Shown in pieces: positions 1-28,347 of a stretch of DNA of 28,347 bases (positions are counted from its first letter, which is position 1; each line of letters starts with the position of its first letter). Made by a program: the position numbers and the translations under genes. This stretch comes from a virus, in the IMG/VR virus record IMGVR_UViG_3300039050_000041, positions 9,994 through 38,340 of that record, one strand, 5' to 3'. Under the pieces are notes generated by a model. It was not told the origin of the DNA. It was given only the letters and a program-made list of their open reading frames with translations, and ran no database searches.

Positions 1-367
1 CACCATGATTGGGATGCCCTAATATGCTTTGTATTTTTGCAATGGTTGTTTGATTACCTGCTGTATCTTCTGAATCAAATCTTATTTCTCCAGCCAAATC
101 TCCTTCTGCTGGTGAAGCTGAATTTCTATGAAGAACCATTACTGGACCTGTATTTGCATCAGCATCAGTAGATTCTAAAATTAAAGTGTCGGTATTACCT
201 GTATTGACTACTTTTAAAGTTCCAGCAGTTAAAGTAGCAACATCTGTACCACCAATTTTAAAATCTATTTGGTCATCAGTATCTGCAGTTATTGATGTAT
301 CTGCATCGGCATCAAGAATAAGTTCTTGTCCATTTAAATCTATTAGTGATGCTTTTGTTAGTGCCAT
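1..367 (-). CDS. Tail fibre-like structural protein, N-terminal part
   Basis: Only the first 122 residues are in the window; the gene continues past the left edge. The start is ATG at 367, preceded by AGAGGAA. The protein opens MALTKASLIDLNGQELILDA and goes on with Asp/Thr/Gly-rich sequence of short beta-strand character, including TDTLILESTDADANTGPVMV and SPAEGDLAGEIRFDSED. I recall this opening and the LAGEIRF-type segment from tail fibre or other virion proteins of marine phages; that is memory, not a search. It is the last late gene visible and lies 16 bases after the connector candidate, which fits a virion role. Receptor binding or an enzyme domain would lie in the missing C-terminal part. 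Confidence is moderate for virion protein and lower for fibre. Confidence 0.6.
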   Translation of the reverse strand, partial: MALTKASLIDLNGQELILDADADTSITADTDDQIDFKIGGTDVATLTAGTLKVVNTGNTDTLILESTDADANTGPVMVLHRNSASPAEGDLAGEIRFDSEDTAGNQTTIAKIQSILGHPNHG

Positions 368-383
368 ATTATTCCTCTAATGT

Positions 384-1151
384 TTAGTAATAAAGTCTGT
401 CATCTACCATAGTTCTTGGGGTAGGATTAATTAAATTAGACTTCATGTGTTTTAATGCTTTTTTATAATCTTCTAATGCAAAGGCAGCTTGTTGTGGGCT
501 TTCTTTAAATTGCCACACATAGTATCTAACTCTTGCTGTAATTACATTACTGTATTGTTCTGGAAAAACTATTTCATCTCCGTGTGCACTTAATGCTGTT
601 GGTCTATTAAAAGCATAAAAGTGTATATTATAAACTTTGTCCGGTATTGGACTTAATCCAAACTTTCTACTGTCTGGAGATTTAAATACATATTTAGGCT
701 CACCATAAGCTTGAGTGTTAGCATCGTCTGCATTTTCAGCATCTCTTAAAAATCTTCGCCACTCTTCAAGATTAATATGTTTTAATCCTTCTGAAACAAA
801 TGGAGCTGATTCACCTGACACACTAATTGTTGTAATGTAAAAATCATCCCAATCAATAGATGCAAAGTCTGTAGTTATACTAGAACTACCATCTTTTAAA
901 GTGTACCATCTTTGTCCAGCTACTGTCGCAATAGTTGTATTACCGTAAAACGGGTCTGTTGCTCCACTTAATCCTGCGGAAAAAAAAGGTAGCTGTGGCT
1001 CTTCATTGGCTACGTCAAAGATAGCTTTATTTATAGAATCTTTAACAAACTGTTGAAAGCCTACAGCACTTGCAAAACTGCTAGATGTTAAAGGAACTTC
1101 ATTTAGTTCCCTAAGTATTTCATTGGTTAAATCTAAATATGTAGTTGCCAT
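384..1151 (-). CDS. Head-tail connector or tail accessory protein candidate
   Basis: 255 residues starting MATTYLDLTNEILRELNEVP. The N-terminal half is helical and polar, a central Trp/Tyr-rich part (about 80-150) looks like beta structure, and a helical C-terminus ends near KALKHMKSNL. This plan, and the place downstream of the capsid gene and upstream of the fibre, fit the small adaptor proteins that join portal to tail in podoviruses (P22 gp4-like or T7 gp11-like roles). No catalytic motif is visible. The ATG overlaps the preceding stop as TAATG, so translation is probably coupled. The role is inferred from position and general appearance. Confidence 0.5.
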   Translation of the reverse strand: MATTYLDLTNEILRELNEVPLTSSSFASAVGFQQFVKDSINKAIFDVANEEPQLPFFSAGLSGATDPFYGNTTIATVAGQRWYTLKDGSSSITTDFASIDWDDFYITTISVSGESAPFVSEGLKHINLEEWRRFLRDAENADDANTQAYGEPKYVFKSPDSRKFGLSPIPDKVYNIHFYAFNRPTALSAHGDEIVFPEQYSNVITARVRYYVWQFKESPQQAAFALEDYKKALKHMKSNLINPTPRTMVDDRLYY

Positions 1152-1297
1152 TATTTTTTATGAATTTTTTGTATTTGAAAACTAGCTTTTTTACTAGCTC
1201 CTTTATGAGGTTTGTAACCACCTTTAGGGTCTTTCATAAGCTTGTAGCTTTTTCCAGACTTCATCCAGTGATAACCTTTTGGTGCTTCTACTTGCAT
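1151..1297 (-). CDS. Small Lys/Gly-rich protein, 48 aa
   Basis: The 48-residue product MQVEAPKGYHWMKSGKSYKL... is very rich in Lys and Gly and ends with IHKK. It is tied to both neighbours by TAATG overlaps: its ATG shares bases with the stop of the 68-aa gene, and its stop shares a base with the connector ATG. Such overlap in an otherwise compact late operon supports a real gene despite its size. No enzyme motif or membrane segment is present. A nucleic-acid or virion-associated role would fit the charge, but this is inference. Confidence 0.6.
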   Translation of the reverse strand: MQVEAPKGYHWMKSGKSYKLMKDPKGGYKPHKGASKKASFQIQKIHKK

Positions 1298-1503
1298 TAT
1301 TTATCTGTAGAGCTTTTCATAGTGTTCATACCTACCATAGCATTACACTTTCTTTCTTTATCTTCTATTGAGTCATAGTAATGAATTCCACCACCATGAG
1401 CTTTTTTCATTCTTTTAGATGAGCCACCGTACATCATTTCTTTTCTAGCCATGTAACCACCACCCATCATTTTCTTTTTTTTCTTTTTGTCCATTCCGTA
1501 CAT
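1297..1503 (-). CDS. Small Met/Lys/Gly-rich protein, 68 aa
   Basis: 68 residues starting MYGMDKKKKKKMMGGGYMAR, with repeated Met-Met, Gly-Gly-Gly and Lys runs; the C-terminal half (about 40-68) is a more ordinary acidic/polar sequence. A good ribosome site, AGAGGTAAAT, precedes ATG at 1503. It is the first gene after the capsid terminator, so its expression depends on read-through, since no promoter is seen in 1504-1557. Function unknown. The low-complexity start resembles short basic proteins I remember from marine phages. Later in-frame Met codons (residues 4, 12, 13, 18) could also serve as starts. Confidence 0.55.
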   Translation of the reverse strand: MYGMDKKKKKKMMGGGYMARKEMMYGGSSKRMKKAHGGGIHYYDSIEDKERKCNAMVGMNTMKSSTDK

Positions 1504-1523
1504 ATTTACCTCTTTTATATATT

Positions 1524-1549
1524 AAAAGGAGGAGTCCGAAGACTCCCCC
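1524..1549 (-). terminator. Rho-independent terminator after capsid gene
   Basis: Read leftward, GGGGGAGTC and GACTCCTCC form a 9-bp stem with one G-U pair, closed by the very stable loop TTCG and followed by TTTT. It begins 9 bases past the capsid stop codon. Three more late genes follow without a visible promoter, so it probably works as a partial terminator that lowers expression of downstream genes relative to capsid. Confidence 0.8.
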
Positions 1550-1557
1550 AATTATAT

Positions 1558-2541
1558 TTAGTCTACTGTGTAGAAAGCAGATACTAAAGCTTCTGGTCTA
1601 AGGACCTTTGCTCCGTATACGTGCAATCCTCTAACAATATCACCAAAAGAACTAGGGTCTCTAAGAACCTCAGTTGAGATGATAGTTTGAGCAGTTGCAG
1701 TAGAAGAAATGTGACCAGCAAGAATTTTGCCGGAAGCTGTACTAGCAGCAGCAACATTATTAGATTTGTACATGTCAAATCCTCTTAGTTTACCACTAGA
1801 TACAAGACCATTTCTTATAGAGCCTTGACCTGCGTTAAAGTCTACAGACATTAACTTAGAGCCAGATTGAGAAAGTTCATTGTAGAACGAAGGTGGTGCA
1901 ACGAACCATCTTCCTTCTTCAGGAACACTTTGCTCATCTAACAATTTAGCCATAAATGCCATTACGTCAAGAGGGTCAGCTCCAGTACCATCAGAACCTG
2001 TAAGGTCGATAGAGTTAGAGCCACCTTGATGCTGACCCATAGTTTGAGTAGCAGCAGCAGCATCAGCACCTAAAACGTGGTCAGGTGAAGATGTAGACAC
2101 TCCAGAGAACATAGCAGCGATTACTGCAGCATCATAAGAATCTCTTAATGCGTAAGCTGCAGAAGAAGTTGCTACTTCTTTGAAGTTAACGTGTGACATA
2201 TTAGTTTCAATATCATCTACGATGAATTTGAAAGCCTTTGCACTATCTACAACTAAAGTTAACTCTTGGTCAGTTAATTTAGTAGCAGTAGTATCAGAAC
2301 CCCTAGTGTAATCCGATACAGAGATTACAGGTTCTTTGATAATCTTTACAGAGTCTCCGTAAGCAGATATTTCACCGGCATAGTCGGTGTTAGTAATAGC
2401 TTCAACTACCGATGCTTTTCTGAAAAAGTTTAAAACCTTTTTAGAATAAATCGAAGGTAGGAAAAAACTATTAGTTTGTCCACTAACGGAGTTTGCAAAG
2501 TTTGCATCAGTATCAGTTGACGGTTCAAAATATTGAGCCAT
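1558..2541 (-). CDS. Major capsid protein (HK97-like fold predicted)
   Basis: 327 residues, a usual size for a podovirus capsid subunit. It opens MAQYFEPSTDTDANFANSVS, then SIYSKKVLNFFRKASVVEAI (about 30-50), a charged segment with IKEPVISVSDYTRG, and later a Pro-Glu-Gly-Arg-Trp (PEEGRW) motif and VLRPEALVSAFY near the end. The last parts resemble the P-domain and C-terminal strands common in T7-like capsid proteins. It is directly downstream of the scaffold candidate and followed by a strong terminator, as expected for the most abundant late product. Start ATG has AGGAG at proper spacing. The fold is inferred from family resemblance and position. Confidence 0.85.
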   Translation of the reverse strand: MAQYFEPSTDTDANFANSVSGQTNSFFLPSIYSKKVLNFFRKASVVEAITNTDYAGEISAYGDSVKIIKEPVISVSDYTRGSDTTATKLTDQELTLVVDSAKAFKFIVDDIETNMSHVNFKEVATSSAAYALRDSYDAAVIAAMFSGVSTSSPDHVLGADAAAATQTMGQHQGGSNSIDLTGSDGTGADPLDVMAFMAKLLDEQSVPEEGRWFVAPPSFYNELSQSGSKLMSVDFNAGQGSIRNGLVSSGKLRGFDMYKSNNVAAASTASGKILAGHISSTATAQTIISTEVLRDPSSFGDIVRGLHVYGAKVLRPEALVSAFYTVD

Positions 2542-2566
2542 GATAATACTCCTGTGTATTTATAGT

Positions 2567-3451
2567 TTATTTTATGATTCTGCCTTGTTGCATAGCTTCG
2601 CTAATTTCAACTTCGTGTTTATCAAACTCAGCCATACTCATTGCAGCAATCTCCTTTTCAGACCATATCTTTTCGCTTTTAGGTTCAACACTTGTTGTTT
2701 TAGTTGATACCATATCAGCAGCAGATTTAGTCTTTTTAGAAGATGACTTTTTCTTTTCAGGAACTCCTATACCCATATCATTTTTAAATAAATCTAAAGC
2801 TCTAGTAGCTAAATCAGCATCATCAGGATTGTTATAAATCCAATCTCTTATTGATTGAGGTTGCTCATTAGCCCAGTCATGGAAACTTTCACTGTTTTTA
2901 ATTTCTTGAAAATCAGGATGTTTCTCTTGTAACCTTTTTATAGCTTCTTGTTGTACAATTTCTGTTTCTCTTTGTTGAAGCTTACTAAGACGTTCTTCTA
3001 AAAGTTTTGCCTTAGATTCACTTTGCATGTGAGCTACAGTTTCTACAACTTCATACACTTCTGGATAAGAGTTTTTAAAATCTTCAAGTTCTTCTTCAGT
3101 TTTAGGAGCAGTATATTCTGTCTTATTAGCTGAAGCTTCTTCTAATAACTCTTGATTTTTAGCTCTTAAAGAATTAACCGTTTTATCGTGATGTCTTTTT
3201 AAGTCATCGTAACGCTTTTTGTAGTCTGGTTTTTTATAAGGACTATCCTTAGTTTCCAAATTATCTACTTCAACATTACCAACCTGCTCTGCTTCATTAA
3301 CGTCACCTGATTTAAATAATTTATTTTTTTCAGATGGCTCTTCAAAATAAAGCTGGTCTGCTGATTCAAAAGGTTTATCTTCACCAGTGTGCCAAGATTT
3401 TTTTAAATTATAAGGATTTGGCTGTTCCTCATTTAAGACTTCTTCAGTCAT
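2567..3451 (-). CDS. Scaffolding protein candidate
   Basis: 294 residues, highly charged (Glu, Lys, Asp), with a long predicted coiled coil at about 80-185 (DDLKRHHDKTVNSLRAKNQE... KAKLLEERLSKLQQRETEI), a Ser/Lys-rich hinge at about 230-245 and a short helical C-terminus EFDKHEVEISEAMQQGRIIK. Internal scaffolds of T7-like phages are acidic coiled-coil proteins encoded just before the capsid gene and bind the shell through the C-terminus; gene order and composition match. Start ATG at 3451 has GGAGG-type pairing (AGTAGGAGGATAGAAA). No homology search was possible. Confidence 0.75.
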   Translation of the reverse strand: MTEEVLNEEQPNPYNLKKSWHTGEDKPFESADQLYFEEPSEKNKLFKSGDVNEAEQVGNVEVDNLETKDSPYKKPDYKKRYDDLKRHHDKTVNSLRAKNQELLEEASANKTEYTAPKTEEELEDFKNSYPEVYEVVETVAHMQSESKAKLLEERLSKLQQRETEIVQQEAIKRLQEKHPDFQEIKNSESFHDWANEQPQSIRDWIYNNPDDADLATRALDLFKNDMGIGVPEKKKSSSKKTKSAADMVSTKTTSVEPKSEKIWSEKEIAAMSMAEFDKHEVEISEAMQQGRIIK

Positions 3452-3470
3452 TTTCTATCCTCCTACTCAG

Positions 3471-3575
3471 GGCTTCATCTACAAGGTAGCTCTATGTCGA
3501 CTAGAGGGCTTGTTTGTAAAGGTAGCCTTTCGGTGTTTATTAAAAGATAAAGGCTTGATTTCTCAAGGTGGCTTT
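3471..3575 (-). repeat. Three imperfect tandem repeats in leader of scaffold gene
   Basis: Three related blocks lie in the gap before the scaffold gene: 3471-3492, 3507-3529 and 3552-3575. On the plus strand each begins GGCTT and has AAGGTRGC about 8 bases later. Local inverted repeats occur, such as AAAGGTAGCCTTT and CTTGATTTCTCAAG. They could be an RNA leader structure or a protein-binding array in the late operon. I do not recognise the element. Confidence 0.5.
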
Positions 3576-3583
3576 ATCGCTAT

Positions 3584-4486
3584 TTAGCTTCTAACGTGTG
3601 GTCTGCCAGAAAGCATAGATTTTTTAATCTCTTCATCAACGTCTGATTTTTCAAACAAACGAGACATTTCATCTTTCATCATACCACCGTCTTTAGCTGG
3701 TTGTCTTTCATCTGCAGCAGCTTCAGCTTCTTTCATCATAGACATTAAATTGTCTGCTCCGATTTCTTCTACAGCTTTTGCAGTAAAGACAAATTCTCCA
3801 TCCGATAACCTTGCAGGTATCGAATCGGAGACTTCCGTGCCCGGACCTTCAACAGGTCCAGAGCCTGAAAATTCTTGAGCTACATCCATTACTTTTTCAA
3901 AAAGTGAATTTAACTCTTCATTATTATTTAATTCTTCTTGTAGTGTTTCTTGTTCTTCTTCTGATAATGCTTCTTTTATTACAAAGTCAGTAAAGTTATC
4001 TTCCATTTCTTCATCAGACTCCATTTCCATTTCAACATCTTGCATATCTTCTAAATCATCAGCTAATAAAGAACCACCTTCTGCTTTTAGTAATCTAGTA
4101 TCATCACCTAAATCATCTAAAAACATTTCACCAAATGTTTCAAAAGCTTCATCATCAAAAAGCTCTGATAAATATTTAGCTTTTCCACCTTTGTCAGTTT
4201 TAGAAATTTCAAGTAATTCTCTTATTGCAACAGCTTCTCTCATTTCTTTAGGACTTAAATCTAGTTTATTTATGTCTATACCATCTGGTCCAAGTTTAGC
4301 AAACATGCTTAAATTTTTAAACTTATCATCATTTTCTTTTAAAAAACGTAACATTTGTTTAGCATCATTAGACGATAAATCATCTCCTGCTCCTTTTGGC
4401 AAATCTTTAGAAACAGCTTTTGGTACTGTTTTTAACAGTTTTACTAAACCTGCCATGGCATATTGTTGTCTTTCTTTTTTTAACAT
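3584..4486 (-). CDS. Acidic structural protein between portal and scaffold, 300 aa
   Basis: 300 residues. A basic helical start (MLKKERQQYAMAGLVKLLKT) is followed by a very acidic middle (about 125-205, with EDMQDVEMEMESDEEMED) and a conserved-looking segment GPGTEVSDSIPARLSDGEFV at about 218-237. I recall the SDSIPARLSDGEFV-type motif from virion or head-associated proteins of many phages, though its function is not known to me. Position between portal and scaffold suggests a head or internal protein. The start uses GAGGG eight bases before ATG, just after the stop of the 77-aa overlapping gene. A later Met at residue 11 is an alternative start. Confidence 0.6.
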   Translation of the reverse strand: MLKKERQQYAMAGLVKLLKTVPKAVSKDLPKGAGDDLSSNDAKQMLRFLKENDDKFKNLSMFAKLGPDGIDINKLDLSPKEMREAVAIRELLEISKTDKGGKAKYLSELFDDEAFETFGEMFLDDLGDDTRLLKAEGGSLLADDLEDMQDVEMEMESDEEMEDNFTDFVIKEALSEEEQETLQEELNNNEELNSLFEKVMDVAQEFSGSGPVEGPGTEVSDSIPARLSDGEFVFTAKAVEEIGADNLMSMMKEAEAAADERQPAKDGGMMKDEMSRLFEKSDVDEEIKKSMLSGRPHVRS

Positions 4487-4490
4487 AGTT

Positions 4491-4724
4491 TTATCCCTCT
4501 TGTTTTCTATTTAAAGTTTCTTTAACCCTCTCCGGCAACGTCTCTAAGAGTGCCAGTGAAGTTATCCTCCCCTGCAACCGGAACATTTCCTGTTCCGATG
4601 TTGCCGTTGCCAGTGCCTGTAACTCCAAGTTCTTGCGTTCCTTCAGGTACTCCACCAGTACCTCCCATACCTCCGGGTTGTTGACCACCGGGTTGAGCTT
4701 CCTCGCCTGTATTTTGTCCAACAT
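4491..4724 (-). CDS. 77-aa protein overlapping the portal 3' end in another frame
   Basis: 77 residues, MLDKIQARKLNPVVNNPEVW..., mostly alpha-helical with regular charged residues. It shares 4522-4724 with the portal gene in a different frame and ends 31 bases beyond the portal stop. I accept it because the product looks like a normal folded protein (NPEVWEVLVEYLKERKNLEL, then RLQGRITSLALLETL) and resembles small proteins I recall being encoded after portal genes in T7-like marine phages. AGGAA precedes its ATG, and its stop falls immediately before the ribosome site of the next gene. In this region the portal frame gives low-complexity Gly/Pro/Thr sequence, so the portal tail may be the frame that adapted. 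Confidence 0.65.
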   Translation of the reverse strand: MLDKIQARKLNPVVNNPEVWEVLVEYLKERKNLELQALATATSEQEMFRLQGRITSLALLETLPERVKETLNRKQEG

Positions 4725-6726
4725 TTTGCATTCCTATAATTTGTGCCATCATAGCTGCTTCCTCTGGGTCGTTCAGAATTTCATCTGGGTCGAGGTCTAA
4801 GCTATAGGCAAGTTCACTAATTAATTTAGAAACTTTAACAAATGGTGCAATAGTTGGATTTTGTGCAGTTTGTAAGAACATTGTAAGTCTTTGACTTCTA
4901 ACTTCTTTCTGCATCAAACTATTTGTACCAGTTGCTTTAACTTCTAAATCACCTACAACATCAAGTGTATCATCTAAGAACTGCATATTCCATTGAAAAT
5001 ATGCTTCACCTAATGGTTTTAATAAAAAGTCATCAAGATTTTTAACAACTGTTTTAATATTTAAACTAGCAGCTCCTAGTAACATTGACATACCTGAAGC
5101 AGTTCGTGTCATACTTTGTACTCCAGTTTGTCCATGCGAATAACTAGGTAAACCAGTTTGTTCGTCTGCAAGTTGTCTAAACCTGTCAAACATCATCATG
5201 TTTTCAGGTGCTGTGTTAGGAAACTTTAAACCATATATAGATTGACCGGGCATCCCGGCTTGTCTTCTAAATATTTTGCCGGGGTATATTTCCATATTTT
5301 GTCCACCGACTAAAGCTGACTCATCAACATCAAATACTAATGAACCAGCTAATGCTAAATTATCAATAGCCATTCGAGCATGACCATTCATAATTTGTTG
5401 AGAATCATCCATATTCTCAGCGACTCCTATACCAAAGAAATTATATGGATTTCTTTCGTAAGGAAAAGCATGGTAAGGTATGCGATAAGGTGTAAATGGA
5501 TTTATTACTGCTCGTAGTAATCTATTACCACATATCCATGCGTTAATCTGTACTTCATCTAAATCGTCAACACTTTCATCTAATTCAATGCCGACTTGTC
5601 TAGCATATTGAGCATCCATAATACCCCAATATTCTAAGACTTCAAAGTTTTCAGCGTAATCTTCTGCTCTGTAGTCATCTTTTAACTGACTTTCAAAATC
5701 TTTTTCAATATAATTAGGACCTTCTTGTATACATTCTCTAATTATATCTTTATCAAAATAAGGCATATTTCTTAGTTGCCTTAACTGACTACGATTCATT
5801 TTGTGTCTATGAATTACATATTCACATTCTTCTATGTTTGTTGCTGCAGGGTCTGGGTAAAAATCCCAACAGCTTACAAATTCTATTCTTGGTACTCTAA
5901 CTTCAACTGGAGAATAACTTCTTTGGTCTCCTGCAACTTCCCACTTATGTAAAGTTTTATTAAAATTAAAAGGTCCTTTTATAATTCCAGTTCCTAGTAA
6001 AGCTGATTCAAGTAAAGCATTTCTTATTTCAGACGAGCCATTAGACTCTTCTATTTGGTCATGTACCAGTTTTTCCATTCTTCTCGCAGCTTTTGCTGCT
6101 GGAGATATTTCTGGTATTTGTGGAAGAGGACTTGTACCTTCTTGTAGCATATTCATGCTTTCAAGTTTATTTTCTAAAGTGTCTTCAAACATTCCAGAGC
6201 CAATAGTAGCTCCTGCTTTTAAAACTTGTCCATCTCCTGCGTAACCATAATCTAAACGATTACCGTCTATATCTTCTATTATAGCTTCAGCTTGATTTCC
6301 GATAGGTGCTGATGTTTCTAAACCCGGTGTTAAATTTTGTAAATCAAGATAAGCATTTTCTTTTTCACCTTCAGGAACATCTGTTTCTTGAATACCTATA
6401 GGAAACTTACCTGTACCAAAAATAACATCTACTAATTGTCCAAAAGCAGCTAATACTTTTGTTTTAGTTATCTTAACAAAAATACGAGACTTTTCAGACT
6501 CTCTAAATTTTATTGATTTAGAATATAAACCTCTGTAGTTTTCGTAAGCTCTTAGCCAACGAGTTTCTTCAGAGTTCCTAGCTTCTTCTGCTAGTGTAAA
6601 TCTGCCATTAATAATACCTACTAAGTTTAATATTTGTTGTTCTTCAAGTGTTAAAGCTTTACCAGCTTCACCCTCTACTTCTTCGTAGATATTATCTGCG
6701 TTTAAAAATGTATTTTCTTCTGCCAT
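4522..6726 (-). CDS. Portal protein
   Basis: 734 residues, a usual length for large podovirus portals. Features include an N-terminal helical part (LAEEARNSEETRWLRAYENY), a central region with CWDFYPDPAATNIEECEYVI (about 285-305), the segment YHAFPYERNPYNFFGIGVAE typical of portal stem regions, and QTGLPSYSHGQTGVQSMTRT in the later half. The C-terminal 60 residues are Gly/Gln/Thr-rich low complexity and are dual-coding with the 77-aa gene. It would form the dodecameric DNA entry ring with which the terminase docks. It directly follows the large terminase gene with a 3-base gap. The family assignment rests on motif memory plus order. Confidence 0.85.
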   Translation of the reverse strand: MAEENTFLNADNIYEEVEGEAGKALTLEEQQILNLVGIINGRFTLAEEARNSEETRWLRAYENYRGLYSKSIKFRESEKSRIFVKITKTKVLAAFGQLVDVIFGTGKFPIGIQETDVPEGEKENAYLDLQNLTPGLETSAPIGNQAEAIIEDIDGNRLDYGYAGDGQVLKAGATIGSGMFEDTLENKLESMNMLQEGTSPLPQIPEISPAAKAARRMEKLVHDQIEESNGSSEIRNALLESALLGTGIIKGPFNFNKTLHKWEVAGDQRSYSPVEVRVPRIEFVSCWDFYPDPAATNIEECEYVIHRHKMNRSQLRQLRNMPYFDKDIIRECIQEGPNYIEKDFESQLKDDYRAEDYAENFEVLEYWGIMDAQYARQVGIELDESVDDLDEVQINAWICGNRLLRAVINPFTPYRIPYHAFPYERNPYNFFGIGVAENMDDSQQIMNGHARMAIDNLALAGSLVFDVDESALVGGQNMEIYPGKIFRRQAGMPGQSIYGLKFPNTAPENMMMFDRFRQLADEQTGLPSYSHGQTGVQSMTRTASGMSMLLGAASLNIKTVVKNLDDFLLKPLGEAYFQWNMQFLDDTLDVVGDLEVKATGTNSLMQKEVRSQRLTMFLQTAQNPTIAPFVKVSKLISELAYSLDLDPDEILNDPEEAAMMAQIIGMQNVGQNTGEEAQPGGQQPGGMGGTGGVPEGTQELGVTGTGNGNIGTGNVPVAGEDNFTGTLRDVAGEG

Positions 6727-6729
6727 TTA

Positions 6730-8529
6730 CTAATATCCAAATGTTGAGTCAGCAGGTTTAAACATATCTTTTTTAAAACCTCTGAGTCTTTCTAATGTGT
6801 TTTCCATTCTTGGTCTGCTCATTATCATATAACGCAAAGCATCGTAAGCGTGGTCTGAAGCATTAGTATCAACATCTTCAGGATTAGTTTTTGACAAAGG
6901 TATACCTTGTAATTCTCTTATTAAGTTAGGACATGTATTAAATATCTGTAACTTAGGTCTACCATTTTCTCTAACTTTCAAATACTCATGTATTTGTATT
7001 TTACCTTGAATACGGTTCTTATCAGCTCTTCTTAACTTATGACCAGCTTTCAGTAAAGATTCTCCAACTGTAGGACCTGTAGTACCAGTATTTGCCCAAG
7101 CTGCAGTATCTAAAACACCATTTACAGAGAAAGGGTCTACTATCTCCATATCCGTTATTATAGAAGCTAATTCGTCTCCTGTCAAGCCTTTTTTGTATAA
7201 TTCTCGATAAATTATCAAAGTATTGTCATTTATGTCGATAGTTCCCCATAAACAACAGCTTTCAGAAGCATAACCGTAGTCAATTCCTTTAGTTCTTTCC
7301 CAAGGCAAAGGTATTTCAAATGGTGGTATTACATGTACTTCTGGGTCAAACTCTACAAAAGCTGCACCTTCAGCAACATCCCAATTACCTTCAAGTAGTT
7401 GTTTTCTTTGTATAGGTGGTAAAGACTCCAACATTTTTTCATAAATACCGTCTCTAGATAGGTAAGGATTATCATTTAAGTTTGCTGGAATAAATTTTCT
7501 TGTTAAGCCGTCTTTGCCTATAAAGCTTTTGTTAGGTTCGTCTGGTTCTATGTAGCGTTTTTTTACCCAATGTGAGCCTACACCACCGGGGTTAGCAGTA
7601 CAACGTAAGTATGTTTGTATTTCTGGGTCAGTTGTTCTTAGCCTAGATGCTAAATAGTTCCAACTAAATTCGGTAGGTAAATGAGTTATTTCATCAAAAC
7701 CAATCCAAGAGTATGCTTGTCCTTGATAACGATAAACGTCTGCATCTCTTTCTAAGAAACCAAACTCAACTTTAGCTCCTGAAGGAAAAGTCCAAATTTT
7801 TTCTACTTCTTTAAATTTAGCTCCGGGAAATGCTTGAGGATAAAGTTCTCTTGATTTATCTATAAGCTCTCTTAGTTCTGGCATAGACCTTCTAAGTATT
7901 AATGCTCGATGAGCTTTTCGATGAGCATAACGGAGGGGGTCTACTAACATTGCGTAAGATTTTCCCCCTCCAGCTGCTCCCCCATAGAGTACATCTTTTT
8001 CTCCAGCAGCTAAAAAAAATGTTTGAGGTCCTTCGTTTGGAGAAAATACAACATTAGCATGTTGTAATTCTTCTTGGAGTGTTGGAGTTGTTTTTTCTAA
8101 CTCTTCTTCTGAAACTACTTTAGAAGCTTTTTTATTTGTAACTTTATCTAAAAGTTTTTTTTCTTCTTTTATTTTGTTTTCTTGATAGGCTATTTTCTTT
8201 TTGACAGCCTTTATTTCTTTTTCTTTTTTCTTTAAGTTAAGTTTTCTTTTGTGAGCTGTGCCTTTTTTATTAGGATGATAGTCAGGGTATTGAGTCTCTA
8301 GTTTTTTTAATAAAGCTATATGAGAAAACTTTCTATCTGTTTCCTGAGTTATGAGCTCTGCTGCTTGACGTAAGGAGTATGTTTTATCAATAACAAACTT
8401 ACAATACTTATCAAGTATTTCTAGTTCTTTTTCTATAGGCTCTAACCATCCATCTATTTCACTTAGTTTGTAACCAAATGGAATAGTGGATGATGTTCTT
8501 TTTATATAGCCTTCAGGTACTTTAGCCAA
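6730..8529 (-). CDS. Terminase large subunit
   Basis: 599 residues. Walker A GGAAGGGKS is at 183-191 and Walker B-type WIGFDE ends at 280, giving the packaging ATPase. The nuclease domain shows acidic residues in GIDYGYA (D416), VLDTAAW (D473) and ASDHAYDALRY (D558), the expected RNase H-like triad. An unusual 150-residue N-terminal extension has an HTH-like stretch (SLRQAAELITQETDRKFSHI) and a Lys-rich coiled coil at about 100-145; it may help DNA recognition (inference). No ATG is available near the start; TTG at 8529 is used here, overlapping the end of the preceding 45-aa gene, with no clear Shine-Dalgarno site, so coupling is likely. Confidence 0.92.
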   Translation of the reverse strand: MAKVPEGYIKRTSSTIPFGYKLSEIDGWLEPIEKELEILDKYCKFVIDKTYSLRQAAELITQETDRKFSHIALLKKLETQYPDYHPNKKGTAHKRKLNLKKKEKEIKAVKKKIAYQENKIKEEKKLLDKVTNKKASKVVSEEELEKTTPTLQEELQHANVVFSPNEGPQTFFLAAGEKDVLYGGAAGGGKSYAMLVDPLRYAHRKAHRALILRRSMPELRELIDKSRELYPQAFPGAKFKEVEKIWTFPSGAKVEFGFLERDADVYRYQGQAYSWIGFDEITHLPTEFSWNYLASRLRTTDPEIQTYLRCTANPGGVGSHWVKKRYIEPDEPNKSFIGKDGLTRKFIPANLNDNPYLSRDGIYEKMLESLPPIQRKQLLEGNWDVAEGAAFVEFDPEVHVIPPFEIPLPWERTKGIDYGYASESCCLWGTIDINDNTLIIYRELYKKGLTGDELASIITDMEIVDPFSVNGVLDTAAWANTGTTGPTVGESLLKAGHKLRRADKNRIQGKIQIHEYLKVRENGRPKLQIFNTCPNLIRELQGIPLSKTNPEDVDTNASDHAYDALRYMIMSRPRMENTLERLRGFKKDMFKPADSTFGY

Positions 8530-8659
8530 AATAATTTTTTAGATTTTCGTAATAAGTTTTTAAACCTGCTTTTACTTTAGCTTTTTTCGCAGGGTTTTTA
8601 TCTAAATAAACTATTATGCCAACAGCACAACTAATTATTAGTAATGTTACTATATCCAT
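8522..8659 (-). CDS. Small single-pass membrane protein, 45 aa
   Basis: 45 residues: MDIVTLLIISCAVGIIVYLD forms one clear transmembrane segment, followed by a basic tail KNPAKKAKVKAGLKTYYENL. N-out or N-in cannot be decided, although the positive charge after the segment favours the C-terminus inside. Its ATG overlaps the stop of the preceding gene (TAATG) and its end overlaps the terminase start. A holin-like role is conceivable for a short membrane protein among late genes, but there is no direct support. Confidence 0.6.
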   Translation of the reverse strand: MDIVTLLIISCAVGIIVYLDKNPAKKAKVKAGLKTYYENLKNYFG

Positions 8660-8805
8660 TATTTTACCTCTTTATTTTTGTTAAAAATTCTATCCCAGTT
8701 ATCAGCAATTTGTTCATCACTAACTGTTTGACCTCGTGTTTTATTACGAGCCATACGATTACGTTTAGTTGCTGATTTTACTTTAAATGTTCCTGCGTGT
8801 GGCAT
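8659..8805 (-). CDS. Small basic protein, 48 aa
   Basis: 48 residues starting MPHAGTFKVKSATKRNRMAR, with Arg/Lys-rich first half and a more acidic second half SDEQIADNWDRIFNKNKEVK. The length of the leftward reading frame is short, but the ATG follows the previous stop closely (TAATATG) and the stop is shared with the next ATG (TAATG). Nucleic-acid binding would fit the charge; function unknown. Confidence 0.55.
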   Translation of the reverse strand: MPHAGTFKVKSATKRNRMARNKTRGQTVSDEQIADNWDRIFNKNKEVK

Positions 8806-8806
8806 A

Positions 8807-8896
8807 TTATTGATTATGACAACTTAATTGTTGTTGTTTAATAAGTTCTTTTAATTGTTTATTTGTTAAAATTATTTGTGTTGCCGGTGCTGCCAT
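8807..8896 (-). CDS. Possible micro-gene, 29 aa
   Basis: Encodes MAAPATQIILTNKQLKELIK followed by QQQLSCHNQ. Support comes only from its exact fit between neighbours: it starts one base after the stop of the 19-aa frame and ends just before the ATG of the 48-aa gene. The sequence NKQLKELIKQQQ echoes TDKELQLINSILKED of the preceding micro-frame, as if they were related short helical peptides. Confidence 0.35.
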   Translation of the reverse strand: MAAPATQIILTNKQLKELIKQQQLSCHNQ

Positions 8897-8956
8897 TTAA
8901 TCTTCTTTAAGTATACTATTTATAAGTTGTAATTCTTTATCTGTTAATTTTACCAT
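8897..8956 (-). CDS. Possible micro-gene, 19 aa
   Basis: Encodes MVKLTDKELQLINSILKED. ATG overlaps the last codons of the 96-aa gene and the stop touches the next frame. It is too short to judge by itself and may serve only to couple translation. Listed because the whole stretch 8522-8956 is filled by such end-to-end frames. Confidence 0.3.
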   Translation of the reverse strand: MVKLTDKELQLINSILKED

Positions 8957-9240
8957 TTTACTTTATCAGCCCAATATGCTGCTGACATTTTACCTTTTTT
9001 AATATTTTTAGCATGTCTAGCTTTAAAACTTTTACGTTTAGCTTTCATTTTAGCAGATTCTCCTTTCTTAGGTTTACCTGCAGTTTTAGCTCCTTTTTGT
9101 CCAAAACGAATTGTTTTTATTTTGTTACCTTCTTTAGCTACAACTATATGAGACTTTTTAGGGTGATTAGGAGTTCTTTTGGGTTTATTATAACCAGAAA
9201 CTCCAGCTCTGTCAAGTCTTGAATCTTTCTTTTTACTCAT
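8950..9240 (-). CDS. Conserved basic phage protein (DUF6321-like), 96 aa
   Basis: 96 residues with MSKKKDSRLDRAGVSGYNKP, then KSHIVVAKEGNKIKTIRFGQ, a Lys-rich helix KMKAKRKSFKARHAKNIKKG and the end MSAAYWADKVKW. This pattern is familiar as a widespread short protein of marine phages; I believe it is the family called DUF6321, but the accession is from memory. The basic charge suggests DNA or RNA contact, and the place next to terminase genes suggests a late role in packaging or the virion. Start ATG overlaps the stop of the 80-aa gene. Confidence 0.7.
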   Translation of the reverse strand: MSKKKDSRLDRAGVSGYNKPKRTPNHPKKSHIVVAKEGNKIKTIRFGQKGAKTAGKPKKGESAKMKAKRKSFKARHAKNIKKGKMSAAYWADKVKW

Positions 9241-9479
9241 CGTTTTTTACCTTTATGTAAACCATGTTTAGCATGTTGTTTACCTTTACGTGTAGCTGCT
9301 CTTTTTTTCTTATTAGCTGCTGCAAGTTTTTTTCTTCCTGCTGGAGTGCTTTTAAGTTTTTTTATAGTAGCTGCAGGAGCATATACTTCGCCTGTCTCCG
9401 AAGATTTTTTACCACTAGGAGTTCGCCACTTTTGTTTAGTCCAACGCTTTAAACTTTTTTGTGATTTTTTTAATCCCAT
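9237..9479 (-). CDS. Conserved Lys-rich protein (DUF5872-like), 80 aa
   Basis: 80 residues, about one third Lys or Arg. The segment KRWTKQKWRTPSGKKSSETG followed by YAPAATIKKLKSTPAGRKKL resembles a short family seen in phages and large eukaryotic viruses that I remember as DUF5872. The C-terminus (KKKRAATRKGKQHAKHGLHK) is histone-tail-like in composition. A DNA-binding or DNA-condensing role is plausible from charge alone. It lies in a run of four small genes just after the small terminase gene. Confidence 0.68.
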   Translation of the reverse strand: MGLKKSQKSLKRWTKQKWRTPSGKKSSETGEVYAPAATIKKLKSTPAGRKKLAAANKKKRAATRKGKQHAKHGLHKGKKR

Positions 9480-9481
9480 AG

Positions 9482-9673
9482 TTACTTGTAACCACCACCG
9501 GCAGCTTTATATTGTTTTGCTAACATTTGAGCTTTTCGTGCAGACCATTGACCTGCTCGACCACCTTTGTTACCGGCTTTGATTTTGTTGAATAATCTTT
9601 TACGCATAGTAGGTTTTGTATAGTTACCTGCTTTGTTTACTGTACTTTTTTTCTTTTTCTTTTTTGCTGCCAT
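9482..9673 (-). CDS. Conserved Lys-rich protein, 63 aa
   Basis: 63 residues: poly-Lys start MAAKKKKKKSTVNKAGNYTK, then PTMRKRLFNKIKAGNKGGRA and GQWSARKAQMLAKQYKAAGG. I recall the NKAGNYTKPTMRKRLF... WSARKAQMLAKQYK pattern as common in T4-like and T7-like marine phages, function unknown to me. It is 2 bases from the 80-aa gene and 1 base after the 67-aa gene, clearly one operon. Extreme basic charge suggests nucleic acid binding. Confidence 0.7.
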   Translation of the reverse strand: MAAKKKKKKSTVNKAGNYTKPTMRKRLFNKIKAGNKGGRAGQWSARKAQMLAKQYKAAGGGYK

Positions 9674-9674
9674 T

Positions 9675-9878
9675 TTAGTGTAATATTCTGTCAGTTATAG
9701 GTTCATCATCCGAATAGTGCATAAGTCCTTCTGTCACATAAATGTCAGTAAACTCCCCAATAAGTATTAAGCCATTTGCTTGAGCAGCTTCTTCGGCTTC
9801 TTTAAGGTTAGGTGCGACTATATTAGGTCCTGCATATTTTTTTCCTTGTTCTTCCATCTCAGTCAGATATATCTTCAT
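9675..9878 (-). CDS. Conserved small phage protein, 67 aa
   Basis: 67 residues, MKIYLTEMEEQGKKYAGPNI... The beta strand start, then a helix NLKEAEEAAQANGLILIGEF and a short acidic end DDEPITDRILH give a small alpha/beta look. It contrasts with the strongly basic neighbours. Its ATG lies within the end of the small terminase gene (20-base overlap). Similar short proteins occur near terminase genes of marine phages in my memory. Function unknown. Confidence 0.65.
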   Translation of the reverse strand: MKIYLTEMEEQGKKYAGPNIVAPNLKEAEEAAQANGLILIGEFTDIYVTEGLMHYSDDEPITDRILH

Positions 9879-10272
9879 AGTTTCCTTCTATTGTATTATG
9901 TTTTTCTGGTAGTATAAATAAACCACCTTGAACATTATGATTAACATTTAAGTGTTCTTTTTTAGAAACACCCACTCTATCAAGCAATGTTTGAGCTGCT
10001 TGAAGTTTTACATTTGCTTGAGGAATAGCTGCTTTACCATCCATAATTTCTACGAGCTTAAAAGCAGCTTTAGGAGCTTCCTTTGCGAGTATGCTTCCGG
10101 CTAAATCTACTATTTCTTCTTTTAAACTATTTATTACTTGGTAGTGATTTCCGGCATATCCTGCAAGTTCAGCTGCTAACTTTAAATCCCCTTTAGTTTC
10201 TATGAGGTTATTAAGAAAACTTTGTTGTTTTTCTGTTAAGTTTCTTTTATTGTTGTTAGTTATTAAAGACAT
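9859..10272 (-). CDS. Terminase small subunit
   Basis: 137 residues from MSLITNNNKRNLTEKQQSFL. The N-terminal part has a helix-turn-helix-like segment (GDLKLAAELAGYAGNHYQVI) and the middle is helical (ILAKEAPKAAFKLVEIMDGK... VKLQAAQTLLDRVGV), the classic arrangement of small terminases, which recognise the packaging site and recruit the large subunit. The longer frame reaching 10308 cannot be right because it would start inside the -35 box of the promoter. The ATG at 10272 lies only seven bases after the -10 box, so the mRNA is predicted to be leaderless or nearly so. It is the first gene of the late operon. Confidence 0.8.
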   Translation of the reverse strand: MSLITNNNKRNLTEKQQSFLNNLIETKGDLKLAAELAGYAGNHYQVINSLKEEIVDLAGSILAKEAPKAAFKLVEIMDGKAAIPQANVKLQAAQTLLDRVGVSKKEHLNVNHNVQGGLFILPEKHNTIEGNYEDISD

Positions 10273-10279
10273 GTGTATT

Positions 10280-10308
10280 ATTATAAGAATTATTTTTAGT
10301 ATTGTCAA
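10280..10308 (-). promoter_or_regulatory. Perfect sigma70 promoter of late operon
   Basis: Read leftward: TTGACA at 10308-10303, a 17-base spacer, and TATAAT at 10285-10280, both boxes matching the bacterial consensus exactly. Transcription should start near 10273, which is at or just before the ATG of the small terminase gene. A perfect match implies strong use by host RNA polymerase; an activator or repressor would be needed if the late genes are delayed. Confidence 0.9.
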
Positions 10309-10317
10309 ATATTTTTC

Positions 10318-10346
10318 TTGACAAAAACTAAATCTGTAGCTATAAT
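10318..10346 (+). promoter_or_regulatory. Perfect divergent sigma70 promoter
   Basis: TTGACA at 10318-10323, 17 bases, TATAAT at 10341-10346. The -35 box is 10 bases from that of the leftward promoter, so the two polymerases would compete. Start near 10353. No credible protein gene follows rightward before 11999; the downstream sequence is dense in hairpins, so the product is probably a non-coding RNA. Confidence 0.88.
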
Positions 10347-10352
10347 AGATTT

Positions 10353-10850
10353 ATCGACCCCCCCGGTAAATACCTACCAATACCTCGTAGTTCTTATATA
10401 AACCCGACCAACCCTATTTAACAATTCAAAATCCTGTAAAATGTATGAGAATGTGCATATATACATAGGGGGTGGGGGGTGGCTCTGGCGTACCCCTAGC
10501 GTCTACGTAAGACTTTGAAAGTCTTCAGAGTCCTAGCAAAACTTCACCAAGTATTTTTGTAAAAAATCCTGGTGGTACTGATTAACACTTCCAAGTCTTC
10601 TTAGACTTGTGTAGTAATTAAAACTCAAACTCTATAGAGTTAATCAGAATTTCCAAACCTATCAAATATTACAGCTTATCTGAGCCCTATTTATAGGGCC
10701 TAAGATAGCAACATATATCTTCGGTCGTTTTAAGGTCTCAGAAAGGCTAGAATTAGCTGATAGACCATACGAAACTACGCAAGTCTTCACGCAGTTTTAC
10801 ATGGTCTATAGAAAAGTTGGGATACCCAGAGATTTTGGGCTAGTTATCTT
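10353..10850 (+). ncRNA. Candidate large structured RNA
   Basis: No gene fits this stretch. Downstream of the perfect promoter I see successive inverted repeats: TAGGGG 10466-10471 with CCCCTA 10492-10497; AAGACTTT/AAAGTCTT 10509-10525; CACCA 10545-10549 with TGGTG 10570-10574; an 8-bp helix CTGATTAA 10578-10585 with TTAATCAG 10640-10647 enclosing CAAGTCT/AGACTTG (10592-10609) and AACTCT/AGAGTT (10628-10641); GCCCTAT/ATAGGGC 10684-10699; and a 9-bp helix ATAGACCAT/ATGGTCTAT closing 10760-10809. The 10578-10647 part reads as a multi-branch junction. The 3' end is undefined. Alternatives are an origin, a packaging site, or a long leader. Confidence 0.55.
10811..10830 (+). repeat. 20-base direct repeat, copy 1
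   Basis: GAAAAGTTGGGATACCCAGA, identical at 11741-11760. The core TGGG-ATA-CCCA is an inverted repeat. The two copies flank the leftward two-gene cassette. They could be a protein site, an origin element, or recombination targets. Confidence 0.85.
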
Positions 10851-10854
10851 TAGA

Positions 10855-10885
10855 TAAAAAAAAGGGCAATCCGAAGACTGCCCTT
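10855..10885 (-). terminator. Rho-independent terminator of leftward cassette
   Basis: Read leftward, AAGGGCAGTC and GATTGCCCTT make a 10-bp stem with one G-U pair around the loop TTCG, followed by a T tract. It lies just after the 95-aa gene. It has the same TTCG loop style as the capsid terminator. Confidence 0.85.
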
Positions 10886-10903
10886 AAAAAACTCTGTAGA
10901 GTT

Positions 10904-11191
10904 TTACATATACATTAAGTCGTCTAGGGCTTCGTCTGAGATAACCTTGTTATCTTCGTGCAAAGCTACAGACTCCAAGATTGCTAAAACTTCGTTTTCG
11001 TCTTGGTCGTCAAAAACTCCATTGGAATTTCCGTAAGAGTCGTAGACTTTAACGTGAAATTCTGCACGTAAAGGTTTTTCGGTAACAACTACTTCGTAGC
11101 CATTTCTCATACGACAACGATAACGGCAAACATTAATGTTTGTTTCAAAGTCCGCCACTTGAGTTACTTCGTAAGCTTCAAAGCTTTCCAT
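10904..11191 (-). CDS. Unrecognised 95-aa acidic protein of leftward cassette
   Basis: 95 residues, MESFEAYEVTQVADFETNIN... The first 60 residues alternate in a beta-strand pattern (CRYRCRMRNGYEVVVTEKPL, then AEFHVKVYDSYG) and the last 35 are acidic and helical (DQDENEVLAILESVALHEDN). Cys22 and Cys26 are close together but no full metal site is seen. Start ATG has AGGAG. It is the second gene of a two-gene unit read from the promoter at 11631 and ended by a TTCG terminator. Function unknown; a regulator expressed apart from both main operons is a fair guess only. Confidence 0.7.
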   Translation of the reverse strand: MESFEAYEVTQVADFETNINVCRYRCRMRNGYEVVVTEKPLRAEFHVKVYDSYGNSNGVFDDQDENEVLAILESVALHEDNKVISDEALDDLMYM

Positions 11192-11225
11192 ATTTACTCC
11201 TAAATTTAATTTATTAAATTTAAAT

Positions 11226-11251
11226 GGGCAGAGTCCGTAAGGACTCCACCC
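11226..11251 (-). promoter_or_regulatory. Stable intergenic hairpin between the cassette genes
   Basis: Read leftward, GGGTGGAGTCC and GGACTCTGCCC form an 11-bp stem (two G-U pairs) with loop TTAC; on the plus strand the loop is GTAA, a GNRA type. An A/T stretch rather than a T run follows, so it is a poor terminator. It may protect or process the mRNA between the two genes, or act in an antisense plus-strand RNA. Confidence 0.5.
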
Positions 11252-11257
11252 GACCAG

Positions 11258-11279
11258 TCAAGCTTTAGCTTGATTTTTT
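11258..11279 (+). terminator. Possible rightward terminator
   Basis: TCAAGC, loop TTTA, GCTTGA, then TTTTTT. Rightward transcripts from 10353 that run through the cassette on the antisense strand could end here. The stem is only 6 bp and it overlaps the end of the leftward 89-aa gene, so the call is weak. Confidence 0.4.
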
Positions 11280-11534
11280 GTAGGCTCTGATAGCCTTCGT
11301 GATTACCGCAGGAACAGATTTCATCTGTAAGTACGCAGTAATTTCACCTGATTTCAGACCAGCTTTGCTGTTCATTTTGTTCAACAAATAACCTCTGAAA
11401 GAGCCAAATTTCATGTCCTCTGGACATTTCTTCAAACTCACGAAGTGAGAACAGACAGCAATCACTTGCTTGTAAGAAGCTTTAGCTTGTGGATTAAATT
11501 CTGCTTTAGCAGTAGTTTCAGTTGTTTTGCTCAT
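11265..11534 (-). CDS. Unrecognised 89-aa basic protein of leftward cassette
   Basis: 89 residues, MSKTTETTAKAEFNPQAKAS... with many Lys and a helical pattern (YKQVIAVCSHFVSLKKC, FGSFRGYLLNKMNSKAGLKS, PAVITKAIRAYKKSS). Net positive charge and small size suit a DNA- or RNA-binding regulator, but no helix-turn-helix is obvious. Start ATG follows AGGAG, which abuts a 6-bp hairpin. It is first in the cassette, with its own strong promoter, pointing opposite to the early genes. Function unknown. Confidence 0.7.
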   Translation of the reverse strand: MSKTTETTAKAEFNPQAKASYKQVIAVCSHFVSLKKCPEDMKFGSFRGYLLNKMNSKAGLKSGEITAYLQMKSVPAVITKAIRAYKKSS

Positions 11535-11544
11535 ATTTTTCTCC

Positions 11545-11558
11545 TGACCTTTAGGTCA
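11545..11558 (-). promoter_or_regulatory. 14-base palindrome next to ribosome site
   Basis: TGACCTTTAGGTCA, 6-bp arms, placed directly before the AGGAG of the 89-aa gene and about 40 bases after the predicted transcription start. It could be an operator or an RNA hairpin that affects ribosome access, perhaps for self-regulation. Confidence 0.5.
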
Positions 11559-11601
11559 ATGACAGACTTAGCGGAATTGCCGAGTCCTAAAAAGCCTTTA
11601 C

Positions 11602-11631
11602 ATAGTAAAACGAACAGCAAAATCCTGTCAA
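11602..11631 (-). promoter_or_regulatory. sigma70-like promoter of leftward cassette
   Basis: Read leftward, TTGACA at 11631-11626, 18-base spacer, TACTAT at 11607-11602. The -35 box is perfect and the -10 box is fair. It lacks the upstream element of the rightward promoter family. About 60 bases of leader precede the 89-aa gene. Confidence 0.7.
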
Positions 11632-11720
11632 GTTCTTTTTCAATACGCATAATGCAAAAAAAAAGTAGCACTCCATTTCCAGACCAAAAATCGTCAAAAA
11701 TGCCAATTTCTGCCTTTATA

Positions 11721-11738
11721 AATTTAACTTGTTAAATT
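11721..11738. repeat. Perfect 18-base inverted repeat
   Basis: AATTTAACTTGTTAAATT, arms of 8 bases and a 2-base centre, two bases before the second 20-base repeat. It could be a repressor site in the control region. Confidence 0.6.
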
Positions 11739-11740
11739 CT

Positions 11741-11760
11741 GAAAAGTTGGGATACCCAGA
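11741..11760 (+). repeat. 20-base direct repeat, copy 2
   Basis: Identical to 10811-10830. Here it sits between the 18-base inverted repeat and the three tandem AGTTTTACRT units, suggesting a multi-protein binding region. Confidence 0.85.
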
Positions 11761-11767
11761 CTTTCAA

Positions 11768-11804
11768 AGTTTTACGTAAAGTTTTACGTATAGAGTTTTA
11801 CATG
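11768..11804 (+). repeat. Three tandem AGTTTTACRT(A/G) units
   Basis: Copies at 11768-11778, 11780-11790 (both AGTTTTACGTA) and 11794-11804 (AGTTTTACATG). Two further AGTTTTACAT copies are at 10793-10802 and 10900-10909. Short direct repeats at 12-14 base spacing next to A/T-rich DNA look iteron-like, so a replication origin or regulator array is possible. Confidence 0.6.
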
Positions 11805-11812
11805 TGTGTGCC

Positions 11813-11847
11813 TATATGTGTGTACGTGTGCGTGTACGTACGTGTGT
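11813..11847. other. 35-base alternating purine-pyrimidine tract
   Basis: Strict pyrimidine-purine alternation, mostly TG, CG and TA steps, including ACGTACGT. Such tracts favour left-handed or easily melted DNA under negative supercoiling. A leftward open frame here (11784-11966) is an artefact of the repeat. The rest of 11848-11930 is A/T-rich with no gene. Confidence 0.7.
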
Positions 11848-11938
11848 CTATGCGTTACTATTAGGGGGAAAACTTGATAGGAGTATGCTTTTTCACGTAT
11901 AAAATTTAATAAATAATTATATCGCACACGTTTTGTGC

Positions 11939-11967
11939 TTGACTTGTTGGTTGCCGACTGTTTCAAT
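11939..11967 (+). promoter_or_regulatory. Early promoter, family member 1
   Basis: TTGACT, 17 bases, TTCAAT. Upstream CACGTTTTGTGC joins directly to the -35 box, the element shared with promoters at 12216, 14011, 15409 and 21046. It drives the 63-aa gene at 11999. Confidence 0.65.
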
Positions 11968-11978
11968 GTTCGGACATT
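11965..11978. promoter_or_regulatory. Operator-like palindrome AATGTTCGGACATT
   Basis: AATGT-TCGG-ACATT spans the end of the -10 box and the predicted start. The same 14 bases occur at the same place in the promoter at 14011 (14037-14050), and a variant GTGTGCCGACATT at 12243-12255. This suggests a shared repressor or activator site. Confidence 0.55.
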
Positions 11979-11998
11979 TCAATCAATCGGAGATAAAT

Positions 11999-12190
11999 AT
12001 GAGAAGTAAATTCTTACACATTGACGGAGTTAAGCAGACGTTAGAAGAAGAAGGCTACAAGTTCTCAGAAGACTTTAGCCACAAAGAAGATGTCTATACA
12101 ATCTATAAAAAGCGAAACAAAAAGGTTATTGTTAAACCTTTTCGTCAAGCTTATTCAGATTTTAAATGGCAGATAATTAAATTCTTTTAA
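11999..12190 (+). CDS. Unrecognised 63-aa basic protein
   Basis: 63 residues, MRSKFLHIDGVKQTLEEEGY... ending FKWQIIKFF. Starts at ATG 11999 after CGGAGATAAAT; the longer frame from 11933 would start inside the promoter and is not used. A beta-alpha layout with many Lys and aromatic residues, no motif known to me. It stands alone between two related promoters, so its dose may be set separately. Confidence 0.6.
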   Translation: MRSKFLHIDGVKQTLEEEGYKFSEDFSHKEDVYTIYKKRNKKVIVKPFRQAYSDFKWQIIKFF

Positions 12191-12215
12191 TAAATATATT
12201 GTACACGTCTTACAC

Positions 12216-12244
12216 TTGACAGCTTTTTTGTCATTTTGTAGAGT
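12216..12244 (+). promoter_or_regulatory. Early promoter, family member 2
   Basis: TTGACA, 17 bases, TAGAGT, with upstream ACACGTCTTACAC. Predicted start about 12250. The next protein gene is over 400 bases away, and the sequence between is structured. Confidence 0.7.
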
Positions 12245-12249
12245 GTGCC

Positions 12250-12660
12250 GACATTTTGAGCAATCAAAATATATTTTTAAAGGTGTCGGAGAGTTATAAT
12301 CAAGTCCTTTAAAGATAAAAAAAACAGAGAGAAACTCGCTGAATATTGGAGAGAGTTAATAGATTATAACAAATCCTGAGCATGATAAGACTGCTTTATA
12401 AAAATTATCAATGTTTAGTAAATAATTATCCCTAACTATTATTTGCTAAAGGATAAGATTTATAAATGAGGATAGGGCAAGTTCGTTGTAATTGCAGGAC
12501 TTTATAAACGCTAGAAAATTACTAATCCTGAGCATGATGAAAAACAACTGCTCACACTTTAAGAGCTTACGCTACCTTCTCTTATTGTGGAAACATTAGG
12601 TAGTCGCTAAATACTTAGTGGCAGTTTTGTTAGGTTTTACTGAGGACTTAAAATCTAACA
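12250..12660 (+). ncRNA. Second candidate structured RNA or very long leader
   Basis: No protein gene fits. Near the predicted 5' end, ATTTTGA-GCAA-TCAAAAT (12253-12270) is a 7-bp hairpin with a GNRA loop, partly enclosed by CCGACA 12248-12253 and TGTCGG 12284-12289. Further on are a 13-bp stem 12414-12426 with 12438-12450 (one G-U), an 8-bp stem 12603-12610 with 12615-12622, and a 12-bp stem 12628-12639 with 12649-12660 (one G-U). A 15-base direct repeat AATCCTGAGCATGAT occurs at 12372-12386 and 12524-12538. No T run follows the last stem, so the RNA may continue into the genes at 12687 onward. Confidence 0.55.
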
Positions 12661-12686
12661 CCTTTAAATCTTAAATGGAGAAAAAT

Positions 12687-12890
12687 ATGATAGAAAAAAA
12701 TATAGTAGATAACTATTTAGCTCTTAAGGTTAGATTAGTATCTGACTCGGCAATTCGTTTAAATAGAATTGTCGAAGAAATTAAAAAGGAAGATGAGTTC
12801 CAAGATGAATATATTGACGAGTTCAATTGGGAACTTGATGAGCTTATTTATATAGCAAAAAATCTTAAAATAAACAGAGAGGTAAAATGA
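12687..12890 (+). CDS. Unrecognised 67-aa acidic helical protein
   Basis: 67 residues, MIEKNIVDNYLALKVRLVSD..., nearly all helical with Glu/Asp/Lys alternation and likely coiled-coil tendency. I chose ATG 12687 because GGAG lies six bases before it; an in-frame ATG at 12675 lies upstream of that site. Ends with an ATGA-type overlap to the next gene. Function unknown. Confidence 0.6.
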   Translation: MIEKNIVDNYLALKVRLVSDSAIRLNRIVEEIKKEDEFQDEYIDEFNWELDELIYIAKNLKINREVK

Positions 12891-13180
12891 AACAGAGGTA
12901 TCAAACTAAACAAAATCATAGTGATTATCATGTTGATTTAAAAACTACTTATAGCTTAGTAGCTATGTATTTAATCGACAAGGGAGTTGCTAGTACAAGG
13001 GCAGAAGTAATAGCAAAGACAGTTAATCAAGCGTTTAATAGTGTTGTTGCTTTGGATAGTAATAACAGTAGATTAGTGTTTGATTTAATGCCTGAGCTAT
13101 TTAGAATGGCAAAACTCTACATAGATGTTTATGGCGAGAAAGGTTTTTACTTTGAACAATTTTTAAATGGAGGAAAATAA
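12887..13180 (+). CDS. Unrecognised 97-aa protein
   Basis: 97 residues, MKQRYQTKQNHSDYHVDLKT... Mostly helical (YSLVAMYLIDKGVASTRAEV, then VFDLMPELFRMAKLYIDVYG). The GVASTRAEVIAKTVNQAF piece loosely resembles a helix-turn-helix, but I would not claim DNA binding. Ribosome site AGAGGTAAA. Its stop is immediately followed by the next ATG. Confidence 0.65.
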   Translation: MKQRYQTKQNHSDYHVDLKTTYSLVAMYLIDKGVASTRAEVIAKTVNQAFNSVVALDSNNSRLVFDLMPELFRMAKLYIDVYGEKGFYFEQFLNGGK

Positions 13181-13357
13181 ATGAGTGAAATATTTTGGTT
13201 AGACAACTTTGAAGGCGAGTGTCAAGGTGGTTTTTTTGTTAGAAATGTAGATATGAAAAATCATTTCAGCAGAGTACAACAATCAAATAAAAAGGTTGTT
13301 GGTATAAAAATTACCGAAGACTCTAACGAGATTGAATTAATTTTATCGGAGGTGTAA
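13181..13357 (+). CDS. Unrecognised 58-aa protein
   Basis: 58 residues, MSEIFWLDNFEGECQGGFFV... ending ITEDSNEIELILSEV. The start touches the previous stop with GGAGG before it, and the stop at 13355-13357 abuts the next ATG. A compact beta-rich sequence with aromatic residues. Function unknown. Confidence 0.6.
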   Translation: MSEIFWLDNFEGECQGGFFVRNVDMKNHFSRVQQSNKKVVGIKITEDSNEIELILSEV

Positions 13358-13783
13358 ATGATAAAACCATATATATACAGATTGCTTAAAGCTATCTTGA
13401 AGTCCAATAAAAACTATTGCTACATGATAGAGATTGAAGGTCATGTCGAGGTTAAACCCACTAGGGATTTAACTAAGTGTTGTAATCTAAAAGCTGATGA
13501 TAAATATATCGGAGTTAATAATCTTGACTACTCTGATATTCATATCTTGGAAGTAGATAAAGACTCTACCGAAGAACAATGGAACGAGTATTACAACGAA
13601 GAATATGATGATTATGTTAAACAAGAACATCTTGTTCATATTGGAGCTTTGAGATGGACAGAGTGTAATACTGGAATTGAAAAACTTTATGATTATTTTG
13701 ATAGCGAAGACAATACATTATCGAAGATTATAGATAAGGTTTCAAAGGAGTTCGAGGAAGAACTAGACATATTAAATGTCTAA
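13358..13783 (+). CDS. Unrecognised 141-aa acidic protein
   Basis: 141 residues, starting basic (MIKPYIYRLLKAILKSNKNY) and becoming strongly acidic with many Tyr (EEQWNEYYNEEYDDYVKQEH). C-terminal helix KIIDKVSKEFEEELDILNV. Ribosome site GGAGGT directly before ATG. The acidic surface could mimic nucleic acid, as some phage anti-host proteins do; this is speculation. Last gene before the structured spacer. Confidence 0.65.
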   Translation: MIKPYIYRLLKAILKSNKNYCYMIEIEGHVEVKPTRDLTKCCNLKADDKYIGVNNLDYSDIHILEVDKDSTEEQWNEYYNEEYDDYVKQEHLVHIGALRWTECNTGIEKLYDYFDSEDNTLSKIIDKVSKEFEEELDILNV

Positions 13784-13985
13784 TTGAAAGTGGTTAGTTA
13801 TAAAGCCTAGATTAAATTCGGGGATATTAACCACAGGTGGTTGGCTAATGCTAATAGAAACTGGGAGTAGAGTGTATTTATATACTCGTAAATCTTGAAC
13901 TTAGATTAGCTGACCACCGACAGATTTTAGATAGCTAGTGAGGATTTTTTTTCATATAACTCTCCTACCTTACTAGCTATCGCTT
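13784..13985 (+). ncRNA. Third structured non-coding segment
   Basis: No gene in this spacer. GTGGTTA 13790-13796 pairs with TAACCAC 13828-13834. A 14-bp helix (two G-U pairs) joins 13836-13849 to 13905-13918 and encloses GAGTGTA 13870-13876 with TATACTC 13881-13887. A final perfect 10-bp stem is 13930-13939 with 13972-13981. It may be a stable 3' end, a processed RNA or a regulatory site ahead of the promoter at 14011. Confidence 0.5.
13930..13981. repeat. Hairpin element with T8 loop, copy 1
   Basis: GATAGCTAGT and ACTAGCTATC form a perfect 10-bp stem around a 32-base loop containing TTTTTTTTCATAT and CTCTCC. Copy 2 at 15337-15381 keeps the loop but has a different stem sequence. Each ends about 30 bases before a promoter of the same family. 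Not a normal terminator because the T run is inside the loop. Confidence 0.65.
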
Positions 13986-14010
13986 TAATAATAACGTACA
14001 TGTTTTGGAC

Positions 14011-14039
14011 TTGACAATTTATTTTCAAATCGGCTCAAT
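14011..14039 (+). promoter_or_regulatory. Early promoter, family member 3
   Basis: TTGACA, 17 bases, CTCAAT, with upstream ACATGTTTTGGAC. The palindrome AATGTTCGGACATT at 14037-14050 overlaps the end of the -10 box and the start. Drives the gene at 14081 and the chain after it. Confidence 0.68.
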
Positions 14040-14080
14040 GTTCGGACATTTTTTGCAACAACTTAAATAGAGAGGTAAAT

Positions 14081-14500
14081 ATGCAAACACTTGCGACTAT
14101 AGAAAAGACTGACCTTTATAATAAAAGGAAAAAGTTTAATGAGGAAAATCCTGATAATCAAGGACACATAGATATGTGTAGTTTGATTGATGATTTAATT
14201 AAGGTAGCAATCCACATGAAAACAATAATCGACTTACATAAAGACGATGAAGATGTTTATGACTTTCGTAGGTATGTAAATGGTTATGGAATTACTTACA
14301 TGGGGAATGGTATCTTACAGACTAATGGCTATTACATTGATGCTGTAATGAAACCTTTCATTGAATGGAGTGATAAAGAGCAGACTAAATATAATCTTTA
14401 TCATGGTAATCTTTTAAAGAGTATCTTTGAAGCTCTTTCAAATGGCGATGAAGATATTGTCGGAACTGTAGAAGGTTTTGATTTATGGTACAACAGTTAA
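14081..14500 (+). CDS. Unrecognised 139-aa protein
   Basis: 139 residues, MQTLATIEKTDLYNKRKKFN... Helical N-terminal half (HIDMCSLIDDLIKVAIHMKT), then a Gly/Tyr-rich middle (YVNGYGITYMGNGILQTNGY) and a helical end. Ribosome site GAGAGGTAAAT. It follows the promoter at 14011. No motif recognised. Confidence 0.65.
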   Translation: MQTLATIEKTDLYNKRKKFNEENPDNQGHIDMCSLIDDLIKVAIHMKTIIDLHKDDEDVYDFRRYVNGYGITYMGNGILQTNGYYIDAVMKPFIEWSDKEQTKYNLYHGNLLKSIFEALSNGDEDIVGTVEGFDLWYNS

Positions 14501-14516
14501 TAAAGGAGGTATAAAA

Positions 14517-14648
14517 ATGAAAAGATTTATAATTAAAGGAGAATTTGAGTTTGAAGTAGATGCTGAAACTTATGAAGATGCAATAGAAGAAACTAATGAT
14601 AGATTAAATCTATCTAATATTAACTTTGAAGTAGAGGAGGAACAATAA
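14517..14648 (+). CDS. Unrecognised 43-aa acidic protein
   Basis: 43 residues, MKRFIIKGEFEFEVDAETYE... ending NFEVEEEQ. Strong ribosome site AAAGGAGGT. The beta-alpha-beta look (KRFIIKGEFEFEV, then a helix with EDAIEETNDRL, then INFEVEE) resembles small phage domains that form one sheet layer. Stop overlaps the following short frame as TAATG. Confidence 0.55.
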   Translation: MKRFIIKGEFEFEVDAETYEDAIEETNDRLNLSNINFEVEEEQ

Positions 14649-14686
14649 TGACAATACATTTAATTTATAACAAGGAAAACTTATGA
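14648..14686 (+). CDS. Possible 12-codon coupling frame
   Basis: Encodes MTIHLIYNKENL. It starts on the stop of the previous gene and ends across the ATG of the next (TTATGAGG). Probably a leader that couples translation rather than a functional peptide. Confidence 0.25.
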   Translation: MTIHLIYNKENL

Positions 14687-14973
14687 GGTTAGCAACAGAA
14701 AAAGATTTACAAGAAATAGCAAAGGAGTTAAATTATATTTATGGTTTCTCTACAAGAGATAATCATGGAGATTATTTTTGCGAAGATAACTTATACAATG
14801 TCGCTATCTTAAAAAACTACACCCCTGATTGTCCAGCTTGGTCTGGAGATATAGCTTTAGTCGTTCATGGGCAATCTTGTTGTAAAGATATTCTTTACAA
14901 AATAAAAGGCAAATGGACATGGGTTGAAAGCATGAATGAAGGAATTTACGAACACGATAAAGAATTAATTTAG
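14683..14973 (+). CDS. Unrecognised 96-aa protein
   Basis: 96 residues, MRLATEKDLQEIAKELNYIY... with Cys48, Cys70 and possibly adjacent C70-C71 (GQSCCKDILYKIKGKWTWVE). A mixed alpha/beta pattern. AAGGAAAAC before ATG serves as ribosome site. It might bind a metal or form disulphides, but no family is recognised. Confidence 0.62.
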   Translation: MRLATEKDLQEIAKELNYIYGFSTRDNHGDYFCEDNLYNVAILKNYTPDCPAWSGDIALVVHGQSCCKDILYKIKGKWTWVESMNEGIYEHDKELI

Positions 14974-14986
14974 ATGAGGTCGCATA

Positions 14987-15136
14987 ATGGACATAGATAG
15001 AAACAGAGAAGGTGCTTGGCGAATATGTGATAGTGTTAATGGCTACTTGGAAACAAGAGTTTATTACTTCTATACTAAACGAGAGGCAATACAAAAGTTT
15101 AAACAAGAAATGAAAGAGCTTAGAGGTAAAGCATGA
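14987..15136 (+). CDS. Unrecognised 49-aa protein
   Basis: 49 residues, MDIDRNREGAWRICDSVNGY... ending KFKQEMKELRGKA. The part FYTKREAIQKFKQEM resembles WFKTKREAIKKMEE at the end of the 75-aa protein at 16860, so the two may be distant paralogues sharing a beta-hairpin and C-terminal helix. ATGA overlap with the next gene. Confidence 0.55.
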   Translation: MDIDRNREGAWRICDSVNGYLETRVYYFYTKREAIQKFKQEMKELRGKA

Positions 15137-15345
15137 AGTTTAAATTCTTAGATGAAGATATAGCACTTGAAATTACTAGAGCATTTGCTGAGTTAAGTGA
15201 TAAAGACTTACAAAAAACTTTAGATGAAATCAATCAACTCGGACAGACTTCAAGGACAATTAGAAAACTAAATACTTTGAACGAGTTTGAGCCAAAGATT
15301 ATAAAAACGAAACCAAAACTTAGACTAATTAAAAGTCCTACCTAG
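15133..15345 (+). CDS. Unrecognised 70-aa protein
   Basis: 70 residues, MKFKFLDEDIALEITRAFAE..., helical in the first 45 residues, with a basic tail (KIIKTKPKLRLIKSPT). Ribosome site AGAGGTAAAGC. The stop codon lies inside the stem of the second T8-loop hairpin, so transcript ending or processing may be linked to this gene. Confidence 0.6.
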   Translation: MKFKFLDEDIALEITRAFAELSDKDLQKTLDEINQLGQTSRTIRKLNTLNEFEPKIIKTKPKLRLIKSPT

Positions 15346-15381
15346 ATGTTTTTTTTCATATTTCTCTCCCTTCTAGGTAGG
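15337..15381. repeat. Hairpin element with T8 loop, copy 2
   Basis: CCTACCTAGA and TCTAGGTAGG form a perfect 10-bp stem around a loop with TTTTTTTTCATAT and CTCTCC, matching copy 1 in the loop but not in the stem. The promoter at 15409 follows by 28 bases. Confidence 0.65.
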
Positions 15382-15408
15382 CAATAATATATTGCCCATG
15401 TTTTATGA

Positions 15409-15438
15409 TTGACACAACTGTTGTCGATTGTTTAGTAT
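15409..15438 (+). promoter_or_regulatory. Early promoter, family member 4
   Basis: TTGACA with TAGTAT at 18 bases; upstream CATGTTTTATGA. The spacer holds ACAACTGTTGT (15414-15424), a perfect inverted repeat, and the whole promoter is flanked by ATTGCCCAT 15391-15399 and ATGGGCAAT 15437-15445. These are likely binding sites for a regulator. Confidence 0.62.
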
Positions 15439-15468
15439 GGGCAATCAATTTAAACAAGGTAAATTTAT

Positions 15469-15651
15469 ATGAGCAACGAAATAAACAATAGGATTAAAGA
15501 AGATATTGAAGATAAAATTTCAAGCATGACTACAAAAGAAAAGCTAAAGTATATGTTTGATTTTGCATTAAATAATCCAAGCATATATGACGAAAAAGAT
15601 ATTGATAATATTTTATTTGAACTTATGTGGGAAGAAAAAGGAGGAAACTAA
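15469..15651 (+). CDS. Unrecognised 60-aa protein
   Basis: 60 residues, MSNEINNRIKEDIEDKISSM... The piece SMTTKEKLKYMFDFALNNPS is similar in style to SMTVEEKFQYIKDKGHIIDP in the 80-aa protein at 17261, suggesting related small helical proteins. First gene after the promoter at 15409. Stop is followed directly by the next ATG. Confidence 0.6.
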   Translation: MSNEINNRIKEDIEDKISSMTTKEKLKYMFDFALNNPSIYDEKDIDNILFELMWEEKGGN

Positions 15652-15837
15652 ATGAAAATAAAATTACCTTATGAACAATGGAAAGAACTAGACAGAGCTA
15701 TGGCATTCTTAGATGAAACTGTTAATGCAGTACCTATGGGAGTTAGAATAGAGCCAGAAGCCCCAAGTTTAATACAGCTCTCGGCAGAAATGTGGGAGTT
15801 GATAGATGAATTAAAACCAGACGAGGAAACCAAATGA
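15652..15837 (+). CDS. Unrecognised 61-aa acidic protein
   Basis: 61 residues, MKIKLPYEQWKELDRAMAFL..., two helices separated by a Pro-rich turn (VPMGVRIEPEAPSL). Strong GGAGG ribosome site inside the end of the previous gene. ATGA overlap with the next gene. Function unknown. Confidence 0.6.
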   Translation: MKIKLPYEQWKELDRAMAFLDETVNAVPMGVRIEPEAPSLIQLSAEMWELIDELKPDEETK

Positions 15838-15980
15838 CAATGACAATGAAAGAACACATGGAAATGATGGACAGAATTAGACAAGGCATACCTTTAAAAA
15901 AGAATGTTGAGTCTAGTAAAACTAAAACTATTAAAATTAATGGAGGTTTTAATGGTAAAAGTAAGAAACATGATAAGTAG
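15834..15980 (+). CDS. Unrecognised 48-aa basic protein
   Basis: 48 residues, MTMTMKEHMEMMDRIRQGIP..., Met-rich start and Lys-rich end. It overlaps the previous stop (ATGA), and its 3' end is overlapped by the next gene by 29 bases in another frame. Start could be any of Met1, 3 or 5. Function unknown. Confidence 0.5.
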   Translation: MTMTMKEHMEMMDRIRQGIPLKKNVESSKTKTIKINGGFNGKSKKHDK

Positions 15981-16221
15981 TAATGGTAATGCAGTTGCTA
16001 ATCAGTTTGAAATAAGAACAGATGATGCAACTTATTTTCAGAGCTACAACTCAATCATAGCTAAGAGAGTGTATGGTGGTAAAATATATCTTGATGAATA
16101 TTATTGGGATTATTCTGTCACTACTGGTCGCTACAGAAATATATTTTTAGGCGAAAACAAAGGTGTTACTCAAATGAAAATAGATAGTGGCGAATATATT
16201 TTAACTAACTTAAATAACTAG
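15952..16221 (+). CDS. Conserved-looking 89-aa protein
   Basis: 89 residues, MVKVRNMISSNGNAVANQFE... then IRTDDATYFQSYNSIIAKRV and YGGKIYLDEYYWDYSVTTGR. I recall the N-x-FEI...FQSYNSIIA...LD..YWDYS...T..Y...FLGE pattern as a small domain in many phages (possibly DUF8033, from memory); function not known. The start at 15952 is preferred because GGAGG lies upstream; an in-frame ATG at 15904 lacks such a site. Confidence 0.62.
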   Translation: MVKVRNMISSNGNAVANQFEIRTDDATYFQSYNSIIAKRVYGGKIYLDEYYWDYSVTTGRYRNIFLGENKGVTQMKIDSGEYILTNLNN

Positions 16222-16231
16222 AGAGGTAAAA

Positions 16232-16390
16232 ATGACTTATAAAATAGTTAGATTTTATAGAGATTATAACCACCCTGATAATCAGAAGGTTATTAAAACA
16301 GGGCTTACCGAAGAGGAAGCACAAGAGCATTGTCAGAGAGAAGATACTCGTTTAAAGGGTGTTTGGTTTGACGGCTATACTGAAGAATAA
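16232..16390 (+). CDS. Unrecognised 52-aa protein
   Basis: 52 residues, MTYKIVRFYRDYNHPDNQKV... then TGLTEEEAQEHCQREDTRLK and WFDGYTEE. Beta strand, turn, helix, strand. The pattern of strand plus GLTEEEAQEHC helix is common in short phage proteins of unknown role. Ribosome site AGAGGTAAA. Confidence 0.6.
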   Translation: MTYKIVRFYRDYNHPDNQKVIKTGLTEEEAQEHCQREDTRLKGVWFDGYTEE

Positions 16391-16404
16391 ATAAAGAGGT
16401 AAAC

Positions 16405-16662
16405 ATGAAATATTTAAGACAAATGATAGCTGACTTTTTAAGAAAGCTAATTAAACTTGATGACTATATAAACGATAGAGTCTTTACTGAAGTCGAAAGA
16501 CTGGAAGCAGAAATAGAAGTTGTTAATGATTTAGCTAACTCAAATGAGTCCGAGTTAAATGAAAGACCGACCTTTTACGATACAGAATGCCAAGTAGAAG
16601 AACTGGTTAATGACTCTTTAGAGGATATAGTCAAACGCTTAGAAAAATTGGAGGATAAATAA
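16405..16662 (+). CDS. Unrecognised 85-aa coiled-coil protein
   Basis: 85 residues, MKYLRQMIADFLRKLIKLDD... An amphipathic basic N-terminal helix is followed by acidic heptad-like sequence (VERLEAEIEVVNDLANSNES) and a C-terminal helix LEDIVKRLEKLEDK. It could oligomerise or attach to a membrane surface by the N-terminal helix (inference). Ribosome site AAAGAGGTAAAC. Confidence 0.6.
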   Translation: MKYLRQMIADFLRKLIKLDDYINDRVFTEVERLEAEIEVVNDLANSNESELNERPTFYDTECQVEELVNDSLEDIVKRLEKLEDK

Positions 16663-16857
16663 ATGTCTAACGCACACAATGAAACAATCAAAGAGCATTT
16701 AGAAATGCAAGTAATCTCTTCTAACTTTTCCGCACAAGATTTGTTAGAAGAACTTGGTATGACTTATAAAGATGCTTACGAAGATAAGTTATCTTATGAT
16801 GAGTTAATTGACTTAGTAATTCAAAAGAGATTTGAAGAGTCTCCAGAGGTAGAATAA
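16663..16857 (+). CDS. Unrecognised 64-aa acidic protein
   Basis: 64 residues, MSNAHNETIKEHLEMQVISS... with FSAQDLLEELGMTYKDAYED, then KLSYDELIDLVIQKRFEESP. Three short helices. The LLEELGMTYKDAYED part has a helix-turn-helix flavour but lacks a basic recognition helix. Start follows the previous stop directly. Confidence 0.6.
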   Translation: MSNAHNETIKEHLEMQVISSNFSAQDLLEELGMTYKDAYEDKLSYDELIDLVIQKRFEESPEVE

Positions 16858-16859
16858 AT

Positions 16860-17087
16860 ATGGCAGAAGTAATAACTTGTAGAGAATATAATCGTAGAGG
16901 CTTTAATGCTTATAAAAAAGCGTGTGATGATTATGAACCTAATAATGGTGGGTTTCCTTATATTGGTTTTTACATATTTGAAAAACTAAATGGCGAACCT
17001 AAAAACTATGGATATGTATTAGCAACAGAGCATGGTGGAGAATGGTTTAAAACTAAACGAGAAGCTATTAAAAAAATGGAGGAATAA
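16860..17087 (+). CDS. Unrecognised 75-aa protein
   Basis: 75 residues, MAEVITCREYNRRGFNAYKK... then GGFPYIGFYIFEKLNGEPKN and TEHGGEWFKTKREAIKKMEE. A beta-rich middle with a C-terminal helix. The TKREAIxK ending is shared with the 49-aa protein at 14987. Function unknown. Confidence 0.6.
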   Translation: MAEVITCREYNRRGFNAYKKACDDYEPNNGGFPYIGFYIFEKLNGEPKNYGYVLATEHGGEWFKTKREAIKKMEE

Positions 17088-17089
17088 AT

Positions 17090-17257
17090 ATGGCAGACTA
17101 TAAAAGACTTGACAATCCGAAGTCGGTATCGGAAGCTGTAGTTGGTGTCGATGATGTTATTAAAAACTTTATCGACCAATATGAAGGTGAAGCTGACACA
17201 GAAGATGCAGAATATGTAGCTAAGTGTTGGCATATAGTTAAAAACAATTTAAGGTAA
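17090..17257 (+). CDS. Unrecognised 55-aa protein
   Basis: 55 residues, MADYKRLDNPKSVSEAVVGV... helical and acidic in the middle, ending CWHIVKNNLR. Start ATG has GGAGG upstream inside the previous gene. Function unknown. Confidence 0.55.
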   Translation: MADYKRLDNPKSVSEAVVGVDDVIKNFIDQYEGEADTEDAEYVAKCWHIVKNNLR

Positions 17258-17260
17258 AAC

Positions 17261-17503
17261 ATGACAATAAACATTTCAGAAGAAAAAGAAATAGAACTAC
17301 AACAAATCTATAGTATGACTGTAGAAGAGAAGTTCCAATACATTAAAGACAAAGGACATATTATAGACCCGCATGAGCTTGATATTTTCTTTCAATTTGA
17401 AAATCCTGACAAGCCTACTAAAAGTGAGCTTCGTACTTTGGATTTAATAGTTGCAGAAATTATGAGTGAGTGGAGGTATCTTAAATGGGAGGAAGAAGCA
17501 TGA
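17261..17503 (+). CDS. Unrecognised 80-aa acidic protein
   Basis: 80 residues, MTINISEEKEIELQQIYSMT..., mostly helical, with Trp residues at the end (SEWRYLKWEEEA). The SMTVEEKFQYI stretch resembles the 60-aa protein at 15469. Its stop overlaps the next start (ATGA). Function unknown. Confidence 0.6.
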   Translation: MTINISEEKEIELQQIYSMTVEEKFQYIKDKGHIIDPHELDIFFQFENPDKPTKSELRTLDLIVAEIMSEWRYLKWEEEA

Positions 17504-17670
17504 AAGCAAAAGACTATTCCCTAACTATTGTGTGGGGAACAAATGAAGAAGAAACCAAAACTTATACTTTTAAAACCATTGAAGAAATGGAAGCATTTCA
17601 AGATGGAGTTTATGAGTCTAATGGTTGGTGGGAATATAGAATTATTGACGAAGATGAGGAGGTCAAATGA
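17500..17670 (+). CDS. Unrecognised 56-aa acidic protein
   Basis: 56 residues, MKAKDYSLTIVWGTNEEETK... then TYTFKTIEEMEAFQDGVYES and GWWEYRIIDEDEEVK. Two beta strands, a helix and a third strand. I chose ATG 17500 with GGGAGGAAG before it rather than the in-frame 17485 ATG. Similar WG...TF.T..E..AF..G...GWWEY proteins exist in phages in my memory; function unknown. Confidence 0.62.
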   Translation: MKAKDYSLTIVWGTNEEETKTYTFKTIEEMEAFQDGVYESNGWWEYRIIDEDEEVK

Positions 17671-17798
17671 GAATTGAAGAAGCATTAGATATTGTAGATG
17701 AATTTGTATTTGATAAAATGCAAAGCTCTGATGATAAGAAAATGAAAGACGAACTTCAAAAAGCATGGAATAAAATTATAGAGGAGGTCACAACATGA
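17667..17798 (+). CDS. Unrecognised 43-aa helical protein
   Basis: 43 residues, MRIEEALDIVDEFVFDKMQS..., all helix-forming. ATGA overlaps at both ends tie it to its neighbours, and GAGGAGGT provides the ribosome site. Function unknown. Confidence 0.55.
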   Translation: MRIEEALDIVDEFVFDKMQSSDDKKMKDELQKAWNKIIEEVTT

Positions 17799-18067
17799 CT
17801 AAAGTTAGATATGTAGAAGCAAAGTATGACACTACCCTTTCATGGGATATTGAAGCTATTGCTGAAAAAAACAATTTTAAAATGGAAGAGATTGAAGACA
17901 TAAAAGTAGGTAAGTGGACAAGACTATTTATTTATTTAAAAGATGGTACACAATTTTGGGAAGATGGTTACGTTGAGTCAGATGCTACTGATTGGAAGTG
18001 GGCAGAACATCACAGCTTTTATGATGAAAATTGGCTTTCAATAGACGAGGAGGAAATAAGTGGATAA
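17795..18067 (+). CDS. Unrecognised 90-aa acidic protein
   Basis: 90 residues, MTKVRYVEAKYDTTLSWDIE... rich in Trp (8) and Asp/Glu, for example DATDWKWAEHHSFYDENWLS. Beta-alpha-beta in style. Ribosome site GAGGAGGT. Function unknown. Confidence 0.6.
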   Translation: MTKVRYVEAKYDTTLSWDIEAIAEKNNFKMEEIEDIKVGKWTRLFIYLKDGTQFWEDGYVESDATDWKWAEHHSFYDENWLSIDEEEISG

Positions 18068-18209
18068 GATAGAAATGATTAATGAAATACAATCACTTTG
18101 CAAAGCTAATAAAGACAATCCTTATTGTTCTATTTATTGGTTAGCAGACATGATTAAGGAAATAGTAGATAGTCCAGACTTAATAGAGGAGGAAGTAAAT
18201 GGAGTATAA
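18060..18209 (+). CDS. Unrecognised 49-aa protein, GTG start
   Basis: 49 residues, read as MDKIEMINEIQSLCKANKDN... The GTG at 18060 lies 6 bases after GAGGAGG and overlaps the end of the previous gene. Two short helices around a Cys/Pro turn (DNPYCSIYWLAD). The alternative ATG at codon 6 has no better site. Function unknown. Confidence 0.5.
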   Translation: MDKIEMINEIQSLCKANKDNPYCSIYWLADMIKEIVDSPDLIEEEVNGV

Positions 18210-18330
18210 AAAAGGTACATTGTTGCAAGAGTATTTTTTAAATCCTCACTTCAAACCAACTGAGGAAGAACAAAAAGAACTCGAAGAATTTTTCACAGAA
18301 ATAGGAGGTAAAGAGTGGAAGTTAAACTAA
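18199..18330 (+). CDS. Unrecognised 43-aa acidic protein
   Basis: 43 residues, MEYKKGTLLQEYFLNPHFKP... then TEEEQKELEEFFTEIGGKEW. Preceded by GAGGAGGAAG. It overlaps neighbours at both ends. Function unknown. Confidence 0.5.
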   Translation: MEYKKGTLLQEYFLNPHFKPTEEEQKELEEFFTEIGGKEWKLN

Positions 18331-18587
18331 TAGATAAAGGGATAACTGTAGCCGAAGATTATATCGCAGGTACAGTTCATGTGGAGTATGATAATACTGA
18401 TGTGAAGTTATTCCCTTTTAAAAAGAGAGTCATAGATTGGTGGCGAAGAGCTGATGATAGTAGCTTTGAAGGTGTTGAAATCTATGAGATTAAAGATAGA
18501 CACAAGTGGATTGATAAACAAAAGATTATGAAGGTTGAGAAGTCTATGCAAAATTTAATTACAAGACATTTGAAGGAGGAAGAATGA
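18315..18587 (+). CDS. Unrecognised 90-aa protein, GTG start
   Basis: 90 residues, MEVKLIDKGITVAEDYIAGT... then VIDWWRRADDSSFEGVEIYE and a basic helix. GTG at 18315 has AGGAGGTAAA before it. The beta-rich first half and basic second half do not match a family I know. ATGA overlap with the next gene. Confidence 0.6.
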   Translation: MEVKLIDKGITVAEDYIAGTVHVEYDNTDVKLFPFKKRVIDWWRRADDSSFEGVEIYEIKDRHKWIDKQKIMKVEKSMQNLITRHLKEEE

Positions 18588-18838
18588 GTAAATCTCGAAC
18601 AAGCAGTTATGCTTTTACTGTATTCAATCCTAATGATAAAGATAAAGCAGAAGGGTTAGATGAATTAAAAAAGCTAAGAAAAACAATAGCTTACACTAAT
18701 AAGTTAGGACTTACTAACCATTATGTTAAGTGTCAAGGTAGGTGGGGTAGAAAAAATCCTAACTACAATCATAGAACAATTCCTTTTTGCCCATTAAAAC
18801 ATGCAGTAAAATGGGATGTATATTTTTATAGGATGTAA
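18584..18838 (+). CDS. Unrecognised 84-aa basic protein
   Basis: 84 residues, MSKSRTSSYAFTVFNPNDKD... Then LKKLRKTIAYTNKLGLTNHY and VKCQGRWGRKNPNYNHRTIP. Two Cys (about 61 and 69 onward, KCQG and FCPL) and several His could bind a metal, but spacing is not a known finger. Basic, aromatic; nucleic-acid contact is possible. Confidence 0.6.
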   Translation: MSKSRTSSYAFTVFNPNDKDKAEGLDELKKLRKTIAYTNKLGLTNHYVKCQGRWGRKNPNYNHRTIPFCPLKHAVKWDVYFYRM

Positions 18839-18840
18839 TT

Positions 18841-19170
18841 ATGGAACACTATTATTTTTATCACGATGATATAAAAACTGGACTGAAAGGAGAAGGTTGT
18901 GGCTATCGTAAAGCTACTGTTCGTTCTATTGGTCGAAAGTGGGTCTATCTTAGATTTTCTAATGAGGGAAATTTTAGAAAGATATCTATTAAAAAGTGGC
19001 AAGACATTTGCCGACAAAAAGATTTTAGAACATGGGAGAGCCATGTAGCAGAAAGTAAAATAAAGAGAAAAGCTCTTGATATGGGTATTAACTTTTATAA
19101 AAAAAGGTATAATAAAAATATTCCTAAGACTATTGATGAACTACAAAAAGAAATAGAGGTAGCATTATGA
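18841..19170 (+). CDS. Unrecognised 109-aa basic protein
   Basis: 109 residues, MEHYYFYHDDIKTGLKGEGC... The middle, YRKATVRSIGRKWVYLRFSN followed by FRKISIKKW, looks like a small beta-barrel of the kind that binds nucleic acid or acts as an SH3-like fold; a Lys-rich helical end follows. The barrel reading is inference. ATGA overlap with the next gene. Confidence 0.6.
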   Translation: MEHYYFYHDDIKTGLKGEGCGYRKATVRSIGRKWVYLRFSNEGNFRKISIKKWQDICRQKDFRTWESHVAESKIKRKALDMGINFYKKRYNKNIPKTIDELQKEIEVAL

Positions 19171-19400
19171 ATGCTTCATGGGTAATAGTAGCTATACTAG
19201 AACTAAGTAATTTTAATGGCTTTACTATAGATGCTTATATATTTGATTTTAAATTTAACGATTTAAAAAGTTGTTCTAGTTTTTTAAAAAATAACATTGT
19301 TAAATTAGAAAAGTATATTAAAAAAGAAGAAGGAATAAAAGCTGAAACTTTTATTTGTTTAGAGTATAATAAATATTTTACAAAAAGAAATAAACTATGA
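19167..19400 (+). CDS. Unrecognised 77-aa protein
   Basis: 77 residues, MNASWVIVAILELSNFNGFT... beginning with a hydrophobic strand, then acidic/basic helices (FLKNNIVKLEKYIKKEEGIK). The start is mildly hydrophobic but too broken for a clear membrane segment. Function unknown. Confidence 0.55.
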   Translation: MNASWVIVAILELSNFNGFTIDAYIFDFKFNDLKSCSSFLKNNIVKLEKYIKKEEGIKAETFICLEYNKYFTKRNKL

Positions 19401-19672
19401 CTGAATTTAAAGAACAAGTAGATGAACAAAGATTGTTATTAGAAGCAGAAGAATGGCAGAATAAAATAAAAAGTGTTCATATATTTAATAGTGATAATAC
19501 TAATGTAGCATATAACTATCCTAATCCTGACAGACAAGGCATGGTTTGTGATACTACATACGAAGACGGCAGAATTGAAAGATTTATTTATAAAGATAAA
19601 TCTAAAAAACTATTCGGAAAAAAATTAAAAGGAAAAGAATTATTAAAACTTTACAAAAAAAGAGGTACTTAA
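19397..19672 (+). CDS. Unrecognised 91-aa protein
   Basis: 91 residues, MTEFKEQVDEQRLLLEAEEW... helical start, a middle beta part (PDRQGMVCDTTYEDGRIERF) and a very Lys-rich end (KKLFGKKLKGKELLKLYKKR). Nucleic-acid or membrane-surface contact by the tail is plausible. ATGA overlap with the gene before. Confidence 0.6.
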   Translation: MTEFKEQVDEQRLLLEAEEWQNKIKSVHIFNSDNTNVAYNYPNPDRQGMVCDTTYEDGRIERFIYKDKSKKLFGKKLKGKELLKLYKKRGT

Positions 19673-19673
19673 A

Positions 19674-19991
19674 ATGTATAATAAAATATTAACTTGGTTG
19701 ACTATAATTTTGATAGCAGGTTTTATGGTCGTGACGATGTTTGCTTTAAAGAAATCATTTGTGACTATTAATAATAATATAGACTCGAATGATAAAGAAA
19801 TACATCAATTAATAAATAATCAAAAAGTTATTACTGACTCTATATTAGATTTAACTGAGTTGTTAGATAACTTTGCTCTTCAGTTATTTGTTAATGAAAC
19901 AGAGATAGAAAAACTTAAACAAGAATTAGACTTACCTAATAACTTAAAAAGTTATGAAAGCATTGCAGAAAATAAAGGAGAAAACTTATGA
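19674..19991 (+). CDS. N-terminally anchored membrane protein, 105 aa
   Basis: 105 residues. After MYNK, residues 5-26 (ILTWLTIILIAGFMVVTMFA) form a clear transmembrane helix, followed by a coiled-coil-prone region rich in Asn/Asp/Glu to about 90. This is the shape of an inner-membrane spanin, but no lipoprotein partner is seen and the gene is among early genes, so I leave it unassigned. Confidence 0.6.
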   Translation: MYNKILTWLTIILIAGFMVVTMFALKKSFVTINNNIDSNDKEIHQLINNQKVITDSILDLTELLDNFALQLFVNETEIEKLKQELDLPNNLKSYESIAENKGENL

Positions 19992-20152
19992 GTCCTGCTA
20001 GTTGGGAAGTAGACAGAGAACACAAAGCAAAACTTTATCAATTTAAAAGTAGATTAAAACAATTAAATATTTCTAGTTTATCTGAATTAGAATATAAAAA
20101 TGCAGTAGAAAAGATTTATATGGAAGTTTATTATCCAGAGGAACGAATATGA
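19988..20152 (+). CDS. Unrecognised 54-aa protein
   Basis: 54 residues, MSPASWEVDREHKAKLYQFK... helical with Lys/Glu, ending VYYPEERI. Ribosome site AAAGGAGAAAAC. ATGA overlaps with the previous gene and with the following short frame. Function unknown. Confidence 0.55.
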   Translation: MSPASWEVDREHKAKLYQFKSRLKQLNISSLSELEYKNAVEKIYMEVYYPEERI

Positions 20153-20193
20153 AGTTTGGAATTTATATCAATATTTATTTATTGGAGGATTAG

Positions 20194-20337
20194 TTGGCAG
20201 TAAGACGAGAAAAAATTTTAATAACCCATGTCAAGAAGGCAACTTCTCAAGGCATGGCAGGTCGTGGCAGGACAAACATAAACGTAGACAACAAAAAACT
20301 AAATATCGAGGACAAGGAAGATGAAAAATATTTTTAA
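20194..20337 (+). CDS. Possible 47-aa basic protein with TTG start
   Basis: Read as MAVRREKILITHVKKATSQG... ending KKLNIEDKEDEKYF. TTG at 20194 has GGAGG at good spacing, but the evidence is thin. Another frame over 20118-20322 has no ATG yet reads NLYQYLFIGGLVGSKTRKNF and then a basic tail to GQGR, which looks like a small membrane protein and would need a frameshift after ATG 20149. Which frame is used is unclear. Confidence 0.3.
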   Translation: MAVRREKILITHVKKATSQGMAGRGRTNINVDNKKLNIEDKEDEKYF

Positions 20338-20515
20338 AATATTGTGGTCTGATAGAGACAAAGGAGCGTGGCAAGACCCTGACCCTGCAAATTTAAATAT
20401 TGATAATGCGTATAAGACTAGATGGATATGGTATCATACTATTTTAGGGATTGAATTAGCTATGGTAAATGTTTTACTGACAGCTATAGTAGTTATACTT
20501 GCTATAAAATTATAA
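20321..20515 (+). CDS. C-terminally anchored membrane protein, 64 aa
   Basis: 64 residues. The first 30 are polar (MKNIFKILWSDRDKGAWQDP) and residues about 40-63 (ILGIELAMVNVLLTAIVVIL) form one transmembrane segment ending at the C-terminus. Similar short proteins occur in marine phages in my memory, function unknown. Followed by AAGGAG for the next gene. Confidence 0.62.
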   Translation: MKNIFKILWSDRDKGAWQDPDPANLNIDNAYKTRWIWYHTILGIELAMVNVLLTAIVVILAIKL

Positions 20516-20524
20516 GGAGAAAGC

Positions 20525-21022
20525 GTGAATATATTTTATTTTTATGACTGTCCAGTTTTATCAGCACAAGCACAACCAGATAAAATGCTAGTGAAGATGC
20601 CACTGGAAACAGCACAGATGTTGTGCACAGCACACAGAGAACTAGACGGCAACGAGTATGCCGACAGAGTAGGACTTTACAAAACCGCATACAAAAATCA
20701 TCCTTGCACTATTTGGGCAAGAGAATGTTTTGGTAATTATCGTTGGTTATACAAACACTTTATCGCATTAGGTGAAGAGTATGCGTATCGCTATGGTAGA
20801 GAACACGCTAGTATTACAAAGTTAAGAAAGTGGTTAGAGCCGTGTCCTAGAAACATAGTTATGTCTACAGTAATGACACCACTGGCACAAGCTATGCCTG
20901 ATGAATACAAACATAAAGACCCTATCATTGCTTATCGCAGATATGTGGTTAATGAAAAAGAGTATGCTAAGTGGGAAAAAAATAGACCTATGCCTAACTG
21001 GTGGAACTTAGAAGCAGTTTAA
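20525..21022 (+). CDS. Conserved phage protein, 165 aa
   Basis: 165 residues, start GTG at 20525 with AAGGAG. The N-terminus MNIFYFYDCPVLSAQAQPDK, then MLVKMPLETAQMLCTAHREL and NHPCTIWARECFGNYRWLYK, match a family I recognise as frequent in T7-like, T4-like and N4-like phages (usual form: two acidic residues, a Cys/His pair, then HVVKMILETAQLL), always listed as hypothetical. Conserved Cys, His, Glu and Arg could form an active or metal site; unproven. Last early gene before the replication promoter. Confidence 0.7.
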   Translation: MNIFYFYDCPVLSAQAQPDKMLVKMPLETAQMLCTAHRELDGNEYADRVGLYKTAYKNHPCTIWARECFGNYRWLYKHFIALGEEYAYRYGREHASITKLRKWLEPCPRNIVMSTVMTPLAQAMPDEYKHKDPIIAYRRYVVNEKEYAKWEKNRPMPNWWNLEAV

Positions 21023-21045
21023 AAAATTATATGCGTGTTTTATGC

Positions 21046-21074
21046 TTGACAATATTCTGTGTTGCGAGTAGAAT
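21046..21074 (+). promoter_or_regulatory. Promoter of replication operon, family member 5
   Basis: TTGACA, 17 bases, TAGAAT, with upstream GCGTGTTTTATGC. The best match of the family. It drives SSB and probably the downstream replication genes. It lacks the AATGTTCGGACATT palindrome found at two others. Confidence 0.78.
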
Positions 21075-21119
21075 GCACTTTATAAACAACAAATGTCAGA
21101 AATTACGGAGGTAAAATAA

Positions 21120-21569
21120 ATGGCAATAGTAAATGGAAAAGCTTATTGGGCAAGTGTGACTACACCTAATACTACTTTTGAGCCTGTATATACAGTTGAT
21201 TTAGTAGTGAGTGATGAAGTTGCTCAAGAGTTTGAAAAAAGAGGAGTTAAAGTTAAAGACTTTTCTCTTAAAGATGAAAGTGGAGAACCACAGTATGTTG
21301 GTAAAGCTCTAACCATTAAAAGAAAAGTTAATGGTAAAAAAGGACCAAGACCTGCTCCTAAGTTAGTTGATAGAAACAAAGTTGAAATCAATACTAAAGT
21401 AGGTAATGGCTCAGAAGTTCGTGTTCAATATAACGAATATCCTTGGGAGTATGCTGGTAAATCTGGAGTCTCTTTAGATTTTCAAGGAATGCAAGTAATT
21501 AATCTTGTTGAAATGAAAAGCTCTGACGGAGATGAACTGACTCCCTTTGACGATGGCGAGGAATTTTAA
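21120..21569 (+). CDS. Single-stranded DNA-binding protein, T7 gp2.5-like
   Basis: 149 residues. The beginning MAIVNGKAYWASVTTPNTTF and YTVDLVVSDEVAQEFEKRGV fit an OB-fold SSB of the T7 gp2.5 type, with the basic middle GKALTIKRKVNGKKGPRPAP and RVQYNEYPWEY for DNA contact. The tail is acidic and ends in an aromatic residue (DELTPFDDGEEF), the usual docking arm for polymerase and primase-helicase. GGAGG ribosome site. First gene after the strong promoter at 21046. Confidence 0.85.
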   Translation: MAIVNGKAYWASVTTPNTTFEPVYTVDLVVSDEVAQEFEKRGVKVKDFSLKDESGEPQYVGKALTIKRKVNGKKGPRPAPKLVDRNKVEINTKVGNGSEVRVQYNEYPWEYAGKSGVSLDFQGMQVINLVEMKSSDGDELTPFDDGEEF

Positions 21570-21820
21570 TGATTATTAGCATTAAACATGACTCTGGAGA
21601 AACTGTTTATGATACTGATAAAATAAAAGATGAAGCTAAAGCTAGAGAAGCAGCTATAATTGTTTCTAAAACTGGAACTTTAGAAGTGATTATAGAAGCA
21701 TTATCTTTTACCAGTCAGACTCATAGGAGTAATTTAGAAAAATTACTTAATGACTCTCCAGAAGCTGAAGTCGTTGAAGACTCAGATAAATCTGAAACAA
21801 AAATCATTCAAGAAAAATAA
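21569..21820 (+). CDS. Unrecognised 83-aa protein after SSB
   Basis: 83 residues, MIISIKHDSGETVYDTDKIK... then helical to about 62, and an acidic disordered end SPEAEVVEDSDKSETKIIQE. Overlaps the SSB stop by one base (TAATG), so it is coupled with SSB and ended by the hairpin at 21846. It may act with SSB; no family recognised. Confidence 0.6.
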   Translation: MIISIKHDSGETVYDTDKIKDEAKAREAAIIVSKTGTLEVIIEALSFTSQTHRSNLEKLLNDSPEAEVVEDSDKSETKIIQEK

Positions 21821-21845
21821 CCAGTAGGTTGTTGTTGTGTGGAAG

Positions 21846-21878
21846 GAAGCTCGGCTAATAAAGTCGGGCTTCTTTTTT
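21846..21878 (+). terminator. Terminator or attenuator before primase-helicase
   Basis: GAAGCTCGGCT and AGTCGGGCTTC form an 11-bp stem (two G-U pairs) with loop AATAA, followed by TTTTTT. The primase-helicase ATG is only 15 bases further with no promoter between, so the structure must be leaky or regulated. It would keep SSB more abundant than the replisome enzymes. Confidence 0.82.
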
Positions 21879-21892
21879 ATGAGTAAAATATT

Positions 21893-23557
21893 ATGGAAAA
21901 AACTAAATTTGTAAAGTATCATGTACCATGTCCTGAGTGTGGTAGTAGTGATGCAGTATCAATTAATGAAGACGGGTCAGCTAAATGTTTTAGTTGTTCA
22001 AAATTTTTCCCAAACTTTGAAGGAGGAAACATTAAAAATTTAATAGAAGAAAATGTGACAAAAGAACAATCGTATTCTTTTGCAGATAAACATGGTGGTA
22101 TTTATGCTCCACTAACAGATAGACAAATTTCCAGAGAAACAGCAGAAAAGTATGGAGTAAAAGTAGTTTATGACTCAGCAGGAGTTATAGCTCAACATTT
22201 ATATCCTTACTATAATCAAAGCGAAGTATCAGGAATTAAAACAAGACTGATTAGAGATAAGATGTTTCGTTTTGAAGGTACAATGCAAGGTACATCTTTG
22301 TTTGGACAAAACTTGTTTAAAAGTGGTGGTAAATATTTAACTATAGTTGAAGGAGAATGTGATGCTATGGCTGCCTATGAATTACTAGGCAGTAAATGGG
22401 CTTCTGTTTCTATCAAGAACGGAGCACAAGGAGCTGTTAAAGATATAAAAGAAAACATAGAGTATGTCGAGTCCTTTGATAATGTCGTTATTTGTTTTGA
22501 CAAAGATGCACAAGGGCAGGAAGCTGCTAAGAAAGTAGCCAATATTATTAAACCCGGTAAAGCTAAGATAATGACTTTACCTAATGGCTACAAAGATGCC
22601 AATGACATGCTCAGAAAAAATCAACACCAAGAATTTACTAGGGCTTTTTGGGATGCTCAGTCCTATACTCCTAGTGGAATTATTAGAGTTTCAAAAAAGG
22701 TACAGTCGTTCTTAAAAAGAGAACGCAAAGATAGTGTACCTTATCCTTGGGATGGTCTTAACAAAAAACTATACGGTCTTAGACAAGGTGAGTTAGTGAC
22801 TCTTACTGGTGGAACTGGACTTGGTAAATCTAGTATAACTAGAGAATTAGAACATCACTTAATACACACAACAGATGACAACATAGGAATTATTGCTTTA
22901 GAAGAAGATTGGCGAAGGACTGTCGATGGAATTTTATCTATAGAAGCTAATGCAAGACTTTACATAGACCCTATTAGAGAGCAAATAAATCCTGAGCAAC
23001 TAAAAGATATGTATTCAAAACTATTTGATGATGATAAAGTTTTTATTCATGCTCACTTTGGTACAAATGATATTGAAGATATATTTGCTAAACTTAGATA
23101 TTTAATTGTAGGTTGCGATTGTAAATGGGTTATAGTTGACCACTTACACATGCTAGTTAGTGCTTCTAACGAAGGTGATGAACGTAGAACTATTGATATG
23201 ATTATGACTAGACTTAGAAGTTTGGTCGAAGAAACTGGAGCAGGTATTATATTAGTATCTCACTTGCGTAGAGTCGAAGGTAATAAAGGACATGAGAATG
23301 GTATCTCAGTAAGTTTATCGCATCTTAGAGGGTCTAACAGTATCGCACAGCTCTCTGATTGTGTTATTGCTTTAGAAAGAGACCAACAATCTACAAATGA
23401 TATAGAGTCCAGAACAACAAGGTTAAGAATATTAAAGTCTAGATATACTGGAGACGTTGGTTTAGCTACTTCTTTACTGTATGATGTAGAAACGGGCAGG
23501 TTATCAGAATACTTTGATAAAGAATTAGAAATTTTAAAAGAGGACACTCCGTTTTAA
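21893..23557 (+). CDS. Primase-helicase, T7 gp4-like
   Basis: 554 residues. A zinc site C13-x2-C16...C32-x2-C35 starts the primase. The TOPRIM core shows VEGECDA (E153) and CFDKDAQG (D203, D205). The helicase domain has Walker A GGTGLGKS at 306-313 and Walker B-type VIVDHLHM (D416), then a Gln/Arg-rich RecA-type end. Length is close to T7 gp4 (566). It would unwind DNA 5'-3' as a ring and make primers. Ribosome site is weak (GAG). Downstream of the attenuator and 3 bases before the polymerase gene. Confidence 0.93.
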   Translation: MEKTKFVKYHVPCPECGSSDAVSINEDGSAKCFSCSKFFPNFEGGNIKNLIEENVTKEQSYSFADKHGGIYAPLTDRQISRETAEKYGVKVVYDSAGVIAQHLYPYYNQSEVSGIKTRLIRDKMFRFEGTMQGTSLFGQNLFKSGGKYLTIVEGECDAMAAYELLGSKWASVSIKNGAQGAVKDIKENIEYVESFDNVVICFDKDAQGQEAAKKVANIIKPGKAKIMTLPNGYKDANDMLRKNQHQEFTRAFWDAQSYTPSGIIRVSKKVQSFLKRERKDSVPYPWDGLNKKLYGLRQGELVTLTGGTGLGKSSITRELEHHLIHTTDDNIGIIALEEDWRRTVDGILSIEANARLYIDPIREQINPEQLKDMYSKLFDDDKVFIHAHFGTNDIEDIFAKLRYLIVGCDCKWVIVDHLHMLVSASNEGDERRTIDMIMTRLRSLVEETGAGIILVSHLRRVEGNKGHENGISVSLSHLRGSNSIAQLSDCVIALERDQQSTNDIESRTTRLRILKSRYTGDVGLATSLLYDVETGRLSEYFDKELEILKEDTPF

Positions 23558-23560
23558 GTT

Positions 23561-25291
23561 ATGGAATTAGTATTTGACATAGAAACAGACGATTTAGATG
23601 CCACTAAAATTTGGTGTATTGTCGCTATTGATGAGAATGATAAAGTTTATTCTTATTCTGAAGACAAAATTGAAGAAGGTATTAAACTTTTGCAGAAAGC
23701 AGATAAGATTATCGGTCATAATATAATTGGTTTTGATATACCAGTAATAAAAAAATTATACAATGTAGACTTATATCATCCTAATAAAATTATAGATACT
23801 TTAGTTTTATCTAGACTGTTTAATCCTACTAGAGAGGGAGGACATAGCTTAGAAAAGTGGGGTTATAGATTAGCATTAGCTAAATGGGATAAGCCAGACT
23901 TTAAAACTTACTCTGATGAAATGTTAAAGTATTGTATTCAAGATGTAAAAGTAAATAAAAAACTTTTTGAGCAATTAAAAATTGAGTCGAAAGGTTTCTC
24001 AAAAGAAAGTATAGATATTGAAAATCAAATAACTAATATTTTAACTTATCAAAAAATAAATGGTTTTAAATTTAATTTAAAAGAAGCAATGCTTTTAACT
24101 AGCGAACTACAAAGTAATATTAAGAAAGTAGAAGACGAAGTTCACAAAACATTTAAGCCTAAATGGATAGATGAAAAATTAGTGACTCCAAAGCTTAAAA
24201 AAGACGGGTCTTTGTCTAAGTCTGGATTAACTGACTATGAGTATGCTAGTAGAAAAGACACTAAAGACCTTACTCCTTTCTATCGAAAAAAATTACAAGA
24301 GTTTAATCTTGGTAGTCGAAAACAAATAGGAGAATACTTAAAAGATTTCGGATGGAAACCTAAAAATTTCACACCTACAGGACAACCTATAGTTGATGAA
24401 GGAACGCTAAAAGAAATAAGGCATATAAAAGAAGCCAAGTTAATAGCAGACTTTTTACTTTATCAAAAAAGATTGGCACAAGTTAGTTCTTGGATAGATG
24501 CAATAGGTAAAGACGAAAGAGTACATGGGTCAGTAATTTCTACCGGAGCTATAACTGGTAGAATGACTCATAGAGACCCCAACATGGCTCAAGTACCAAG
24601 TGTTTCTTCTCCTTATGGGAAAGAATGCAGAGCCTGTTGGGTAGTCGAAGAAGGTAATAAGCTTGTAGGTATAGATGCAAGTGGTTTAGAATTAAGAATG
24701 TTAGCACACTATATGGCTGACGAGGAGTACGTAAATGAAATCATTAACGGAGATGTGCACACAGCTAACCAAAGACTTGCAGGACTTGAATCAAGAGATA
24801 AGGCAAAGACATTTATCTATGCACTTATCTACGGAGCAGGAGATGCAAAACTTGGAAGCATTGTTGACGGAAGTAGAGACGAAGGTAAGAGAATGCGAGA
24901 ACGCTTTATTGCTAATAGTCCAGCATTTAAATCTTTGGCAGATAGAGTTCAAAGAGCAACAACAAAAGCTTACCTAAAAGGTTTAGACGGTAGAAAAATA
25001 ATACTTAGACATAAACATGCAGCTTTAAATACTTTATTACAAGGAGCAGGAGCTATAGTAATGAAAAAAGCTTTATGTTTATTAGAAAATAAGTTAAAAT
25101 TAAATACTATAAATTATAAATTTGTCGCTAATATTCACGATGAATGGCAGATTGAAGTTCAAGAAAGTCAATCAGAATTTGTAGGTCAATTGGCTGTTGA
25201 AAGTATTATTCAAGCAGGAGAACATTTTAATCTTCGCTGTCCTTTAGACGGTGAATACAAAATTGGAGATAGTTGGTATGAAACCCATTAA
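23561..25291 (+). CDS. DNA polymerase, family A, T7-like
   Basis: 576 residues, shorter than T7 gp5 (704). The exonuclease has FDIET (D6, E8), IGHNIIGFD (D59) and YCIQD (Y124, D128). Polymerase motif A is GIDASGLELR (D372), motif B R412-x3-K416-x3-Y420-x3-Y424 in RDKAKTFIYALIYGAG, and motif C HDE at 526-528. All catalytic residues are present. The residue equal to E. coli Phe762 is Tyr420, as in T7. The shorter length suggests a reduced thumb insert and fingers or a lost thioredoxin-binding loop; I did not align it. It overlaps the next gene by 14 bases. Confidence 0.95.
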   Translation: MELVFDIETDDLDATKIWCIVAIDENDKVYSYSEDKIEEGIKLLQKADKIIGHNIIGFDIPVIKKLYNVDLYHPNKIIDTLVLSRLFNPTREGGHSLEKWGYRLALAKWDKPDFKTYSDEMLKYCIQDVKVNKKLFEQLKIESKGFSKESIDIENQITNILTYQKINGFKFNLKEAMLLTSELQSNIKKVEDEVHKTFKPKWIDEKLVTPKLKKDGSLSKSGLTDYEYASRKDTKDLTPFYRKKLQEFNLGSRKQIGEYLKDFGWKPKNFTPTGQPIVDEGTLKEIRHIKEAKLIADFLLYQKRLAQVSSWIDAIGKDERVHGSVISTGAITGRMTHRDPNMAQVPSVSSPYGKECRACWVVEEGNKLVGIDASGLELRMLAHYMADEEYVNEIINGDVHTANQRLAGLESRDKAKTFIYALIYGAGDAKLGSIVDGSRDEGKRMRERFIANSPAFKSLADRVQRATTKAYLKGLDGRKIILRHKHAALNTLLQGAGAIVMKKALCLLENKLKLNTINYKFVANIHDEWQIEVQESQSEFVGQLAVESIIQAGEHFNLRCPLDGEYKIGDSWYETH

Positions 25292-25703
25292 AGAAGATAG
25301 AAAGAAATTTGATTTAGATTTACAGTACGGCTCTATTAGAGAAGATAAAATAGCAGATATGCTTACTAATAAAAAAATAGAAGTTAAATCTGAACGAGGT
25401 AAATGGATGGAGACTGGTAATATTTGTATAGAATATCAATCTTATGGTAAACCATCAGGTATAGAAGCTACCGAAGCAGACTTTTGGTTTCATAACTTAT
25501 GTATTAATGATGATATTTTTTGTACTCTTGTGTTCGATGTTCCTAAACTTAAACAGTTAGTAAAAAAATTAGACTATTTAAAGTCAGTAAGTGGAGGAGA
25601 CCATAACGCAAGTCGAATGTATTTAGTTAATATTCAAAAACTGTTTACTGCAGATGTTTTTAAAGTTTTTCAGGAGTTAAAAAATGAAACAGAAGAAAAT
25701 TGA
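25278..25703 (+). CDS. PD-(D/E)XK-type nuclease candidate, 141 aa
   Basis: 141 residues from ATG 25278, which has GGAG upstream in the polymerase end; a longer GTG frame is less likely. Key pieces are GSIREDKIADML (E22 region), KKIEVKSERGKW with E35-x-K37, and NICIEYQSYGKPSGI with E52/Q54. This order of Glu, ExK and a polar residue on a strand is the PD-(D/E)XK nuclease core. It may cut branched or host DNA. Family unknown; catalytic role inferred from motif only. Confidence 0.6.
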   Translation: MKPIKEDRKKFDLDLQYGSIREDKIADMLTNKKIEVKSERGKWMETGNICIEYQSYGKPSGIEATEADFWFHNLCINDDIFCTLVFDVPKLKQLVKKLDYLKSVSGGDHNASRMYLVNIQKLFTADVFKVFQELKNETEEN

Positions 25704-26547
25704 TACACTAATAGAAGATATTTATTCTAAAATTAGTGTTTTATCAGAAGGAAAACCTTTAGAGTTTTCAGACGAACTATTAGATAGTTTTGGAAAAGAA
25801 ATGGCTAGTGCTTTACAGCACTGGGCAACACCTAACAATCAACCTAGAAATACTTTACGTATGTCTAACATCGGAAGACCTTTAAGAAGACTATGGTATG
25901 ACATAAAAGATGATACAGATGCAGAATTAATATCTCCTAGTTTACAAATTAAATTTTTATATGGTCATTTACTAGAAGTATTGCTTTTATTTTTCGTTAA
26001 GTTGTCTGGACATAAAGTTACAGACGAACAAAAAGAAGTAAAAGTTTCTGGGATTATGGGTCACATGGATTGTAAAATTGATGGTGAAGTTATAGATGTT
26101 AAAACGGCTTCTGGTTATTCTTTTAGAAAATTTAAAGAAGGAACGCTAGGACAAAACGATAGCTTTGGTTATCTATCGCAACTAGCAGGATATGAAGAAG
26201 CAGAAAAAACAAATAACGGTGGGTTTCTAGTTATGAATAAAGAAACTGGAGAGCTTACTACTTTTATTCCTGATGATTTAGACAAACCTAATATTAAAGA
26301 TAAAATTAAAAAAGTTAAAGCAGCTATAAAAAAAGAAACTCCACCTGAATTGTGTTATAAAACAATACCAGAAGGAGCTTCGGGCAATATGAAACTACCT
26401 ATGGATTGTGTGTACTGCCCTCATAAATTTAAATGTTATGAAGACTCAAACGATGGAAAAGGTTTAAGAGTATTTAAATATGCAAAAGGCAATGTTTACT
26501 TTACTGAAATTAAAAACATGCCTAATGTTGAAGAGATTTTAGTATGA
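25684..26547 (+). CDS. RecB/Cas4-like exonuclease with Cys cluster, 287 aa
   Basis: 287 residues. GHLLE (E99), GHMDCKIDG (H127, D129), VIDVKT (D138, K140) and QLAGY (Q166-Y170) follow the order of the RecB-type PD-(D/E)XK nuclease motifs. Four Cys, C224, C242, C245 and C251, lie behind the nuclease core (LCYK... MDCVYCPHKFKCYED), fit for an iron-sulphur or zinc site as in Cas4/AddB relatives, though here none precede the core. It likely does the job of T7 gp6 exonuclease, recombination and host DNA breakdown. Overlaps both neighbours. Confidence 0.75.
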   Translation: MKQKKIDTLIEDIYSKISVLSEGKPLEFSDELLDSFGKEMASALQHWATPNNQPRNTLRMSNIGRPLRRLWYDIKDDTDAELISPSLQIKFLYGHLLEVLLLFFVKLSGHKVTDEQKEVKVSGIMGHMDCKIDGEVIDVKTASGYSFRKFKEGTLGQNDSFGYLSQLAGYEEAEKTNNGGFLVMNKETGELTTFIPDDLDKPNIKDKIKKVKAAIKKETPPELCYKTIPEGASGNMKLPMDCVYCPHKFKCYEDSNDGKGLRVFKYAKGNVYFTEIKNMPNVEEILV

Positions 26548-26804
26548 ACGGTAAAAAATCTAAATTAATTAGAAAGAAAGCTAAATTGTTAGTTGTTGAG
26601 TGGGTAAAAAGTTTATTACCGGAAGAAGAAGCTAGTAAAGTTAATTTAAAAAATTACCATAATTTAGTACCTTCTGAAAAACATGTTTATGCAAATGGTA
26701 GATTATTCCTTTCAGCTTATACAGAAAAATGGTTTTCTCAAAAAATTAAAAAATTAATAAAAACTAAAAAGTTAGAAAAAATAAATTTAAAGGATTTTTT
26801 ATGA
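26544..26804 (+). CDS. Unrecognised 86-aa basic protein
   Basis: 86 residues, MNGKKSKLIRKKAKLLVVEW... Lys-rich throughout, helical ends and a central HNLVPSEKHVYANGRLFLSA YTEKW part. It sits between the exonuclease and endonuclease I with 4-base overlaps on both sides, so it is in the same unit; a role as accessory DNA-binding factor is a guess. No family certain. Confidence 0.6.
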   Translation: MNGKKSKLIRKKAKLLVVEWVKSLLPEEEASKVNLKNYHNLVPSEKHVYANGRLFLSAYTEKWFSQKIKKLIKTKKLEKINLKDFL

Positions 26805-27235
26805 GAGGTTATAGAAAGCCTAGAAAAGTAAGACCCGTAGAAAAAGATACTCCGAAAGGATATGACTCTAAGTGGGAATATAACTTACACAATTCGGTGT
26901 TAAAAGGTTGGAGTCACCACAGTGATAAAATCCCTTATATTGTTGAACATAATTATGAGCCTGACTTTACTAAAGTTATTGACGGCATAGAATACTTATT
27001 AGAAGCTAAAGGAAGATTTTGGGATTACAACGAATACAATAAATATGTTTGGATTAGAAAGAGTTTAAAAGAAAATCAAGAATTAATTTTTTTGTTTTCT
27101 AGTCCAACGTCTCCTATGCCACAAGCTAAACGAAGGAAAGACGGAACTAAAAGAAGCCATGCTGAGTGGGCTGAAAAAAATAATTTTAAGTGGTATTCAG
27201 AACATACACTACCAGAGGAATTTAAAAATGAATAA
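26801..27235 (+). CDS. Endonuclease I, Holliday junction resolvase, T7 gp3-like
   Basis: 144 residues, close to T7 gp3 (149). The catalytic set of T7 (E20, D55, E65, K67) is matched by E26 in SKWEYNL, D55 in YEPDFT and E68/K70 in LLEAKG. The remaining pattern (WIRKSLKENQELIFLFSSPT and AEWAEKNNFKWYSEHTLPEEF) also follows T7 gp3. It resolves branched DNA before packaging and degrades host DNA. A Lys/Arg-rich start MRGYRKPRKVRPVEKD is typical. Confidence 0.92.
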   Translation: MRGYRKPRKVRPVEKDTPKGYDSKWEYNLHNSVLKGWSHHSDKIPYIVEHNYEPDFTKVIDGIEYLLEAKGRFWDYNEYNKYVWIRKSLKENQELIFLFSSPTSPMPQAKRRKDGTKRSHAEWAEKNNFKWYSEHTLPEEFKNE

Positions 27236-27518
27236 TGATTACAAATTTAAAGAAGACGTAATACTTAGTATAATTAGAACCTATATAGATGACACTTATA
27301 CTAAGCATTATGGACAAGGCAAGTATCAAGCTACTGATATGATACTTGATGCCGGGCATGGCGAAGGCTTTGCTGTAGGCAACATAATGAAATATGCTAT
27401 GCGATATGGTAAAAAAGATGGTAAAAATTACAATGACTTACTAAAAATAATACATTACGCAATGATAGCATTTTATATAAATCATCAAGACAAAGAAGGA
27501 GGTAAAGATGTCCGATGA
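27228..27518 (+). CDS. DUF3310-type protein, 96 aa
   Basis: 96 residues from ATG 27228 overlapping the endonuclease stop. HYGQGKYQATDMILDAG is followed by GFAVGNIMKYAMRYGKKDGKNYNDLLKIIHYAMIAFY, the recognisable core of DUF3310 proteins (His/Tyr start, NIIKY..R.GKK.G..DL.K...Y). These are common in phages, and some are listed as nucleotide kinase-like, with no firm function. The place just before ribonucleotide reductase fits nucleotide metabolism. The frame upstream of 27228 is not used. Confidence 0.8.
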   Translation: MNNDYKFKEDVILSIIRTYIDDTYTKHYGQGKYQATDMILDAGHGEGFAVGNIMKYAMRYGKKDGKNYNDLLKIIHYAMIAFYINHQDKEGGKDVR

Positions 27519-28347
27519 TAAAGTTGGAGAAAAGCCTTATTTAGGCATTCAAATTAATTATAACAAAGAAAAGAAACTAGATAAATTTAGTCTAGACACT
27601 TTAAAAGATAGATACTTCTGGGAGGAAGAAACACATGCACAAGAATCTTTTGCAAGGGCTGCAGTATTTGCAGCAACATATAAAACACACACTGACTTTG
27701 AGTTGGCTCAGAGATTGTATAATTACTGTTCCGATGGTTGGTTCATGTTTAGCACTCCTATACTTAGCAACGGGGGAACTAGTCGTGGGCTACCTATTAG
27801 CTGTTTCCTTAATTATGTACCTGACAGCCGTTCTGGTTTATCTACTCACTATGACGAAAACATTTGGTTGGCTAGTGCAGGTGGAGGCATTGGTGGATAT
27901 TGGGGAGATATTAGGAGTAACGGTATATCTACTTCTAACGGCAGTCGTTCTACTGGTTCAATTCCATTCATTCACGTAGTTGACTCTCAAATGTTAGCCT
28001 TTAATCAAGGGGTAACTAGGAGAGGAAGCTATGCTGCTTACATGGATATATCTCATCCAGAGATTGAAGAGTTTATTAACATGAGAAAAGAGTCTGGTGG
28101 AGATATAAATAGGAAAAATTTAAACTTACACAACGGTATTAATCTTACTAATGAGTTTTTAAAAGCTGTAGAAGAAGATGATAACTTTAGGTTGATAGAC
28201 CCCAAGACTAATGAAGCAGTAAAAACTGTGAATGCTCGTTCTCTTTGGTGGCAGTTAATTAATGCCAGAGCAGAAACTGGAGAGCCTTACTTAATTAATA
28301 TAGACACTTGTAATGAGCATTTACCACGAGGACAAAAAGATTTAGGT
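27508..28347 (+). CDS. Ribonucleotide reductase large subunit, N-terminal part
   Basis: 280 residues are visible, cut at the right edge. Start ATG 27508 has AGGAGGT and overlaps the DUF3310 gene. FSTPILSNGGTSRGLPISCF holds the first redox Cys (C99), followed by AGGGIGGYWGDIRSNG, GSIPFIHVVDSQMLAFNQG, then RRGSYAAYMDISHPEIEEFI, all reductase core segments. It makes deoxynucleotides for phage DNA. No ATP-cone precedes the core, so there is little overall activity control. Class I or class II cannot be decided without the C-terminus and the next gene. Confidence 0.9.
   Translation, partial: MSDDKVGEKPYLGIQINYNKEKKLDKFSLDTLKDRYFWEEETHAQESFARAAVFAATYKTHTDFELAQRLYNYCSDGWFMFSTPILSNGGTSRGLPISCFLNYVPDSRSGLSTHYDENIWLASAGGGIGGYWGDIRSNGISTSNGSRSTGSIPFIHVVDSQMLAFNQGVTRRGSYAAYMDISHPEIEEFINMRKESGGDINRKNLNLHNGINLTNEFLKAVEEDDNFRLIDPKTNEAVKTVNARSLWWQLINARAETGEPYLINIDTCNEHLPRGQKDLG

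Follow-up and report, generated by a model that had tools for sequence, protein, structure and literature searches.

Control region of a relative of Pelagibacter phages HTVC103P and HTVC115P with a conserved promoter pair, a terS-linked element and a candidate structured leader RNA

Introduction

The cos site of lambdoid phages is a conserved, single-copy site with a GC-rich tract and precedes the gene for the terminase small subunit (terS) by ~200–300 bp. The put RNA of phage HK022 is a structured antitermination leader that directly follows an early promoter. GOLLD and ROOL RNAs are often found near phage tRNA genes (PMC12286853).

Here, we analyse a locus that can be compared with each of these systems. 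The window, i.e. the whole stretch of 28,347 nucleotides analysed, is part of a 38.3-kb viral contig (IMG/VR record IMGVR_UViG_3300039050_000041, positions 9,994 to 38,340). Leftward of its control region lie the genes for terminase, portal, capsid and tail, and the rightward genes include those for a primase-helicase, a DNA polymerase and a Cas4-like exonuclease. The nearest isolates by TerS and TerL are Pelagibacter phages HTVC103P, HTVC104P and HTVC115P; the window is a relative of HTVC103P/115P, and the hosts of this ocean virus family are probably SAR11 bacteria. In the ocean, pelagiphages rank with the most abundant viruses, and in the pelagiphage literature that we found, no regulatory RNA and no packaging site is described for the HTVC103P-type group.

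Results

Two perfect promoters diverge from the control region

The perfect consensus promoter reported in the preliminary description (TTGACA-17-TATAAT, 10318–10346, + strand) indeed matches the sigma-70 consensus at 12/12 positions and points into the noncoding region; a second perfect promoter (12/12; 10308–10280, − strand) diverges from it toward terS and the late genes. Related loci were collected with terS queries as three sets. Among 166 distinct related loci, a + promoter matching at least 11/12 positions stands at the equivalent place in 164 (119 of them perfect) and a − promoter of at least 11/12 in 165, compared with 2/143 for the + promoter in a coding control. At the right edge of the noncoding region, no conserved promoter for a leftward transcript was found (a match of at least 10/12 at 200–300 in 13/159 loci).

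Just past the expected start of the + transcript, a GC block is followed by ATA-rich sequence (10363–10383, + strand), and a similar GC block and AT-rich ATA sequence follow the + promoter in relatives, both as judged by eye. At the record end of HTVC115P (MN698247.1), the + promoter is separated from the element described below by a terminator-like hairpin and T run, which would yield a short RNA of ~100 nt.

The terS gene itself (9859–10308, − strand; PHROG 2538, E 8.7e-5; relatives at most 78% identical) probably starts at an ATG at 10272, in frame with the 9859–10308 open reading frame. As this ATG lies only 7–8 bases beyond the −10 box of the gene's own perfect promoter (10272–10308), terS may have a leaderless mRNA, and a similar arrangement is seen by eye in HTVC103P and HTVC115P. 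When the whole region was compared with isolate phages by blastn, the match was to terS only.

A conserved element is tied to terS

Between the + promoter and the stems lies a conserved element (10418–10497, + strand), identified by blastn and by a DNA pattern, that consists of TTAACA, AAATGTATGAGAATGTGCATATATA (10439–10463), a GC tract (10468–10482) and GGCTCTGGCG-TACCCC; that is, an AT-rich part, a ~14-base tract that is G-rich or C-rich according to lineage, and a GGC..CCTGCC core. The interval 10403–10497 is kept in ~60 related loci retrieved through terS and compared by blastn, and a search with the DNA pattern of the element, in which terS was not used, matched ~65 contigs. A terS-like gene lies upstream of the element in 59/66; most of the remaining contigs stop before terS would be reached, and one is a false match. 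In all 13 long records with a match the element is present as a single copy. No isolate phage was matched convincingly with the element alone as query; by eye, HTVC103P-type pelagiphages (MN698242, MN698247) carry a diverged form upstream of terS.

Across loci the GC tract is G-rich in 142, C-rich in 18 and mixed in 12, and because an RNA function would hardly tolerate a switch from G-rich to C-rich, we read the element as DNA rather than RNA. Its constant tie to terS suggests a role in packaging, and the element is perhaps the packaging site, as judged from its sequence and position. Two of the contigs inspected (L453 and L411) end inside or beside the GC tract, and assembly of annealed ends would mask termini. 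Because some lineages have a C-rich tract, priming from an R-loop formed by a G tract was set aside. The PolA proteins encoded by long records that contain the element are similar, and a replication origin is therefore inseparable from a packaging site by module swapping.

Hairpins are in excess in the gene-free region of the window

Consistent with the preliminary description, which had seen about 500 bases without a credible gene, all open reading frames in 10353–10850 are of at most 42 aa. The stems described there are also present at their positions: an 8-bp helix (CTGATTAA/TTAATCAG, 10578–10585 with 10640–10647, + strand) that encloses hairpins at 10592–10609 and 10628–10641, a GCCCTAT/ATAGGGC hairpin (10684–10699, + strand), and a 9-bp helix (ATAGACCAT/ATGGTCTAT, 10760–10768 with 10801–10809, + strand), whose inner hairpin pairs better on the − strand. 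A further hairpin, AAGACTTTGAAAGTCTT, lies at 10509–10525 (+ strand). Most of these individual stems have no alignable counterpart in relatives.

Minimum free energies were compared with those of dinucleotide shuffles. Folding of both strands, as the preliminary description had proposed, gave z −4.1 (+) and −4.8 (−) for 10353–10850, and values for the window were overall between about −4 and −7. The signal is located in 10560–10860 (z −3.9/−3.8), and 10353–10560 is unremarkable in fold energy. Five perfect hairpins occur in 10401–10800, compared with 0.55 in shuffles. The hairpin excess extends from ~10400 to ~11600 and thus covers two small leftward genes; in the remainder of 9.0–13.4 kb it is weak or missing.

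These two genes of unknown function (10904–11191, 95 aa; 11265–11534, 89 aa; both open reading frames on the − strand) encode proteins without relatives in IMG/VR, for which a family search gave a sub-threshold Pfam match and nothing beyond. Their intrinsic terminator (10857–10885, − strand) forms the right-hand edge of the noncoding region; an equivalent is present in relatives of lineages c1 and c2 and in most others with leftward genes. No clear rightward terminator was seen at 10860. A rightward terminator-like site lies between the two leftward genes (11256–11275), at which transcription rightward from 10353 could stop, giving an antisense RNA. A perfect 20-bp direct repeat, GAAAAGTTGGGATACCCAGA, stands on either side of the two genes (10811–10830 and 11741–11760), and the second intergenic region (11798–11860) is GT-rich with alternating purine-pyrimidine tracts.

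Searches of the window against Rfam gave no family at the gathering score, in line with the earlier failure to match the region to a known class; ten relatives gave one tRNA, located elsewhere. The permissive list (E up to 1) contained neither GOLLD nor ROOL and nothing credible, and no tRNA was found in the window.

Pairing is kept in related lineages

In the 340 bp past the element, 164 loci contain on average 3.63 perfect hairpins, about four times the 0.90 of shuffles; a coding control gave 0.44. The excess reaches P 0.05 in 77 of the 164; about half are without excess and many have no hairpin at all. Likewise, the fold z of relatives is strong in some lineages and near 0 in several others. 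In some relatives, L037 and L061 among them, small leftward coding genes ~450–1300 bp past the element are likewise full of hairpins, and the one-mismatch hairpins in those genes favour the coding (−) strand.

Two related lineages preserve base pairing through compensatory changes. For c1, a lineage of 21 sequences in which five helices were named by eye on the basis of L040, the number of cells changed on both sides is 29, compared with 8.5 in shuffled controls (0/500) and 5–15 when the structure is slid along the alignment; in lineage c2 (8 sequences), in which the structure was derived from the same sequences as were tested, 14 pairs are changed on both sides, compared with 7.0 (sd 1.6; 0/500) and 0–4 when slid. 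Members outside model building gave 13 cells compared with 6.6 (1/500). The controls for c1, c2 and the outside members ignore kinship. Hairpin positions and the flanking single-stranded sequence are common to c1 and c2, and the stems differ. RNAalifold predicted no base pair on the mixed alignment A3 because the hairpins are shifted by one column, and a covariance model (R2) was therefore built from lineage c1 alone.

Model R2, the E-values of which are rough, matches members of c2 as well as two further lineages, L059 and L311, at the syntenic position. Its best match in the 28 kb of the window is 10586–10696 (+ strand, 26.1 bits), a weak match (E 0.01; E 2e-4 over 10350–10900) to a structured module common to related lineages, in which the hairpins 10592–10609 and 10628–10641 inside the 8-bp helix correspond to R2 helices.

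Strand tests disagree, and we treat the + strand as favoured for this module. The rightward model scored above its reverse complement in 9/10 distinct outside members from about five lineages (rightward/leftward bits: L311, 39.9/38.2; L061, 36.7/36.5; L034 and L038, 36.4/33.2; L037, 33.4/29.4; L044, 32.8/28.9; L032, 32.4/30.6; L035, 28.0/25.3; L073, 28.1/22.3; window, 26.1/23.8), and was level in L059 (54.8/54.9); members were counted as 10 distinct because L034 and L038 score alike. G-T compared with A-C pairs in aligned helices gave 16:11 and 3:0 for the + strand, which is not significant, and tetraloop identity gave no strand distinction. The mean fold z of relatives is about equal on both strands; the window folds more strongly on the − strand (z −6.8 vs. 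−3.9 for +), and among single mismatches that flank perfect hairpins, 25 favour the − strand and 8 the + strand.

Discussion

Relatives of the window share the promoter, the terS-linked element and, in many lineages, hairpins with preserved pairing, and an undescribed structured RNA is therefore likely. The best explanation, which we hold with roughly even confidence, is that a rightward transcript has the noncoding region as its untranslated leader, which contains an undescribed structured RNA module. From the near-invariant sigma-70 promoter, which faces away from the packaging genes, the transcript would start at ~10353. It would first cross the terS-linked DNA element, a probable terminase recognition site for packaging, and then (~10500–10860) fold into small hairpins, of which ~110 nt (10586–10696) would be a structured RNA module of common descent with those of other HTVC103P-type phages. 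Where rightward genes begin ~350–550 nt past the element, as in many relatives, the RNA would thus be their leader; other loci, including the window, have small leftward genes first, so that the RNA of the window's lineage would be either a noncoding RNA in its own right or an antisense extension. We infer that such a transcript exists and that the pairing acts in RNA, most likely in cis, either through greater transcript stability or by letting RNA polymerase read on. A broader proposal, that a large marine phage group carries a new class of leader RNA in which a transcript crosses the packaging site and a hairpin array either influences RNA polymerase or links transcription with packaging, is speculative and, in our estimate, unlikely.

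The region could instead be a DNA-level control site, mainly a packaging (cos or pac) site, with an incidental transcript and with hairpins that are inverted repeats in DNA; we consider this possible but rather unlikely, and attach the same limited weight to a layout in which terminase would bind the AT-rich element and cut in the region of the GC tract and the GGC..CCTGCC core. The single copy of the element, the presence of terS upstream wherever the contig extends far enough, fold z values about equal on both strands, and a tract restricted in composition and free in sequence and strand, as is compatible with cohesive ends, all suit such a site; however, contig ends are not piled up at the GC tract, and a DNA site alone leaves unexplained both the compensatory changes 150–300 bp from the element and the better fit of the rightward model. 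Template-switch mutation, a described mechanism (PMC8794818), could make or repair perfect inverted repeats during replication without selection, and the covariation would then be only mutational. The hairpins are mostly perfect, vary between lineages and also occur within small coding genes, and two strand tests (fold z and flanking mismatches) show no consistent preference, all in favour of this mechanism; c1 and c2 nevertheless share hairpin positions and flanking single-stranded sequence despite different stems, and the excess is limited to this region of the window. We regard an origin of the hairpins by template switching as quite unlikely.

A large trans-acting RNA similar to GOLLD or ROOL across 10353–10850 would fit a strong promoter followed by a gene-free, structured stretch. 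The first 200 nt are, however, unremarkable in fold energy, the most strongly conserved block switches from G-rich to C-rich, and neither an Rfam match nor a tRNA is found in the window; about half of the relatives also lack a stem excess. By these tests the GOLLD-like class suggested in the preliminary description does not hold up, and we regard an RNA of this kind as very improbable. The more general claim of a large structured RNA survives in part: the near-invariant + promoter, the compensatory changes in two related lineages and a weak R2 match on the predicted strand speak for it, whereas the lack of stem excess in about half of the relatives, the DNA-like behaviour of the best conserved part (10418–10497) and the continuation of the hairpins into coding sequence on the right speak against a structured RNA of that extent. 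Because the near-invariant promoters, the element linked to terS and the covarying hairpins all lie together, cultured isolates such as HTVC103P and HTVC115P offer concrete targets for structure probing, expression analysis and mapping of virion ends.

Compared with known systems, the window resembles GOLLD and ROOL in being a candidate phage-encoded structured noncoding RNA of unknown function (PMC12286853), but differs in the lack of an Rfam match and of adjacent tRNAs, in its shorter structured part, in lineage-restricted hairpins, and in the overlap with a terS-linked DNA element. That element is similar to the lambdoid cos site in its single copy, its GC-rich tract and its distance of ~200–300 bp upstream of terS; unlike cos, it is a candidate site, known from sequence, and lies under a strong promoter directed away from terS. 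The putative leader can be likened by description to HK022 put, as a structured leader RNA right behind a phage promoter, but has more hairpins and covers a longer stretch. The HTVC103P-type pelagiphages (MN698242, MN698247) by eye share terS, the divergent promoters and a diverged element with the window.
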